Assembly (NCBI RefSeq): GCF_034258515.1
Contig: NZ_CP139438.1
Span: 1,426,001 to 1,490,000, forward strand
Source: Pseudarthrobacter oxydans
GTDB taxonomy: Bacteria; Actinomycetota; Actinomycetes; Actinomycetales; Micrococcaceae
Length of the DNA stretch: 64,000 bases
Direction of reading: 5' to 3'
In this document: positions 1-64,000 of the stretch, piece by piece
Layout: every line of letters starts with the position of its first letter
Numbering within the stretch: the first letter of the stretch is position 1
Made by a program: the position numbers and the translations under genes
The notes under the pieces: model-generated
The model's database searches: none
Told to the model about the DNA's origin: nothing
Seen by the model: the letters and a program-made list of their open reading frames with translations, nothing else

Positions 1-1
1 C

Positions 2-943
2 GCCCAGGGCCGGGGCGACGCCAGGCTCAAGGAGCTCGCACTGAGCCCGGGTGACGAAATCGTGGTCACGGAAATGGAGCACCACGCCAACCTGATCCCG
101 TGGCAGGAACTGGCTTTCCGTACCGGTGCCACCCTGCGCTACATCCCCGTCGACGACGCCGGCCACCTCCGCATGGATGCAGCCGCAGAGATCATCGGCG
201 CCCGGACCCGGGTGCTGGCGTTCACCCACGCGTCAAACGTCCTGGGCACCATCAACCCCGTCGCCGACCTTGTGGCCCTCGCCCGCCCGGCCGGCGCCCT
301 GGTGGTCCTCGACGCCTGCCAGTCCGCGCCGCACCTGGCCCTGGACGTCAAGGACCTTGATGTGGACTTCGCCGTGTTCTCCGGCCACAAGATGCTGGCC
401 CCCACCGGGATCGGGGTGCTGTACGGGAAGCAGGAGCTGCTGGATGTCCTGCCGCCCTTCCTGACCGGCGGCTCCATGATCACCACTGTCACAATGGAAC
501 GTGCGGAGTATCTGCCGGCACCACAGCGCTTCGAGGCCGGAACGCAGCGCATCTCCCAGGCCGTGGCGCTGGCGGCTGCGGCCAACTACCTGACGGAAAC
601 CGGGCTGGACCGGATCCATCAGTGGGAAGCCGGGCTCGGCCAGCGTATGGTCACCGGGCTTGAGTCCCTTCCCGGAATCCGGGTCCTGGGCCCCGCCGCG
701 GGCCAGGAACGCATCGGACTGGCTGCCTTCGACGTCGAGGGTGTCCATGCCCATGACGTGGGGCAGTTCCTGGACTCACGGGGTATCGCCGTGCGCGTTG
801 GCCACCACTGCGCGCAGCCCCTGCACCGCAGGCTGGGCCTTACTGCCACCACCAGGGCCAGCGCGTACCTGTACAACACGACGGACGACGTCGACCAATT
901 CCTGGATGCCGTAGCCGGCGTGCGGGCCTATTTCCGCGCTTAG
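2..943 (+). CDS. sufS: Cysteine desulfurase SufS, 5' end outside window
   Basis: PLP-dependent desulfurase that removes sulfur from L-cysteine and passes the persulfide to SufU for Fe-S cluster assembly. The frame is open from base 2, so the true start lies upstream; 313 residues are visible of roughly 410-440 usual for the family. Seen in the sequence: the PLP-lysine motif SGHKMLAPTGIGVLYG (Lys codon near 389) and the catalytic-cysteine motif RVGHHCAQP (Cys codon near 809), as in group II (SufS-type) desulfurases. sufU follows after about 20 bp, the usual actinobacterial order, and sufB/D/C would be expected upstream outside the window. Confidence 0.95.
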   Translation, partial: AQGRGDARLKELALSPGDEIVVTEMEHHANLIPWQELAFRTGATLRYIPVDDAGHLRMDAAAEIIGARTRVLAFTHASNVLGTINPVADLVALARPAGALVVLDACQSAPHLALDVKDLDVDFAVFSGHKMLAPTGIGVLYGKQELLDVLPPFLTGGSMITTVTMERAEYLPAPQRFEAGTQRISQAVALAAAANYLTETGLDRIHQWEAGLGQRMVTGLESLPGIRVLGPAAGQERIGLAAFDVEGVHAHDVGQFLDSRGIAVRVGHHCAQPLHRRLGLTATTRASAYLYNTTDDVDQFLDAVAGVRAYFRA

Positions 944-964
944 CGGGGAAGACCGAAGGACACC

Positions 965-1414
965 ATGAGCCTTGACCAGCTGTACCAGCAGATCATCCTG
1001 GACCATTCAAAGGCCCGGCACGGCAGTGGACTGGCCGGGACAGAGGCCCCCGAGGGCGCTTCCACGGGCCAGTCCCACCAGCTCAACCCGGTGTGCGGGG
1101 ACGAGGTCACCCTGAGGCTCGCTGTCGCTGACGGGAAAGTGGCCCAGGTTTCGTGGGACGGGGCGGGTTGTTCGATCTCCATGGCCTCCGCGTCCGTGCT
1201 CAGCGAACTGGCGGAGGGCATGACCGTGGCGGAGCTCCATGAAGTGATTGACAGCTTCCGGGAGGTTTTGCGCTCCCGGGGGAAGGTCCCTGCGGATCCG
1301 GCGCTGCTGGGCGATGCCGCGGCGTTTGAGGGCGTGGCCCGCTACGCGGCGCGGGTCAAGTGCGCCATGATTTCCTGGGTTGCGGCGGAGGATGCGCTGA
1401 ATCAGGCCGCCTGA
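965..1414 (+). CDS. sufU: SufU Fe-S assembly sulfurtransferase
   Basis: 149 residues, full length for the family. SufU binds zinc and accepts persulfide sulfur from SufS; in actinobacteria and Firmicutes it partners SufS rather than SufE. The three conserved cysteines are present in the expected contexts: NPVCGDEV, DGAGCSIS and RVKCAMISW. The ATG at 965 lies 21 bp after sufS, so the two are almost certainly co-transcribed. A strong hairpin 38 bp after the stop closes the operon. Confidence 0.95.
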   Translation: MSLDQLYQQIILDHSKARHGSGLAGTEAPEGASTGQSHQLNPVCGDEVTLRLAVADGKVAQVSWDGAGCSISMASASVLSELAEGMTVAELHEVIDSFREVLRSRGKVPADPALLGDAAAFEGVARYAARVKCAMISWVAAEDALNQAA

Positions 1415-1451
1415 CCCAAGCCTGCGGGCGCAGGTTCCCGCCTCATACGGA

Positions 1452-1484
1452 GAAGGCCCTCGTCCCAGCGGGACGAGGGCCTTC
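1452..1484. terminator. Bidirectional intrinsic terminator after sufU
   Basis: Perfect 15-bp inverted repeat (left arm 1452-1466, right arm 1470-1484) with a 3-nt loop. It sits between the convergent sufU and the small membrane gene at 1498, so it can serve both. No long T-tract follows, as is common in high-GC actinobacteria. Confidence 0.85.
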
Positions 1485-1497
1485 CTCATGCAGTTTG

Positions 1498-1719
1498 TTA
1501 GCCGGCCAGCGCCAAGATGCCGATCACGGCAGTGGCCGCGCCAAGCACCATGGAGACGCCCACCAGCACCACGTGGACGGTGAGGAACTTCGTGGCCTTC
1601 CCGGCGGAGTCCCTGGCGCGCGGATCCTTCATGACCCGGCGCAGGAACTGCGGCCAGACCACCAGGGACCATACTCCCGCAATGATCAGGACCAGTGAAG
1701 CGAAAACGGGCAGCTCCAT
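1498..1719 (-). CDS. SCO4848-family small membrane protein
   Basis: 73 residues with two hydrophobic segments (about residues 4-24 and 48-70) joined by a short charged loop containing VMKDPRARD. The pattern matches the SCO4848-type membrane proteins found next to DUF2505 genes in actinobacteria; no biochemical function is known to me. The ATG lies 3 nt after the stop of the DUF2505 gene, so translation is probably coupled. Confidence 0.75.
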   Translation of the reverse strand: MELPVFASLVLIIAGVWSLVVWPQFLRRVMKDPRARDSAGKATKFLTVHVVLVGVSMVLGAATAVIGILALAG

Positions 1720-1722
1720 GAA

Positions 1723-2220
1723 CTAGTGGCTTTCCAGCCAGGCCTGCGCCTGCTTGGCCTGGAGGTTCAGGGCCTTGGACACCATCGGCTCCGCTGCATC
1801 CGCGATCTTGCCGCCGAGGAATGGAACGGACGATTTCACGGCGCCCTCAAGCTCCACGCGGGTTCCGCCGGCGTCTGCCACCAGGCGCTGAACGGCGGTG
1901 ACGTCCACGGGGGCGCCGGCGATCTTCAGCGAGATGTTGCTCTGGCGGGAGCCGTCCGCTGCGGGGGCGTCCCAGTTCTCCACCTGGGTGACCTTGAGGT
2001 GCTCACCCACGAACTTCCGCGCGATCTCGGGGAGGCGGGTGGTGGGAAGGGTGCGCACGGACGTGGCGCTGAACGCTCCGGCGACGTCTCCGTCCACGGT
2101 GAATGACTCCAGCGAGCCGCCCACCAGCTGGCTGACGTGGCGCTGGAAATCTTCGTTCACCAGCACAGCTGCGACGCTGTCGACGGAGTGGGGAAGGGTG
2201 GTGGTTGCGCTCAAGGCCAT
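1723..2220 (-). CDS. DUF2505 domain protein
   Basis: 165 residues, one START/SRPBCC-like DUF2505 domain, recognised from the opening LPHSVDSVAAVLVNEDF and the closing region with amphipathic helix. A strong ribosome-binding site AGGAGG precedes the ATG by 4 nt. The function of the family is unknown; related folds bind hydrophobic ligands. First gene of a two-gene operon with the SCO4848-type protein. Confidence 0.8.
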   Translation of the reverse strand: MALSATTTLPHSVDSVAAVLVNEDFQRHVSQLVGGSLESFTVDGDVAGAFSATSVRTLPTTRLPEIARKFVGEHLKVTQVENWDAPAADGSRQSNISLKIAGAPVDVTAVQRLVADAGGTRVELEGAVKSSVPFLGGKIADAAEPMVSKALNLQAKQAQAWLESH

Positions 2221-2263
2221 GGGTCCTCCTGGGACGTGGGGGTCGGATTAGGCTCCAAACATC

Positions 2264-3772
2264 CTACGGTGTCCTGGCCGCGTGCTCCGCATCCGCGATC
2301 TCCCGGGCGGCCCGGGTGATGTTCCTGGCCATGGCGGGAAAGATCAGGCTGTGGAACGGAAGGACGGCCAGCCAGTACAGCCGGCCGCTGAGTCCTTTAG
2401 GAAAGAAGATGGCCCGCTGCCGGTAGCGGCTGCCGTTCCCGTCCGGCTCCACGGAGAGTTCCAGCCAGGCGCGCCCCGGGGCGCGCATTTCCGCGCGGAG
2501 CCTCAGCAGCCTTCCGCGGTCAATCCGTTCAACACGCCACCAGTCCACCACCTCGCCGGCCGCAAGGGTGTGGGGATGCCGCCTGCCGCGCAGGAGCCCG
2601 GCGCCCCCGGTCAGCTTGTCCAGCCAGCCGCGCACCTGCCATGCCAGCGGCAGGGAGTACCAGCCGTTCCGGCCGCCGATCCCCTCGATGACCGTCCACA
2701 CCTTCGCGGGATCCACGTCCCCGTGGAATGTCCGCTCATCGATGTACACCTTGTGGCCGGCCCACTCGGGGTCGCTGGGCAGGGGATCGGAAGCAGCTCC
2801 GGCGTTTGCCCAGGTGGTTTCCACCTGCCCGTCACGTTCCTTGCCGAGCGCCAGGGCGACGGCGGTGCGATAGTCGGTCAGGCCGCCGTCGGGCTGCGGG
2901 ATGTATTGGTCGATGTCGTGCTCGTCGGACACGGCATCGTGCTGCAGGGACTGGACCAGCGGCATTGCCATGGACAAGGGGATCGGCGTGGTGAGGGCAA
3001 CCCACATGCCGGCCAGCTTCGGCGCCGGGATGGGCAGTGCCAGCACCGGGCGGTAGGGCAGGCCGGCCTCGGCGGCGTACTCCTGCATCATCCCGGCGTA
3101 GGTGAGGACCTGCCGGCAGCCGACGTCGAACGTGCGGTTGAGCGGGCCATCCAGCGATGCGGCGGAGACCAGGTAGTACAGGACATCGCGCACGGCGATG
3201 GCCTCGATCCGGTTCCGGACCCAGCTGGGCGCGGGCATCAGGGGGAGTGTCTCGGCGAGGTGGCGGATCATCTCGAAGGACGCCGAGCCGGAGCCGATGA
3301 CCACGCCCGCCTGGAACACGATGGCGTCCACGGGGCTATCCAGGAAGACTTTCCCCACCGCTTCCCTGGACCGCATGTGGGTTGACAGTTCGACGCCCGT
3401 GGGGTGCAGCCCGCCCAGGTAGACGATCCTGCCAACGCCCGCGGCGGCTGCGGCGTCCGCGGCCGTGCGCGCCATCGCCTGCTCTTTCGCTTCAAAGCCC
3501 GCACCTGCTGCCATCGAGTGGACCAGGTAATACAGGACGTCGACGCCGGCCAGCGCCTGGCGGAGGGCGTCGCCGTCGTCGAGGCTGCTCTCCACCACGT
3601 CCACCCGGTCCCGCCATGGCACCCCGGCGATCTTGTCCGGTGAGCGCACCAGGACCTTGACCCTGTGGCCGGCCTCAAGGAGCTTGGGCACCAGCCGGCC
3701 GCCGATGTAGCCGGTAGCCCCGGTGACCAGGACCGTTCTGGAGGTGCGGGCGGTGTTCCCGGGTTCGGTCAT
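2264..3772 (-). CDS. NAD(P)-binding SDR protein with C-terminal DUF2867
   Basis: 502 residues. The N-terminal part is an extended/atypical SDR (NmrA-like) with the nucleotide motif VLVTGATGYIGGRLVP near residues 14-29; the C-terminal part (about residue 340 on) matches DUF2867, often annotated as a lipid-binding-like domain. The reaction is not known. AAGGAG lies 5 nt before the ATG. Transcribed away from mfd across a 217-bp intergenic region. Confidence 0.8.
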   Translation of the reverse strand: MTEPGNTARTSRTVLVTGATGYIGGRLVPKLLEAGHRVKVLVRSPDKIAGVPWRDRVDVVESSLDDGDALRQALAGVDVLYYLVHSMAAGAGFEAKEQAMARTAADAAAAAGVGRIVYLGGLHPTGVELSTHMRSREAVGKVFLDSPVDAIVFQAGVVIGSGSASFEMIRHLAETLPLMPAPSWVRNRIEAIAVRDVLYYLVSAASLDGPLNRTFDVGCRQVLTYAGMMQEYAAEAGLPYRPVLALPIPAPKLAGMWVALTTPIPLSMAMPLVQSLQHDAVSDEHDIDQYIPQPDGGLTDYRTAVALALGKERDGQVETTWANAGAASDPLPSDPEWAGHKVYIDERTFHGDVDPAKVWTVIEGIGGRNGWYSLPLAWQVRGWLDKLTGGAGLLRGRRHPHTLAAGEVVDWWRVERIDRGRLLRLRAEMRAPGRAWLELSVEPDGNGSRYRQRAIFFPKGLSGRLYWLAVLPFHSLIFPAMARNITRAAREIADAEHAARTP

Positions 3773-3989
3773 GCTGACTCCTTAGTGTCCACAGGCCATT
3801 CGGAGCGGCCTGCTGTTTGGACTGCCTGTCTTGCGGCCCGTTGCCGGCGGGCCCCGCCCTGCCAGCCTATCCCCGGGCCGGCTCGCATTGTCGCTGCTGC
3901 GCGGTAGGCTGGGTTTACCCGGGATTCGAAGAGAATTTCGGGTTTTCGCGTTGCCTGCCTTTCGTTGCACACCACAGGAGCTTTCTGCC

Positions 3990-6900
3990 ATGAGCCTTCC
4001 AGGCCCGTCCAACGCCGGCCACACCAGCACGGGCCCATCGCTGGACGGACTGCGCCGCGCCCTCGCCGCGGACCAGACCTTCGCCCGCGTCCGCGCCGAG
4101 GCCGCCCGTGGGTTCGAGGTCCGGGGCCGGGACTACCAGATCAGCGCACCCGCCGGGCTTCGCCCGCTGCTGCTTGCCGAGATGGCGGACGGCGTGGCGG
4201 CCGCCGCGGGCGAAGGGCACGACGACGGCAGGCCTGGCGTCGTGCTTGCCGTCACCGCAACCGGCCGCGAGGCCGAGGACCTGACTGCGGCGCTTCGGGC
4301 GTACCTTCCTGCGGACTGCGTGGCCGAATTCCCCAGCTGGGAAACCCTCCCGCACGAACGCCTCTCGCCGCGCTCGGACACCGTGGGCCGCCGCCTCTCC
4401 GTCCTGCGCCGCCTGGCGCACCCGGAAACGTCCGCGTCGGGCCCGCTTCGGGTGGTGGTGGCGCCCGTCCGCGCCGTGGTCCAGCCGGTGGTGGCCGGCC
4501 TGGGCGAGCTGGTCCCGGTCACCCTGAAAGTGGGCCAGGAGAAACCTTTCACGGAGGTGGTGCGGAGCCTGGCGGACGCCGCCTACGCCCGGGTGGACAT
4601 GGTGACGCACCGCGGGGAGTTCGCCGTCCGCGGCGGCATCATCGACGTCTTCCCGCCCACCGAGGACCACCCTATCCGCGTCGAGTTCTTCGGTGACGAG
4701 GTGGACCAGATGCGCTGGTTCGCGGTGGCGGACCAGCGCTCGCTGTCCTCGCCCGGCCTGCACCACCCCACCGAACTGCATGCCCCGCCGTGCCGGGAAA
4801 TCCTCATCACCCCGGCCGTCATGTCCCGGGCAGCCACCCTCAAGGCGCAGCTCCCGGCAGCTGCCGACATGCTCGAAAAGATCGCCGGCGGCATCACCGT
4901 GGAGGGCATGGAATCCCTGGCACCCGTGCTGGTGGACTCCATGGTCCCGTTCGTGGAGCAGCTGCCCGCAGGCTCCATCTCGGTGGTCATCGAGCCGGAG
5001 AAGGTCCGGACCCGGGCCCACGACCTCGCCGCCACCAATGAGGAGTTCCTCGAGGCCGCCTGGTCCACCGCCTCGGACGGCGGGACGGCGCCGCTGGATC
5101 TCAGCTCGCAGGCAAGCGCCGCGCTCCATTCCGCCAGCTTCCGCTCCCTCACGGAAACGCGGACCTCATCCCTGGAGCACGGGGTCTCATGGTGGTCCAT
5201 CACGTCGCTCGCGCAGGACGAGGAACTTCTCCCGGACATCGACGTCCTGAACCTGCATGCGCGGGAACCGCGCGGCTACCAGGGCGATGTGGCCGAGATG
5301 ATGGACTTCATCGGCTCACATGTCCGGGACCAGTGGCGGATCGTTGTGGCCACGGAAGGCCCCGGTCCTGCCCAGCGCCTGGCAGAGCTGTTCCATGAGA
5401 ACGACATCCCGTGCGCCCGCGTGGACACCCTGGACCACGAGCCCCAGGCGGGCATCATCGAGGTGACCACCGCCGCCGTCGGACGCGGTTTTGTCCTGGA
5501 CGGGCTCAAACTGGGCCTGCTCACCGAAGCCGATCTGCTGGGCCGCACCTCCGCCGGGTCCACCAAGGACATGCGCCGTATGCCCTCCAAACGCCGCAAC
5601 GCCGTGGACCCGCTGCAGCTCGTGGCGGGGGACCATGTGGTCCACGAACAGCACGGCATCGGCAAGTTCGTGGAGCTGATCCAACGCAAGATCACCGTCG
5701 GCGGCTCGAAAGATACAGCCGGGGTGCGCGAGTACCTGGTCCTCGAGTACGCGCCATCCAAGCGCGGCGCGCCGGGGGACAGGCTCTTCGTTCCCACGGA
5801 CCAGCTGGACCAGGTGACCCGCTACGTGGGCGGTGACACCCCCGTCCTGAGCAAGATGGGGGGCGCGGACTGGGCCAGCACCAAGTCCAAGGCCCGGAAA
5901 GCCGTCAAGGAGATCGCCGGCGAGCTGATCCGGCTGTACTCGGCCCGGATGGCGTCCCGCGGGCATGCCTTCGGCCCGGACACTCCTTGGCAGCGCGAGC
6001 TTGAGGAAGCCTTCCCCTACGTGGAGACGCCGGACCAGCTCACCACCATCAACGAGGTGAAGGCGGACATGGAGCGCGAGATCCCCATGGACCGGCTGGT
6101 TTCCGGCGACGTAGGCTACGGAAAGACCGAGATCGCCGTGCGCGCCGCGTTCAAGGCAGTGCAGGACGGCAAGCAGGTGGCCGTGCTGGTGCCCACCACG
6201 CTGCTGGCACAGCAGCACTACGAGACGTTTACCGAACGGTTCTCCGGATTCCCCTTGCGGGTCAAGGCACTGTCGCGGTTCCAGGGGACAAAGGAAACCA
6301 AGGAGACCGTGGAGGGCGTCAAGAGCGGCTCGGTGGACGTCGTCATCGGCACGCACCGGTTGCTGTCCAAGGACTTTGCCTTCAAGGACCTGGGCCTGGT
6401 GATCGTGGACGAGGAACAGCGCTTCGGCGTGGAGCACAAGGAAGCTCTCAAGAAGATGCGCACCAATGTGGACGTGCTGGCCATGAGCGCAACCCCCATT
6501 CCGCGCACCCTGGAGATGTCGCTGACGGGAATCCGCGAGACGTCCACCCTGGCCACCCCGCCGGAGGAACGGCACCCGGTCCTGACCTACGTGGGTCCCT
6601 ACACGGACAAGCAGACCTCCGCGGCCATCCGGCGTGAGCTGATGCGCGAAGGCCAGGTCTTCTTCGTCCACAACCGGGTCTCCACCATCGAGCGGACCGC
6701 GGCGAAAATCCGTGAGCTGGTCCCGGAGGCGCGCGTCGAGGTGGCGCACGGCAAGATGTCCGAAAGCCGCCTGGAGCAGATCATCGTGGACTTCTGGGAA
6801 AAGCGATTCGATGTGCTGGTGTGCACCACCATCATCGAAACCGGGTTGGATATTTCCAACGCCAACACCCTGATCGTGGACGGCGCGGACAAGTACGGCC

Positions 6901-7691
6901 TGTCCCAGCTGCACCAGCTCCGCGGCCGCGTGGGCCGGGGCCGTGAACGCGCCTACGCCTACTTCCTCTACCCGTCCGAGAAGCCCTTGGGCGAGGTGGC
7001 GCTGGAACGGCTCAAGGCCGTGGCCACCCACAACGAGCTCGGTGCCGGCATGCAGCTGGCCATGAAGGACCTGGAGATCCGCGGCGCCGGAAACCTGCTG
7101 GGCGGTGAGCAGTCCGGCCACATCCAGGGCGTGGGCTTCGACCTCTACATCCGCCTGGTGGGCGAGGCCGTGGCTGACTTCCGCGGCGAGGCCGAGGAGA
7201 AGGCCGCCGAGATGAAGATTGAACTGCCGGTCAACGCGCACCTTCCGCACGACTACGTGCCCGGGGAGCGGCTCCGCCTTGAGGCGTACCGCAAGCTCGC
7301 GGCTGCGCTCACGAATGAGGCAATCGACGAAGTCCTGGCGGAACTGGTTGACAGGTATGGCGAGCCGCCGCTCCCGGCCCGGAACCTGGTGGCCGTGGCC
7401 CGCTTCCGGGTGGGAGCCCGTGAAGCCGGGCTGTCCGATGTTGCCCTGCAGGGCAACTTCATCAAGTTCTCGCCGGCCACCCTTCCTGAATCCAAGGTCA
7501 TGCGCCTGAACCGGATGTACCCGGGGTCCCAGTCCAAGCCCGCCCTCGATGCCGTGCTCATCCCCAAGCCGAAGACCGCGAGGATCGGGGGCCGGGACCT
7601 GCAGGATGCGGAAATCCTGGAATGGGCCAACGGCGTGATCCGGAACATCTTCTCGGACCAACCGGTCACTGTCGCGCCGACCGGGAGCTAG
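3990..7691 (+). CDS. mfd: Transcription-repair coupling factor Mfd
   Basis: 1,233 residues. Mfd removes RNA polymerase stalled at DNA lesions and recruits UvrA. Domains in order: UvrB-like N-terminal region, RNA-polymerase-interacting CarD-like domain around residue 550 (VHEQHGIGKFVEL), superfamily-2 helicase with Walker A GDVGYGKTE near residue 706 and DEEQRFG near residue 806, then the C-terminal TRCF domain. The frame is open 53 codons further upstream to 3831, but the ATG at 3990 has CAGGAG nine nt before it and matches family N-termini. The next gene starts 3-6 nt after the stop. Confidence 0.97.
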   Translation: MSLPGPSNAGHTSTGPSLDGLRRALAADQTFARVRAEAARGFEVRGRDYQISAPAGLRPLLLAEMADGVAAAAGEGHDDGRPGVVLAVTATGREAEDLTAALRAYLPADCVAEFPSWETLPHERLSPRSDTVGRRLSVLRRLAHPETSASGPLRVVVAPVRAVVQPVVAGLGELVPVTLKVGQEKPFTEVVRSLADAAYARVDMVTHRGEFAVRGGIIDVFPPTEDHPIRVEFFGDEVDQMRWFAVADQRSLSSPGLHHPTELHAPPCREILITPAVMSRAATLKAQLPAAADMLEKIAGGITVEGMESLAPVLVDSMVPFVEQLPAGSISVVIEPEKVRTRAHDLAATNEEFLEAAWSTASDGGTAPLDLSSQASAALHSASFRSLTETRTSSLEHGVSWWSITSLAQDEELLPDIDVLNLHAREPRGYQGDVAEMMDFIGSHVRDQWRIVVATEGPGPAQRLAELFHENDIPCARVDTLDHEPQAGIIEVTTAAVGRGFVLDGLKLGLLTEADLLGRTSAGSTKDMRRMPSKRRNAVDPLQLVAGDHVVHEQHGIGKFVELIQRKITVGGSKDTAGVREYLVLEYAPSKRGAPGDRLFVPTDQLDQVTRYVGGDTPVLSKMGGADWASTKSKARKAVKEIAGELIRLYSARMASRGHAFGPDTPWQRELEEAFPYVETPDQLTTINEVKADMEREIPMDRLVSGDVGYGKTEIAVRAAFKAVQDGKQVAVLVPTTLLAQQHYETFTERFSGFPLRVKALSRFQGTKETKETVEGVKSGSVDVVIGTHRLLSKDFAFKDLGLVIVDEEQRFGVEHKEALKKMRTNVDVLAMSATPIPRTLEMSLTGIRETSTLATPPEERHPVLTYVGPYTDKQTSAAIRRELMREGQVFFVHNRVSTIERTAAKIRELVPEARVEVAHGKMSESRLEQIIVDFWEKRFDVLVCTTIIETGLDISNANTLIVDGADKYGLSQLHQLRGRVGRGRERAYAYFLYPSEKPLGEVALERLKAVATHNELGAGMQLAMKDLEIRGAGNLLGGEQSGHIQGVGFDLYIRLVGEAVADFRGEAEEKAAEMKIELPVNAHLPHDYVPGERLRLEAYRKLAAALTNEAIDEVLAELVDRYGEPPLPARNLVAVARFRVGAREAGLSDVALQGNFIKFSPATLPESKVMRLNRMYPGSQSKPALDAVLIPKPKTARIGGRDLQDAEILEWANGVIRNIFSDQPVTVAPTGS

Positions 7692-7697
7692 CACTTG

Positions 7698-8510
7698 ATG
7701 GGAGGACACCACGCCGCGTCGGGAGCCGCGGCGTGGGTAGCTATTGCCTCAACGGGGCCGTACACCCTTGGCTGGTACCCGCTGGACGCCACTGGCATCC
7801 TGATCGGCGGGATGGCGACGGCGGGAACCGCCCTCGTGTGCGACTGGGACCACCGGCACAGCACGGTGGCAAATTCCCTGCCGCCGTTGTCCAATGTGAT
7901 CGCCGTCGGGATTGAAAACGCCAGCGGCGGGCACCGCCAGGGCACGCACTCCGTCCTCGGGGCAGCCTTTTTTGTCCTTCTCGCCACCCTGGCAGGCCAA
8001 TTCCAGCTGGAGACGGACTGGGGACTGCTGTCCGTGGGTGCGGGGCTGCTGTGCATGTTCATGATCAACATCGCGGCCAAGGCACTGAAGCTCTTTCCGA
8101 AGGCGGGGTTCATCAGCAACTGGATCTTCGCGCTGACCATGGCCGGCCTGGTCACCTGGTTTGCCCCGGACCAGTGGACCTGGCTCCCCATTTCGATGCT
8201 GACCGGCGTTGTGGTCCATATCGTGGGCGACCTGGTCACCACGGGAGGAGTGCCGCTGCTGTGGCCACTGGTGGTCAGGCCGCCCAAACCCCTGCGGAGG
8301 GTACCGCTGCTGCGCCAGGTCTGGCGGCCCAACGGTGCATTGTCCCTCCCGCTGCTGGGCCGGGCGGGGTCAAAACGCGAGTGGCTTGTCCTGATCCCGG
8401 TGAGCGCCTACGCCATGGTGGGGATGTGCATGGCCGGCTGGTCCATAGCGCACAGCCACTGGGGCCGCGCGGCAGAGGCAGCGGTGGCCTGGGCCCGGCT
8501 CTGGCTGTAA
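7698..8510 (+). CDS. YdjM-like membrane-bound metal-dependent hydrolase (DUF457)
   Basis: About 270 residues with several membrane segments. Histidine/aspartate motifs typical of the YdjM/DUF457 family are visible: MGGHHAASG at the N-terminus, CDWDHRHS, GHRQGTHS and VVHIVGD. Related E. coli YdjM is a LexA-controlled inner-membrane protein, but its substrate is unclear. The start could be TTG 7695 or ATG 7698. It follows mfd by 3-6 nt, so it is likely co-transcribed with this DNA-repair gene; a hairpin ends the unit at 8540-8570. Confidence 0.8.
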   Translation: MGGHHAASGAAAWVAIASTGPYTLGWYPLDATGILIGGMATAGTALVCDWDHRHSTVANSLPPLSNVIAVGIENASGGHRQGTHSVLGAAFFVLLATLAGQFQLETDWGLLSVGAGLLCMFMINIAAKALKLFPKAGFISNWIFALTMAGLVTWFAPDQWTWLPISMLTGVVVHIVGDLVTTGGVPLLWPLVVRPPKPLRRVPLLRQVWRPNGALSLPLLGRAGSKREWLVLIPVSAYAMVGMCMAGWSIAHSHWGRAAEAAVAWARLWL

Positions 8511-8539
8511 TGCCCGGGCGGCGTCCGCCGGGCATACGA

Positions 8540-8570
8540 CAAAACCCCCGGACAGCGTCCAGGGGTTTTG
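8540..8570. terminator. Bidirectional intrinsic terminator
   Basis: Hairpin with outer arms CAAAACCCC (8540-8548) and GGGGTTTTG (8562-8570), one C/A mismatch, inner 4-bp stem and 3-nt loop. The A- and T-rich outer ends make it a terminator on both strands, between the convergent YdjM-like gene and the small membrane gene. Confidence 0.85.
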
Positions 8571-8590
8571 TGCTGGCTGGTTGGTGTGGG

Positions 8591-8866
8591 CTAGTGCTCG
8601 CCGGCTGAGTCGGAGCGTCCCAGGACGGTCTGCGGAATCCAGAAGGCCAGGGCGAACAGCGCGATGCAGACAGCCATCGGCCAGGGGTTGTCCAGCGTGA
8701 GGAAGGAAAGCGAGTAGACGGCACCAAGGAACAGCGCGATCATGACCACAAAGAGGAAGACACTGGTTCCCAGCTTGTTCTCGTTCTGCGGGGTCTGCAG
8801 CGTGCCCTGATGTGCTCCGCGGCTGGAATCCGTGCCGTCGTTGGACGTCGTAATCTTGCTGGACAT
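8591..8866 (-). CDS. Small two-helix membrane protein, unknown function
   Basis: 91 residues. A hydrophilic N-terminal third rich in Ser/Thr is followed by two hydrophobic segments (roughly residues 33-55 and 62-82) and a short acidic tail. The ATG at 8866 has GAGGAGG about 4 nt upstream; the frame stays open further upstream, but that part lacks a better start. I do not recognise a named family. It lies 52 bp downstream of deoC on the same strand and may be in its transcript. Confidence 0.7.
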   Translation of the reverse strand: MSSKITTSNDGTDSSRGAHQGTLQTPQNENKLGTSVFLFVVMIALFLGAVYSLSFLTLDNPWPMAVCIALFALAFWIPQTVLGRSDSAGEH

Positions 8867-8918
8867 TCGTTCCTCCTCGGCCCCTCGGGGCTCAATCTGT
8901 GGCCGCGTCCGGTTGCCG

Positions 8919-9644
8919 TCAGTAGCCGGATGAACCCTGTTCACCCTTGACAATGGCAATTCCGGAGCTCGCACCAATACGTGTTGCACCTGCTGCAATC
9001 ATAGCCTGCGCGTCTGCAAGGGACCGCACCCCGCCGGAGGCCTTGACGCCCAGGCCAGGCCCCACAGTCCTGCGCATCAGGGCGATGTCCTCCACCGTAG
9101 CGCCGCCGCCGTTGAAGCCCGTTGAGGTCTTCACGAAGTCTGCGCCTGCCTCCACTGCGGCTTCGCAGGCAAGGACTTTCTGGCTGTCGGTGAGCAGCGC
9201 GGTTTCGATGATGACTTTCAGGATGGCCCCGCTGGCGTGCACGGCCTCCGCCACCGAGGCGATGTCCTCGACAAGCGCCCCTTTGTCCCCGGCCCGGGCG
9301 GCGGCGATGCTGATGACCATGTCCACTTCGTCCGCACCGTCCAGCACTGCGCCCCGGGCTTCGAAGGTCTTGACGTCGGTGGGGGTGGCACCCAGCGGGA
9401 ACCCCACCACCGAGCAGGTCAGGACGCCGGATCCCTTGAGGGCCTTCTTCACCGTTTTGACCCAGATGGGGTTGACGCATACGGACTTGAAGCCGTATTC
9501 AGCTGCTTCCGCACAGACCTTGAGGACCTCAGCCTCACTGGCCTCCGGCTTCAGCAGCGTGTGGTCGATGAAGGACGCTATGCTGCCGGAGCCCGCGGCG
9601 CCGGTGGCTGCAGCCTGAACGGAAGGGGTGGCTTCGTTGCTCAT
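8919..9644 (-). CDS. deoC: Deoxyribose-phosphate aldolase
   Basis: 241 residues. Cleaves 2-deoxyribose-5-phosphate to glyceraldehyde-3-phosphate and acetaldehyde in deoxynucleoside catabolism. Class I aldolase signatures are clear: [18 protein letters not shown], the Schiff-base lysine in [12 protein letters not shown], and the second lysine in VKASGGVRS. The chosen ATG has GAGAGGA 5 nt upstream; an in-frame extension to 9716 has no ribosome-binding site. A purine nucleoside phosphorylase lies elsewhere in the window (18221-19039), so both salvage steps are present but not in one operon. Confidence 0.95.
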
Positions 9645-9793
9645 GATGGTCCTCTCCAAGGGCCTGTGGGCCGGACGTTGTAACGCCCGCGACTCGTTTC
9701 GCAACCATCTTGCCATACGCTGAAGCGGCCAGAACCACCCCCGACTAACGGCAACGCGCGGTCAGTTTCCGCCCAATCCGAGCCGGTTATCGG

Positions 9794-9810
9794 GCGGGGA
9801 GTGACCCCGC
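9794..9810 (-). terminator. Weak terminator hairpin after the FAD oxidoreductase
   Basis: Perfect 6-bp GC stem (GCGGGG / CCCCGC) with a 5-nt loop, about 10 nt past the stop codon of the gene at 9820. There is no T-tract, so termination strength is uncertain. The rest of the 175-bp gap to deoC shows nothing else convincing. Confidence 0.45.
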
Positions 9811-9819
9811 GTTGCTTGA

Positions 9820-10650
9820 TCAGGCCGCCGTCAGCAGCTGGGTGGCACAGGCTCCCGCAGCGGACGCGGCGGCCACCAGGAGGCCCAGCCGGACGCCGTC
9901 GAACGCCGCGGCGTCTCCGAGGGCCCAGATGCCCGGTACGGACGTCCGGAAGTCATGACTGATCACGATCCCGCCGGTGGCCGCCGTCTCCAGGCCGGCA
10001 CTGGCGGCGAGGTCGTCCCGGGATTCGCGTTCCTCGGCGAGGACCACCAGGTCGCCGTACATGCTGCTGCCGTCCTCGAAAACCACGCCGGAGGCTGCAA
10101 AGCCCGAGGTTGACGGGGCAGGGATCACGGAGGCCGGGCGGGCCGTGGTGCGGATGGGCCGCACGCCGCGGGCCCGGAGGACCGCCTCTGCCTGGCCGGC
10201 TGCGGCGCCGGTGCCCACCAGGATTCCCAGCGGACGCCGGCCCAGCTCCCTGGCCACCTGGCTCACGGCCTCGCCGACGCGGGCGGCGTCGTCGATGGTG
10301 GAGTAGCTCAGGCACTGGCCCGCTCCCTCGACGGGGGTGGCCACGGGTGCCGAGCCGGTGGCGATGACCAGCTGGTCATAGGCAAATTCCATGCCGTCCG
10401 CCGTGGCCACCGTGCGGTTCACGGCGTCGATGTGGCTGGCCGGCTGCCCGAACCGCACCGAAACCTGGGGCAGCATCGCCAGCTCCAGCAGTTCCGCCGG
10501 GGTGTCGTCCCGGTTGCTCAGGACTGTGATGGTGCCGGTGAAACGCGCCCGGTCAAGCTGGCTGACCAGTGCCTGGGCAGCCGGGCCCGCACCTGCGATG
10601 ACGATGCGGGTGGCGGGAGCGGCGGAGGTGGAGGGTGCCGGAGCGGACAT
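9820..10650 (-). CDS. Small FAD/NAD(P)-dependent oxidoreductase, nitrogen-linked
   Basis: 276 residues. A pyridine-nucleotide-disulfide-type Rossmann fold begins at residues 14-31 (RIVIAGAGPAAQALVSQL), a second nucleotide motif GILVGTGAAAGQAEAVL is in the middle, and the FAD-closing motif GIWALGDAAAFDGVRLG is near the C-terminus. It resembles the N-terminal FAD module of NirB but lacks the BFD and sulfite-reductase-like domains, so it could be an electron-transfer partner; the acceptor is unknown. AAAGGG precedes the ATG. Its promoter carries GlnR-like boxes with the geometry seen at nirB and narK. Confidence 0.75.
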   Translation of the reverse strand: MSAPAPSTSAAPATRIVIAGAGPAAQALVSQLDRARFTGTITVLSNRDDTPAELLELAMLPQVSVRFGQPASHIDAVNRTVATADGMEFAYDQLVIATGSAPVATPVEGAGQCLSYSTIDDAARVGEAVSQVARELGRRPLGILVGTGAAAGQAEAVLRARGVRPIRTTARPASVIPAPSTSGFAASGVVFEDGSSMYGDLVVLAEERESRDDLAASAGLETAATGGIVISHDFRTSVPGIWALGDAAAFDGVRLGLLVAAASAAGACATQLLTAA

Positions 10651-10703
10651 GTGCTGGCCCTTTCGCTGGCGGCCGGAAACGGCCGTAACTTCGTGATGGA
10701 CCC

Positions 10704-10746
10704 AGCGTAGGCCCGCGCCTTTTCCGGGGTGTTTCCCCGCAGTTGC
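10704..10746 (-). promoter_or_regulatory. Candidate GlnR-dependent promoter of the FAD oxidoreductase
   Basis: Read on the minus strand: GCAAC (10746-10742), GAAAC (10735-10731), GAAAA (10724-10720), each 6 nt apart, then exactly 10 nt to a -10 box TACGCT (10709-10704). This is the spacing of the nirB, nirD and narK sites. The first a-box position (CCTGA) does not match, so this is the weakest of the four. Confidence 0.5.
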
Positions 10747-10774
10747 TGTTTATCAGGGCTGTGTTCGCCAGTAT

Positions 10775-10788
10775 TTACCGGCCGGTAA
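10775..10788. promoter_or_regulatory. 14-bp perfect palindrome, possible operator
   Basis: TTACCGGCCGGTAA, a perfect palindrome 29 bp upstream of the GlnR-like boxes. It shares TTAC-N2-GCCGGTAAC with the site in front of the SDR gene at 45066, so one TetR-type regulator may bind both. Which factor is unknown. Confidence 0.4.
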
Positions 10789-10854
10789 CAGAACCCGTGA
10801 CGTGCCTCTCATCCGCGTGCGCGGCTGACACATGAGCGCCCGGCTCCGGCCAGG

Positions 10855-12015
10855 CTAGACGCGGATCCGGTAGCCGCGCTTGACCACGGTCTCCACCAGC
10901 CGCCCGTCGGGCAGGGACGAACGGAGCCGGCTGACCGTCATGTCCAGCGCGTGGACGGAACCGCGCAGTTCCAGCAGGTCGGACAGCGACTCGCGGGACA
11001 GGACGGCGCCGCCCGCTCCGAGCAGGGCACGCAGGAGCAGCAGGGGAGCGGGCGCCAGTTCGATGAGCTGGCCGTTGATGCGGAGGCTGCGGCCGCGCAG
11101 TTCGATGTTCCCGGACCGGGTGTCGAGGCGGCGCACGTGGTTCAGGGCAAGGTGCTCGCATACCAGGCGGATAAGGGCGCCCATCCGGAAGCGCTCCGGG
11201 ATCAGCGGGGTGACGCCGGCATCCAGCAGCGGCTGCGCGGTGACCGGACCCACCACGGCGGTGGTGACGTTTGTCTTCAGGCTCTCGATCAGCTGCTTGT
11301 ACACGCCCATCTCGTGGGCGGTGCTCCACAGGGCATCGACGGCGGGCGCGCTGGTGAAGGTGAGGACATCCAGGTTGCCGCTGCACGCAGCCTCAATGAG
11401 CCGCGGAAGCCGGTCCTCGCCGTCGGGCTTTACCCAGCGGTAGGGCGTGACCGTCAGGACCGTGGCACCGGACATCCGCAGGCGCTCCAGCTGCCGCACG
11501 TCCGTGTAGCCGTGCAGCTGCACCGCGACGGTCTTGCCCCGGACGCCCTCCTTGAGCAGCATGTCCACCAGTGTTGCGGTGGTTTCGTCGCTGCTGATTC
11601 CGACGTCGGCAAGGCCGGCCGCGCGCACGGCGCCGCGGGCTTTGGGTCCACGGACGAACATCCGGCAGGCACCCAGGGCGTCCAGCAGCTGCTCGCCGAT
11701 CCCGAAGGAATCCGCTGCCTCGCACCAGCGGCGCATCCCGTAGGCGGTGGTGGCAATGCAGAGGTCCGGCCTGGCGGCGATGATGGCCTTGGTGTCCTCG
11801 ATGAGGCGCATGTCCTCCTGCACGGGGGCGATCTTCAACGCGGGGGCGTGCAGCACTTCGGCGCCGCGGCGTTCCAGGGCCTCGATGAGGTCGCTGGAGC
11901 GGCGGTCCGAGGTCACGCCGATGCGGAAGCCCTCCAGGGGCGACTCGGCGGAGTCCGGGGCTTCGTCAGCCCTTTGTTCGACCTGCGGTGTTTCGGCCGG
12001 TGCAAGTGCAGTCAT
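10855..12015 (-). CDS. nnaR: NnaR-type regulator: HemD-like domain plus winged helix
   Basis: 386 residues. The N-terminal two-thirds (about 30-275) is a uroporphyrinogen-III synthase (HemD)-like domain; the C-terminal ~95 residues form an OmpR-type winged helix (LSRESLSDLLELRGSVHALD then VETVVKRGYRIRV at the end). This architecture is that of NnaR, described in Streptomyces and mycobacteria as a GlnR partner for nitrate/nitrite genes. Whether the HemD part is still catalytic cannot be told. An ATG at 12033 overlaps the cobA stop (ATGA), but the ATG at 12015 has AAAGGA nine nt upstream and is preferred. Third gene of nirB-cobA-nnaR. Confidence 0.85.
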   Translation of the reverse strand: MTALAPAETPQVEQRADEAPDSAESPLEGFRIGVTSDRRSSDLIEALERRGAEVLHAPALKIAPVQEDMRLIEDTKAIIAARPDLCIATTAYGMRRWCEAADSFGIGEQLLDALGACRMFVRGPKARGAVRAAGLADVGISSDETTATLVDMLLKEGVRGKTVAVQLHGYTDVRQLERLRMSGATVLTVTPYRWVKPDGEDRLPRLIEAACSGNLDVLTFTSAPAVDALWSTAHEMGVYKQLIESLKTNVTTAVVGPVTAQPLLDAGVTPLIPERFRMGALIRLVCEHLALNHVRRLDTRSGNIELRGRSLRINGQLIELAPAPLLLLRALLGAGGAVLSRESLSDLLELRGSVHALDMTVSRLRSSLPDGRLVETVVKRGYRIRV

Positions 12016-12029
12016 GGGGGTCAATCCTT

Positions 12030-13064
12030 TCATGAACCCAGCAGCGAGGCCGCCAGCCTGTCCAGGTCGGCGGCGGCCTCGGCATGCCCGCGGTTGGCCT
12101 CAGCCACCCGAACCACCTCGCCGATGACCAGCACGGCAGGGTTGCTGCATCCGGCAGCGGCCGAGGTGATCGTGCCAAGATCCGCGATGGTGGTGCGCTG
12201 GCCGGGGCGGTAGCCGCGTTCGACGACGGCCATGGGCATGTCTGCGCGCATCCCCGCCCTGCGCAGGCCGGCAGCCAGCTGGTGGAGGGTTCCGATGCCC
12301 ATCAGCACGACGATGGTCCCGCCCAGCCCGGCCAGGTGCTTGTGCTCCTTTTCGGTCAGCGGCGCGTGGCCGGAGACCACGGTGAACATGTGGCTGACTT
12401 CGCGGTGGGTCACCGGGATCCCGGCGGCGGCCGGGACGGAGATCGCGCTGGTGACGCCGGAGATGACGCGGACCTTGACGCCGGCGGCGACGCAGGCGGC
12501 AACTTCCTCGCCGCCGCGGCCGAACACGTAGGGGTCCCCGCCCTTGAGGCGGACCACGTTGTTGCCGGCCAGGGCACTTTCCACCATGAGCTTCTCGATG
12601 TCCCCCTGGCTCACCTTGTGGTGGCCGGGCTTCTTCCCGACGTCCACCAGTTCGGCCGAGGTCATGGACGGCAGCTCCTGGTACGGGGCCAGCCGGTCAT
12701 AGAAGACGACGTCCGCGTCACGCAGGGCCTTGATCGCAGCGACCGTGAGGAGTTCGGTGGTTCCGGGTCCGCCGCCCACCAGGGTGACGTGGCCCGCTGG
12801 GCCGGCTGCCGGTTCGGCTGCCACCGGGATGCCGGTGGTGCGGCACCGCTCCAGCAGGACCTCCCAGCCGGGCTGTCCGTCGTCGACTGCCGCCACCAGG
12901 AAGGGGCGTTCGGGCAGCGGGCCGTCATGGCTTGCCCCCTGGGGGGTGCTGAGGCGGTAGACGACGGCGCCGGCCGCTTCGTAGCGGCGGACGGCCTGGC
13001 GGGCAGCGTGGTCGGAGCCGGTGACCAGCACTTCCCGGCCGGTCAGATCAATGCTGAGCTGCAT
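12030..13064 (-). CDS. cobA: Uroporphyrinogen-III C-methyltransferase (SUMT)
   Basis: 344 residues. Methylates uroporphyrinogen III to precorrin-2, the first step to siroheme, the cofactor of NirB. SUMT motifs are present from residue ~92: VTLVGGGPGTTELLT, DRLAPYQELP, GGDPYVFGRGGEEV, AAAGIPVTHREV and VVLMGIGTL. The first ~90 residues look like a shortened CysG-B (precorrin-2 dehydrogenase) domain whose usual glycine-rich nucleotide motif is absent, so dehydrogenation/chelation is probably done elsewhere. The ATG is 2 nt after the nirB stop with GAGG 7 nt upstream. Confidence 0.93.
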   Translation of the reverse strand: MQLSIDLTGREVLVTGSDHAARQAVRRYEAAGAVVYRLSTPQGASHDGPLPERPFLVAAVDDGQPGWEVLLERCRTTGIPVAAEPAAGPAGHVTLVGGGPGTTELLTVAAIKALRDADVVFYDRLAPYQELPSMTSAELVDVGKKPGHHKVSQGDIEKLMVESALAGNNVVRLKGGDPYVFGRGGEEVAACVAAGVKVRVISGVTSAISVPAAAGIPVTHREVSHMFTVVSGHAPLTEKEHKHLAGLGGTIVVLMGIGTLHQLAAGLRRAGMRADMPMAVVERGYRPGQRTTIADLGTITSAAAGCSNPAVLVIGEVVRVAEANRGHAEAAADLDRLAASLLGS

Positions 13065-13066
13065 GC

Positions 13067-15712
13067 CTATGCCTCGTTCCCGTTGCTGGGCCGGACGGGG
13101 ATGGAGGCTCCGATCAGGACTGGCTGCTGGGCGGCCGCCGCCTTTTCCTCCGGGGTGGCGGGGCGCATCTGGCCGCGCTCGTCCGGGACGAAGGTGATGG
13201 AGTCGTCTTTCTGGTCGGGGGCGTTGACGAAGGAGCGGAACCGGCGCAGGCGCTCGGGGTCCTTGAGGGTGTCTGCCCATTCGTCAATGTAGGTGTCCAC
13301 GTGCTTGGCCATGGCGGCTTCCAGGTCCGCGGCGATGCCCAGGGTGTCCTTGACCACCACGTCCTCAACGTGCTTGATGCCGCCGTCGAGCTCTTCCTGC
13401 CAGCGTGCGGTGCGCTGCAGCCTGTCCGCGGTGCGGATGTAGTACATGAAGTATCGGTCGATGTACTTGATCAGCGTCTCGTCATCCAGGTCCTTGGCCA
13501 GCAGCTGGGCGTGGGCAGGAGTGGCGCCGCCGTTGCCGCCGACGTACAGGTTCCAGCCGTCCGCGGTGGCGATCACGCCGACGTCCTTGCCGCGGGCCTC
13601 GGCACATTCACGGGCGCAGCCGGAGACGCCCATCTTGAGCTTGTGCGGGCTGCGGAGGCCGCGGTAGCGCAACTCCAGCTGGATGGCCATGGCCACCGAG
13701 TCCTGGACGCCGAACCTGCACCAGGTGGATCCGACGCAGGACTTCACGGTGCGCAGGCTCTTGCCGTACGCCTGGCCGGATTCGAAGCCGGCGTCCACCA
13801 GTTCCTTCCAGATCTCCGGCAGCTGCTCGAGCCGGGCGCCGAACATGTCGATGCGCTGGCCGCCGGTGATCTTGGTGTACAGGTTGTACTTCTCCGCGAC
13901 GGCCGCGATGACACCGAGCTTCTTGGGGGTGATCTCGCCGCCGGCGATGCGGGGGACCACCGAGTAGGTGCCGTCCTTCTGCATGTTGGCCAGGGCGCGG
14001 TCGTTGGTGTCCTGCAGGGTGCCGCGGCCGGCGTCCAGGACGTAGGCGCTGTTCTGGCTGGCCAGGATGTTGGCGATGGTCGGCTTGCAGATGTCGCAGC
14101 CGGCGCCGGTGCCGTACTTGGCCATGATCTCTTCGAAGGAGGTCAGCTCCAGGACGCGGATGGCGTCGAACAGTTCCTGGCGGGACAGTTCGATGTGCTC
14201 GCAGAGTGCCTTGGAAACCTCGACGCCGGACTTGGTCAGCTCGGTTTCCAGCAGCTTCTTGAGCATCGGCACGCAGGAACCGCACTGGGTGCCGGCGCGG
14301 GTGCAGCCCTTCAGTTCGCCCAGTTCCTGGACGGGGGCGTTGCCCTCGCAGGCGCCGCAGCCGTTGATGGCGTCACGGATGCTTCCGGCAGTGACGTTGT
14401 TGCAGGAGCACAGGGTTGCGTCGTCCGGCAGTTCGGTTTCGGGAGCGTCGCCGCCGCCTGCCGCGCTGAGGAAGGCGCCGGGCTCGGCGGGAAGTTCGCG
14501 GCCCAGCAGCGGACGCAGGCTCATGTACGGTGTGGCGTCGCCGACGAAGATGCCGCCCAGCAGGGTCTTGGCGTCATCGGTGGTGACGATCTTCTGGTAC
14601 ACGCCGCGGGCCGGGTCGGCATAAACGATTTCGAGGGCGTGCTCGGTCTTGGCGAACGCGTCACCGAAGCTGGCCACGTCCACGCCGGACAGCTTGAGCT
14701 TGGTGGCGGTGTCGAAGCCCGGGAAGGTGGCGTCCCCGCCGTGCAGGCGGTCTGCCACGATCTCCGCCATGGTGTTGGCCGGAGCGACCAGGCCCAGGCA
14801 CATGCCGCCGTAGTTGGCCACTTCGCCGATGGCCCAGATGCCCGGCACTTCGGTTTCGCAGTAGTCGTTGATGACCACGCCGCCGCGGGGACCCAGGCTG
14901 AACACCTGTTCCTCGCCCTCGGCGGCGCGGAAGAGTTCGTCGCGGGGCCGGACGCCGATGGCCACAATGACCATGTCCGCGTCGATGATGCGGCCGTCCG
15001 CCATGAGGACGCCGGTGACCTGGCCGTCGTCGTCCGAGAGAACCTCGGACGGGAACACGCCGCCGTGGACCTCAAAGCCCTTGGCCTTGATGAGCCGGCC
15101 CATGGCCTGGCCCGCGCCTTCGTCCAGCTGTGTGGCCATCAGCCACTGCGAACCGTCGATGACGATGGGGTTGGCGCCCAGCTGCTCAGTGCCGGCGGCG
15201 GACTCGAGGCCCAGGAGCCCGCCGCCGATGGTGACGGCGTTGACCTTGCGGCCCAGCTTCTCCTTCAGCCCGGCGATGGCCTCGTTGATGGCCCACACGT
15301 CTTCGAGGGTGCGGTAGACGTGCGTGTGTTCGGCGCCCGGGATGGGAAGGCGGGCAGCATTCGAACCGGTGGCAACCACCAGTTCGTCATACTCGAAAGT
15401 GTTGCCGGCAGCGGTTTCCACGCTCTTGGCTTCGGCGTTGATCTTGACGACACGCTCGCCGGTCCTGAGTTCCAGGGAAGGGTGCTCCCACATGGCCGCC
15501 GTCCCCAACGTCAGGTCGACGTCTTTGTCTGTGAGGGCCTTGGACAGGGCCACCCGGTCGTAGGGGAGGTGGGCTTCCTCAGTGAGGACCGTGACATGCC
15601 AGCCATCGAGGCCACGGGCATGCATTGCGTCCGCAAAACGGTGGGCCGCGGGGCCGCCGCCGGCGACGACGATGCGGCGCGGAGTCTCTGTGCTTGAAGT
15701 CTGTTCGGTCAC
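13067..15712 (-). CDS. nirB: Assimilatory nitrite reductase large subunit NirB
   Basis: 881 residues from GTG 15712. Reduces nitrite to ammonium with NAD(P)H in the cytoplasm. Domains in order: FAD/NAD(P) Rossmann region (IVVAGGGPAAHRFADAM, then VTIGGGLLGLES), BFD-type [2Fe-2S] domain (CSCNNVTAGS and CGSCVPMLKKLLE), a second BFD-like stretch (GAGCDICKP), ferredoxin-like half domain and the siroheme/[4Fe-4S] domain (SCVGSTWCRFG and GVSGCARECAEA). An upstream ATG at 15775 would add 21 residues, but it lies just 2 nt from the predicted -10 box, too close to follow the transcription start; AAAGG sits 7 nt before the GTG. Confidence 0.95.
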   Translation of the reverse strand: MTEQTSSTETPRRIVVAGGGPAAHRFADAMHARGLDGWHVTVLTEEAHLPYDRVALSKALTDKDVDLTLGTAAMWEHPSLELRTGERVVKINAEAKSVETAAGNTFEYDELVVATGSNAARLPIPGAEHTHVYRTLEDVWAINEAIAGLKEKLGRKVNAVTIGGGLLGLESAAGTEQLGANPIVIDGSQWLMATQLDEGAGQAMGRLIKAKGFEVHGGVFPSEVLSDDDGQVTGVLMADGRIIDADMVIVAIGVRPRDELFRAAEGEEQVFSLGPRGGVVINDYCETEVPGIWAIGEVANYGGMCLGLVAPANTMAEIVADRLHGGDATFPGFDTATKLKLSGVDVASFGDAFAKTEHALEIVYADPARGVYQKIVTTDDAKTLLGGIFVGDATPYMSLRPLLGRELPAEPGAFLSAAGGGDAPETELPDDATLCSCNNVTAGSIRDAINGCGACEGNAPVQELGELKGCTRAGTQCGSCVPMLKKLLETELTKSGVEVSKALCEHIELSRQELFDAIRVLELTSFEEIMAKYGTGAGCDICKPTIANILASQNSAYVLDAGRGTLQDTNDRALANMQKDGTYSVVPRIAGGEITPKKLGVIAAVAEKYNLYTKITGGQRIDMFGARLEQLPEIWKELVDAGFESGQAYGKSLRTVKSCVGSTWCRFGVQDSVAMAIQLELRYRGLRSPHKLKMGVSGCARECAEARGKDVGVIATADGWNLYVGGNGGATPAHAQLLAKDLDDETLIKYIDRYFMYYIRTADRLQRTARWQEELDGGIKHVEDVVVKDTLGIAADLEAAMAKHVDTYIDEWADTLKDPERLRRFRSFVNAPDQKDDSITFVPDERGQMRPATPEEKAAAAQQPVLIGASIPVRPSNGNEA

Positions 15713-15777
15713 TGATGGGCCTTTCGCATGGGCCGCAGGCAGTTTTCCTGCAGCCTTCTCTGACGAGCTGTCCATTC

Positions 15778-15831
15778 AGACTAGGGAGGCGCAGTTTCGC
15801 TTCAGTTTCCCAATTGTTTCGTCAACTTAAC
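15778..15831 (-). promoter_or_regulatory. Candidate GlnR-dependent nirB promoter
   Basis: Minus strand: GTTAA (15831-15827), GAAAC (15820-15816), GAAAC (15809-15805), GAAAC (15798-15794), each 6 nt apart, then 10 nt to a -10 box TAGTCT (15783-15778). Consensus in actinobacteria is gTnAC-N6-GaAAC repeated. No -35 hexamer is needed in this arrangement, consistent with activator-dependent transcription. Confidence 0.8.
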
Positions 15832-15871
15832 TTCTGCATCACGAACGCATTTCCGGCCGCGTGAGGTGTCT

Positions 15872-15925
15872 TTTACGTTGTGGACACATTCACTGCATGC
15901 CTCTGAAACACCGCGGGCCTAGCGT
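15872..15925 (+). promoter_or_regulatory. Candidate GlnR-dependent nirD promoter
   Basis: TTTAC (15872-15876), GACAC (15883-15887), TGCAT (15894-15898), GAAAC (15905-15909), each 6 nt apart, then 10 nt to a -10 box TAGCGT (15920-15925). Boxes 1, 2 and 4 fit the GlnR consensus well and box 3 poorly. The predicted start near 15932 leaves a ~55-nt leader with a good ribosome-binding site before nirD. Confidence 0.6.
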
Positions 15926-15986
15926 GGATAACGGCCGCAGAGGTGGCCAATGAGCAGGACTACACGCACAGGGAGAGGAGCCGGAC

Positions 15987-16370
15987 ATGACGGCAACACT
16001 GGAACTTGGGGCACTCGAAGCCGGCATGGATGAGGCTGTCTCCGGCATTGCCGGCTGGCACACCGTCTGCCGGGTGGACGACTTGGAGGTTGCCTGGGGT
16101 GAAGCCGCCCTGATCGCGGGACGCCAGGTTGCACTCTTCCGCACCGGCGCCGACGAGGTTTTCGCGGTGGCCCATGAGGACCCTGCAACGGGCGCCCATG
16201 TCATGGCACGCGGAATCCTGGGCTCACGCGGCGAGCGTCCCACCATCGCTTCGCCGCTGCACAAAGAGGTCTACGACCTTGAAACGGGTGAATGCTTCAG
16301 CAGCCCGGACCTGAGCCTTGCCACATTCCGGACCCGCGTTGCAGGCGGAGTCGTGGAGATCGAGCTGTAG
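15987..16370 (+). CDS. nirD: Nitrite reductase small subunit NirD
   Basis: 127 residues. Rieske-fold small subunit of assimilatory nitrite reductase, from GWHTVCRVDDLEV through SPLHKEVYDLETGECF. As in other NirD proteins, the CxH pairs that hold a Rieske cluster are missing, so it is probably structural. GAGAGGAG lies 6 nt before the ATG. Unlike the common nirBD operon, nirD is divergent from nirB, with its own GlnR-like promoter. It converges on the phosphosugar mutase gene, leaving only 5 nt between their stop codons. Confidence 0.93.
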   Translation: MTATLELGALEAGMDEAVSGIAGWHTVCRVDDLEVAWGEAALIAGRQVALFRTGADEVFAVAHEDPATGAHVMARGILGSRGERPTIASPLHKEVYDLETGECFSSPDLSLATFRTRVAGGVVEIEL

Positions 16371-16375
16371 CAGGG

Positions 16376-18136
16376 CTAGAGCCCCAGGGCTTCGCTGACG
16401 TCACGGAGCACCTCGTCCAGCGCGGCCCGCGCCGCCTGCCGGGCGGCGGGCAGTTCGGCCGCGGACCCCACATGGTGGATCACCTCGAGGTAGCACTTGA
16501 GCTTGGGCTCGGTGCCGCTGGGCCGGATGATCACCCTGGTGAGGTTCCTGGTGACGTACAGGAGGCCGTCAGTGGGCGGAAGCCCGTCGCTGCCCTCGGC
16601 AAGATCGGCATAAACCTCGACTGCGGATGACCCGAACGTTTCCGGCGGGGAAACCCTCAGCCGGTTCATCATGGCGTCCAGCAGCCCCAGGTCCGCAACC
16701 CTGATGCTGAGCTGGTCGCTGGCGTGCAGGCCGTGCTGCAGGTAGAGCTCGTCCAGGGTGTCAAAGACGGATTTGCCGTCAGCCTTGGCGGCCGCGGCAA
16801 GTTCGGCAATGAGGAGGGCAGCCGAAATGCCGTCCTTGTCCCGCACCAGGTCCGGGGCCACGCAGTATCCCAGCGCTTCCTCGTAGCCGTACACCAGCCC
16901 GGGAACCCGGGAAATCCACTTGAAACCGGTGAGGGTTTCCTGGTGGGCGTATCCGGCTGCCGCAGCGATGCGGGCCAGCAGCCTGGAGGACACGATCGAA
17001 TTCGCGAACACGCCCTTGCCGCTTTCGTCCGCGCCGCCGTCGTCCTTTCCTCCGCCCGCGGCAAGCCGGGCGGCTATGTGCGCGCCAAGCAGCGCGCCCA
17101 CTTCGTCCCCGCGGAGCATCCGCCAGGCCCCGGTGTCCGGGTCCTTGGCCGCAACGGCGGCCCGGTCGGCATCCGGATCATTGGCGATCACGATGTCCGC
17201 GGCCTGCCGCTCAGCGGCCTCCAGCGCGAGGTCAAGTGCCCCGGGCTCTTCCGGATTCGGGAAGCTGACAGTGGGAAAGTCCGGGTCCGGCTCGGCCTGT
17301 TCCGCCACCAGCGTGATGTCCGTGAAACCTGCCGCGTTCAGCACTGCCAGTGCGGTCCCGCCGCCCACGCCGTGCAGGGGGGTCAGGACAATGCGCAGGT
17401 CGCGGGCCGGGAAGTGGTCCGGCAGGGCCAGCCCGGCGGTCGCCCGTTCGTAGTCTGACGCGATGGAGCTGTCCAGGAGGGTCCAGCCGGCAGGGGCCAG
17501 GGTGATGGATTCCAGCGGCCCCACGGCGTTGATCCTGGCCGCGATCTCGGCATCGTAGGGGGCCACGATCTGGGCACCGTTGCCGCTGTCCGCCACGGCG
17601 TGGCGGCCCAGGTACACCTTGTAGCCGTTGTCCTGGGGAGGATTGTGGCTGGCGGTCACCATGACGCCGCCGTCGCACTCCAGCGCCCGGACCGCGTAGG
17701 CCAGCAGGGGAGTGGGCAGCGCCGCGGGCATCAGGAAGGTCTCGATTCCGGCGGCCGTGAAGATGGCGGCAGTTTCTTCCGCGAAGATGTCCGAGTTGTA
17801 GCGGGCGTCGTAGCCGACGACGGCGCGCGGCCGCGTTCCCGGCGAGGCCTCGGCCACCGCCGAGAGCAGGAAGTCCGCGAGGCCGGCAGCGGCCCGCCGC
17901 ACCACCACCCGGTTCATCCGGTTCGGGCCCGGCCCCAGGGCGGCCCGGAGCCCCGCCGTGCCGAACTGCAGTGTGCCGCGGAAGCTGTCCGCCAGTTCCT
18001 GGCGTGCGGCGGGGACGCCGTTGTCGACGAGCTGGACGAGTTCCAGGAGGGAAGCCGATGTGACGGGATCCGGGTCTTGGGCAGCCCATTCGCGGGCTTC
18101 ATTGAGCAGGCGGAAATCGGCATCGGAAGACGTCAT
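16376..18136 (-). CDS. Phosphoglucomutase/phosphomannomutase family protein
   Basis: 586 residues, usual for the alpha-D-phosphohexomutase family. All four signatures are seen: the phosphoserine loop TASHNPPQDNGYKVYLG, the metal loop VIANDPDADRAAVA, a sugar-binding region around GFKWISRVPGLV, and the phosphate-binding RPSGTEPKLKCYLEV. It interconverts hexose 1- and 6-phosphates; the preferred sugar is not predictable. The -10 box TAGCGT lies 7 nt before the ATG, so the mRNA is probably leaderless. Confidence 0.9.
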   Translation of the reverse strand: MTSSDADFRLLNEAREWAAQDPDPVTSASLLELVQLVDNGVPAARQELADSFRGTLQFGTAGLRAALGPGPNRMNRVVVRRAAAGLADFLLSAVAEASPGTRPRAVVGYDARYNSDIFAEETAAIFTAAGIETFLMPAALPTPLLAYAVRALECDGGVMVTASHNPPQDNGYKVYLGRHAVADSGNGAQIVAPYDAEIAARINAVGPLESITLAPAGWTLLDSSIASDYERATAGLALPDHFPARDLRIVLTPLHGVGGGTALAVLNAAGFTDITLVAEQAEPDPDFPTVSFPNPEEPGALDLALEAAERQAADIVIANDPDADRAAVAAKDPDTGAWRMLRGDEVGALLGAHIAARLAAGGGKDDGGADESGKGVFANSIVSSRLLARIAAAAGYAHQETLTGFKWISRVPGLVYGYEEALGYCVAPDLVRDKDGISAALLIAELAAAAKADGKSVFDTLDELYLQHGLHASDQLSIRVADLGLLDAMMNRLRVSPPETFGSSAVEVYADLAEGSDGLPPTDGLLYVTRNLTRVIIRPSGTEPKLKCYLEVIHHVGSAAELPAARQAARAALDEVLRDVSEALGL

Positions 18137-18143
18137 GGGCCTA

Positions 18144-18149
18144 ACGCTA
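18144..18149 (-). promoter_or_regulatory. -10 box of a leaderless promoter (phosphosugar mutase)
   Basis: TAGCGT on the minus strand ends 7 nt before the ATG at 18136. No ribosome-binding site is present, which fits a transcript beginning at or next to the start codon. Confidence 0.6.
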
Positions 18150-18220
18150 TCGTCATTGGCCGCCGAAGCCGTGCCGCCTCCCGCGGAAAAGCGGAAAATT
18201 CACCGCAGGGCTGTCCCGCG

Positions 18221-19039
18221 TCAGAGCCGGGCGATGATTTCGGCGAGCAGCTTGGAAATCCGCGGCCCCGCCGCCTGTCCGGACTCGATGACTTCCTGGT
18301 GGCTCAAGGGCCGGGGGCTGATGCCGGCGGCAAGGTTGGTGACCAGCGAGATGCCGAAGACTTCCATCCCTGCGTGCCGCCCGGCGATGGCCTCCAGCGC
18401 CGTGGACATGCCCACCAGGTCCGCGCCGATGCGCTTGGCGTACTGCACCTCGGCCGGCGTCTCGTAGTGCGGGCCGGGGAACTGCGCATACACGCCCTCC
18501 TCCAGGGAGGCGTCAACCTCCCTGGCCAGGCCGCGGATCCGCGCCGAGTAAAGGTCCGTGAGGTCCACGAAGGTGGCGCCCTCCAGCGGAGAGGCGGCGG
18601 TGAGGTTGATGTGGTCGCTGATCAGCACGGGAGTTCCCGGGGTCCACTGTTCCTGCAGGCCGCCGCAGCCGTTGGTGAGCACCAGGGTTTTGCAGCCCGC
18701 CGCCGCGGCCGCGCGGATGCCGTGCACCACCGCGCGCACGCCCTTGCCCTCGTAGTAGTGCGTCCTTGCGCCCAGGACCAGGGCCCTCTTGCCGCCCTTG
18801 GTCAGCACCGAGCGGATGGTGCCCACGTGGCCCTCCACGGCAGGAGCATGGAAGCCTGGAACTTCTTCCGCGGACAGGGTCGCGGTGGTCTCGCCGATCA
18901 GGTCGGCCGCCTCAGCCCAACCGGAGCCGAGCACGAGGGCGACGTCGTGGCTGTCCACGCCTGTTTCCTCGGCGATGTAGTCGGCGGCGGCATGTGCGGC
19001 CGCGAAGGGATCGGTGTTCAGGAAGTCAGTTGTACTCAC
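18221..19039 (-). CDS. punA: Purine-nucleoside phosphorylase (trimeric type)
   Basis: 272 residues, the size of trimeric PNPs specific for inosine/guanosine. Motifs seen: LVLGSGWAEA, GARTHYYEGKG, LTNGCGGLQE, AQFPGPHYETPAE and VGMSTALEAIA. It releases purine base and (deoxy)ribose-1-phosphate. Translation starts at GTG 19039; the -10 box TAGCTT lies 6 nt upstream, suggesting a leaderless mRNA. It is divergent from the quinone dehydrogenase gene. The mutase downstream on the same strand could act on the pentose phosphate, but that is speculation. Confidence 0.93.
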   Translation of the reverse strand: MSTTDFLNTDPFAAAHAAADYIAEETGVDSHDVALVLGSGWAEAADLIGETTATLSAEEVPGFHAPAVEGHVGTIRSVLTKGGKRALVLGARTHYYEGKGVRAVVHGIRAAAAAGCKTLVLTNGCGGLQEQWTPGTPVLISDHINLTAASPLEGATFVDLTDLYSARIRGLAREVDASLEEGVYAQFPGPHYETPAEVQYAKRIGADLVGMSTALEAIAGRHAGMEVFGISLVTNLAAGISPRPLSHQEVIESGQAAGPRISKLLAEIIARL

Positions 19040-19045
19040 TGGTAC

Positions 19046-19051
19046 AAGCTA
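19046..19051 (-). promoter_or_regulatory. -10 box of a leaderless promoter (punA)
   Basis: TAGCTT on the minus strand is separated from the GTG start by 6 nt (GTACCA). There is no ribosome-binding site. Confidence 0.6.
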
Positions 19052-19169
19052 TCCTGCCGCCTGCGCTGGCGCCCACCCCGGCCGCCCGCCCTGCCGTCCG
19101 CCTTCCTGCCAGGTCCTGAGAGACCGTTTTCTTTGGCGGTGCGGGGGAGTTGCAGGAGAATGGTGGATT

Positions 19170-20585
19170 GTGACTACGCATCCAGATTTCAGCTCGCCCC
19201 GGATCGCAATCCTGGGAGGTGGTCCCGGCGGGTACGAAGCCGCCATGGTGGCCGCCTCGCTCGGGGCGCAGGTCACCATCATCGAGCGGGCCGGGCTGGG
19301 CGGATCAGCGGTGCTGACCGACGTCGTCCCGTCCAAGACCCTGATCGCCACCGCGGACCTCATGACGCGCGTCGGCGAGGCGGGCGAGCTGGGAGTGAAA
19401 TTCGACGTCGACGGCGGCGACTTTGTCCCGGTAATGCGCGCCGACCTCAAGCACATCAACGACCGGCTGCTGAACCTCGCGCGCAGCCAGTCCAAGGACA
19501 TCCATGACGGCCTGGAGCACCAGGGAGTGCGGATCCTTGCCGGATCCGGCCGCCTGCTGGACGACCACACCATCGAGGTCCTCACGGCGGAGGGCACCGA
19601 AACAGTTGAAGCGGACACCATCCTGCTCGCCGTGGGTGCCCACCCGCGCGAGCTTGCCACGGCCAGGCCGGATGGCGAGCGGATCCTCAACTGGACGCAG
19701 ATCTACGACCTCGATGAACTGCCTGAGGAACTGATCGTGGTGGGTTCCGGTGTCACGGGCGCAGAATTCGCCTCCGCGTACAACGGCCTGGGGTCCAAGG
19801 TGACGCTGATTTCGAGCCGTGACCGCGTGCTTCCCGGGTCCGACGTGGATGCTGCAGTGGTGCTGGAGGAAGTGTTCGAGCGCCGCGGCGTCCGCGTCCT
19901 GTCCCGTTCCCGCGCCGAGAGCGTGGAACGGACGGACGACGGCGTGCTGGTCACCCTCAGCGACGGGTCCAAGGTCACCGGCAGCCATTGCCTGCTGTGC
20001 CTGGGCTCCATCCCCAACACGGCCGGAATCGGCCTCGAGGAGGCCGGAGTGGCGCTCAGCGAGAGCGGCCATATTAAAGTCGACGGCGTTTCACGCACCT
20101 CCGCGCCCAACATCTACGCCGCAGGCGACTGCACCGGCGTGCTCCCGCTGGCCTCCGTCGCGGCAATGCAGGGGCGCATTGCAGTGGCCCACTTCATGGG
20201 CGACACCGTTACGCCGCTCAAGCTGCACCAGGTGGCGTCCAACATCTTCACCTCGCCGGAAATTGCCAATGTTGGGGTTTCCGAGGCCGAGATCGATTCC
20301 GGCAAGTACCAGGGCGACGTCATCAAGCTCTCGCTGCGCAGCAACGCCCGCGCCAAGATGCGCAACCACCGGGACGGCTTCGTGAAGATCTTCGCCCGCA
20401 AGGGCTCAGGCACCGTCATTGGCGGGGTGGTGGTGGGACCGAACGCATCCGAATTGATCTTCCCTATCTCCATCGCGGTGAAGCAGAAGCTGCACGTTGA
20501 CGACGTCGCCAGCACCTTTACCGTCTACCCATCCCTGAGCGGATCGATCTCGGAAGCGGCGCGGCGCCTGCACGTGCATCTGTAG
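19170..20585 (+). CDS. NAD(P)H-quinone dehydrogenase (LpdA/Rv3303c type)
   Basis: 471 residues from GTG 19170. Flavoprotein of the disulfide-reductase superfamily with FAD motif AILGGGPGGYEAAMVA near residue 12 and NAD motif VVGSGVTGAEFASAYNGLG in the middle. The redox disulfide of true lipoamide dehydrogenases is replaced (GGSAVLTDVVPSK has no cysteine), as in the mycobacterial quinone reductase LpdA. Purine-rich AGGAG is 11 nt and GGTGG about 3 nt before the GTG, so the exact start is moderately certain. The frame is open upstream to 19014, but that would overlap punA. Confidence 0.88.
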   Translation: MTTHPDFSSPRIAILGGGPGGYEAAMVAASLGAQVTIIERAGLGGSAVLTDVVPSKTLIATADLMTRVGEAGELGVKFDVDGGDFVPVMRADLKHINDRLLNLARSQSKDIHDGLEHQGVRILAGSGRLLDDHTIEVLTAEGTETVEADTILLAVGAHPRELATARPDGERILNWTQIYDLDELPEELIVVGSGVTGAEFASAYNGLGSKVTLISSRDRVLPGSDVDAAVVLEEVFERRGVRVLSRSRAESVERTDDGVLVTLSDGSKVTGSHCLLCLGSIPNTAGIGLEEAGVALSESGHIKVDGVSRTSAPNIYAAGDCTGVLPLASVAAMQGRIAVAHFMGDTVTPLKLHQVASNIFTSPEIANVGVSEAEIDSGKYQGDVIKLSLRSNARAKMRNHRDGFVKIFARKGSGTVIGGVVVGPNASELIFPISIAVKQKLHVDDVASTFTVYPSLSGSISEAARRLHVHL

Positions 20586-20632
20586 TCCATAGGTAAGGGC
20601 CCAAAGTCCCCTGCCGGGTTGCGCCCCATTGC

Positions 20633-20638
20633 TACACT
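20633..20638 (+). promoter_or_regulatory. -10 box of a leaderless promoter (lipid locus)
   Basis: TACACT ends 6 nt before the ATG at 20645; no ribosome-binding site lies in between. It starts the Lgt-like/radical SAM operon independently of the dehydrogenase gene 59 bp upstream. Confidence 0.6.
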
Positions 20639-20644
20639 CTGCTC

Positions 20645-21403
20645 ATGGTTGGGCTTCCCTTCACGGGAAACGGGCTGGTGCATGCCGGCTTCGTCGGGCT
20701 GGGAATCCTCGCAGCCCTGCTGTTCTACGCCTATGAAAAGCGCCGCCGCGGCCTGTCCGATCCACGGCTGTGGCCCATTGCCGGTTTCGCAGTAGCCTTC
20801 GGGGCCGTTGGTTCCAGGGTGCTCACCTGGGATATTTCCCGTCAGGTTTCCCTTGCAGACTGGTGGGGCAACGGCGACCGCAGTATCCTGGCTGGCCTTG
20901 TGGGCGCTTGGCTTGGTGTCCTCCTCGGCAAACGGCTGACCGGGTACCGGGAGAAGACCGGTGACTTGCTGGCCCCCGCGGTGGCCGTGGCGCTGGTCAT
21001 CGGCCGCGTCGGCTGCCTCCTGACCGAACTGCCCGGCACCCCGACCGGGGGAGCCTGGGGGATAGCCCTCACCCCGGCGCAGGCTGCGGTGCTCGGCGGG
21101 CCGGCCGAAGTGGGACTTCATCCATCCTTTGCCTATGAGATTGCCTTCCATCTTGTGGCGTTTGCGGCAATGTGGCGTTATCGGGACAGCTTGCCCCGCC
21201 CTGGCGACCTCTTCATCTGCTACGTGACTTCCTACGCCCTGTTCCGGTTCGGGGTCGAATTCGTGCGCGGCAACGAGGTGCTTTGGCTGGGGATGAGCCG
21301 TCCCCAATGGTTCCTCCTGGTGATTCTCCCCCTGCTGTCCTGGCGGATGCTGCGGGTATTCGGGAAACCACTCCGCCCGAAGTTGGAAGGAAAAATGGCA
21401 TGA
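20645..21403 (+). CDS. Lgt-like prolipoprotein diacylglyceryl transferase homologue
   Basis: 252 residues with about seven membrane segments. It keeps the Lgt core: GRVGCLLTELPGTPTGGAWG corresponds to the Lgt signature region, LHPSFAYE to the HPSQLYE element and YALFRFGVEFVRG to the catalytic R...E segment. Lgt moves diacylglycerol from phosphatidylglycerol to lipoprotein cysteines. The sequence around the signature is atypical (CLLTE in place of NFING), and the neighbour is a lipid-type radical SAM enzyme, so it may act on another acceptor. Housekeeping lgt would be expected elsewhere. The stop overlaps the next start (ATGA). Confidence 0.8.
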   Translation: MVGLPFTGNGLVHAGFVGLGILAALLFYAYEKRRRGLSDPRLWPIAGFAVAFGAVGSRVLTWDISRQVSLADWWGNGDRSILAGLVGAWLGVLLGKRLTGYREKTGDLLAPAVAVALVIGRVGCLLTELPGTPTGGAWGIALTPAQAAVLGGPAEVGLHPSFAYEIAFHLVAFAAMWRYRDSLPRPGDLFICYVTSYALFRFGVEFVRGNEVLWLGMSRPQWFLLVILPLLSWRMLRVFGKPLRPKLEGKMA

Positions 21404-21756
21404 GCGAGGACAACCCCGACGTTCCGCGGAACCCGCCCCCACCGCCCGGGCGTGAGGAGCCGCCCGCCGAACCAAGGCGCGGTTCCATGGGGCTCGGAAT
21501 CCTGGTGGGGGCTGCTGCCCTTTATGCCCTCTATTTCGGGACAACGAGTGGCATTGCTCCGGATGAAGGGTATAAGACCTTCCTCGCGGGGCCCGCCGCA
21601 TTAATACCAGTGGCAGCCTACCTGGGGCTGGCAGTTGTGCTTGCAGTCCAGCCCCGCACGTCCCGGCTGGGTGCGGGGCTGCTTATTGGCCTGGGGATCT
21701 TCACCCTGCTCGGCGGCGGGATCTGCGTTGGAGCCCTCGCGCGGATGCGAGCCTGA
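21400..21756 (+). CDS. Small membrane protein of the lipid locus
   Basis: 118 residues. A proline- and glutamate-rich N-terminal tail (about 28 residues) is followed by three hydrophobic segments (about 31-48, 60-80, 88-112). I do not recognise a family. The start ATG overlaps the stop of the Lgt-like gene by 4 nt with AAGG 9 nt upstream, and one nt separates its stop from the radical SAM gene, so it is tightly coupled to both. It may be a membrane partner or scaffold; this is inferred only from context. Confidence 0.7.
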   Translation: MSEDNPDVPRNPPPPPGREEPPAEPRRGSMGLGILVGAAALYALYFGTTSGIAPDEGYKTFLAGPAALIPVAAYLGLAVVLAVQPRTSRLGAGLLIGLGIFTLLGGGICVGALARMRA

Positions 21757-21757
21757 G

Positions 21758-23362
21758 ATGAACCCGTCCTCTGCGTCCCCGGCACGGACCCTGCCCGGCC
21801 CCGGCCAACCGCTGCGCGGCGACCGGATCCACCGGTACGTCACAGCATTCTGTCCCTATTGCCACGAAACGAATCGACCGCTCGCACAGGTGCGGCGGCT
21901 CTCCGGCGCGCTGCTGATCCGGGATGACCGGGTGTGGCTGGAACGCGGCTGCCCGGACCACGGGCTGGTCAGCACCTTGTACGACGAGTCTCCGGAAATC
22001 CTGCGCTACCTGGAGAAGTGGCAGGCGCCGACCAAGCAGCACATCCCTGACCAGGCCGGTAATTACCGCCAGATACCCGAGGCGTATGCCTACGGGCTTC
22101 CGGCAATGCAGACGCAGCACACCTGCATCCTCCTGCAGGACATCATCGAGCACTGCAATTTGCGCTGCCCCACCTGCTTCACAGCATCGGGCCCGCAGCT
22201 ACAGGGCGTCGCGCCCCTGGACCAGGTGCTGGCGAACGTTGACACCCGGCTTTCCCGTGAGAATGGGCGCCTGGATGTGCTGATGCTGTCCGGCGGGGAA
22301 CCGACGCTCTACCCGCAGCTAGCCGAACTGCTGGCGGAGCTGGTTGCGCGGCCGATTGTCCGGATCATGGTGAACAGCAACGGCATGCTGCTCGCCACCG
22401 ACGATGAGTTGCTCTCGCTGCTGGCCAGGCACCGGGACCGTGTGGAGGTCTACCTCCAGTACGACGGGCCGTCGAAGGAGGCCTCGGTCCACCACCGCGG
22501 CGGTGACCTGACGCGCTTCAAGGACGCAGCGATCTCACGCCTCTCCGAGGCGGGCGTCTTCACCACGCTGACCATGACGGTAACCCTCGGCGTCAACGAC
22601 GGCGAGGTCGGCGCCGTCGTCATGCGCGCCTTGGAGACCCCGTTTGTCGGTGGAGTCGCATTGCAACCGGTGTTTGGTTCAGGACGCGGGCACGGCATCG
22701 ACCCCATGGACCGGCTCACGCATACGGGCGTACTCCAAAGGCTCGCGGAGCAAACCAACGGCGTAGTTTCCTGGCACGACCTGACAGCCCTGCCGTGCTC
22801 GCATCCGCACTGCGCGTCCGTCGGGTACATGCTGAAGGACGATTCCGGAACGTGGCGATCGCTCGCTGCCCTGATCGGGCATGACCAACTGCTGGCATGG
22901 CTCGAGCTGCATCCTGACAGCATTGCCAACCGTATCGCCGACAGCGCAGTCCCGCTTGAACTGCGCAGCCTCATGAAGTCTTCGCTTCTCGACCTGCTCA
23001 GCGAGCAGTCTTCCCTTTCCCATCCGCGGACAGCCGATCTTTGGAAAAACATCTGCACCCAGTGCGACCTTGGCATCGGTACTCTCACCACGCTTGCCGC
23101 CGGCAAGCTTCCGGGCCAGCAACAGCGGCTGCGCCGGCTCCTCGCAGAGCGGGTCACCAGGATCATGGTGAAACCGTTCATGGATATGTCCACCATGATC
23201 GAGGAACGGCTCACCCAGTGCTGCGTGCACGTGGGAACCAAGAGCGACACCGGTGACCACCAGTGCGCTCCTTTCTGCGCAGTCCAGGCATGGCCAGCCC
23301 TGGCGGTGCAGCGGATGAGCACGGCCACTGGCCAACAGCTTCTCCCGGTCCGCCAGGTTTAA
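21758..23362 (+). CDS. Radical SAM protein of the tetraether/membrane-spanning-lipid synthase (Tes/MJ0619-like) type
   Basis: 534 residues. An N-terminal rubredoxin-like metal site is seen (FCPYC near residue 32 and GCPDHG about 30 residues later), then the radical SAM triad CNLRCPTC at residues 133-140, a SGGEPT motif near 178, and C-terminal cysteines (CTQCDLGIG, QCCVHVG, CAPFC) able to hold more clusters. This layout fits the MJ0619/Tes family, which joins lipid tails by C-C bonds in archaea; related bacterial enzymes are linked to membrane-spanning lipids. Substrate here is unknown. ATG 21758 is used; the ribosome-binding site is poor, so coupling from the previous gene is likely. Confidence 0.72.
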   Translation: MNPSSASPARTLPGPGQPLRGDRIHRYVTAFCPYCHETNRPLAQVRRLSGALLIRDDRVWLERGCPDHGLVSTLYDESPEILRYLEKWQAPTKQHIPDQAGNYRQIPEAYAYGLPAMQTQHTCILLQDIIEHCNLRCPTCFTASGPQLQGVAPLDQVLANVDTRLSRENGRLDVLMLSGGEPTLYPQLAELLAELVARPIVRIMVNSNGMLLATDDELLSLLARHRDRVEVYLQYDGPSKEASVHHRGGDLTRFKDAAISRLSEAGVFTTLTMTVTLGVNDGEVGAVVMRALETPFVGGVALQPVFGSGRGHGIDPMDRLTHTGVLQRLAEQTNGVVSWHDLTALPCSHPHCASVGYMLKDDSGTWRSLAALIGHDQLLAWLELHPDSIANRIADSAVPLELRSLMKSSLLDLLSEQSSLSHPRTADLWKNICTQCDLGIGTLTTLAAGKLPGQQQRLRRLLAERVTRIMVKPFMDMSTMIEERLTQCCVHVGTKSDTGDHQCAPFCAVQAWPALAVQRMSTATGQQLLPVRQV

Positions 23363-23368
23363 GGAGGA

Positions 23369-23743
23369 ATGATGAGCTCTGCCTCGGATGCCGGGCGCAT
23401 TGCAGCGGGGGCACTGCCGTCGGAGCTTGTGGCGTCCGGGAGGGCCCCGCACCCGTCCCGCAGCGGCGCAGGCCATGACAACCAGCCCACGGCACCGTAC
23501 GATCCGCTGCGCCTGTGCATTTTCGCCACTATCGCCCTGCTCGGCTGGGTGGCCGGCCCCGCAGCGCTGACGGTGTTCGCAACCATCGGGTTCGCCGGCT
23601 ACTGGAAAGCCCGGCGCAATGGCCTCAAGAAGTCAAACTGCTATCTTCAGGACACCAGGCTGGTACTGACGTATCTGGGAGCCCTGCTCGGGGCCGGGCT
23701 CTGGGGAATTTATGCCCTGGTGGCCGGTTTCCTTGGCCCTTGA
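23369..23743 (+). CDS. Membrane protein following the radical SAM enzyme
   Basis: 124 residues. A ~40-residue hydrophilic N-terminus precedes hydrophobic segments at roughly 46-75 and 98-120, with a basic loop GYWKARRNGLKKSNCY between them. No family recognised. A near-perfect AAGGAGG lies directly upstream of ATG 23369 (a second ATG follows at 23372 with better spacing). It starts 6 nt after the radical SAM stop and so belongs to the same operon. Confidence 0.7.
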   Translation: MMSSASDAGRIAAGALPSELVASGRAPHPSRSGAGHDNQPTAPYDPLRLCIFATIALLGWVAGPAALTVFATIGFAGYWKARRNGLKKSNCYLQDTRLVLTYLGALLGAGLWGIYALVAGFLGP

Positions 23744-23801
23744 CCATGCGCACATATTCGGCAGCAATGAATCAACCGGTATGAAAGGTTAGGTACCAGC
23801 A

Positions 23802-23987
23802 ATGACAACAGCACTTGTGAGGCCGCGCCGCGGCAAGATGATTGGCGGCGTCTGCGCAGCCCTGGCAGCCCGCTTTGGACTCCCGAAATTCCTGGTCCGG
23901 CTGGGCTTCGTGATCTTTGGGCTGGTGGGGGTAGGCGAACTCGCCTACATCGTGCTGTGGATCATCATTCCCAAGGAACCGGCGTAA
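23802..23987 (+). CDS. PspC-domain mini-protein
   Basis: 61 residues, essentially only a PspC domain: RPRRGKMIGGVCAALAARFG then a membrane helix ending VLWIIIPKE. PspC proteins sense or respond to membrane stress. It is 58 bp after the preceding gene, so it may be the last gene of the lipid locus or separately expressed. GC-rich inverted repeats follow, including the perfect palindrome at 24031-24044. Confidence 0.8.
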   Translation: MTTALVRPRRGKMIGGVCAALAARFGLPKFLVRLGFVIFGLVGVGELAYIVLWIIIPKEPA

Positions 23988-24030
23988 CCACACATGCTGG
24001 CCGGGGGCCGGGTCCCGGGCCGGAAGGCCT

Positions 24031-24044
24031 GCGGACCGGTCCGC
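24031..24044. repeat. Perfect 14-bp palindrome in a GC-rich gap
   Basis: GCGGACCGGTCCGC within a 112-bp gap holding further GC-rich inverted sequence (from 23996). It could be a weak terminator for the PspC gene or a protein site; there is no T-tract. Confidence 0.35.
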
Positions 24045-24099
24045 GCCGCTGGGACGTTGTGCCCTAGTCTTCCGCTGCGCCCTGCACGCACAGTTGAGC

Positions 24100-24645
24100 A
24101 TGGCTAAGATCTATATTCCCTACGGCAGCATTGAAGGGCAGACAGCCCACATAGCCGAGTACATCGCGGACGTCATCCGGGCCCACGGGCACCAGGCCGA
24201 AACGGTGGACCTCAAGCACAACACGGGCAGGCTTCCGGACGGGCAGGACGGCGTCATCGTGGCGGCATCGGTGCATATGGGCAAGCACGAGGGCTTTGTT
24301 GCCGACTTCGTCCGCGAAAACCGCACGGAACTAGACCAGGTGCCCTCCGCCCTGGTTTCGGTCAGCCTGGCCGCCCACGGGGACGAAGCCAACGCGGAAA
24401 GCCAGGTAAAGCAGTTCGAGGAGGAGACCGGCTGGCATCCCCGGCACGTGGCAATGTTCGGCGGTGCGCTCCTGTACACGCGGTACAACTTCCTGAAGCG
24501 CCAGCTGATGAAGAAGATCGTCAAGGACAAGGGCTCCCAGGACCTCGACACCTCCCGCGACTACATCTATACCGAATGGGACGGCGTAAAGCACTTCACG
24601 GAGGATTTCCTGGCCCGGCTGGCGCGTCCGGCAAACCCCTCCTAG
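24100..24645 (+). CDS. HemG-like flavodoxin-fold protein
   Basis: 181 residues. The flavodoxin FMN loop is visible at the N-terminus (IYIPYGSIEGQTAHIAEYIA), and the C-terminal half matches HemG-type protoporphyrinogen oxidases: TRYNFLKRQLMKKIVKDKG followed by DLDTSRDYIYTEWDGVKHF. HemG couples protoporphyrinogen oxidation to quinones, but similar actinobacterial proteins are of unproven role. ATG 24100 is chosen; TTG 24094 is possible. Neither has a clear ribosome-binding site. It converges with the nitrate operon, 34 bp between stops. Confidence 0.75.
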   Translation: MAKIYIPYGSIEGQTAHIAEYIADVIRAHGHQAETVDLKHNTGRLPDGQDGVIVAASVHMGKHEGFVADFVRENRTELDQVPSALVSVSLAAHGDEANAESQVKQFEEETGWHPRHVAMFGGALLYTRYNFLKRQLMKKIVKDKGSQDLDTSRDYIYTEWDGVKHFTEDFLARLARPANPS

Positions 24646-24679
24646 GGCGGCTGGAGAACCTCAACCACAAGGCCCAAAT

Positions 24680-26242
24680 TCAGGCGGCCGGAACCGCCTG
24701 GAAGTGTTTTTCGATGAGCCCCTTGATGTCCTCGTGGCAGCCGCCGCAGCCAGTGCCCGCACGGGTTGCCTTGGACACGTCTGCCACCGTGGAGCAGCCT
24801 TCCTCAACTGCGCCCTGGATGGCGGCTCCGCTGACGCCCGCGCACCGGCATACGGTGCCGGCGGGATCGGCGGGACCCGTGCCGGGCAGCTGGTCCGGGC
24901 CGTCAAGGCGCAGCAGCAGGGACCGGTCTGCCGGCAGTTCGGCGCTGCGTTCGAACAGCCCCACAAGCTCGGCGGCGGTGCGTGGCATGCCCACAGCCAC
25001 CAGCCCTTCAAGAACGCCGCCGCGGGTCGTCATCTTCACGTAGCGGCCGTGCTCCGGATCCGCCCACTGGGCAACCTGGAGGCGCGGGCGCCCGTCCACG
25101 GCACCGGCGGACAGTGCTTCCTCGTCCCACGGCTCGGCAGCGTTGTCCCCGGCCACGGCCATGTTCATGCCGCGTGCCTTCAGGACGATGACGCCGGCCT
25201 GCTCCGCAGGCAGTTCCGGCAGGACTTCGGCTTGCTCCGGCGTGCCTGCGGCCAGGAGGGCCAGGTATTCGGCCAGCCATTCGGCCTGGCGCCAGCCCGG
25301 CCCCACCAGGCCAGACGGTCCTTTGGCATTGCGGCAGGATGCGCAGCCAGGGTCCGGGCAGCGCACCTCCGCGCAGTCGCCGATGGCGAAGATGTGCGGC
25401 TCGTGGTGGGCGCGGAGCTTGTGGTCCACCAGGATTCCTGCGGACGTGGAAAGCCCGCAGCCCTCGGCCAGCTCCGTTCGGGGACGGACGCCGCAGGACA
25501 GCACCAGGAGGTCGCCGTCGATCGCTGACCCGTCATCAAGCAGCAAAGCGGAGAAACCGCCGTCGGGAGCGTTGTGCTCCACCCCGGTGGAGCGGGCATT
25601 GCCGGCCATCCGGACGCCGCAGCGGCGCAGGCTGGCAGCCAGGACGGCGCCGCCGCCGCGGTCGATGTTGCGTCCCAGGGGGTGGGGCCCGTTGTGGACC
25701 ACGGTGACGGTGGCGCCTTCTTCGGCCGCGGCCAGGGCCGTCTCCAGGCCCAGGACGCCGCCGCCCAGGACGACTACCCGCTTGCCGCCCTCCACTGCCT
25801 GGCGCAGCACGTCGGCGTCACGCAGGTCGCGCAGCGCGGTGACGCCGGCCGGAAGGACAGGGTGGGTGGGGTCCGGGTTGATGCCGGTGAGGTTGGGAAT
25901 GACCGGGCGTGAGCCGGTGGCAAAGACCAGGCGGTCGTAGTGGACTGCTGCGCCGTCGGAGAGGATGACCTGCTGCCGGGCCCGGTCCACTCTGCGGACG
26001 CGGAGGCCGAGGCGGACATCCACACCGTCGCCGGCCAGGGCGTCCGCGTCGGAGAGTGCCAGGGCATCGGCCGTGGTGCGTCCAACGCCGAGGTCGGCGA
26101 CGAGAACCCGGTTGTAGGCTGCTTCAGCTTCCTCGCCCACCACAATCAGGGTGGCCAGGCCGGTGCGGACCGCGGGCAGGAGTTCGTCCACCAGCCGGGC
26201 CGCCACCGGGCCGAATCCCACAATGACAATCTGCTCGCTCAT
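24680..26242 (-). CDS. Nitrate reductase electron-transfer flavoprotein (NasB-like)
   Basis: 520 residues. FAD/NAD(P) oxidoreductase with VIVGFGPVAARLVDELL at the N-terminus and VVVLGGGVLGLETALAAA in the middle, plus a C-terminal BFD-type [2Fe-2S] domain (VCRCAGVSGAAI and GTGCGGCHEDIKG). It should pass electrons from NAD(P)H to the catalytic nitrate reductase encoded just upstream. A further cysteine cluster (CPDPGCASC) precedes the linker. The start overlaps the nasC stop by 4 nt (ATGA), so the two are translationally coupled and probably made in equal amounts. Confidence 0.87.
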   Translation of the reverse strand: MSEQIVIVGFGPVAARLVDELLPAVRTGLATLIVVGEEAEAAYNRVLVADLGVGRTTADALALSDADALAGDGVDVRLGLRVRRVDRARQQVILSDGAAVHYDRLVFATGSRPVIPNLTGINPDPTHPVLPAGVTALRDLRDADVLRQAVEGGKRVVVLGGGVLGLETALAAAEEGATVTVVHNGPHPLGRNIDRGGGAVLAASLRRCGVRMAGNARSTGVEHNAPDGGFSALLLDDGSAIDGDLLVLSCGVRPRTELAEGCGLSTSAGILVDHKLRAHHEPHIFAIGDCAEVRCPDPGCASCRNAKGPSGLVGPGWRQAEWLAEYLALLAAGTPEQAEVLPELPAEQAGVIVLKARGMNMAVAGDNAAEPWDEEALSAGAVDGRPRLQVAQWADPEHGRYVKMTTRGGVLEGLVAVGMPRTAAELVGLFERSAELPADRSLLLRLDGPDQLPGTGPADPAGTVCRCAGVSGAAIQGAVEEGCSTVADVSKATRAGTGCGGCHEDIKGLIEKHFQAVPAA

Positions 26243-28473
26243 GAGGCCTCCGTCGTTTGAAGCACGTTGGTGGAGAGGGGAACGGCCACGGGCCGGACCC
26301 ACACGGTGTTGAATTTGAATTCGGGCATCCCGGAGATGGGGTCCGTGGCCGCCTCGGTGAGGCGGTTGGCGCTCTCCAGTTCGGGGAAGTGGAAGGGCAG
26401 GAAGACCGTCTCGGGACGGATGGCGTTGCTGAGTTGGGCCCGGCACACCACTTCGCCGCGCTCGTTGGCCACCGACACGAGCGCGCCTTCGGTGATGCCC
26501 ATCGATGCTGCGGCTGCCGGATGGATCTGCACCTGTGCCTCCGGCTGCGCTGCCAGCAGTTCCGGCACCCGTCGGGTCTGCGCGCCGGACTGGTAGTGCT
26601 CCAGGAGGCGGCCCGTGATCAGTGTCATGGTCTTGGCAGCTATGCCATCCCCTGCAGGGGGCGCAGCAGGAGTACGACGGCGGCGCGGCGTCACCGGGAC
26701 CATCACGGCTTTGCCGTCAGCGTGCGCGAAAGCGTCCTGGAACAGGCGCGGCGTGCCGGTGCTGCCGGCGGGGTAGGGCCAGTAGGCGGCCTCCCCGCGG
26801 TCCAGCATGGCGTAGTCGATGCCCGAGTAGTCGGCCAGCCCGCCGGCGGAGGCCAGGCGGAGTTCCTCGAAGACGGTTTCGGGGTCTTCGCTGTAGGTGG
26901 ACGGTGCGTCCAGGGCCTCGGCCAGCCGCGCCATGATCCAGAGTTCGCTGCGGGCACCCGGCGGGGGCGCAAGGGCGCGGCGGCGGCGCAGCACCCGCCC
27001 TTCGAGGTTGGTCAGGGTGCCTTCCTCCTCCGCCCACTGGAGCACCGGGAGGATGAGGTCCGCCTCGACTGCGGTCTCGGACATAAAGAAGTCGCAGACC
27101 ATCAGGAAGTCCAGGCTGCGGAGCCCCTGGATCACCGCGTTCGCGTCAGGGGAAGCCACGGCGATATTCGAGGCATGGACGAAAAGGCAACGGACGCCGT
27201 CGGGCTTTCCCAGTGACTGAAGCAGCTGGACGGCGGGCAGGCCGGGGCCGGGAATAAGTTCCTCGGGAACGCCCCAGACGCCGGCTACATGGGCGCGGGC
27301 GGCGGGGTCGGTGATCTTGCGGTAGCCGGGGAGCTGGTCCGCCTTCTGGCCATGTTCGCGGCCGCCCTGGCCGTTGCCCTGGCCGGTGAGGGTGCCGTAG
27401 CCGCTGCGGGCGGAACCGGGCAGGCCCAGCAGGAGGCTCAGGTTGATGGCCGCCGTTGCGGTATCGGTGCCGTCGACGTGCTGTTCCACGCCGCGGCCGG
27501 TGAGGATGTAGCTGCCGCCCTGGCGGGCCCCGGCGGCGAGCCGGCGGGCTGTTTCCCGAATGAGTTCGGCCGGGACGCCGGTGAGGGACTGGACGCGTTC
27601 GGGCCAGAAGGAGTTGACGCTGCGGGCTACGGCGCTGTAGCCGGAGGTGCGCTCCTCCAGGTAGGAAGTGTCCACCAGGTTCTCGTGGATGACCACGTGG
27701 GAAATGCCCAGGAGGAGGGCCAGGTCGGTGCCCGGCAGGGGCTGGAGGTGGAGGCCTCCGCCGTCGGCCGTGAAGGCAGCCGTGGCGGAGCGGCGGGGAT
27801 CAACCACGATCAGCCCGCCGGCGTCGCGCGTTCCCTTGAGGTGCTGCACAAAGGGCGGCATGGTCTCGGCCACATTCGAGCCCAGCATCAAAATGGTGCT
27901 GGCGGTGTCCAAGGACTCGAGCGGGAACGGCAGGCCGCGGTCGACGCCGAAGGCCCGCATCCCGGCAGCCGCGGCGGAGGACATGCAGAAGCGGCCGTTG
28001 TAATCGATCCTCGACGTGCCCAGGGCAAGCCGGGCGAACTTGCCCAGCATGTAGGCCTTTTCGTTGGTCAGGCCACCGCCGCCGAAAACGCCGACGGCGT
28101 CCGCCCCGTGGCGTGCGCGGGCATCCTTCACCGCGGCGACTGCAAGGTCCAGGGCCTGCTCCCAGCTGATGGGGCGGTGGACGCCGTCGGGGCCTTTCAG
28201 CAGCGGCTCGGTGATCCGGCCGGCGTGGTTCAGGAGGCTGGGGGACGTCCAGCCCTTGCGGCAGAGGCCGCCGCGGTTGGTGGGGAAATCCCGTCCCTGG
28301 ACTGTGAGCGGAACGTTGGTGGGCGCCTGGGGCGCTTCATGTTCCGCTGCGGGTGGTGCGGACACGGGGACTGGCCCCGGCTGGGAAGCCGGGGCCAGGC
28401 CCGTTGGAGACGTGAGCGTCATGGCGCACTGCAGGGCGCAGTAAGGGCAGTGCGTGTCGGCGCTTGTGGTCAT
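26239..28473 (-). CDS. nasC: Assimilatory nitrate reductase catalytic subunit
   Basis: 744 residues. Molybdopterin oxidoreductase of the NasC/NarB type that reduces nitrate to nitrite in the cytoplasm. The N-terminal [4Fe-4S] cysteines are in CPYCALQC with the fourth in GGLCRKGWTSP; Mo-cofactor motifs include GVFGGGGLTNEKAY, NGRFCMSSA and GSNVAETMPP. The C-terminal molydopterin-dinucleotide domain starts near TLITGRLLEHYQSG. ATG 28473 begins 1 nt after the narK stop and is preferred over an in-frame ATG 60 nt upstream inside narK. Confidence 0.93.
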   Translation of the reverse strand: MTTSADTHCPYCALQCAMTLTSPTGLAPASQPGPVPVSAPPAAEHEAPQAPTNVPLTVQGRDFPTNRGGLCRKGWTSPSLLNHAGRITEPLLKGPDGVHRPISWEQALDLAVAAVKDARARHGADAVGVFGGGGLTNEKAYMLGKFARLALGTSRIDYNGRFCMSSAAAAGMRAFGVDRGLPFPLESLDTASTILMLGSNVAETMPPFVQHLKGTRDAGGLIVVDPRRSATAAFTADGGGLHLQPLPGTDLALLLGISHVVIHENLVDTSYLEERTSGYSAVARSVNSFWPERVQSLTGVPAELIRETARRLAAGARQGGSYILTGRGVEQHVDGTDTATAAINLSLLLGLPGSARSGYGTLTGQGNGQGGREHGQKADQLPGYRKITDPAARAHVAGVWGVPEELIPGPGLPAVQLLQSLGKPDGVRCLFVHASNIAVASPDANAVIQGLRSLDFLMVCDFFMSETAVEADLILPVLQWAEEEGTLTNLEGRVLRRRRALAPPPGARSELWIMARLAEALDAPSTYSEDPETVFEELRLASAGGLADYSGIDYAMLDRGEAAYWPYPAGSTGTPRLFQDAFAHADGKAVMVPVTPRRRRTPAAPPAGDGIAAKTMTLITGRLLEHYQSGAQTRRVPELLAAQPEAQVQIHPAAAASMGITEGALVSVANERGEVVCRAQLSNAIRPETVFLPFHFPELESANRLTEAATDPISGMPEFKFNTVWVRPVAVPLSTNVLQTTEAS

Positions 28474-28474
28474 G

Positions 28475-29935
28475 TTAGACGTGTCCCATCGCATTTCGGT
28501 TGGCGTTGCGGATGTAGCAGGCCCAGCAGACAACCAGCATCAGGACATACGCTCCGACGAAGCCGTAGAAAGCGGATGTGTAGGAGCCGCTGGCGGAGTT
28601 CGATGCGTTCAGTACCTGGGGGATCACGAATCCGCCGTAGGCGCCGATGGCCGAGATGAGGCCAAGGGCCGAGGAGGCCAGGCGCTGGGTGGCTACGGAG
28701 CTGGCGCCGTTCTTTGCTGCCCGGCTGGAGGTGGCGAAGATGACCGGGATCATCCGGTACGTGGCGCCGTTTCCAAAGCCGCTGGCGGTGAAGAGCATCA
28801 GGAAGAGCGCCAGGAAGAGCCAGAAGTTCTTCAGCGGCAGGGTCCAGATCATGGTCAGGGTGATCACGGCCATGGAAGCGAATGCCGCGATGGTCATGCG
28901 GGCGCCGCCCATCCGGTCAGCCATCCGTCCGCCGTAGGGCCGGGCCAGGGAACCCACCAGCGGGCCGAGGAACGCGAGGGACAGTGCCACGGTCCCCACT
29001 CCGATCGAGGAGAAGGCCGGGAAGTAGTCCTTGATGAGCTTGGGGAAGACACCGGCGAATCCGATGAACGAACCGAAGGTGCCGATGTACAGCAGTGCCA
29101 TGATCCACAGGTGCGGTTCCTTCAGCGCTGCGATCGAACCGGCCACGTCACCCTTGGCGCTGGTGAGGTTGTCCATGTATTTGAAGGCGCCGAACGCGGC
29201 GATCAGGATGAAGGGGACCCACATCCAGCCAGCCATGGGGAGGTTGACGCTGCCGACGGCGAGCATGGTGATCACAATCGGGACGGCGAGCTGTGCCACG
29301 GCGGCACCCATGTTGCCGCCCGCAGCGTTCAGGCCCAGTGCCCAGCCCTTTTCACGGGCGGGGTAGAAGAACGTGATGTTGGCCATGGAGCTGGCAAAGT
29401 TGCCGCCGCCGAAGCCGGCCAGGGCTGCCACGAGGAGCATGACGCCGAAGGGGGTTTCCGGGTTGGACACGCAGAGTCCGAGGCCGATGGCGGGGATCAG
29501 GAGCAGCAGGGCGGACACGATGGTCCAGTTGCGGCCGCCGAAGCGGGGAACCATGAAGGTGTAGGGGATGCGGAGGGTTGCGCCCACCAGGCTGGGCATG
29601 GAGATGAGCCAGAAAATCTCGGAGGTGGAGAACGTGAAGCCTGCTGCGGGCAGCTGGACCACAACGATGGACCAGAGCTGCCATACGACGAAGCCGAGGA
29701 ATTCGGCGAAGATGGACCAGTTGAGGTTGCGGCGGGCAATGGTGCGGCCGGCGGTTTCCCACTGCTCCTTGTTCTCGGCATCCCAGTTGGCGATCCAGCG
29801 GCCGGGGCGGAATTCAAGGGCAGGGGAGTCTGTGGTGCGGGTGGTGCCGGGCTGTGCGCTGGCGGCTGCGGAACCTTGTACGTCGAGGTCAAGGGAATTG
29901 CCGGTGCCGGCATCAGCGGTGCGATCAACAGTCAC
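28475..29935 (-). CDS. narK: Nitrate/nitrite transporter NarK (MFS)
   Basis: 486 residues, 12 membrane segments, nitrate-nitrite porter branch of the major facilitator superfamily. The signature region GFGGGNFASSMANITFF matches the nitrate signature, with a second glycine-rich element (GFGNGATYRMIPVIF) near the C-terminus. The ~60-residue hydrophilic N-terminus is normal for actinobacterial NarK. Start is GTG 29935 with AGGAGG 6 nt upstream. First gene of narK-nasC-nasB-like, driven by a GlnR-like promoter. Confidence 0.94.
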   Translation of the reverse strand: MTVDRTADAGTGNSLDLDVQGSAAASAQPGTTRTTDSPALEFRPGRWIANWDAENKEQWETAGRTIARRNLNWSIFAEFLGFVVWQLWSIVVVQLPAAGFTFSTSEIFWLISMPSLVGATLRIPYTFMVPRFGGRNWTIVSALLLLIPAIGLGLCVSNPETPFGVMLLVAALAGFGGGNFASSMANITFFYPAREKGWALGLNAAGGNMGAAVAQLAVPIVITMLAVGSVNLPMAGWMWVPFILIAAFGAFKYMDNLTSAKGDVAGSIAALKEPHLWIMALLYIGTFGSFIGFAGVFPKLIKDYFPAFSSIGVGTVALSLAFLGPLVGSLARPYGGRMADRMGGARMTIAAFASMAVITLTMIWTLPLKNFWLFLALFLMLFTASGFGNGATYRMIPVIFATSSRAAKNGASSVATQRLASSALGLISAIGAYGGFVIPQVLNASNSASGSYTSAFYGFVGAYVLMLVVCWACYIRNANRNAMGHV

Positions 29936-29967
29936 GGTGTACCTCCTTCGGGGGATGTTGTTCCTCC

Positions 29968-30021
29968 AAGGTAAAGAAGCCGCGTTTCACGGACCGACGA
30001 TGTTTGTTAACGCGCTGTGAC
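29968..30021 (-). promoter_or_regulatory. Candidate GlnR-dependent narK promoter
   Basis: Minus strand: GTCAC (30021-30017), TTAAC (30010-30006), CGTCG (29999-29995), GAAAC (29988-29984), each 6 nt apart, then exactly 10 nt to a -10 box TACCTT (29973-29968). The outer boxes are perfect; box 2 keeps AAC and box 3 fits poorly. The geometry equals that of the nirB and nirD sites. Confidence 0.75.
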
Positions 30022-30080
30022 ATTTGCCTATCGGCGGCCATGGGCGGCTGTTAGGCGAGGGTTAATGGCCAAAAATGAGA

Positions 30081-30117
30081 CGGACTGCATCTGTCCGCAT
30101 GCTGGACCTTTTGTCCA
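30081..30117 (+). promoter_or_regulatory. Two GGAC/GTCC inverted repeats upstream of the MHS transporter
   Basis: CGGAC-N7-GTCCG at 30081-30097 and TGGAC-N5-GTCCA at 30103-30117, 95-130 bp before the ATG at 30212. The paired half-sites suggest an operator for the transporter, with the factor unknown. The remaining intergenic DNA has AT-rich AATATT repeats near 30139 but no clear -35/-10 pair. Confidence 0.4.
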
Positions 30118-30211
30118 TTCACTGGAACGCGGGAACTAATATTGGACTCTAAATATTTCGACCCGGAGCACGACTGCTGCCTCCGGACGGTTCTCACGAA
30201 AGCGTTTACCT

Positions 30212-31624
30212 ATGTCATCCACCGAAACCTCCACGGTGCCCGGATCCCCGCAGCCCGTGAACTCCCGGGGCCGCGTGATCGTAGCCAGCCTGATCGGCAC
30301 CACGGTCGAGTTCTACGACTTCTACGTCTACGCCACGGCCGCGGTGCTCGTCTTTCCGCAGCTGTTCTTCCCCAACCAGAACGAAACAACCCAGCTCCTG
30401 AGCTCCTTTGCGGTATTCGGTGTGGCCTTCGTGGCCCGCCCGCTCGGCTCGATCGTCTTTGGCCACTTCGGCGACAAGTTCGGCCGCAAGGGCACGCTGG
30501 TGGCATCCCTGCTCACCATGGGTATTGCCACCTTCCTCATCGGCTGCCTGCCCACCGCCCTGGTTCCGGGCTGGGCGTTCTGGGCCCCCGCGCTGCTGGT
30601 GGTCATGCGCTTCGCCCAGGGCCTGGCCCTGGGTGGTGAATGGAGCGGCGCTGCGCTCCTGGCCACCGAGAATGCGCCCGCGAACAAGCGGGCCATCTAC
30701 GGCACCTTCCCCCAGCTGGGCGCCCCCATCGGCTTCATCATCGCCAACGTGATCTTCCTGGTGTTCAGCTACGCACTCTCCCCGGCCGACTTCCAGGCCT
30801 GGGGCTGGCGCGTTCCCTTCCTGCTCAGTGCCGTCATGGTCATCATCGGCCTGTACGTCCGGCTCAAGCTGATCGAAACCCCCGCCTTCACCAAGGTGAT
30901 CGAGTCCAACGAGGTCGCCAAACTGCCGCTGGGCCGGGTGTTCAAGACCAGCTGGCGCCAGCTCATCCTGGGTACGTTCATCATGCTCGCCACCTACGTG
31001 CTCTTCTATCTGATGACCACCTTCACCCTGACCTACGGCACCCGCCCCGCCAGCCTCGAGGCCGCCAGGGCCGCGGCTGAAAAGGCCGGCAAGCCTATGT
31101 CGGAAGCGGCCGCCGCCGCGTTCGTCCCAGGCCTGGGCTACACCCGCAACGACTTCCTGTGGATGCTGATCGCCGGCGTCGTCTTCTTCGGCATTTTCAC
31201 GCTGGTCTCCGGACCGCTGGCCGAGAAGTACGGCCGCCGCAAGATGCTCCTGGCCGTCACCGGCGGCATCTTCGTCTTCGGCCTGCTGTTCGTCCCGCTG
31301 TTCAGCGGCGGCTTCATTGGCACCATGGCGCTGCTGGTGATCGGCTTCTCCCTGATGGGCCTGACGTTCGGGCCGATGGGTGCGCTGCTGCCCGAACTGT
31401 TCCCCACGAACGTCCGGTACACGGGCTCAGCCGTCAGCTACAACTTCTCCAGCATCCTGGGTGCGGCGGTGGCCCCGTTCATCGCCGTGGCGCTGTGGGA
31501 AATGGCGGACGGCAGCCCGGTCCTGGTGGGCATCTACCTGACCTCCATGGCCGTCCTGACCCTCATTGCCCTGTTTGTGAGCAAAGAGACCCGCGACCTG
31601 GATTACGAGAACAACGTGGCCTGA
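30212..31624 (+). CDS. MHS-family MFS transporter
   Basis: 470 residues with 12 membrane segments. Belongs to the metabolite:H+ symporter family (shikimate, alpha-ketoglutarate, proline/betaine): GTTVEFYDFYVYATAAVLVF at the N-terminus, GHFGDKFGRKGTLV in the first inner loop, and RFAQGLALGGEWSGAALLA in segment 4. The hydrophilic central insertion (about 275-310) is somewhat alanine-rich. Substrate cannot be told from sequence. Divergent from narK across 276 bp, but its own upstream repeats suggest separate control. A terminator follows the stop. Confidence 0.85.
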   Translation: MSSTETSTVPGSPQPVNSRGRVIVASLIGTTVEFYDFYVYATAAVLVFPQLFFPNQNETTQLLSSFAVFGVAFVARPLGSIVFGHFGDKFGRKGTLVASLLTMGIATFLIGCLPTALVPGWAFWAPALLVVMRFAQGLALGGEWSGAALLATENAPANKRAIYGTFPQLGAPIGFIIANVIFLVFSYALSPADFQAWGWRVPFLLSAVMVIIGLYVRLKLIETPAFTKVIESNEVAKLPLGRVFKTSWRQLILGTFIMLATYVLFYLMTTFTLTYGTRPASLEAARAAAEKAGKPMSEAAAAAFVPGLGYTRNDFLWMLIAGVVFFGIFTLVSGPLAEKYGRRKMLLAVTGGIFVFGLLFVPLFSGGFIGTMALLVIGFSLMGLTFGPMGALLPELFPTNVRYTGSAVSYNFSSILGAAVAPFIAVALWEMADGSPVLVGIYLTSMAVLTLIALFVSKETRDLDYENNVA

Positions 31625-31640
31625 CCCGGCCCTGATGGAG

Positions 31641-31678
31641 ATGCCCGGTATGGCCCTTCGGCCTGCCGGGCATTTTCT
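31641..31678. terminator. Intrinsic terminator after the MHS transporter
   Basis: Outer arms ATGCCCGG (31641-31648) and CCGGGCAT (31666-31673) with an inner GGC/GCC pair, followed by TTTTCTT. Stops the transporter transcript and, in the other orientation, may serve the convergent amidotransferase gene, which ends at 31682. Confidence 0.8.
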
Positions 31679-31681
31679 TGC

Positions 31682-32413
31682 CTACCGGGCGTAGCGGGCC
31701 ACGAAGTTCCGCAGGATCTTCATGGGTTCGGTGGCAGTGAACTGCCGTGCGCTCTCCATCAGCTCCTCGGCCGACTCCGGCGGGAAATATCCCGCGTGCC
31801 GGTAAATGTCTATCCGGGTGCACAGGCCTTCAGCGTCCAGCTCCGGATGGAACTGCGTGGCATACAGGTTTTCCCGGACCCGGAACATGTGCACCGGGCA
31901 GGCCGCGGAGCGGGCCAGCAGGACCGCATGCGGGGGCAGGACGGTGCAGGCCTCCTTATGGCCGGTGAACGCCGTAAATGTCGGGGAGAGTCCCTCCAGC
32001 AAGGGGTCCTCAAGCCCGGCCTCCGTCAGCTCGATCTCCACCCCGCCCAGGGGTTCGCCGTAGGTCCTGTCGATCACGGCGCCCTGGTGCCGCCCCAGCG
32101 TCCCCACCCCGTAGCATGCCCCCAGGAACGGGAAGTCGCGGGCCACCAGTTCGTCCAGCAGTCCCGCGAGCTCGCGCTCCACCCGGTGCTGGACGGAGGA
32201 TTTCGTTTCCGGGGGATCGCTCGAGGTAAAGGGGCTGCCGCCCACAATCACGCCCGAGTAGCTGGAAAGGTCCAGGCTGGGCAGCGGCGCAGCTTCCAGG
32301 CGCACCCTCCGCAGCTCCCGCGGCTCCAGCCCGCCGTACCGGAGGTAGGCGGCGTACTCGTCCTCGGCGGCAGCATCCTCCGCCCGCGAGGCCAGGAGCA
32401 GGAAAGGCAACAT
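31682..32413 (-). CDS. Class I glutamine amidotransferase-like protein
   Basis: 243 residues. A stand-alone GuaA-type amidotransferase domain: the nucleophile is in FLGACYGVGTLG and the His/Glu pair in ATQFHPELDAEG, with GVIVGGSPFTSS near residue 55. Such proteins release ammonia from glutamine or act as gamma-glutamyl hydrolases; no synthetase partner is adjacent. No ribosome-binding site is seen; CACACT lies 6 nt before the ATG, which may be a weak leaderless -10. Confidence 0.8.
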   Translation of the reverse strand: MLPFLLLASRAEDAAAEDEYAAYLRYGGLEPRELRRVRLEAAPLPSLDLSSYSGVIVGGSPFTSSDPPETKSSVQHRVERELAGLLDELVARDFPFLGACYGVGTLGRHQGAVIDRTYGEPLGGVEIELTEAGLEDPLLEGLSPTFTAFTGHKEACTVLPPHAVLLARSAACPVHMFRVRENLYATQFHPELDAEGLCTRIDIYRHAGYFPPESAEELMESARQFTATEPMKILRNFVARYAR

Positions 32414-32454
32414 CTGCTAAGTGTGCCGGTTGGAGACCGGTCTGTCAGCCAATA

Positions 32455-32892
32455 TCAGCTGGCAGGCTGGGTGAGGGAGCGGCGCGACTGCGGCCGCGCG
32501 GCGGGGTCCGCGTGCCGGTGCACGAGCTTCCAGTAGCCTTCCTCGCGCCGGAAAATACTGGTGACCCGGAGTGCGAACTCCTCCGCGGCGGCAGCACCGT
32601 CCAGGCGTGCCCGGAAATGCTCGGTCTCCACGAGGTAGGCGGTGTCCCGGGCGGTGTAGGACGAGATGGTGTCGAACCCGAGCATCTGTCCGTCCTGGAA
32701 CTGCCGGGCAGCCTGGTCCAGCCTGGCCTCCACTTGTGCCCAGCCGCGGGCTATCCCGCCGAACGGGTTGGCCAGGGTGACGTCGTCGAGCCGCGAATAG
32801 AGCTCCTTGATGGGGCCGGGGTTGCCCTGGGTGATTTCGGGGACGGCAAGGTGGTAGCGGTCCACTTCTTCCTGGAAGCTGGGTGCGAGCAT
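32455..32892 (-). CDS. SnoaL/DUF4440-like protein (NTF2 fold)
   Basis: 145 residues with the pattern of an NTF2-like fold: N-terminal helices, then LYSRLDDVTLANPFGGIARGW and a terminal strand IFRREEGYWKLVHRHADP typical of DUF4440/SnoaL_3. Such proteins bind small ligands or act as isomerase-like enzymes. GGAGG lies 5 nt before the ATG. It follows the carboxylase alpha-subunit gene by 15 bp and may be in its transcript. Confidence 0.72.
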   Translation of the reverse strand: MLAPSFQEEVDRYHLAVPEITQGNPGPIKELYSRLDDVTLANPFGGIARGWAQVEARLDQAARQFQDGQMLGFDTISSYTARDTAYLVETEHFRARLDGAAAAEEFALRVTSIFRREEGYWKLVHRHADPAARPQSRRSLTQPAS

Positions 32893-32907
32893 GGGTGCCT
32901 CCGGCGC

Positions 32908-34719
<1,812 letters not shown>

Positions 34720-34810
34720 GGCGTCTCCTTCTTTCCTTCAGGGAGCCTAGCGCGGTTTTGAGGGTTCCGCCGATATTACTTGCGGAATCCGCGTGTAAAC
34801 GCTCCAGCCT

Positions 34811-34827
34811 TTGTAGGGAAGCTACAA
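34811..34827 (-). promoter_or_regulatory. Carboxylase operator, alpha-subunit copy
   Basis: Minus strand TTGTAG-N5-CTACAA, just upstream (11 nt) of the predicted -35 of the alpha-subunit gene. 15 of 17 positions match the site in front of the beta-subunit gene at 45018, in the same orientation. Confidence 0.7.
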
Positions 34828-34873
34828 GACGCTACGAAATGCGGCGCTTTTACCGCGCCGGGCGGGGCTCCGC

Positions 34874-35521
34874 TCAAGCGGGCCAGAGGTCGGTGATGCG
34901 CACGTTCGCCGAGGCCAGCAGGTCCCGGAGGGTGGAGACGGAAAGCCCGACGACGGTGTGCGGGTCGCCGTCGACCTTCCGGATGAACGCCCCGCCCAGG
35001 CCGTCGATGGTGAAGGACCCGGCGCAGTGCAGCGGCTCGCCGGTGGCGATGTAGGCATCGATCTCGGCCGGTTCCATCTCCAGGAAGGAGACCGCGGCGG
35101 AGGCAACCGTCCCCAAAGTGGCGCCCGAACCCTGTTCCCCGCCGCCGTCGTCGTCCGGATCGGTGTCCCGGCAGTCCACCAGCCAGTGGCCCGTGTGCAG
35201 CACCCCCGTGTTGCCGCTCATCCGCAGCATGCGCTCACGGGCCACGGCGGCGGTGTACGGCTTGCCGTGCGCCTCGCCGTCGAATTCGAAGACGGAATCG
35301 CAGCCAAGGACCAGCGCCCCTTCTGCTTCCGGGAGGGCCGCCACCGCTTCGGCCTTTGCCCGGGCAAGCAGCAGCGCGGTGTCATGGGGGTCGGTAACGC
35401 CGTACCGGGCCTGGACGGCGTCCTCGTCCACGTCCGAGACCAGGACGGTGTGGCGGATGCCGGCCTCGGCCAGGAGTTTGGTGCGGGCGGGCGACTGGGA
35501 AGCGAGAATCAGGCGGGGCAC
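34874..35521 (-). CDS. maf: Maf-like nucleotide pyrophosphatase
   Basis: 215 residues. Maf proteins hydrolyse non-canonical or house-cleaning nucleotides. The N-terminal signature LILASQSPARTKLLAEAG and the central GALVLGCDSVFEFDGEAHGK with its catalytic aspartate are present. Starts at GTG 35521, with a -10 box TAGGCT 6 nt upstream; the TAG of that box is also the stop codon of the MMPL gene. So maf can be transcribed alone as a leaderless mRNA even though it follows the MMPL gene closely. Confidence 0.92.
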   Translation of the reverse strand: MPRLILASQSPARTKLLAEAGIRHTVLVSDVDEDAVQARYGVTDPHDTALLLARAKAEAVAALPEAEGALVLGCDSVFEFDGEAHGKPYTAAVARERMLRMSGNTGVLHTGHWLVDCRDTDPDDDGGGEQGSGATLGTVASAAVSFLEMEPAEIDAYIATGEPLHCAGSFTIDGLGGAFIRKVDGDPHTVVGLSVSTLRDLLASANVRITDLWPA

Positions 35522-35527
35522 GGTTCC

Positions 35528-35533
35528 AGCCTA
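35528..35533 (-). promoter_or_regulatory. -10 box of maf overlapping the MMPL stop codon
   Basis: TAGGCT on the minus strand, 6 nt from the GTG of maf; its first three bases are the stop codon of the upstream gene. Confidence 0.55.
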
Positions 35534-38053
35534 GTGGACCAGTTCCCCGGACGCCCGTGCGGCCTCGGGCCGGCTGAGCTTGGCGCCCTCCACGTCCACA
35601 TCCGGCAGGATCCGGTCCAGCCAGCGGGGAAGCCACCAGGACTTTTCGCCCAGCAGGTACATCACGGCCGGAACGATGGTCATGCGCACCACGAAGGCGT
35701 CCAGGAGCACGCCGAACGCCATCGCGAAGCCCAGCGGCCGGACCATGGTGAGGTGGCTGAAGATGAAGCCGGCGAACACGCTGACCATGATGATCGCGGC
35801 GGCGGTCACCACGGCGGCCGCGTGGCGGAAGCCCACCCGGACGGCTTCCTTGGCGGTGGAACCGTGCATGTAGGCCTCGCGCATCCCGGAGGCGATGAAC
35901 ACCTGGTAGTCCATGGCCAGGCCGAACAGCACGCCGATCAGGATGATGGGCAGGAAGCTCAGCACGGCGCCGGGGTTGGCGACGTCGAACACGCCGCCCA
36001 GCCAGCCCCACTGGTACACGGCCACCACCGCGCCGAAGGCAGCGGCGAGGGACAGCAGGAAGCCGCCGGTTGCCAGCAGCGGCACCACGATGGAGCGGAA
36101 CACCAGCAGGAGCAGGACCAGGGAAAGTCCGACGACGATTGCCAGGTAGGGCGGCAGGGCGTCGCCGAGCTTCGTGGAGACGTCGATGTTGCCGGCGGTC
36201 TGGCCGGTGAGGCCCATGGCGACGCCATACTCGGACTGGATGTCGTCATTCAGGCCGCGAAGCTCCGAGACGACCCGGACGGTGCTGGCGCTCGCCGGGC
36301 CTTCCTCGGGGATGACCTGGAACACCGCGGTGCGGCGGTCCTCGCTGAGTGCGACGGGCACGGCGGCCACCACGTTGTCCACGGCACGGAGCTTGTCCGC
36401 GACGTCGTACTGCAGTGCCTGCGCCTGGGCCTCGTCCAGGTTTTCCGGGAACTCACCCACGGCCACGATGGGGCCGGTGACGCCTTCGCCGAAGCTCCGC
36501 GCGGTCAGGTCGTAGGCCTGGTAGGCCTCGGAGTCCACCGGCTCCGAGCCGCCGTCGGGCAGTGCAAGCTGCAGCTGGGTGGCCGGGAGCGCGAGGGTGC
36601 CGAGGAGGAGCACCCCGGCCAGGAGCGCCACGATGGGGTGCCGGGTGACCAGGCCGCCCCAGCCGTGCGTGCTGCGTTCGCGGTCCTTGGCCTCATCGGC
36701 TGCTTCATGGCCGGGTTCGGCGTTGTGGGCCTCGGCTTTGGCCCAGGCCCGCCGGGAGATGATGCGGCGCCCGATCAGGGACAGCATGGCCGGGGTGAGG
36801 GTGATGGCCACCAGGACAGCCACTGCCACGGTGCCGGCCGCGGCCAGGCCCATTACGGCGAGGAAGGGCAGCCCGGGAACCACCAGGGCCGCAAGGGCGA
36901 TGATCACGGTCAGCCCGGCGAAGACCACCGCATTGCCGGACGTTCCGGTTGCCCGGGCCACGGATTCCTCCGGATCCATTCCGGCGAGCAGCTGGGTCCG
37001 GTGCCGGTTCACGATGAACAGGGAATAGTCGATGCCGACGGCCAGGCCCAGCATGAGGGCCAGCATGGGTGAAATGGAGCTCATGTCGAACAGGCCGGAC
37101 AGGGCGAACGTGATGCCGACCCCGATGCCGACGCCCACGATCGCCATCAGCAGGGGCAGCCCGGCGGCAACCAGGGTGCCCAGCATGAGGATCAGGACCA
37201 GGGCCGCGACGGCGATGCCAATGACCTCGGCCGCCCCGAAGAGTTCGGAGATGTCCTCGGTGATCTCCTTGCTGGCATACGCGGTCACGCCGGCAGCGGA
37301 AGCTTCATGGGCGATGTCCTGGACCTGCTGGCGGACCTCCGGGCTGAGGCCATTGATGGAGGTGTTGAACTGCACCTGTGCCACTGCCGCGCGCCCGTCC
37401 TCCGACACGAAGCGGATGGCGGACGATGCCTCGGCCTGGCGCTTGCCCAGCTCGAGCTTTGCCTTGCCCGCTTCCAGTTCCCGGGTGCCGGCTTCGAGCC
37501 GGGCCTGCCCTTCGGCAAGGGCTGCCTTTTGCTGGCCGAGCCGGGCTTCGATCAGGGCCGCCGGGGCGCCGGCCGCCGCCAGCTGCTGTTCCGCTGCGGC
37601 GAGCTGCCCCTGCCCGGCTTCAAGCTGGGCGCGGGAGGCGTCCAGCTGTGCCTGGCCTGCGGCAAGCTGCTGCTCGCCGTCGGTGATGGCATGGCCGGCC
37701 TGGTCCACCTGGGCCTGGGTGGCGAAGGGATCCACGGTGCCGCGGACACCCTGCACGGTCTTGAGCTTCTCCAGGGCCTCAGAGACGGCGGCCCGGCTCC
37801 CGGCGGTGAAACCGCCGTCGGGCGCTTCAAAGACGATGGTGGCGGTGCCTCCGGACGCCGAGGGAAGCTCGTCCTTCAGCTTGTCCGCGATCCGCTGCGT
37901 CTCAGTGCCTGGGATCTGGAAGTTGTTGGAAAGTGTGCCGTGGAAGGCTGCGGCGGAACCGCCCACGGCCACCAGGGCGGCAAGCCACAGTGAGATGACC
38001 AGCCAGCGCCGGCGGTAGGAGAATTTGCCCAGGCGGTACAGGAACAGTGCCAT
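35531..38053 (-). CDS. MMPL/RND-family membrane transporter
   Basis: 840 residues with the MMPL plan: a membrane helix near residue 15, a large extracytoplasmic loop (about 40-265), five to six helices with the proton-relay region AVGIDYSLFIVNRHRTQLL, a second loop (about 500-640) and a final helix bundle with the matching FGLAMDYQVFIASGMREAY. The first loop carries an unusual run of LxAGQxQL-type repeats rich in A, Q and L (about 125-220) that should form coiled coil. Probable exporter of lipids or hydrophobic drugs. It lies 18 bp after the TetR gene and is likely controlled by it. Confidence 0.85.
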   Translation of the reverse strand: MALFLYRLGKFSYRRRWLVISLWLAALVAVGGSAAAFHGTLSNNFQIPGTETQRIADKLKDELPSASGGTATIVFEAPDGGFTAGSRAAVSEALEKLKTVQGVRGTVDPFATQAQVDQAGHAITDGEQQLAAGQAQLDASRAQLEAGQGQLAAAEQQLAAAGAPAALIEARLGQQKAALAEGQARLEAGTRELEAGKAKLELGKRQAEASSAIRFVSEDGRAAVAQVQFNTSINGLSPEVRQQVQDIAHEASAAGVTAYASKEITEDISELFGAAEVIGIAVAALVLILMLGTLVAAGLPLLMAIVGVGIGVGITFALSGLFDMSSISPMLALMLGLAVGIDYSLFIVNRHRTQLLAGMDPEESVARATGTSGNAVVFAGLTVIIALAALVVPGLPFLAVMGLAAAGTVAVAVLVAITLTPAMLSLIGRRIISRRAWAKAEAHNAEPGHEAADEAKDRERSTHGWGGLVTRHPIVALLAGVLLLGTLALPATQLQLALPDGGSEPVDSEAYQAYDLTARSFGEGVTGPIVAVGEFPENLDEAQAQALQYDVADKLRAVDNVVAAVPVALSEDRRTAVFQVIPEEGPASASTVRVVSELRGLNDDIQSEYGVAMGLTGQTAGNIDVSTKLGDALPPYLAIVVGLSLVLLLLVFRSIVVPLLATGGFLLSLAAAFGAVVAVYQWGWLGGVFDVANPGAVLSFLPIILIGVLFGLAMDYQVFIASGMREAYMHGSTAKEAVRVGFRHAAAVVTAAAIIMVSVFAGFIFSHLTMVRPLGFAMAFGVLLDAFVVRMTIVPAVMYLLGEKSWWLPRWLDRILPDVDVEGAKLSRPEAARASGELVH

Positions 38054-38071
38054 GCGAGGAAACCGATCTGA

Positions 38072-38776
38072 TCAGGAGGAACGGGTGGCGGAAGAGGATG
38101 GGGCAGGTGCACTGCCTGTGGTGAAGCCTGAGCCGAGCAGTGCCATGGCGTCGATCAGCAGTTGCCGCAGCTCGGCCAGGGATGCCGGCGAGAGGTCCGC
38201 GCCGCGGCGGGCAAACCAGACCTCCATTGCCGCCTTGCCGCAGGAGATGACGGAACCGGCCAGGGCACGGAGGTAGAGCTCGTTTTCGGCGCCCGGAGTG
38301 GCGGCAGCCCGGCTGCGTGCCACGGCGGTGATCTGTTCCCGGCAGTGGTCCCATGCTTCCAGTTCGGAGTGGGACATAAGCGTGCTCTGCTGGGTCAGGG
38401 TGAAGAGTTCCGCCAGCGGGGCCACTGTCATGGGGTCCGCCAGCGCCATCAGGGCCTCCTGCGCCGACTGCAGGATGGGCTCCTCCGCTGGCCGGAGTTT
38501 GAACTGCTGTATCGCGTTATCCAGGAAGCCATGGGTGATGGAAGCCAGGGCGGCGTCGGTGCTGCCGAAGTAGTTGAAGAACGTCCGGCGTGAAATCCCG
38601 GCGGCGTCTGCGATGTCCTCAACCGTGAAGTTGCCGGGGCCCTTGGTTCGCAGGAGGCCCAGTGCGGCGTCGGTAATGGCCTGGCGGGTGGCCGCCTTGT
38701 TCAGCTCGCGGCGCGATGGTGCGGCCGGTGGCGGGACGGAGGTTCCCTCTTGGGCAGACTCTGCAGAAACAGTCAC
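38072..38776 (-). CDS. TetR-family regulator of the MMPL operon
   Basis: 234 residues. The N-terminal HTH is clear: ATRQAITDAALGLLRTKG, NFTVEDIADAAGISRRTFFN and YFGSTDAAL (about residues 30-80); the ligand-binding part is not diagnostic. Starts at GTG 38776, 6 nt after a -10 box TAGTGT (leaderless). An array of alternating GTGCAA-type half-sites overlies the promoter, so autorepression and control of the MMPL gene are expected. Confidence 0.87.
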   Translation of the reverse strand: MTVSAESAQEGTSVPPPAAPSRRELNKAATRQAITDAALGLLRTKGPGNFTVEDIADAAGISRRTFFNYFGSTDAALASITHGFLDNAIQQFKLRPAEEPILQSAQEALMALADPMTVAPLAELFTLTQQSTLMSHSELEAWDHCREQITAVARSRAAATPGAENELYLRALAGSVISCGKAAMEVWFARRGADLSPASLAELRQLLIDAMALLGSGFTTGSAPAPSSSATRSS

Positions 38777-38782
38777 CCGTTT

Positions 38783-38815
38783 ACACTATGTGCAACTTTG
38801 CACTCTGCGCAACTT
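38783..38815 (-). promoter_or_regulatory. Leaderless promoter and operator of the TetR gene
   Basis: The -10 box TAGTGT (38788-38783) is 6 nt from the GTG. Directly upstream, GTGCAA-CT-TTGCAC (38790-38803) is a perfect inverted repeat, and TTGCAC-TCT-GCGCAA continues it to 38815, giving three alternating half-sites across the spacer and -35 area. Confidence 0.65.
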
Positions 38816-38940
38816 ACTTTCACAGGAGAATGAAAGGTTCCGAACAGGCCCCGCATGACTTGCTGCCCAATTCTGGAAGTGTCCCGAAAAGGACCAATCA
38901 TTAGCAGCCGTCACCCGACGGCGGATCCAGGAGACACGTA

Positions 38941-39504
38941 ATGTCACGCACAAAGAAGATGACCCTTGGCCTGTCAGCTACGGCGCTGGCCCTTGGTGCC
39001 GGTATCGGAGTTGCCGGCATGGCCTCCGCCACCACCACACCCGCTCCCACGCCCAGTGCCAGCTCCAGCGCGTCCCCGGACGGGAGCGCCGGCACCGCTC
39101 CCGGCGGAGGCATGGGCAAGCACGGCCGGGGCGGCGAACGGGGCGTAGCCCAGGCAGCCGCGCTCGCCGGGAAGCTGGGTGTCGACGAAGCCAAGGTGGC
39201 CGAAGCGCTCCAGGCCTTCCGCGAAGCCAATAAGCCTGCCACGCCGCCTGCGGAGGGGGAGAGGCCGGACCCCGCCGCCCGCGATGCCGCGCTGGCCAAG
39301 TCGCTTGCCGAATCGCTGGGCATCGAGGAGTCCAAGGTCACTGCTGCTCTGGAGGAGCTCCGCACGGAGAGGCAGTCCGCGCAGGCTGCGGCCCTCAAGA
39401 CGCGGCTGGACCAGGCCGTCACGGACGGAAAGCTGACGCAGGCCGAGGCCGACGCTGTCACCAAGGCGGTGGAAAACGGCATAATCGGCGGCGGCGGTCA
39501 CTGA
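38941..39504 (+). CDS. Secreted helical-repeat protein, unknown function
   Basis: 187 residues. Signal peptide MSRTKKMTLGLSATALALG... with probable cleavage after an Ala-X-Ala near residue 30. Then a Pro/Thr/Ser linker, a Gly-rich segment, and two related helical units: LGVDEAKVAEALQAFRE and LGIEESKVTAALEELRTE, followed by a third, weaker unit LDQAVTDGKLTQAEADAVTK. These resemble repeats in many actinobacterial secreted proteins of unknown role. CAGGAG lies about 7 nt before the ATG. Confidence 0.75.
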   Translation: MSRTKKMTLGLSATALALGAGIGVAGMASATTTPAPTPSASSSASPDGSAGTAPGGGMGKHGRGGERGVAQAAALAGKLGVDEAKVAEALQAFREANKPATPPAEGERPDPAARDAALAKSLAESLGIEESKVTAALEELRTERQSAQAAALKTRLDQAVTDGKLTQAEADAVTKAVENGIIGGGGH

Positions 39505-39538
39505 CGCGGCCATGACGCCAAGTGGGCCGGCCGCCTAA

Positions 39539-39583
39539 CGCAGTAGAAGTTCCCGGGAAGACTTCCCGGGAACTTCTACTGCG
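39539..39583. terminator. Perfect 22-bp inverted repeat, bidirectional terminator
   Basis: Left arm 39539-39560 and right arm 39562-39583 are exact reverse complements with one nt between. It lies between the convergent secreted-protein and symporter genes, 35 bp and 27 bp from their stops. Confidence 0.85.
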
Positions 39584-39609
39584 TTGTTGCAGGGGGTGAG
39601 CAGAGGCCC

Positions 39610-41055
39610 TTAGGCCTTCGCGTCCGCCAGTTCACGCGAGGCGGTGTCCGTGGAGGCTCCGTCGGACGGGGCATCGGTATCAGCGCCGGCAACAGAATCG
39701 TCCACGAAGGGCGTGCCGTTGCGGGGAGCGTTGTACAGCTGCTCGTCGAGGATGCCCTGGCGCTTGGCCACGATGGTGGGGACGAGTGCCTGCCCGGCCA
39801 CGTTCACTGCGGTTCGGCCCATGTCCAGGATGGGATCGATGGCCAGGAGGAGTCCGACGCCGGCCAGCGGCAGTCCCAGCGTTGACAGCGTCAGCGTGAG
39901 CATCACCACGGCTCCGGTGGTTCCCGCGGTGGCAGCGGAACCGAGGACGGACACCAGGGCGATCAGCAGGTACTGGGTGAAGTCCAGCTGGATGCCGAAG
40001 AACTGGGCCACGAAGATCGCGGAGATGGCGGGGTAGATGGCGGCGCAGCCGTCCATCTTGGTGGTGGCGCCCAGCGGAACGGCGAAGGAGGCGTAGGCGC
40101 GGGGGACGCCCAGGCTTCGCTCGGTGACGCGCTGGGTCAGGGGCAGGGTTCCCACGGAGGAGCGGGAGACGAAGGCCAGCTGGACGGCAGGCCACACGCC
40201 CGAGAAGTACTGCTTGACGGAGAGGCCGTGGGTGCGGACAAGGATGGGATAGACCGCGAAGAGCACCAGGGCAAGGCCCGCGTAGATGGCGAAGGTGAAC
40301 TTGCCGAGGGCCCCGATGGTGTCCCAGCCGTAGACAGCCACCGCGTTGCCGATCAGGCCCACGGTGCCCAGGGGCGCGATGCGGATGATCCACCAGAGCA
40401 CCTTTTGGATGACAGCCAGTGCGGAGGCGTTCAGGTTCAGGAACGGTTCGGCAGCCTTGCCCACCTTCAGCGCGGCAACGCCGACGGCGATGGCAATCAC
40501 CAGGATCTGGAGCACGTTGAAGCTGACCGAGGTGGTGACGGCGCCTGACTCGGCAACGGTGGAGCTGGCGCCCAGTCCCAGGAAGTTCTTGGGGAACAGG
40601 CCGACCAGGAAGGCCCACCAGTCACCGGACTTGCCGGAGTACTTGGCTTCCTGGGTGATGCCCGTGTTGGCGCCGGGCTGCAGGAGAACGCCCAGCCCGA
40701 TGCCGATCAGTACGGCGATCAGCGACGTGATGGCGAACCACAGCAGGGTGTTCCAGGCCAGCTTCGCGGCGTTGGACACCTGGCGAAGGTTGGAAATGGA
40801 GCTGACCACAGCGGTGAAGATCAGGGGTACGACGGCGGTCTGCAACAGGGACACATAGCTGGAGCCGATGGTCTGCAGCGTGGCGCCGAGGCCGTTCGGG
40901 GCTGCCTTGGTGCTGCCGGTGTACTTGGCCAGCAGGCCGAGGCCCAGCCCCACGATGAGGGCGGCGATGATCTGGACGCCGAACGAGCCGGCCCACTTGG
41001 GCAGCTGGAAGCCGGTCTTCCCGGCAGGGGAGGGGGTGCTTGTCTGAGTGCTCAC
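39610..41055 (-). CDS. Dicarboxylate/amino acid:cation symporter (DAACS)
   Basis: 481 residues of the GltP/DctA family (SLC1-like fold). Diagnostic motifs: RSSVGTLPLTQRVTE (hairpin 1, serine-rich region), PLGATTKMDGCAAIY (the NMDG-type motif, here KMDG) and LPLAGVGLLLAIDPILDMGRT with AVNVAGQ near the C-terminus. Imports glutamate/aspartate or C4-dicarboxylates with Na+ or H+; the substrate is not resolved. GTG start with the -10 box TAGCGT 6 nt upstream (leaderless). The C-terminal tail is long, acidic and Ser/Asp-rich. Confidence 0.88.
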   Translation of the reverse strand: MSTQTSTPSPAGKTGFQLPKWAGSFGVQIIAALIVGLGLGLLAKYTGSTKAAPNGLGATLQTIGSSYVSLLQTAVVPLIFTAVVSSISNLRQVSNAAKLAWNTLLWFAITSLIAVLIGIGLGVLLQPGANTGITQEAKYSGKSGDWWAFLVGLFPKNFLGLGASSTVAESGAVTTSVSFNVLQILVIAIAVGVAALKVGKAAEPFLNLNASALAVIQKVLWWIIRIAPLGTVGLIGNAVAVYGWDTIGALGKFTFAIYAGLALVLFAVYPILVRTHGLSVKQYFSGVWPAVQLAFVSRSSVGTLPLTQRVTERSLGVPRAYASFAVPLGATTKMDGCAAIYPAISAIFVAQFFGIQLDFTQYLLIALVSVLGSAATAGTTGAVVMLTLTLSTLGLPLAGVGLLLAIDPILDMGRTAVNVAGQALVPTIVAKRQGILDEQLYNAPRNGTPFVDDSVAGADTDAPSDGASTDTASRELADAKA

Positions 41056-41061
41056 CCGAAC

Positions 41062-41067
41062 ACGCTA
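41062..41067 (-). promoter_or_regulatory. -10 box of a leaderless promoter (symporter)
   Basis: TAGCGT on the minus strand, 6 nt (GTTCGG) before the GTG at 41055. Confidence 0.6.
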
Positions 41068-41237
41068 GAGCCACCCCGAATACCACGGCGAACGAACATT
41101 GAGAAATATTACGCGGCCCAAGATTCTGCCGGAGCCGATATTCCCCGAGAAATCAAGGGTGTTCGGCGGCTATATTACCTATTCCCGGTGCCGGTGTGGT
41201 TAATGTCTCTCCGTTGCAGGGGCAAAAGGCCCGACGT

Positions 41238-41298
41238 GGGTGCCTTCCGGCAGCTTGCGTCAAAGCGACGAAGGAGCAGCAAGCAGAGGAAGGCACCC
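41238..41298. repeat. Long stem-loop between DUF885 and symporter genes
   Basis: Outer arms GGGTGCCTTCC (41238-41248) and GGAAGGCACCC (41288-41298) are perfect; inner arms GCTTGC (41253-41258) and GCAAGC (41279-41284) extend the stem around a 20-nt apical loop. A small GGGC-AAAAG-GCCC hairpin lies beside it (41220-41232). It begins 31 bp after the DUF885 stop; it may be a terminator or a structured RNA. The rest of the 273-bp gap shows only the symporter promoter. Confidence 0.6.
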
Positions 41299-41328
41299 TC
41301 GGCGGCCCGGGCGACTGCGGAGCCAGAG

Positions 41329-43014
41329 CTAGGAAAGCAGCGCACGCCTCAGGGTGTCCAGTCCTACGGAGCCGATGTTCAAAGCCCTTGTGTGGAACTC
41401 TTTGAGGTCGAAACCGGGGCGGGCTTCGAGTTCGGCGCGGATCTGCTCCCACAGGCGCTGGCCAACTTTGTAGGAGGGCGCCTGGCCGGGCCAGCCCAGG
41501 TAGCGGGTGAACTCGAAATTCAGCTGGCCTTCACTGATGGGCAGGTTCGCCTTCAGGAATTCATATCCCTTGTCCGGGGTCCAGGTGCCGGAGCCCCAGC
41601 GTTCCGGCATCTCCAGTTCAAGGTGGACGCCGATGTCGAACACCACGCGGGCGGCGCGCATCCGCTGCATGTCCAGCATGCCCATGTGGTCGCCCGGGTC
41701 GCTCAAGTAGCCAAGTTCCTGCATCAGCTTCTCGGCGTACAGCGCCCAGCCTTCGCCGTGGCCCGAAGTCCAGCACACGTTGCGCCGCCACTTGTTCAGC
41801 AACTCGCGGCGGTAGGTGGCGGTGGCCACCTGGAGGTGGTGGCCCGGGACGCCCTCGTGGTAGACCGTGGTGGTTTCGGCCCAGGTAGTGAACGTGTCCT
41901 CACCGGCGGGGACTGACCACCACATGCGGCCCGGCCGGCTGAAGTCGTCGGACGGGCCGGTGTAGTAGATGCCGCCCTCGTCGGTGGGGGCAATGAGGCA
42001 TTCCAGCTTCTTCATGACGTCGGGGATGTCGAAGTGGACGCCGGCAAGCTCGGCCACGGCTTTGTCGGAGAGTTCCTGCATCCACCGCCGCAGCGCGTCC
42101 TTGCCCTTCAGCTGGCGGGCGGGATCGTTGTCCAGGATCTCCTTGGCCTCGGCGATCGTGGCGCCGTCCTTGATGGTGTGGGCCACCTGTTCCTGCTCGG
42201 CGATGAGCCGGTCCAGTTCCTCCACGCCCCACGCGTAGGTCTCTTCGAGGTCCACGGCGGCGCCGAGGAAGGACCGGGAGGCGAGGGCGTAACGGGCCCG
42301 GCCCACGGCATCCTTTTCGGGCGCTGCGGGCAGCAGCTCTGCGCGGAGGAAGTCCGCCAGCCCGGCGTAGGCTGCCCTGGCGGCGGCAGCACCGGCGTCG
42401 AGCTCTTCCCGGATGGCTGCGGGCAGCGGCCCGGCGGCAGTGGCTGCCCCCGCCGCCAGCTTCGCGAAGAAGCCATCCTCCGCGGCGTACTTCGTCACCT
42501 GCTCAATGACGATCTTCACCTGGCGGGCGGAGGCCACCCGGCCGGCGTCCTTCGCCTGCCGCAGGGATTCTGTATACCCGGCGATGGCGCCGGGTACGTT
42601 GGACGCGCGGCCGGCAATATGCCGCCAGTCCTGTTCGGTCTCCGTGGGCATAAGGTCGAAGATCGCCCGGATGTCCTGGGCGGGGGAGGCAATGTTGTTC
42701 AGGTCGGCGTAATCCCATCCCGAGGCGTGGATCAGCAGCTGCAGGCCCAGCCGCTCCCGCATGGCGTCCAGGGTGACCGCGTCAACGTCGTCCTCCGGCT
42801 CGAGGCCTTCGAGGTCAACCAGGGCCTTCCGGGCGGCCTCCGCGAATTCGGCGATGCCTGCGGGGGAGAAGTCCTGGTATTCGGTTTCGTGTCCGGCAAG
42901 GCCAAGGGTGGTGGCGAAGGACGGATTGAGCCTGATGAGCGTCTCGGTGTAGTCATCTGCGACGGCGTCAATCCGGGTGTGCGGGCGGGCGGCAGGAGAA
43001 GTGTCTGTAGTCAC
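41329..43014 (-). CDS. DUF885 family protein (putative metallopeptidase-like)
   Basis: 561 residues, full length for DUF885. The HExxH-like element is visible as VYHEGVPGHHLQVA, followed by the conserved WTSGHGEGWALYAEKLMQE, which carries the downstream glutamate; these features suggest a zinc-peptidase-like fold, but the activity is not established. Starts at GTG 43014 with the -10 box TAGTCT 6 nt upstream (leaderless). It is downstream of the carboxylase genes but has its own promoter. Confidence 0.85.
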   Translation of the reverse strand: MTTDTSPAARPHTRIDAVADDYTETLIRLNPSFATTLGLAGHETEYQDFSPAGIAEFAEAARKALVDLEGLEPEDDVDAVTLDAMRERLGLQLLIHASGWDYADLNNIASPAQDIRAIFDLMPTETEQDWRHIAGRASNVPGAIAGYTESLRQAKDAGRVASARQVKIVIEQVTKYAAEDGFFAKLAAGAATAAGPLPAAIREELDAGAAAARAAYAGLADFLRAELLPAAPEKDAVGRARYALASRSFLGAAVDLEETYAWGVEELDRLIAEQEQVAHTIKDGATIAEAKEILDNDPARQLKGKDALRRWMQELSDKAVAELAGVHFDIPDVMKKLECLIAPTDEGGIYYTGPSDDFSRPGRMWWSVPAGEDTFTTWAETTTVYHEGVPGHHLQVATATYRRELLNKWRRNVCWTSGHGEGWALYAEKLMQELGYLSDPGDHMGMLDMQRMRAARVVFDIGVHLELEMPERWGSGTWTPDKGYEFLKANLPISEGQLNFEFTRYLGWPGQAPSYKVGQRLWEQIRAELEARPGFDLKEFHTRALNIGSVGLDTLRRALLS

Positions 43015-43020
43015 ACTCCG

Positions 43021-43026
43021 AGACTA
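43021..43026 (-). promoter_or_regulatory. -10 box of a leaderless promoter (DUF885)
   Basis: TAGTCT on the minus strand, 6 nt (CGGAGT) before the GTG at 43014. Confidence 0.6.
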
Positions 43027-43054
43027 GCGCCCGGAATCCGGGAAGGCCTGCCTT

Positions 43055-43296
43055 TCAGCCGCGGCTCCGCTTCCACGCTCCGGGGCCGGGGGTGGGCTCC
43101 AGCCTCAGCTGCTGGCGGCGGACCCAGTGCCGCACCGGCGGCTTCTCCGTCTCCGCCTGTTCTGCACCGCCCAGGGAAAGTACGACGGCGGTCAGCGCCG
43201 CCAGTTCCTCGGCGGTGGGCTGCCCCTTGACGATGGACAGCAGGGGTTCAGCGGGTGCCTCGGTTTCGGCAGCCTTGGCCACCGGCTTCTCCGCGT

Positions 43297-43300
<4 letters not shown>
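43055..43300 (-). CDS. Acyl-CoA carboxylase epsilon subunit
   Basis: 81 residues. Matches the actinobacterial AccE family: [20 protein letters not shown] followed by an acidic linker and a C-terminal [15 protein letters not shown]. Epsilon subunits stabilise the alpha-beta complex. It begins with GTG, overlapping the beta-subunit stop by 4 nt (GTGA), so translation is coupled. Confidence 0.88.
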
Positions 43301-44880
<1,580 letters not shown>

Positions 44881-45017
44881 CAAGTATCTCCGGCTCTGTA
44901 GCAGATTGATTCTGTGGTGCTGTGAATGCTGGCGGGCTGTGGCACTGAGGTTTAAGTAGCTTCCACACAACAGGCGAACCCTGCTGGCAAGTCTAGTGAC
45001 GCTTCCGGCGGCTGCGG

Positions 45018-45034
45018 CTGTAGGGAACCTACAA
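45018..45034 (-). promoter_or_regulatory. Carboxylase operator, beta-subunit copy
   Basis: Minus strand TTGTAG-N5-CTACAG, next to the -35 position of the beta-subunit promoter (-10 TAGACT at 44995-44990). It differs from the alpha-subunit copy at only two of 17 bases. Confidence 0.7.
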
Positions 45035-45065
45035 TTTTCTGCGCCGTCATCAGCAGTAGCGCAAT

Positions 45066-45097
45066 GTTACTTGCCGGTAACTTAGTTGGGTTACAGT
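45066..45097 (+). promoter_or_regulatory. Operator and leaderless promoter of the SDR gene
   Basis: GTTAC-N6-GTAAC (45066-45081) is an inverted repeat that covers a likely -35 TTGCCG; the -10 box TACAGT (45092-45097) is 6 nt before the ATG at 45104. The core matches the palindrome at 10775-10788. Confidence 0.55.
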
Positions 45098-45103
45098 GGT
45101 GCC

Positions 45104-45991
45104 ATGACTTCGAGCAATGACGCTTCGCGTGCCCTCGGCGGACCCTACCAGGCTGCCGGTTCACTCAAGGGGAGGACCATCCTCATCTCCGGCGGGAGCA
45201 GGGGTATCGGCCTGGCAATCGCCCTGCGCGCGGCGCAGGACGGCGCCAATATCGTGCTGATGGCCAAGACGGGGGAGCCGCACCCAAAACTGGCCGGGAC
45301 TGTCCACACAGCTGCCCTGGAACTGGTGGAGGCGGGCGGACAGGCGCTTCCCCTGGTGGGTGACGTCCGGAATGACGACGACGTCGCGGGCGCCGTGGCG
45401 GCAGCAGTGGAACGGTTCGGGGGCATCGACGCCGTCATCAACAATGCTTCCGCCATCGACCGTTCCCGGACCGATGACGTGGACATGAAAAAGTATGACC
45501 TCATGCAGGACATCAATGTCCGCGGGACGTTCCTGATGTCCAAGCTGGCACTCCCGGCGCTCCGGGCCTCCGACCAGGGCCACATCCTTACGCTCTCCCC
45601 GCCACTGAACCTCGATCCCCGCTGGGCGGGAAAGCACCTTGCCTACACCATGGCAAAGTACGGGATGAGCCTTACAACCCTCGGCCTTGCAGAGGAGCTG
45701 AAGGCTGACGGAATCCGGGTTAATTCGCTCTGGCCGCGCACCCTCATTGATACCGCTGCCATCAGGAACATGCCGCACGGGGAAAGGATCGTCCAGGCCG
45801 CCAGGGGCGCGGAGATCATGGCGGACGCAGCCCATGCCGTGCTTACGGGCTCCAACCTCACGGACGGCGGCCGGCCAAGCGGCAACTTCTACACGGATGA
45901 GGAAGTGCTCGCGGCAGCCGGGGTCACCGACTTCCGGTCGTACAGCCTTGGCGCTCCCGAAGACCAGTTGGTGCCGGACATTTTCCTCTAG
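45104..45991 (+). CDS. SDR family oxidoreductase (HSDL2-like)
   Basis: 295 residues. Classical SDR: cofactor motif SGGSRGIGLAIALRAAQDG near residue 27, NNASA in the middle, and the catalytic YTMAKYGMS. The sequence LNLDPRWAGKHLAYTMAKYG resembles the hydroxysteroid-dehydrogenase-like 2 group, often linked to fatty-acid metabolism. The substrate is unknown. The mRNA is probably leaderless. It is divergent from the acyl-CoA carboxylase beta gene, and each has its own operator. Confidence 0.87.
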   Translation: MTSSNDASRALGGPYQAAGSLKGRTILISGGSRGIGLAIALRAAQDGANIVLMAKTGEPHPKLAGTVHTAALELVEAGGQALPLVGDVRNDDDVAGAVAAAVERFGGIDAVINNASAIDRSRTDDVDMKKYDLMQDINVRGTFLMSKLALPALRASDQGHILTLSPPLNLDPRWAGKHLAYTMAKYGMSLTTLGLAEELKADGIRVNSLWPRTLIDTAAIRNMPHGERIVQAARGAEIMADAAHAVLTGSNLTDGGRPSGNFYTDEEVLAAAGVTDFRSYSLGAPEDQLVPDIFL

Positions 45992-46074
45992 CCTCCGCTT
46001 CCCCTGGCCTCCGCCGTCGTCCTTCCGGTTCCCGCGGGCCGGCACGCCGGGCTGCCAGGACTAAGCAGGGTCGG

Positions 46075-46080
46075 TAGAGT
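46075..46080 (+). promoter_or_regulatory. -10 box of a leaderless promoter (birA)
   Basis: TAGAGT, 6 nt (TTAGCT) before the ATG at 46087; no ribosome-binding site. Confidence 0.6.
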
Positions 46081-46086
46081 TTAGCT

Positions 46087-46995
46087 ATGGATGACGCACA
46101 TGCCCCCGGCACGCCACTGGACCGGAGGGCCCTCGCGGACCAGCACTTTCTGTCCGCGGCCGGCATCCCGCGGCTCGACGTTGTTAACTCCACCGGCTCC
46201 ACCAACGCCGATCTCCTTCGCTCTGTCACCGTGGAGCCTTCGGCCTGGCCGGACATGTCAGTGCTGACCGCGGAGTACCAGACGGCGGCCCGCGGCCGCC
46301 TGGACAGGCGCTGGGAAGCGCCGCCCCTGAGCTCTGTCTCCGTTTCCGTCGTTCTGCGGCCGGCCAACGCCGAAGGAAGGCCGCTTCCCACCCAGAGCTA
46401 TTCCTGGCTTTCCCTCATCGGCGCCCTGGCGCTGCGGGAAACCCTCCTGGAAACGGCCGGCCTGCCTGCCGAGTTGAAGTGGCCCAACGACGTCCTGGTG
46501 CGCGGCAGGAAGATCGCGGGAATCCTGGCCCAGCTGGGCCCCATGGTGGACGGCTCCGCGCCCCCGGTCATCCTGGGAACCGGTTTGAATGTCACCCTCC
46601 AGGCGGCCGAACTCCCGGTCCCCACCGCCACGTCGGTGGTGCTGGAGTCACCGCGCACTGCGGACCGTACGGAGCTGCTGAAGAGCTACCTTCTGCACTT
46701 CGCCGTGCTCTACCGCGGCTTCTGCAACGCCGACGGCGACCCGGCGGCAGGCCTGGCCGGCGGCCCTTCGCTGCACAAGCGGGTGGAAGCCGTCCTGACC
46801 ACCCTGGGCAAGCAGGTGCGGGCGCAGCTGCCGGGCGACCACGAAATTATCGGCCACGCGACCCGCCTCGACGAGTATGGTTCACTGCTGGTGGTGGACC
46901 GCGAGTCCAAGGAGCATGTGGTGACGGCCGGCGACGTTGTGCATTTGCGTCCGTGGCATTCCCCGGAGGGTTCCGGCCAGGGCGGTTATGCGTAA
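46087..46995 (+). CDS. birA: Biotin-[acetyl-CoA-carboxylase] ligase
   Basis: 302 residues. Attaches biotin to the carboxylase alpha subunit. The ligase motifs are GSTNADLL, TAARGRLDRRWEAPPLSS, and KWPNDVLVRGRKIAGILAQ, with the small C-terminal SH3-like domain near residue 250. There is no N-terminal helix-turn-helix, so it is a group I ligase that cannot itself repress the biotin genes. It ends inside the next gene (8-nt overlap). Confidence 0.93.
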   Translation: MDDAHAPGTPLDRRALADQHFLSAAGIPRLDVVNSTGSTNADLLRSVTVEPSAWPDMSVLTAEYQTAARGRLDRRWEAPPLSSVSVSVVLRPANAEGRPLPTQSYSWLSLIGALALRETLLETAGLPAELKWPNDVLVRGRKIAGILAQLGPMVDGSAPPVILGTGLNVTLQAAELPVPTATSVVLESPRTADRTELLKSYLLHFAVLYRGFCNADGDPAAGLAGGPSLHKRVEAVLTTLGKQVRAQLPGDHEIIGHATRLDEYGSLLVVDRESKEHVVTAGDVVHLRPWHSPEGSGQGGYA

Positions 46996-47587
46996 AGACC
47001 TCGTTCCGGGCGAGCAGGTGATTGTCACCACCCGCCCGCAGCCGAGGAAGCTGGCCGGGGCAGCTGCGGCCTTTATATTTTCACCGGCGCTTGCCGCGTT
47101 CGCTTCCGCCTGGGCAACCCGCGGGGAGGCGGCCAAGCTCATTCCCGCGCTGGCTCCCCGGTGGACGCCGTGGCTGGTGGCCGGGTTTGCCTTGGCGGTG
47201 GCGGGGGTCTGGCTGGGTTATTGCCTGCCCCGGCTGCTGCGGTGGCAGGGCACCAGGTACACGCTCACCAGCCGGCGGCTCGTTGCCCGGTCCGGCATCC
47301 TGCGGCGACGGGACCAGCAGGTGAACCTGGCTTCGGTGCGCAATCTGACTGTCCATGAATCGGTACTTCAGCGCCTGTTGCGTTCCGGGAATATATCCTT
47401 GGAAACCGGGTACCAGGGCGTGGTGACATTCCAGGACGTGCCGGAGGTTGCCACGTTCCGGGATTTCATCCTTGATGCCATCGAGGAATTGCCCGACGAA
47501 CATGACAGCCAGGCCGGCGGAGCAATGGACGATCCGGCCGGAGCTTTGCCCTGGGAATTGAGAGAAGGTGGACGGGATGAACGATGA
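46988..47587 (+). CDS. PH-domain (bPH2/YdbS-like) membrane protein
   Basis: 199 residues. Two hydrophobic segments (about 22-44 and 57-79) are followed by a bacterial PH domain beginning GTRYTLTSRRLVARSGILRR and containing NLTVHESVLQRLLRSGNISL. These proteins sit in the membrane; their ligands are unknown. Begins 8 nt before the birA stop and overlaps the cyclase gene by 11 nt, so birA, this gene and the cyclase form one operon. Confidence 0.82.
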   Translation: MRKDLVPGEQVIVTTRPQPRKLAGAAAAFIFSPALAAFASAWATRGEAAKLIPALAPRWTPWLVAGFALAVAGVWLGYCLPRLLRWQGTRYTLTSRRLVARSGILRRRDQQVNLASVRNLTVHESVLQRLLRSGNISLETGYQGVVTFQDVPEVATFRDFILDAIEELPDEHDSQAGGAMDDPAGALPWELREGGRDER

Positions 47588-48701
47588 GGACCAGCAGGAG
47601 CGCGTGGACTCCACCACACCCCCGCCCGCGATGGAGTCCCACCCCGCCACCGGCACCATGTCTGCCGAGCGGCTCGCCATGAAGGCTTTGGAGGCCAGGC
47701 TGCTGGGCGGCGAACGCAAGCTCCGGCGCCGCGAAGTCGCCGCCGGCGCCGGGCTGTCCCTGCTGTCCGCACGCAAACTGTGGCGTGCCCTCGGCTTCCC
47801 CAACTTCGGCGACGAGGATGTCGCGTTCACTGAACGCGACCAGGCCGCGCTCTCCACCGTGGTGGACCTGGTCCGCTCGGGGAAACTGACCGAGGAAGCC
47901 GCCATCTCCGTCACCCGCTCCATCGGGCAGATGACTGACCGGATGGTGGTGTGGCAGATCGAAGCCCTGGTGGAGGACATGGTCCATGAGCAGGGTGTTA
48001 CCGACGCCGTTGCCCGCAAGCGCCTGGTCAATGAGCTTCCCGCACTGGTGGACGCCCTGGAAGAAATGCTGGTCTACTCCTGGCGGCGCCAGCTCAACGC
48101 AGGCGTCCAGCGGCTCGCGGTCCGGGCCGAAGCGGGCCTGCAGGCGAGCGAAGAGGGCCGGGAAGGCGACGAGGACGATGCCCCGCTTCCGCTGGCGCGC
48201 GCCGTCGGCTTCGCGGACCTTGTTTCGTATACCAGCCTGTCCCGCCGCATGAACGAAAAAACCCTGGCCCGGCTGGTCCAGCGCTTCGAGAACAAGTGCG
48301 CGGAGATCATCTCCGTGGGCGGCGGCCGGCTGGTGAAGACCGTGGGCGACGAAGTCCTCTACATCGCCGAAACCCCGGCCGCCGGTGCCGAGATCTCCCT
48401 GGCTCTTGCCCAGGCCTTCACGGAAGACGAAATCCTTCCCGAAGCACGGGTGGCCATGGTGTGGGGAAGGATCCTGTCCCGGCTCGGCGACATCTATGGC
48501 CCCACCGTGAACCTGGCCGCCCGCCTCACCACCCTCGCGGATCCCGGCACGGTGCTGGTGGACTCGATGACCGCCTCGGCACTGGAACACGACGAACGGT
48601 TCGTGCTGGAACCGCAGCCGCCCGAAAACGTCCGCGGATTCGGCGAAATCCGCCCCGTGCGGCTTAGCCGCGGGCTCGGCAAAGGCTTGGTGCTGGACTA
48701 A
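47577..48701 (+). CDS. Class III adenylate/guanylate cyclase, Rv1264-like
   Basis: 374 residues. The C-terminal cyclase domain (about 205-370) keeps both metal aspartates (VGFADLVSYTSLSRR and KTVGDEVLYIAE) and the transition-state Asn/Arg (YGPTVNLAARLTTLADPG), so it should be active. The N-terminal ~190 helical residues (RRREVAAGAGLSLLSARKLW and onward) resemble the autoinhibitory, pH-sensing region of mycobacterial Rv1264, which suggests a soluble, pH-regulated cyclase. AAGG lies 8 nt before the ATG. Confidence 0.87.
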   Translation: MNDEDQQERVDSTTPPPAMESHPATGTMSAERLAMKALEARLLGGERKLRRREVAAGAGLSLLSARKLWRALGFPNFGDEDVAFTERDQAALSTVVDLVRSGKLTEEAAISVTRSIGQMTDRMVVWQIEALVEDMVHEQGVTDAVARKRLVNELPALVDALEEMLVYSWRRQLNAGVQRLAVRAEAGLQASEEGREGDEDDAPLPLARAVGFADLVSYTSLSRRMNEKTLARLVQRFENKCAEIISVGGGRLVKTVGDEVLYIAETPAAGAEISLALAQAFTEDEILPEARVAMVWGRILSRLGDIYGPTVNLAARLTTLADPGTVLVDSMTASALEHDERFVLEPQPPENVRGFGEIRPVRLSRGLGKGLVLD

Positions 48702-48818
48702 GGCCTGGGAAAGGCCGGAGGTTTATCCATTTGTTAGCCAATAGGGCTATATTTGTTGTGCCCGGCTGTTAAAGCCGGAAGCCGGCCGTCGCCGGGGTCT
48801 ACTTGGGGGAACCGATCC

Positions 48819-51800
48819 ATGAATCTTCGCGGGAAAGCACGCGCAAAAGGCGCCGTATCCGCACCCGCGTTCCGCCACAGGCTCTTCCGTTCCCGCCTTT
48901 TCGGCAGCACCGCATTTGGGCTGGCGCTCATTGTGCTGGTGGTTGGCGCGGTGCTGTATCCGGGGTTCAAGACCACCGAGGTGGAGTTGAACGACGGCGG
49001 GGTGTGGGTGGTCTCGAAGTCGAAGAATGCGGTGGGCCGGCTTAACTACCCCTCCCGCGTTCTTGATGGGGCTGTGACGCCCGCTTCGACGACGTTCGAC
49101 ATCCTGCAGGATGCGGGGGATGTGTTCGTCGATGATGAGACCGGGTCAACACTGAACCAGGTGTCGCCGGCGAACATGCGGCTGGGCGGGGATAAGCAGT
49201 TGCCGGGATCGGCGGACGTGAGCTTCGGCTCGGAGGTTATTTCCGTGACGGATGCGGCGTCGGGCAAGGTGTGGGCTGTGTCGCCGTCCACTGTTAATGG
49301 TTTTGACGAGGAAGCGTCGGAGCCCGTGATGGTGGGTTCGGAGGGCATTGTCTCGGCGGTCGGGGATGATGACCGGATTTACTCGGCGGACCCCAAGTCC
49401 GGCGCGGTGACGGTGACGGCTGTTGACGCCAACGGCGAGGTGACGGCCTCGGAGTCGGAGACCTGGGCCGAGCTGAAGGGTTCGGGGGATCTGCAGATCA
49501 CGGTGGTGGGGGACAAGCCGGTGCTTTTGGATGCGGCGGCCGGGAAGTTGTTCCTGCCCGGCGGGAAGCGGCTCCAGCTGGAGAATGCGCGGGAGGCGAA
49601 GCTGCAGCAGGGCGGCCCTGCCAGCGGTTTCGTGGCCATCGCCACGCGGAAGGCGTTGCTGAAGCAGCCCCTGGACGGATCCGCGGCGAAGACGGTGGCG
49701 TTCGACGGCGAGGGCGTGCCGGCTGCCCCGGTCCAGTTGGGCGGGTGTGTGCATGCGGCGTGGTCCGGGGCTAACAAGTATGTGCGGGACTGTGTCAATG
49801 ATGGTGATGACAAGAACGTTGACGTGCCCAAGGCGAGTGCCTCGCCGTCGTATGTTTTCCGGGTGAACCGGGACCTGGTGGTCCTGAATGACGTGAACTC
49901 CGGGAACGTGTGGCTGGTGAACCAGAACATGCAGCTGGTCAACAACTGGGACGACGTCATCCCGCCCAAGGAAACGTCCGATGACGCGGACAAGGATTCC
50001 GCCGACGAAGTCCAGCAGACGGTGCTGCCGGACCGCACCAAGCCCAACAGCGCTCCGGTTGCCAAGCCGGACACTTTCGGGGTCCGGGCCGGCAAGACCG
50101 CTGTGCTCCCCGTCCTGGACAACGACACTGATCCGGACGGCGACATCCTCACCGTGCGCGCCCCTGATCAGCTTAAGTCCGGCGTTCTCGCCCCGATTTA
50201 CGGGTCCACCGGCTTCCAGGTCGCCATCCCTGCCGACAAAGCCGGTTCCGAGACCTTCAAATACTCAGTGGACGATGGCCGGGGCCTCACCGCCTCCTCC
50301 GACGTCACGCTCAATATCATCCCGGCAGGGGAGAACTCCGCCCCGCGGCAGAAGCCGAACCGCAACACCACGCTCGTTGTGCAGGCGGGCAAGATCGTCA
50401 GCCAGAACGTGCTTCCTGACTGGATGGATCCGGACGGCGACGATCTGTACGTGGTCAGCGCTGCGGGCAGCGATCCCCGCGACCAGGTCAAGGTCCGACC
50501 GGACGGCCTGCTGACCTTCCAGGACGCCGGAACGGAGCCCGGCCGCAAGGTGGTCACCCTGACCGTTTCCGACGGCCAGTCCACAACGGAAGGCAAGGTC
50601 ACGGTAGACGTCCGCGCCCCCGGCGCCCTGCCCCCGATCGCCAACGCGGATCACGTGGTGGCCGTCGCAGGCGTCGACGCGGTGATAGCACCCCTCAAAA
50701 ACGACTCCGACCCCCAGGGCGGCGCCCTCCGCCTGGCCCAGGTCACCCCGGACGGCAACGCCACAGCAACCCTGCGGGCGGACCAGCAGACCTTTACGTT
50801 CAACTCCGCGGCCCAGGGACCGCACTACGTCACTTACCTGGTAACCAACGGGCCGGCCAGCGCCCAGCAGCTGGTCCGGGTGGACGTGGTGTCCGGCGAC
50901 GGTGACGGCGCCCCCGTCGCGGTGCGCGACACAGCCCTGCTGCCAAGCGGCGGAACTGTGCTGGTGGACGTCCTGGGCAATGACTCGGACCCGTCCGGCG
51001 GGGTCCTGGTAGTCCAGTCCGTCACAGCTGCCGACGGGTTGCCGGTCAGCGTTTCAGTGCTGGACCACGCGGTCATCCGGATCACCGACATCCGGGCGCA
51101 AGGCCAGCTCAACGTCAAATACACAATCTCGAACGGCTTGGCCTCGGCCAGTGGCGACATCGCAGTGCTGGTGGTGCCCGCCCCGGCCAAGCTCCAGTCC
51201 CCCCAGGCGAAACCCGACGAAGTGTCCGTCCGGGTGGGCGACGTGGTGACCATCCCGGTCCTCGCGAACGACTCCGACCCCAACGGCGAGAAACTCACGC
51301 TTGAGCCCGAACTGGCGCAGAAGCCCGACGACACCGACGGACGGATGTTCCACGCCGGGGACACGTTGCGTTTTATCGCCGGAGACGTGCCCAAGACCGT
51401 CTACGCAATCTACAAAGTCACCAATGAATCCGGCCAGTCGGATTCGCAGCAGGTCACCATCCGCGTCCGCGCCCGGGACGACGAGCGGAACACCCGTCCC
51501 GAGCCGAAGAACCTCACCGCCCGCGTGGTGTCTGGAATGGTGGTTCGGATCCCCGTCCCGCTGGACGGCATCGACTCCGACGGCGACTCCGTGCAGCTCA
51601 TCGGGGTGGACAAAGCCCCCGCCATGGGAACCGCCGTGGCCAGGGACGGCTACCTCGAATTCACCGCCACGGGCACGGCGGCCGGCACCGATACCTTCAC
51701 CTACCGGGTCAGGGACAGAATCGGCGCCGAGAACACCGGCACGGTCATTGCGGGCATCGCGCCACCCGAGGCCAACAACCAGAGACCCATCGCAGTGGAC

Positions 51801-54800
51801 GATTCCGTGGATGTCCGTCCCGGACGCAAGATCGCCGTTGACGCGCTCAGCAACGACTCCGACCCGGACGGTGACCCGATCGGGCTCGTCAGTAACGCGT
51901 TTGAAGCCCGGCCGGAACTCGGTGTCGAAACCGCTGACGGCAGGGTGCTGCTTACTGCGCCCGGCAACGCGGGCAATGAGAACGTCAGCTACAAGATCCA
52001 GGATGACAAAAAAGCCCAGGGCAGTGCAGTGATCCGGGTCAGCATCTCTCCCGACGCCACGCTGAAGGCGCCGGTGGCGAAAGACGATGTGATCACCCCC
52101 GCCGAGACGCTGGGCAAGTCCGCTGTCGACGTGCCGGTGCTGAAGAACGATTCAGACCCCGACGGCGTGGCCGCCGAACTCAAGGTCAGCCTGCCGGACG
52201 GCAACCCGAACGCCCGCGTCGGCGGCGACGGCAACGTTGTGGTCGGCCTTGCCGCGGGGGACCAGCTGGTTCCCTACACTGTCACCGACGTGGACGGCCA
52301 GAGCGCCACTGCTGTCATCTGGGTGCCCGGTCAGGGTGAACAGCACCCCAGCCTGGCCAGGACCGACGTTGTGGAAGTGATGGCCGGCAAGGAAATCACC
52401 TTCGCCCTGAGCGAATACGTGCGGGTCCGGGAGGGCCGCTCTCCCCACATTACGCAGGCAGACAAGGTCCAGGTCCAGGGCGCTGACACCCAGGGCGTCA
52501 TCGCCGGAAACGGCGACGCCCTGCGCTATGCGGCGCTCAAAGACTACGTCGGCCCCGGCTCCGTGACGTTCGAAGTGACAGACGGGTCCGGTCCGGAAGA
52601 TCCGCAGGGCCTGAAATCCACCCTGACCATCATCACCCGGGTCATTCCGGACCCGGCCGCGAACCACGAGCCCACCTTCAGGGGAACCGACCTTGACGTG
52701 CCGAAGGCCGAAACTGCTGCCCTTGAACTGGGCACCCTGGCCAGGGACGTGGATGCCGGGGACCAGGAGAAGCTCAAATTTGAGTTTGACGGGACCACGC
52801 CGGAGGGCTTCACTGCCTCCCTCGAGGGGCAGACACTCAAGGTCAGTGCTGCAGCAGGCTCGCCCGCCGGCCGGAAGGGAAACATCCCGCTGAAGGTCAC
52901 CGACGGCCGATCCGAACCGGTCAAGGCCTCGGTAACAGCCACGGTAGTCGCCTCCAACCGGCCCCTTCCCACAGCCGGGGAAGACGTCATCGAAAAGGCC
53001 AACGCGGGCCGGGCCGAGACCATCAACGTCCTCGCCAATGATTTCAACCCCTTTGCCGACACCCCGCTGGAAATCGTTTCAGTGGCGGTGGAAACGGGGT
53101 CCGCAACAGGGCAGCCGGTGGTCGCCGGGGACTCGCTCACGGTGACTCCCGCAGAGGGATTCAAAGGCGTCATGGTGCTCCGTTACGTCATTTCGGACAA
53201 GACCGATGACCCTTCCCGCCATGCTGACGGCCGGGTGCGCATCACCGTCCGGGATAAGCCGGACCCGCCCTCGGCCCCCACCGCCACGGACGTGCGCAGC
53301 CGGACGGCTGTGCTCAAATGGGCGCCGCCGTCAGACAACGGCGCCACCATCACCGGCTACACCGTGCGCTCCAACACCGGATTTGAACAACAGTGCGCCA
53401 CCACCACGTGCACTTTGAGCGGTCTGACCAACGACGTGAAGTACGTCTTCACTGTGACCGCCACCAATGAGGTGGGCGACTCCCAGGCGTCTGCGCAGTC
53501 CAACGAGATCCGGCCCGACGAAAAGCCGTCCCCGCCGGAGGCGCCCACGGTCAAAGCCGGCGACAAGAACATGGTGATCGACTGGCCCCCTGCCAGGACC
53601 GAGGGTTCGGCCGTCAAGAGCTACAACCTGGAGATCTCGCCACCGCCAGCCAGCGGCATCGCCGTGAAAAACGGGGTCACGGGCCTGACCTACACCTGGC
53701 CTGGCCTGACGAACGGCGTCCGCTACAAGGTGCGCGCCCAGGCGGTCAACGAGCTGGGCCCGTCCGACTGGGGCATCTACTCCTCCGAAGACAACCCTGC
53801 CGGCGTGCCCGCTGCGCCCGCGGCACCGACCTCCGCCGTGGCGTCTGCTGTGGGGAGCACCAACCAACTGCGCGTGAACTGGACCGAACCCGACACCAAC
53901 GGTGACGCGATCAGAAACTACTACGTCACCATGAGCGGCGGCGGCGGCGCGCCGCAGACCCAGGCCATCCCGGGCACGGTACGGACGGCCAACTTCACGG
54001 CCAACAATTCCGAAGCCGAATACACCTTCACCGTCCAGGCGGAAAACAAGGCCGGCAAGGGCGCCGTCAGTCCCGCTTCGGCACCCCGGCGCGCCACCGG
54101 CAAGCTGGGCCAGGTCTCCGGAGTGACGGCCGCCGCGGCAGACACCGGCGGCGCTGGGCGACAGGTGACCATCAACTTCAAGGAACTAACGGCGGCTGAA
54201 CGCAACGGGTCGGCGTATGGCGAGGTCAGCTACAGCTACAACGCCAGCACCGGGCAAACCGGTCCCATCAGGCCCGGGCAAACAGTGGGTGGCTTCACGA
54301 ACGGTACGCCCACGTCCATCACGGTGGTGGCCAACTCAAGTGTGGCACCGAGTTCAGACGCCAGCACGGCCGCCACCACCACGCCGCACGGCGCACCCGG
54401 CACACCCTCTGCGACAGGGCAGAACGGCGGGCAAAACCAGAAGTCGCTGAGCTTCAGCTGGACCTCGCCGTCCACGGCCACCAACGATGTCGCCTACACG
54501 CAGATCAACATTGACGGCCGGGGCTGGGAAAGGGTGGCGGCTTCGGGAAGCCGGACAGTGAACACCGGCGGCTTCGACGAGCCCCACTCGATCCAGGTGC
54601 AGACCGTGAATTCCATAGGGAACGGCGGAGGCGTCGCCGAGGCGACCGCCAGGTCCGGGCCGGCCAAGACGGAGTGGGGCAACTCAATCGTTGGCTACCG
54701 GACGTGTACTGATGCGCCTGCCTCAGGCCAGACCTCGTGGCGGTCGCCGACGGGCGCGGAACACACCTGCGATGGTGTGGTCAGCGGCTATCCCTGGATC

Positions 54801-54983
54801 TACGGCTCCGGCCCAACCTTCACCGTCAACTGCTTTATGTGGCGGACCGTCCCCGACGCCCGGGGCACCTACAAGTGGTACCGCATCAGTTCGCATCCTG
54901 ATGGGCGCTACGTTGGCCGCACCGTCCAGGTCGGCAACACCACCTTGGGTGAGCCTGAGGGACATGGAATCCCGCAATGCTAG
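48819..54983 (+). CDS. Giant membrane-anchored surface protein A (propeller, Ig-like repeats, FN3)
   Basis: 2,054 residues. A basic cytoplasmic tail (1-28) and one membrane helix (31-47) anchor it with the rest outside. Residues ~50-384 show propeller-like blades (GGVWVVSKSKNAVGRLN, GKVWAVSPSTVNGF, GNVWLVNQNMQLVN). About eleven Ig/cadherin-like repeats follow, marked by VLDNDTDPDGD-type motifs that could bind Ca2+. Then three clear and about two weak fibronectin III domains, and a Cys-containing end with YKWYR and a terminal Cys. No LPXTG. GGGGGA precedes ATG 48819 by 8 nt; a possible -10 TATATT is at 48748. Function unknown. Residues 44-384 are encoded by DNA nearly identical to its paralogue. 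Confidence 0.88.
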   Translation: MNLRGKARAKGAVSAPAFRHRLFRSRLFGSTAFGLALIVLVVGAVLYPGFKTTEVELNDGGVWVVSKSKNAVGRLNYPSRVLDGAVTPASTTFDILQDAGDVFVDDETGSTLNQVSPANMRLGGDKQLPGSADVSFGSEVISVTDAASGKVWAVSPSTVNGFDEEASEPVMVGSEGIVSAVGDDDRIYSADPKSGAVTVTAVDANGEVTASESETWAELKGSGDLQITVVGDKPVLLDAAAGKLFLPGGKRLQLENAREAKLQQGGPASGFVAIATRKALLKQPLDGSAAKTVAFDGEGVPAAPVQLGGCVHAAWSGANKYVRDCVNDGDDKNVDVPKASASPSYVFRVNRDLVVLNDVNSGNVWLVNQNMQLVNNWDDVIPPKETSDDADKDSADEVQQTVLPDRTKPNSAPVAKPDTFGVRAGKTAVLPVLDNDTDPDGDILTVRAPDQLKSGVLAPIYGSTGFQVAIPADKAGSETFKYSVDDGRGLTASSDVTLNIIPAGENSAPRQKPNRNTTLVVQAGKIVSQNVLPDWMDPDGDDLYVVSAAGSDPRDQVKVRPDGLLTFQDAGTEPGRKVVTLTVSDGQSTTEGKVTVDVRAPGALPPIANADHVVAVAGVDAVIAPLKNDSDPQGGALRLAQVTPDGNATATLRADQQTFTFNSAAQGPHYVTYLVTNGPASAQQLVRVDVVSGDGDGAPVAVRDTALLPSGGTVLVDVLGNDSDPSGGVLVVQSVTAADGLPVSVSVLDHAVIRITDIRAQGQLNVKYTISNGLASASGDIAVLVVPAPAKLQSPQAKPDEVSVRVGDVVTIPVLANDSDPNGEKLTLEPELAQKPDDTDGRMFHAGDTLRFIAGDVPKTVYAIYKVTNESGQSDSQQVTIRVRARDDERNTRPEPKNLTARVVSGMVVRIPVPLDGIDSDGDSVQLIGVDKAPAMGTAVARDGYLEFTATGTAAGTDTFTYRVRDRIGAENTGTVIAGIAPPEANNQRPIAVDDSVDVRPGRKIAVDALSNDSDPDGDPIGLVSNAFEARPELGVETADGRVLLTAPGNAGNENVSYKIQDDKKAQGSAVIRVSISPDATLKAPVAKDDVITPAETLGKSAVDVPVLKNDSDPDGVAAELKVSLPDGNPNARVGGDGNVVVGLAAGDQLVPYTVTDVDGQSATAVIWVPGQGEQHPSLARTDVVEVMAGKEITFALSEYVRVREGRSPHITQADKVQVQGADTQGVIAGNGDALRYAALKDYVGPGSVTFEVTDGSGPEDPQGLKSTLTIITRVIPDPAANHEPTFRGTDLDVPKAETAALELGTLARDVDAGDQEKLKFEFDGTTPEGFTASLEGQTLKVSAAAGSPAGRKGNIPLKVTDGRSEPVKASVTATVVASNRPLPTAGEDVIEKANAGRAETINVLANDFNPFADTPLEIVSVAVETGSATGQPVVAGDSLTVTPAEGFKGVMVLRYVISDKTDDPSRHADGRVRITVRDKPDPPSAPTATDVRSRTAVLKWAPPSDNGATITGYTVRSNTGFEQQCATTTCTLSGLTNDVKYVFTVTATNEVGDSQASAQSNEIRPDEKPSPPEAPTVKAGDKNMVIDWPPARTEGSAVKSYNLEISPPPASGIAVKNGVTGLTYTWPGLTNGVRYKVRAQAVNELGPSDWGIYSSEDNPAGVPAAPAAPTSAVASAVGSTNQLRVNWTEPDTNGDAIRNYYVTMSGGGGAPQTQAIPGTVRTANFTANNSEAEYTFTVQAENKAGKGAVSPASAPRRATGKLGQVSGVTAAAADTGGAGRQVTINFKELTAAERNGSAYGEVSYSYNASTGQTGPIRPGQTVGGFTNGTPTSITVVANSSVAPSSDASTAATTTPHGAPGTPSATGQNGGQNQKSLSFSWTSPSTATNDVAYTQINIDGRGWERVAASGSRTVNTGGFDEPHSIQVQTVNSIGNGGGVAEATARSGPAKTEWGNSIVGYRTCTDAPASGQTSWRSPTGAEHTCDGVVSGYPWIYGSGPTFTVNCFMWRTVPDARGTYKWYRISSHPDGRYVGRTVQVGNTTLGEPEGHGIPQC
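48948..49970 (+). repeat. 1,023-bp near-identical block, copy 1
   Basis: 341 codons, identical to 55243-56265 except base 49841 (C here, T there), a synonymous alanine change. It starts right after the membrane helix and ends before the Ig-like repeats. Flanking DNA is clearly diverged. The block uses many GCG/GGG/TTG-type codons, unlike the GCC/GGC/CTG-rich repeats that follow. Confidence 0.97.
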
Positions 54984-55143
54984 AAGTAACGGGCAGCGCC
55001 ACAGGTGGCACGGCGGGGGAGCGCTCCCCATCGCGGCCGCCGTCCTGCTTCGGTAGGCTAACCCGGGAACAGAGAGCCCTATACCGGGTCTTTGGACGGG
55101 CTGGCCAGGGGGCCGCCACAAATTTCAGGGGAAAAGTAAAGCT

Positions 55144-58100
55144 GTGACAACTCTGCTGGGGAAGCTTGGGCTGAAAAGACGCCACAAAAAACTCGTCACG
55201 GGCACTGCATTCAGTGCCGTCGTCGCTGTCCTGGTCACCGGTGCGGTGCTGTATCCGGGGTTCAAGACCACCGAGGTGGAGTTGAACGACGGCGGGGTGT
55301 GGGTGGTCTCGAAGTCGAAGAATGCGGTGGGCCGGCTTAACTACCCCTCCCGCGTTCTTGATGGGGCTGTGACGCCCGCTTCGACGACGTTCGACATCCT
55401 GCAGGATGCGGGGGATGTGTTCGTCGATGATGAGACCGGGTCAACACTGAACCAGGTGTCGCCGGCGAACATGCGGCTGGGCGGGGATAAGCAGTTGCCG
55501 GGATCGGCGGACGTGAGCTTCGGCTCGGAGGTTATTTCCGTGACGGATGCGGCGTCGGGCAAGGTGTGGGCTGTGTCGCCGTCCACTGTTAATGGTTTTG
55601 ACGAGGAAGCGTCGGAGCCCGTGATGGTGGGTTCGGAGGGCATTGTCTCGGCGGTCGGGGATGATGACCGGATTTACTCGGCGGACCCCAAGTCCGGCGC
55701 GGTGACGGTGACGGCTGTTGACGCCAACGGCGAGGTGACGGCCTCGGAGTCGGAGACCTGGGCCGAGCTGAAGGGTTCGGGGGATCTGCAGATCACGGTG
55801 GTGGGGGACAAGCCGGTGCTTTTGGATGCGGCGGCCGGGAAGTTGTTCCTGCCCGGCGGGAAGCGGCTCCAGCTGGAGAATGCGCGGGAGGCGAAGCTGC
55901 AGCAGGGCGGCCCTGCCAGCGGTTTCGTGGCCATCGCCACGCGGAAGGCGTTGCTGAAGCAGCCCCTGGACGGATCCGCGGCGAAGACGGTGGCGTTCGA
56001 CGGCGAGGGCGTGCCGGCTGCCCCGGTCCAGTTGGGCGGGTGTGTGCATGCGGCGTGGTCCGGGGCTAACAAGTATGTGCGGGACTGTGTCAATGATGGT
56101 GATGACAAGAACGTTGACGTGCCCAAGGCGAGTGCTTCGCCGTCGTATGTTTTCCGGGTGAACCGGGACCTGGTGGTCCTGAATGACGTGAACTCCGGGA
56201 ACGTGTGGCTGGTGAACCAGAACATGCAGCTGGTCAACAACTGGGACGACGTCATCCCGCCCAAGAACGAATCCGACGAGCAGGACCAGGAATCCGCGGA
56301 CAACAACACCATCAACGTCCTGCCGGACCGCACCAAGCCCAACCGTCCGCCGGAAACCAAGCCCGACGCCGTCGGCGTGCGCCCCGGCCGCACCACCATC
56401 CTCAGCGTCCTGGACAACGATTCGGACCCCGACGGCGATGTCCTCACTGCCGCCGTCGGGGATTCCGGACCCCAGGCCGGCAGCCTTGAGAACATCTACG
56501 GCGGCACGGCCTTCCAGATCTCCGTTCCGGCCGGCGCGAAGCCCGGTACGGAAACATTCAGCTACAGCGCCTCCGACGGCCGCGGCCTTTCCGCCACCGG
56601 GCAGGTCACCCTCAGCGTGGTGGCCCCCGAAGAGAACAAGCCACCCCGGTTCAAGCGCGGCGACAACACCACCATGCTCGTGGAACAGGGCAAAACCGTC
56701 AGCCAGAACATCCTTACCGACTGGATTGACCCCGACGGGGACGACCTGGTGCTCCTTGACGCCAAAGCGGACAACGACCAGGACCAGGTCAAAGTCCGCC
56801 GCGACGGCCTGCTGACCTTCCAGGACTCCGGTGCGACAGCCGGCAAGAAGGCCGTGGAGGTGACCATCTGGGACGGCAGGGCCACTGTCACCGGAAAAGT
56901 GGTGGTCAACGTCCAGCCGCCGGGAGCCCTTGCACCGGTGGTCAACGCCGACCACGTCACGGCAGTGGCAGGCCAGGACCTGGTCATCTCGCCGCTGAAG
57001 AACGACGTGGACCCCAACGGCGGCGCCCTCCGCCTGGCCCAGGTGGAGGCCAGCGGCCCCGCCGAGCTGGGTCCCGTGACCGACGGCGGCACCTTCACCT
57101 TCCGCAGCACCACCCCCGGCCCCGTCTACCTCACCTACATCGCCAGCAACGGGCCGCAAAGCAGCCAGGGGCTGATCCGCGTTGACGTCGAGTCCGGGGA
57201 TGAAACCGGCAACCCCGTCGCCGTCCACGACGTCGCGCTCATGCCCACCGGCGGAAGCGTGCTGGTGGACCCGCTGGCCAACGACTCCGATCCCTCGGGG
57301 GGAGTCCTGGTGCTGCAGTCCGTGAAGCTGCCGGAAAATTCGACCGCATCCGTGAGCGTGATCAACCACAGCGTCCTGCGGATTACCGACATCCTCGGAA
57401 CCAAGGACCCGGTCCTCTTCGAATACACCATGTCCAACGGCAAGAAGTCGGCCACCGGCAGCGTATCGGTGGTGCCCGTCCCGGCCCCCGCCGTCCTGGA
57501 AGCACCCCAGCCCAAGCCCGATGAAGTGAACGTCCGGGTTAACGACGTCGTCACCATCCCGGTGCTCGAGAACGATACCCACCCGCAGGGCCAGGAGCTC
57601 ACCGTGGACCCGGTTCTTCCGCAGGGCGTTGGTCCCGTGGACGGGAAGAGCTTCGTCTCGGAGAACACGCTCCGGTTCATTGCCGGCCCGCAGCCCAAGA
57701 CCGTGCGGGCCATCTACAACGCCGTGGATCCGCAGGGCCAAAAGAGCGCCGCAGCGGTGACCATCCACATCCTTCCCCTGGAGGGGGCCGAAAACTCACG
57801 CCCGCAGCCGCGCAACCTGACGGCACGCGTAGTGGCCGCCGGCACGGTCCGGATTCCCGTCCAGCTGGACGGCATCGATCCCGACGGCGACTCCGTCCAG
57901 CTGACCGGCATCGACAGTACGCCCGCGATGGGCATGGCCACCGTGGGCAGCAACTTCATCGACTTCACGGCTGCCGGCAACGGCGCCGGGACAGACACGT
58001 TCCGCTATAAGGTGGTGGACCGGCAGGGCGCCGTCAACACCGGAACCGTCACCGTGGGCATCGCCCCGCGCGGCGAGGTCAACCAGAAGCCCACTCCCGT

Positions 58101-61100
58101 GGACGACGAAGTGAGGGTTCGCCCCGGCCGCCAGATCGCCGTCGACGCCACCGGCAACGACACCGATCCCGACGGCGACCTCATCCGCATCCTCAGTGAC
58201 GGCATCGAGGCCGACGCAGCGCTGCAGGCCACGGTAAGCAAAGCGAGCGGCCGGATCATCCTGCTGGCTCCAGCAGAAGCCGGAACCGTCAACGTGCGCT
58301 ACACCATTGCAGACGACCGCGACGCCTCCGCCCAGGCCGCAATCCGCGTCGTGGTGGACAATGAGGTTCCCCTCAAGGCGCCCATCGCCCGTGATGACAG
58401 GGTGACGTCCGCCCAGACCATGGGCAAAACCGCAGTGGACGTCCCTGTCCTGAAGAACGACGAGGACCCGGACGGCGTAGGGGAAAACCTCAAGGTCAGC
58501 ACCGAAGCCACCACCGCCCGGCCCGGGGCGGACGGCAACATGATCGTGGACCTGACTGAGCAGCCCCAGCTCATCCCCTACACCGTAGAGGATGTGGACG
58601 GCCAGAAGTCGACGGCGGTGATCTGGGTACCGGGCCTCGGCCAGCAGGTGCCCACCCTGGCCAAGGACGAAGTGCTTGAGGTAGTTGCAGGCCAGTCCGT
58701 GGATGTTGACCTGGATGAGTGGGTCAGGGTCCGGGAGGGCCGCTCGCCGCGGCTCACCCAGACGGACCGCATTAGGCTCATCGGCGCCGACGGCAGCGAC
58801 CCCGTGACCGGCGACGGCACGGGACTTAAGTACACCGCCGGCGCGGACTACGTGGGACCGGGTTCCCTTACCTTCGAGGTGACCGACGGGACCGGCCCGG
58901 ATGATCCGGCCGGCCTGAAGTCCACCCTCAGCATCCGCACCAAGGTGCTGCCGGATCCGAACAAGAACAACCCTCCGGAACTGCTGGGCACAAACCTGGA
59001 CGTGCCCAAGGGCGACTCCGCGAGCACCGACCTGGGCAAGCTGACGGCGGACCCTGACCGGGACGACGTCGAAAAGATGAAGTACGAGCTGGTGGGAGGA
59101 TCGCCTGCCGGTTTCAACGCCGGCATCGACGGCAAGACCTTGAAGGTTTCCGCGGCAGACTCGAGCGGGGCCGGGACGACGGCCGCCGTCCAGGTCAAAG
59201 CCAGGGATTCCCGCGGGCTCGAAGCCACGGCCACCTACCAGCTGAAGGTGACGGCTTCCAACCGGCCGAAGCCGGTGGCGAACGACGACGTGCAGGACAA
59301 CGTTGCCGCCGGTAAACCGGTGACGGTGAACGTGCTCGCCAACGATGCCAACCCGTTCCCGGAGTCCGCACTCAAAATCATTGCGGCCGCTGCGGAAACC
59401 GGCAGCGGCAACGTGGACGTGAACGGCGATTCCATCACAGTCACCCCTGCGCCTGGATTCACCGGCACCATGGTGGTGTCCTACACAGTGGCCGACAAGA
59501 CCGGCGATGACTCCCGCAATGCCACCGCCCGCGTCCGGCTCACCGTCAAGGACAAACCCCAAACCCCCACCACCCCGCAGGCCCAGAGTGTTGGCGACCA
59601 GACGGCGCTCCTGACCTGGACGGCGCCGGCGGACCGCGGTTCAGCAATCACTAAATACACCGTGTACGGAGAGTCCGGCTTCCGGCAGGACTGCCCGGCC
59701 AACACCTGCACCCTCAACGGGCTGGCCAACAACACCAAGTACCACTTCCAGGTCACGGCCACGAACGAGTTCGGCGAGTCCGACCGCTCGCCTGCGTCCG
59801 CCGAGGTGCGACCTGATGTGAAGCCCGATACCCCGCTGGCACCGTCGCTGAAGTTCGGCGACAGGGAGCTGTCCGTCAACTGGACCGCTCCGGCCAGCAA
59901 GGGCTCACCGGTGAAGTCCTACGACCTGGAGATCTCGCCTCCTCCCGCCGGCCAGAACGCCCAGATCCAAAACCTGACGGGCGTCAGCTACGTCTGGAAG
60001 GGCCTGCAGAACGGCGTCTCCTACAAAGTCCGGGTCCTGGCGCGCAATGACGCCAAGGAACCCTCCGAGTGGAGCCCCTATTCAGCAGCCATGGTTCCGG
60101 CAGGCGTACCGGCCACGCCCGCGGCCCCCGCCGCCACAGACGCAGGTTCGGTGGGTTCGCAAAGCCAGCTGAAGGTGAGCTGGACCGCGCCGAACAACAA
60201 CGGCGATGCAGTCTCCGCCTACACCCTGACTACCCTCCGCGGCGGTGCCGTGGTGTCCAGCCAGCAGGTGGCCGGAACCACCCAGAACGTCACCGTGGAC
60301 AACTCGGAAACGAACTACACGTTTACGGTGTCAGCCACCAACAAGGCGGGTACCAGCGGGACGAGCCCCCAGTCGGCTGCCATCCGCGCTGCCGGCAAGC
60401 CCGGCCAGGTCAGCGGTGGAACGGTGGCGGAAACGGGGAACAGCGGGCAGCTCAAGGTCACCTTCACGCCACTGACGGAAGCCCAGCGCAACGGCTCCAC
60501 GGCGAGCGAGATCGCCTACTCCTACCGGGCTTCAAACGGCCAGGCCGGGCCCATCAGTGCCCCCGGCGGCAACATCAACGGCCTGCCGAACGGCCAGGAC
60601 ATCACCATCAACATCATTGCCACGTCCACCAAGAACAACGTGTCCGGTGACGCCAAGGCCATCGGAGCCGGCAACCCGTACGGACCGGCCAATGCACCCA
60701 ACGTGAACGGGGGCACATCACCGAAGGGCGATGGCCAGGTGCACTGGACCTGGAACAACCCGAACACCAACGGCCGTCCGCTGAGCCATTACGAGGTCAG
60801 CATGGACGGCGGAGCGTGGCAGAACGTCAACAAGGCCAACAGCTTCGATGCCGGCGCCGGCGGATGGAGCCAGAGCCATAGACTGCGGGTCCGTGCCGTG
60901 ACGGTGGTGGACGGCGCCATCGGCGGGCCAGCGACCTCCACATCCGGCGCCGACCCGACGCCTCCTCCGGCACCCACAAAGGTCCGGGTCGAGGCTTCGA
61001 CCGTCAACAGCTGCCCCGGAAAGCCGGGCGTTCCAGACCGATACAGCAATGTCAACGGCGATGCCCGTTGCGGTTCCAGCGACGCCAACTGGGTGTCCTT

Positions 61101-61266
61101 CTCGGACGGCTGGATCGACAGCGCCTGCTGGATGAACATCTACGGTTCGCCAGAGTCGGATCCCGGCTACTACAAGTGGTACCGCATGGATGGCGGCCCC
61201 TGGCCCGGCTGGTACGTCAAGCGCGCCACGATCGATATAAGCGGTCCGGACGTTCCCCGATGCTGA
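55144..61266 (+). CDS. Giant membrane-anchored surface protein B (paralogue of A)
   Basis: 2,040 residues from GTG 55144 (AGGGGAAAAG upstream). Same plan as protein A: short cytoplasmic tail, one membrane helix (about 20-37), propeller-like domain (residues 34-374 in the shared block), eleven Ig/cadherin-like repeats in the same order (VLDNDSDPDGD to VLANDANPFPES), fibronectin III domains and a Cys-containing C-terminus ending in Cys and containing YYKWYRMDGG. Outside the shared block the two differ markedly, most of all at the extreme C-terminus, which may set ligand specificity. It is 160 bp after A, and MoxR follows after 64 bp. Confidence 0.88.
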   Translation: MTTLLGKLGLKRRHKKLVTGTAFSAVVAVLVTGAVLYPGFKTTEVELNDGGVWVVSKSKNAVGRLNYPSRVLDGAVTPASTTFDILQDAGDVFVDDETGSTLNQVSPANMRLGGDKQLPGSADVSFGSEVISVTDAASGKVWAVSPSTVNGFDEEASEPVMVGSEGIVSAVGDDDRIYSADPKSGAVTVTAVDANGEVTASESETWAELKGSGDLQITVVGDKPVLLDAAAGKLFLPGGKRLQLENAREAKLQQGGPASGFVAIATRKALLKQPLDGSAAKTVAFDGEGVPAAPVQLGGCVHAAWSGANKYVRDCVNDGDDKNVDVPKASASPSYVFRVNRDLVVLNDVNSGNVWLVNQNMQLVNNWDDVIPPKNESDEQDQESADNNTINVLPDRTKPNRPPETKPDAVGVRPGRTTILSVLDNDSDPDGDVLTAAVGDSGPQAGSLENIYGGTAFQISVPAGAKPGTETFSYSASDGRGLSATGQVTLSVVAPEENKPPRFKRGDNTTMLVEQGKTVSQNILTDWIDPDGDDLVLLDAKADNDQDQVKVRRDGLLTFQDSGATAGKKAVEVTIWDGRATVTGKVVVNVQPPGALAPVVNADHVTAVAGQDLVISPLKNDVDPNGGALRLAQVEASGPAELGPVTDGGTFTFRSTTPGPVYLTYIASNGPQSSQGLIRVDVESGDETGNPVAVHDVALMPTGGSVLVDPLANDSDPSGGVLVLQSVKLPENSTASVSVINHSVLRITDILGTKDPVLFEYTMSNGKKSATGSVSVVPVPAPAVLEAPQPKPDEVNVRVNDVVTIPVLENDTHPQGQELTVDPVLPQGVGPVDGKSFVSENTLRFIAGPQPKTVRAIYNAVDPQGQKSAAAVTIHILPLEGAENSRPQPRNLTARVVAAGTVRIPVQLDGIDPDGDSVQLTGIDSTPAMGMATVGSNFIDFTAAGNGAGTDTFRYKVVDRQGAVNTGTVTVGIAPRGEVNQKPTPVDDEVRVRPGRQIAVDATGNDTDPDGDLIRILSDGIEADAALQATVSKASGRIILLAPAEAGTVNVRYTIADDRDASAQAAIRVVVDNEVPLKAPIARDDRVTSAQTMGKTAVDVPVLKNDEDPDGVGENLKVSTEATTARPGADGNMIVDLTEQPQLIPYTVEDVDGQKSTAVIWVPGLGQQVPTLAKDEVLEVVAGQSVDVDLDEWVRVREGRSPRLTQTDRIRLIGADGSDPVTGDGTGLKYTAGADYVGPGSLTFEVTDGTGPDDPAGLKSTLSIRTKVLPDPNKNNPPELLGTNLDVPKGDSASTDLGKLTADPDRDDVEKMKYELVGGSPAGFNAGIDGKTLKVSAADSSGAGTTAAVQVKARDSRGLEATATYQLKVTASNRPKPVANDDVQDNVAAGKPVTVNVLANDANPFPESALKIIAAAAETGSGNVDVNGDSITVTPAPGFTGTMVVSYTVADKTGDDSRNATARVRLTVKDKPQTPTTPQAQSVGDQTALLTWTAPADRGSAITKYTVYGESGFRQDCPANTCTLNGLANNTKYHFQVTATNEFGESDRSPASAEVRPDVKPDTPLAPSLKFGDRELSVNWTAPASKGSPVKSYDLEISPPPAGQNAQIQNLTGVSYVWKGLQNGVSYKVRVLARNDAKEPSEWSPYSAAMVPAGVPATPAAPAATDAGSVGSQSQLKVSWTAPNNNGDAVSAYTLTTLRGGAVVSSQQVAGTTQNVTVDNSETNYTFTVSATNKAGTSGTSPQSAAIRAAGKPGQVSGGTVAETGNSGQLKVTFTPLTEAQRNGSTASEIAYSYRASNGQAGPISAPGGNINGLPNGQDITINIIATSTKNNVSGDAKAIGAGNPYGPANAPNVNGGTSPKGDGQVHWTWNNPNTNGRPLSHYEVSMDGGAWQNVNKANSFDAGAGGWSQSHRLRVRAVTVVDGAIGGPATSTSGADPTPPPAPTKVRVEASTVNSCPGKPGVPDRYSNVNGDARCGSSDANWVSFSDGWIDSACWMNIYGSPESDPGYYKWYRMDGGPWPGWYVKRATIDISGPDVPRC
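55243..56265 (+). repeat. 1,023-bp near-identical block, copy 2
   Basis: Second copy of the block at 48948-49970, offset 6,295 bp, in frame in both genes, one synonymous difference at 56136. Confidence 0.97.
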
Positions 61267-61330
61267 CCGTTCAAGCCCACCCCCCGTTTCCGCCCCGCCT
61301 AACCAGCAGCCTCACCAAAGGACGTACATC

Positions 61331-62302
61331 ATGACCATGACCATCGAGCAGGCCGCGTGGTTTGCAGACACCTTCGAGAAACTCGTTGCCAATGTGGGGC
61401 AGGCCGTCCTGGGCAAGGAGCACGTCATCCGGCTCACCTTCACCGCCATGCTCGCCGAAGGCCATGTGCTGTTCGAGGACGCCCCCGGCACCGGTAAGAC
61501 CTCCTTGGCCCGGGCCCTGGCCGCCACGGTGCAGGGGTCCAACAACCGCATCCAGTTCACCCCGGACCTGCTGCCCTCGGACGTCACCGGTGTGACCATC
61601 TACGACCAGAAGACGCAGAAGTTCGAGTTCCACAAGGGCCCGATCTTCAACAACATCGTCCTGGCGGACGAAATCAACCGTGCTTCGCCGAAGACCCAGT
61701 CGGCTCTGCTGGAGGTCATGGAGGAGTCCCGGGTCACGGTTGACGGCGTCACCTACGAGGCCGGGCGCCCGTTCATGGTGATGGCCACGCAGAACCCCAT
61801 CGAGCAGGCAGGCACCTACCGCCTGCCGGAGGCACAGCTGGACCGCTTCCTGATCAAGACCTCCATCGGCTACCCGGACCACGCCTCCACGGTCCGGCTG
61901 CTGGGCGGCTCCAACCTGAAGGACCGGTCGCAGGATCTCTCCGCCGTCATCACCACCCAGGCTGTGGCCGACATGGCAGACCTCGCCGCCACGGTGCACG
62001 TGGACACGGCCGTGCTCGAGTACATCTCGCGGCTCTGCGAGGAGACCCGCAACGCCCCCGAAACCCGACTGGGCGTCTCGGTCCGCGGGGCCCTGGCCAT
62101 GGTCCGTGCAGCAAAGGTCTGGGCGGCCGGGCAGGGGCGGAACTTCGTGCTGCCGGATGACATCAAGGAACTGGCCCCGGTGGTGTGGACCCACCGTTTC
62201 GTCATGGATCCGGAGGCAGAGTTCTCCGGAGCCACTCCGGAAGCCGTGCTGACACGGATCCTGGCGGATGTCGCGGCTCCCCAGCAGCGCACCAACGCTT
62301 GA
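61331..62302 (+). CDS. MoxR-family AAA+ ATPase
   Basis: 323 residues. Walker A APGTGKT at 51-57, Walker B LADEINRASPKTQ at 111-123 and the sensor MATQNPIEQAGTYRLPEAQL place it in the MoxR group, which act as chaperones for assembly of VWA/DUF58-containing complexes. ATG 61331 has AAAGGA about 8 nt upstream. It is followed by DUF58 and a transglutaminase-like gene, the usual partners. Its place directly after two giant surface proteins suggests a role in maturing or organising them. Confidence 0.9.
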   Translation: MTMTIEQAAWFADTFEKLVANVGQAVLGKEHVIRLTFTAMLAEGHVLFEDAPGTGKTSLARALAATVQGSNNRIQFTPDLLPSDVTGVTIYDQKTQKFEFHKGPIFNNIVLADEINRASPKTQSALLEVMEESRVTVDGVTYEAGRPFMVMATQNPIEQAGTYRLPEAQLDRFLIKTSIGYPDHASTVRLLGGSNLKDRSQDLSAVITTQAVADMADLAATVHVDTAVLEYISRLCEETRNAPETRLGVSVRGALAMVRAAKVWAAGQGRNFVLPDDIKELAPVVWTHRFVMDPEAEFSGATPEAVLTRILADVAAPQQRTNA

Positions 62303-62352
62303 CGGTCCCGGCACGGACCCCACCACGTCCACGCAACAACGAAGGCACACAT

Positions 62353-63684
62353 ATGTCCACCGGCACCCCGTTGACCCGGCTCGCGGAGCGTCTCAAGCAA
62401 CCCTTCCACAGGGATGGCCGGCCCACGCAGCTGCACCCGTCGGCAGTCTGGTCCGAGGCGCGGAACACTGCAGCCATGGCGCTGGCGCCAGCCTGGCGTA
62501 CCGTCCGGACTGCATGGCTGAAGTACGCCTGGCCCGTGCTGTCCGTGGTCAGCGTCCTGGGCTGGTCCGTCCTGGCTGCCGCCATCCTGCTCTGGACCAC
62601 CGGGCAGGCGTTCGGCTGGCAGGAGGCGAAGGCTGCGGCCATCGCGGCGTTCGTGATGTTCCTGATTGCCATCGCCTTTGTCCTGGGCCGCTCTTCCTAT
62701 GGAGTGCTCCTCGACCTCGCCCGCACCCGGGTGGCCGTGGGGGACAGTGCCGTTGGCAGCATCGCCGTGTCCAACACATCAGCCCGGCCCCTGCTGCCCG
62801 CAGCACTGGAACTTCCGGTGGGCAGCGTCACGGCTGTGTTCCACCTGCCCCGCATGAAGCCGCAGCAGGTGCACGAGGACCTCTTCACCATTCCCACCGC
62901 CCGCCGTGCCGTGATCGTCGTCGGACCTGTCCGGTCGGTCCGGGCAGACCCGCTGCACCTGCTGCGCCGCCAGGTCCTGTGGACCGAACCGGAAGACCTT
63001 TTCGTCCATCCGCGCACGGTGGCCCTGGCCGGTTCGGCCGCCGGCTTTATCCGCGACCTGGAAGGAATGCCCACCACGGACCTGTCCAGTGCGGACGTGT
63101 CCTTCCATGCGCTTCGCGACTACGTGCCGGGGGATGACCGCCGGCACATCCACTGGAAAACCACCGCGCGGACCAACAAGCTCATGGTGCGCCAATTCGA
63201 GGAAACACGCCGGGCCCACCTGGCCATCTCGCTGTCCATCAACACGGACGAATACGCCTCCGAAGCCGAATTCGAGATGGCCATCTCCGCAGCCGCATCG
63301 ATCGGCCGGCAGGCCATCCGCGAGCAGCGTGAGCTGGACGTCCTGACCCAGAAAGGCCCGCTCCGCTGTGAAACCGGGCGGAACATGCTCGATGACATGA
63401 CCAGGATTGTGGGAGCTCCCATGCGGCGGACCGCCGTCGACCTCGCCAGGACCCTTGCGGACACCGTCCCCAACGCCTCCGTGGTTTTCCTCGTGGTAGG
63501 CAGCAACGTGACGGCCACCCAGCTGCGCTCCGCGGCCGCGTCCGTGCCGCCCGGCGTCCGCAGCCTCGCGGTGCGGGTGGAAGCCGGCGCTTCGCCCGGC
63601 CGCGCCAACATCGCAGACCTCACCGTGCTGACGCTCGGCGACCTGAACGACCTTGCCATTGTGCTGAGAAAGGCCGCCGCATGA
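62353..63684 (+). CDS. DUF58 domain membrane protein
   Basis: 443 residues. Two membrane segments (about 58-80 and 86-108) and the DUF58 core LRDYVPGDDRRHIHWKTTAR near residue 255, with a VWA-like C-terminal region. DUF58 proteins are the common partners of MoxR ATPases. ATG 62353 chosen from family-like N-terminus; the frame is open upstream into the moxR gene. Its stop overlaps the next start (ATGA). Confidence 0.87.
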   Translation: MSTGTPLTRLAERLKQPFHRDGRPTQLHPSAVWSEARNTAAMALAPAWRTVRTAWLKYAWPVLSVVSVLGWSVLAAAILLWTTGQAFGWQEAKAAAIAAFVMFLIAIAFVLGRSSYGVLLDLARTRVAVGDSAVGSIAVSNTSARPLLPAALELPVGSVTAVFHLPRMKPQQVHEDLFTIPTARRAVIVVGPVRSVRADPLHLLRRQVLWTEPEDLFVHPRTVALAGSAAGFIRDLEGMPTTDLSSADVSFHALRDYVPGDDRRHIHWKTTARTNKLMVRQFEETRRAHLAISLSINTDEYASEAEFEMAISAAASIGRQAIREQRELDVLTQKGPLRCETGRNMLDDMTRIVGAPMRRTAVDLARTLADTVPNASVVFLVVGSNVTATQLRSAAASVPPGVRSLAVRVEAGASPGRANIADLTVLTLGDLNDLAIVLRKAAA

Positions 63685-64000
63685 CCTCCACGGAAGGCCT
63701 GCGCCCGCGCAGCACGCGCCCGCGCAGCGAACCAACCGGCACCAACCGCGGTGCGTCCGGCAGCGGCCGTAACCAGGCCTCCGCCTTCGCCGACGGCCAG
63801 CCGGCCTGGCACTTCGTGCTCGACGCCGGCGCGCTGACGGTCCTGCTGGGGCTTGGCCTGCTTGGCTTCGGCCTCAGCTTCGGCGGCGACCCGTACTACC
63901 TGTTCTCCGGCTTCGGCGGCATCCTCCTGGGCCTGGCCATCGGCGCGCTCAACGCGCACCTGCGGCTCGGACTGCTCATCACCACTGCGGTTGCCCTTGG
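63681..64000 (+). CDS. Transglutaminase-like (TgpA) protein, 3' end outside window
   Basis: 106 residues visible: a basic, Ser/Arg-rich cytoplasmic tail of about 45 residues, then two or three hydrophobic segments (WHFVLDAGALTVLLGLGLLG and onward). The N-terminal membrane bundle plus its place after MoxR and DUF58 fit a DUF3488/TgpA-type transglutaminase, but the catalytic domain lies beyond the window. Starts with ATG overlapping the DUF58 stop by 4 nt, so it is translationally coupled. Confidence 0.7.
   Translation, partial: MTSTEGLRPRSTRPRSEPTGTNRGASGSGRNQASAFADGQPAWHFVLDAGALTVLLGLGLLGFGLSFGGDPYYLFSGFGGILLGLAIGALNAHLRLGLLITTAVAL

Follow-up and report, generated by a model that had tools for sequence, protein, structure and literature searches.

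The lgtX cassette and its boundaries

Within the window, a stretch of 64,000 nucleotides of Pseudarthrobacter oxydans DNA, we delimited a four-gene module on the + strand (20645-23743) made up of lgtX, SM2, a Tes-fold radical SAM gene and SM4. The first gene, lgtX (20645-21403, +), encodes an Lgt paralogue of 252 aa with H13, L82 (H103L) and C124 (N146C), in which R121, E128, G131 and R201 are kept. SM2 (21400-21756, +) encodes a proline-rich N tail and three predicted TM helices followed by the invariant Cys109 and nine further residues. The first-pass annotation had described a three-helix protein here, which agrees with our prediction, but had overlooked the kept cysteine, which may be the better clue. 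The third gene (21758-23362, +) encodes the radical SAM protein of 534 aa, with a rubredoxin-type site at 21851-21961 (+; C32-x2-C35 ... C65-x2-H68, aligned with C9, C12, C33 and H36 of Tes) and the cluster motif CNLRCPTC at 22154-22177 (+; C133, C137, C140). SM4 (23369-23743, +) is a small membrane protein with the invariant motifs DPLxLC (C50) and SxCxL (C91).

The gaps of -4, 1 and 6 nt reported between the four genes were confirmed on the sequence. The genes for the Lgt-like and radical SAM proteins, called ‘fused’ in the annotation, are adjacent with separate reading frames and have SM2 between them. The proposed leaderless start agrees with a promoter element (20633-20647, +) whose -10-like box, TACACT, lies six bases 5’ of the lgtX ATG and occurs at the same spacing from the start in 17 of 18 Arthrobacter-type rows. 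A PspC-domain protein (23802-23987, +; Pfam PspC, 69.8 bits) had been counted in the operon, but its gene begins after a 58-nt gap from SM4 and is a local neighbour outside the module. Of the 51 cassette loci, 4 had PspC, and these came only from Arthrobacter or Pseudarthrobacter; 3 had a flavodoxin gene. Neither therefore belongs to the module. An upstream dehydrogenase-like gene was rejected as a member along with these two.

Co-inheritance of lgtX with the radical SAM gene

The cassette radical SAM gene and lgtX occurred in the identical 21 of 345 Actinomycetes genomes. At 26 of 27 named loci lgtX lay directly 5’ of a full-length radical SAM gene, the exception being L006, whose contig starts within SM2, and the same was true of all 20 further loci from the class. 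Pairwise distances of the two proteins gave a Mantel r of 0.93 (n=31), equalled by none of 1000 permutations, a value that still includes shared species history. The pairing of lgtX with the radical SAM gene is beyond chance. SM2 stood at the cassette in all 21 cassette-positive genomes of the class and gave matches in 6 of the 324 cassette-negative ones, and SM4 was present at 43 of 51 cassette loci and missing at 8. Comparison of these loci shows joint inheritance of LgtX and the Tes-fold radical SAM enzyme, accompanied in most lineages by SM2 and SM4. Outside the class, four genomes of the same phylum carried lgtX beside a cassette-type radical SAM match (G526, G663 and G546, from one genus, and G580); G546 gave only part of the match, and in G580 it was split in two. 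In Pseudarthrobacter siccitolerans 4J27 the search detected only remnants (L032). A plasmid search for relatives added 10 records, some of which entered the tree and the neighbourhood comparison. The cassette is carried by some soil actinobacteria and by mycobacterial plasmids. Our literature search found no description of this gene set and no paper reporting Lgt together with a Tes-type radical SAM enzyme.

LgtX has the Lgt fold and scored 86.1 bits against Pfam LGT (cut-off 24.9) and 41.2 bits against the NCBIfam lgt equivalog TIGR00544, under the cut-off of 118.9. A single-sequence search of solved structures with LgtX had no matches, while a profile search found 5azb; Foldseek with the LgtX model gave no match under E 0.001, while VIA-align with that model ranked 5azb first. 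We paired LgtX residues with E. coli Lgt numbering by profile alignment to 5azb. In two alignments the R143 position (R121 in LgtX) was kept in 41/42 and 21/21 sequences and the R239 position (R201) in 42/42 and 21/21; L82 at the H103 position and C124 at the N146 position were likewise found in 42/42 and 21/21, so that H103 (or Y, W, F) and N146 were missing throughout. H13 is either the counterpart of Y26, as in the profile alignment and in the alignment published in PMC13251419, or that of the neighbouring histidine, with Y26 replaced by a variable residue; the tyrosine is gone under both choices. The alignments thus show LgtX to be an Lgt-family member that retains the residues at R143 and R239 but not those at H103 and N146, which bears out the altered signature noted in the first pass. 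A separate housekeeping lgt was also found, the copy whose presence it had suggested confirming.

The SM2 cysteine and the radical SAM enzyme

SM2 is hypervariable, with a mean pairwise identity of 33% over 63 aligned copies, and often duplicated. At least 8 of 26 named loci had tandem SM2 copies between lgtX and the radical SAM gene, which would suit a substrate role. The SM2 cysteine was kept in 61 of 62 copies across 51 cassette loci, a count that includes the profile's own rows and was made with a profile truncated ahead of this residue, leaving aside an earlier motif scan that required the cysteine. The sole exception was an SM2-like copy in L016, in which Trp replaces Cys. Three of the six cassette-negative SM2 homologues reach the site, and none has the cysteine (G346, G173, G330), giving a Fisher P of about 9e-5, calculated by hand with kinship not removed. 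This comparison shows that the SM2 cysteine is retained at cassette loci and absent from those homologues read that lack a cassette.

The cysteine is predicted to sit where the last helix reaches the outer face, and no lipobox surrounds it. SM2 as an ordinary lipoprotein was rejected, the canonical lipobox [LVI][ASTVI][GAS]C being found in 0/61 copies. The 13-residue stretch preceding the last helix was net positive in 60/61 copies, and the 17 residues before the cysteine were uncharged in 55/61, a pattern that fits an N-in, C-out last helix ending on the side of the membrane where Lgt works, the outer side. The stretch before the first helix was net positive in just 26/61 copies, and the N-in topology of SM2 is therefore not firm.

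The radical SAM protein matched Pfam Radical_SAM (72.4 bits) and the N-terminal ribbon PF23545 (41.5 bits). C32, C35, C65, H68, C133, C137 and C140 were invariant in 58 aligned sequences, as were the C-terminal C347, C352, C433, C436, C488, C489 and C507, so the CPYC/CPDH site, the CNLRCPTC triad and the extra C-terminal cysteines of the first-pass annotation all held. The enzyme has the Tes fold with the rubredoxin-type site and CX3CX2C. In the structural comparison to MJ0619 that had been proposed, our model, of middling confidence (mean pLDDT 66.4), matched Tes over 426 residues. The earlier reading of a Tes-fold radical SAM enzyme in close pairing with an altered Lgt paralogue is upheld; Tes-type tail coupling as first stated was not upheld. 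The [Fe4S4]N cysteines (C73, C77 and C80 of Tes) were absent in all seven cassette rows of the comparison alignment, and the positions of Tes Met439 and Tyr459 were Lys472 and Val492 in the same seven rows and invariant in the 58 sequences. Met439 and Tyr459 are described as ‘completely conserved’ in 1,000 archaeal Tes homologues, a statement that covers archaea only (PMC9433317). Since Y459 variants of Tes keep activity according to the same source, loss of Y459 alone is a weak argument against tail coupling. The score against the Tes model NF045702 was 142.7 bits (cut-off 450); the best NCBIfam match was TrsS, NF045646, at 186 bits (cut-off 490), and no genome among 296 of the phylum exceeded either cut-off. 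In the tree the cassette family formed its own clade on a long branch, nested neither within the TrsS-like proteins nor the reverse. Many of the named proteins among the best 120 of 8000 search matches were from Bacteroidota, and two were from Methanocaldococcus. As a Tes-fold enzyme is paired with an altered Lgt paralogue in a genome with a separate housekeeping lgt, a lipid or lipid-anchor setting, as first suggested, is likely.

Proposed function and relation to known systems

We tentatively propose that the four genes serve as a module dedicated to attaching lipid, in which SM2 would accept the diacylglyceryl group of LgtX and the radical SAM enzyme would alter the lipid. Like Lgt, LgtX would take the group from phosphatidylglycerol and move it onto the SM2 cysteine predicted at the outer helix end. 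Signal peptidase II requires a small residue at -1, and because a bulky residue precedes the SM2 cysteine, it should not cut; uncut SM2 would stay as a lipidated integral membrane protein. Less surely, the radical SAM enzyme, which has no TM helix, would work on the cytosolic side and modify the lipid donor's hydrocarbon chain by coupling, thiolation or a different C-H change, and this step would give SM2 an unusual anchor. The two kept cysteines of SM4 are placed on the cytosolic side from a positive loop, judged by eye, and SM4 would hold the radical SAM enzyme at the membrane or supply lipid or electrons. A bolder form, which we consider doubtful, is lipidation outside the lipobox rule, in which LgtX would put a diacylglyceryl group built or altered by the radical SAM enzyme, possibly tail-coupled and membrane-spanning, on a cysteine close to the C terminus of a polytopic membrane protein that signal peptidase II leaves uncut.

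The shared distribution and correlated distances of the lgtX and radical SAM products favour the lipid-attachment module, as do the distribution of SM2, its cassette-linked cysteine amid a variable sequence, its charge pattern and its tandem copies, the report that Tes binds two phospholipids (PMC9433317) and the match of the radical SAM model to Tes. Other observations speak against it. H103 and N146, both essential in E. coli Lgt, are absent from LgtX, and the second Lgt of M. smegmatis, with N146C, is described as presumably low in activity (PMC13251419). The missing lipobox and unfirm N-in topology of SM2, the Trp-bearing copy in L016, the loci that lack SM4 and the middling confidence of the radical SAM model also weigh against it. 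The lipid would have to flip between a radical step in the cytosol and a transfer on the outer side, and no cassette gene accounts for this. SM2 had no match in G526, G663, G546 and G580, a search run without a control whose empty result is weak; with lgtX present there, SM2 cannot be the sole acceptor unless it is replaced in those genomes.

A possible, if unlikely, alternative is that the radical SAM enzyme joins acyl tails in the manner of Tes and Mss, making free membrane-spanning lipids, with LgtX remodelling or releasing head groups and SM2 and SM4 as helper subunits. The Tes fold and near full-length alignment favour it, as do the reports that isolated Tes had bacterial phospholipids bound to it (PMC9433317) and that Mss is proposed to act on PG-headed lipids (PMC13274423); the changed Met439/Tyr459 positions, the missing [Fe4S4]N triad and the separate long-branch clade do not, and the cassette-linked SM2 cysteine is left unexplained. 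It is also unlikely that the enzyme modifies protein, altering SM2 or SM4 at a cysteine or at another side chain (e.g. a thioether cross-link) in a membrane-bound RiPP-type route whose product LgtX lipidates.

We consider it improbable that the enzyme acts in a TrsS-like way on a small compound (thiol, selenium or metalloid) of which LgtX makes a lipid-linked form; the action of TrsS on such compounds is itself a guess from neighbour genes. TrsS, a radical SAM (seleno)protein, is the best NCBIfam match, and the C-terminal PC..P.C, C..C, CC and PFC patterns are common to TrsS-like proteins and the cassette enzyme, PC..P.C and C..C being absent from Tes. However, 186 bits is far under the cut-off, the clades are not nested, and the TrsS-like proteins, none of which passed the TrsS cut-off themselves, share 31-34% identity with the cassette enzyme and mostly keep the [Fe4S4]N triad that it lacks. 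A methyltransferase homologue stood at 18/18 TrsS-like loci versus 1/51 cassette loci (L007), a pattern drawn from this analysis and not from a published definition, and lgtX had 0/18 matches at TrsS-like loci, some of them on short contigs. Finally, LgtX as a weak, spare enzyme for ordinary lipoproteins, with a radical SAM gene next to it by coincidence, would accord with the low activity presumed for the N146C paralogue of M. smegmatis (PMC13251419) but is very improbable given the shared distribution and adjacency of the two genes and the same active-site changes in every aligned LgtX.

What is new here is a hypervariable, often duplicated SM2 with a non-lipobox cysteine tied to the cassette. 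Lgt substrates need a lipobox, and SM2, if lipidated, would be an exception. Should the lipid be tail-coupled, common soil bacteria would join the candidate producers of membrane-spanning lipids. The bolder form above would yield an integral protein whose anchor spans the membrane or is otherwise radical-built. An unusual lipid on a membrane protein, which the cassette may attach, would be a new anchoring route in bacterial membranes. The cassette may also explain why some actinobacteria have a second Lgt. Tes-like homologues exist in bacteria not known for biphytanyl chains (PMC9433317), and for one group of the proteins named there the cassette provides a concrete partner and substrate candidate.

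Compared with Tes (GDGT-MAS, MJ0619; 7TOL, 7TOM), the cassette enzyme has an extra PCSHPHC and CxxC and an lgtX partner. Mss, which couples lipid tails and is reported to resemble Tes in the architecture of its model, is likened here by description only and, in the available text of PMC13274423, is discussed alongside ger and not Lgt. LgtX differs from Lgt (5AZB) in H103L, N146C and the changed Y26 position, and is a non-housekeeping copy. N146C also occurs in other distant Lgt proteins (PMC13251419). For MSMEG_3222 our literature search found nothing. The second Lgt of M. smegmatis, MSMEG_5408, has N146C and Y26H in the alignment of PMC13251419, like LgtX, and, compared by published description only, likely belongs to this cassette type.

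Gene layout and spread of the cassette

The four cassette genes follow one another on the plus strand of a 4.44-Mb genome, overlapping or almost touching: the Lgt paralogue lgtX (20645-21403), the three-helix protein gene SM2 (21400-21756), the Tes-fold radical SAM gene (21758-23362) and the small membrane protein gene SM4 (23369-23743), with lgtX, SM2 and SM4 being names coined in this study. A TACACT box 6 bases upstream of the lgtX start is present in 17 of 18 Arthrobacter-type rows, and its recurrence at the same spacing supports the leaderless operon proposed in the first-pass annotation. The inclusion of PspC (23802-23987) in that operon was not borne out, as PspC occurred at just 4 of the 51 cassette loci; the flavodoxin gene, also downstream, occurred at just 3. 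Beyond the cassette region, minus-strand ORFs at 24680-28533 resemble, by eye, an assimilatory nitrate/nitrite reductase pair.

We searched 345 Actinomycetes genomes for the radical SAM protein (E 1e-20 or better) and LgtX (E 1e-15 or better). Radical SAM matches were recovered in 33 genomes: identity was 63-100% in 21 of them and 31-34% in the remaining 12, and lgtX was matched in exactly the former 21. Immediately upstream of the full-length radical SAM gene, lgtX was present in 26 of 27 named loci, the contig of the other (L006) starting within SM2, and in 20/20 loci from other genomes of the class. Profile searches of the 51 cassette loci yielded SM2 in 49 and SM4 in 43. A genome-wide search for SM4 in 246 genomes of the class gave 13 with a match; 12 of the matches are strong and come from cassette-positive genomes only, the other being a broken remnant in G127. 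The SM4 motifs DPLxLC and SxCxL are invariant, and no Pfam or NCBIfam match to the protein was obtained at E 1.

The radical SAM protein is 99.8% identical to one from a named Pseudarthrobacter contig (GA104, L003). Only 14 of 61 genomes of the genus, our own included, carry the cassette, and its distribution is therefore patchy. In M. avium and M. branderi it also sits on large plasmids (L176, L178), each with two SM2 copies; both plasmid loci are among the eight of 51 in which the profile did not find SM4. Pieces of the radical SAM gene and SM4 adjoin PspC in P. siccitolerans (L032:5940-6300), two Arthrobacter strains (L030, L031) hold partial second copies, and decayed pieces also occur at L235:5019-5187, which suggests either that the cassette was lost repeatedly or that duplicates of it decayed.

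LgtX and a putative acceptor cysteine in SM2

LgtX gave a clear Pfam LGT match and fell far below the cut-off of the NCBIfam lgt equivalogs. We paired its residues with E. coli Lgt (5azb) by profile alignment, in separate sets of 42 and 21 members. The R143 position was kept in 41/42 and 21/21, and R239, E151 and G154 in all members, the latter two given a one-residue gap; H103 was replaced by Leu and N146 by Cys in 42/42 and 21/21. The separate lgt that the first-pass annotation wanted confirmed is present (L001), with GRWGN at the N146 site and Trp at about H103, as read by eye. The N146C change is shared with the second M. smegmatis Lgt, MSMEG_5408, as described in the accessible part of PMC13251419, where the activity of that paralogue is presumed to be low.

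Lineages differ strongly in SM2, whose C-terminal 95 residues average 33% pairwise identity among 63 copies, and two or three SM2 copies stand in tandem at no fewer than 8 of 26 named loci. With a profile cut before the cysteine, a cysteine directly followed the profile end in 61 of 62 matches from the 51 loci, a count that includes the profile-building rows; the sole exception, at L016, has Trp. Three-helix ORFs sought between lgtX and the radical SAM gene by a criterion that did not require a cysteine also end with one of this kind, to the extent that they were read by eye. Among the 61 copies, position -3 is G or A in 52, position -2 is G in 58, position -1 is bulky in 60 and position +2 is V or T in 50; none fits a lipobox. 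Residues ahead of the cysteine-bearing helix are net positive in 60/61 copies, and those ahead of the first helix in just 26/61.

SM2 was found in 21/21 cassette-positive genomes of the 345, in every case at the cassette; of the 324 cassette-negative genomes, 6 gave a match. The G346 homologue retains the C-terminal pattern with Gly replacing Cys, those of G173 and G330 have no Cys at the site, and the G248 match stops short of it; read individually, the G316 and G426 matches appear to be unrelated membrane proteins. The absence of Cys from the cassette-less homologues reaching the site is, though a small set, our best evidence that the cysteine may have its role only alongside the cassette. 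Among the cassette-less cases is an orphan SM2-like gene (L234:5001-5588) with Gly instead of the otherwise kept Cys.

Lgt places a diacylglyceryl group on a cysteine located where an N-in helix ends on the outer side of the membrane. SM2 has a cysteine of this sort, and it goes with an altered Lgt; read in the simplest way, LgtX would be the enzyme and SM2 its substrate, with the SM2 cysteine receiving lipid. The radical SAM partner, with the fold in which Tes holds two phospholipids (PMC9433317, in the part available), would, most simply, supply or alter that lipid. The acceptor reading has weak points: the loss of catalytic residues in LgtX, a predicted SM2 topology that depends on one loop, and four lgtX-bearing genomes from two genera outside the class in which SM2 was not found.

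Relation to other Tes-like enzymes

The distant radical SAM group (31-34% identity) fits the NCBIfam TrsS type, since a methyltransferase homologue, queried with the gene adjoining such radical SAM genes in 3/3 annotated records, was found at all 18 of its loci, compared with 1 of 51 cassette loci; no genome among 296 of the phylum exceeded the TrsS cut-off. We did not find lgtX at these 18 loci, some on short contigs. TrsS-like genes with a nearby methyltransferase homologue (L142-L157, L159, L160, L180-L182) occur in actinobacteria and on haloarchaeal plasmids, some also with DoxX/MauE-like or thioredoxin-like genes by eye. A Bacteroidota family, with Aequorivita, Tenacibaculum and Flavobacterium among its named members, shares 31-35% identity with M. 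jannaschii Tes; PFE stands in place of the PFC of Tes in the eight proteins listed (P0241, P0262, P0268, P0276, P0296, P0299, P0305, P0347).

We found no report of an lgt-radical SAM pairing in the open-licence literature. The accessible parts of Zeng et al. (PMC8941075), which put forward bacterial Tes homologues, with Acidobacteria and Proteobacteria named, as candidate brGDGT enzymes, and of PMC11868695, which describe matches to Mss, the bacterial membrane-spanning lipid synthase, in Black Sea Actinobacteriota, mention no Lgt partner for either. We rate the module as one for which that literature yielded no description, assembled from enzymes of known kinds.
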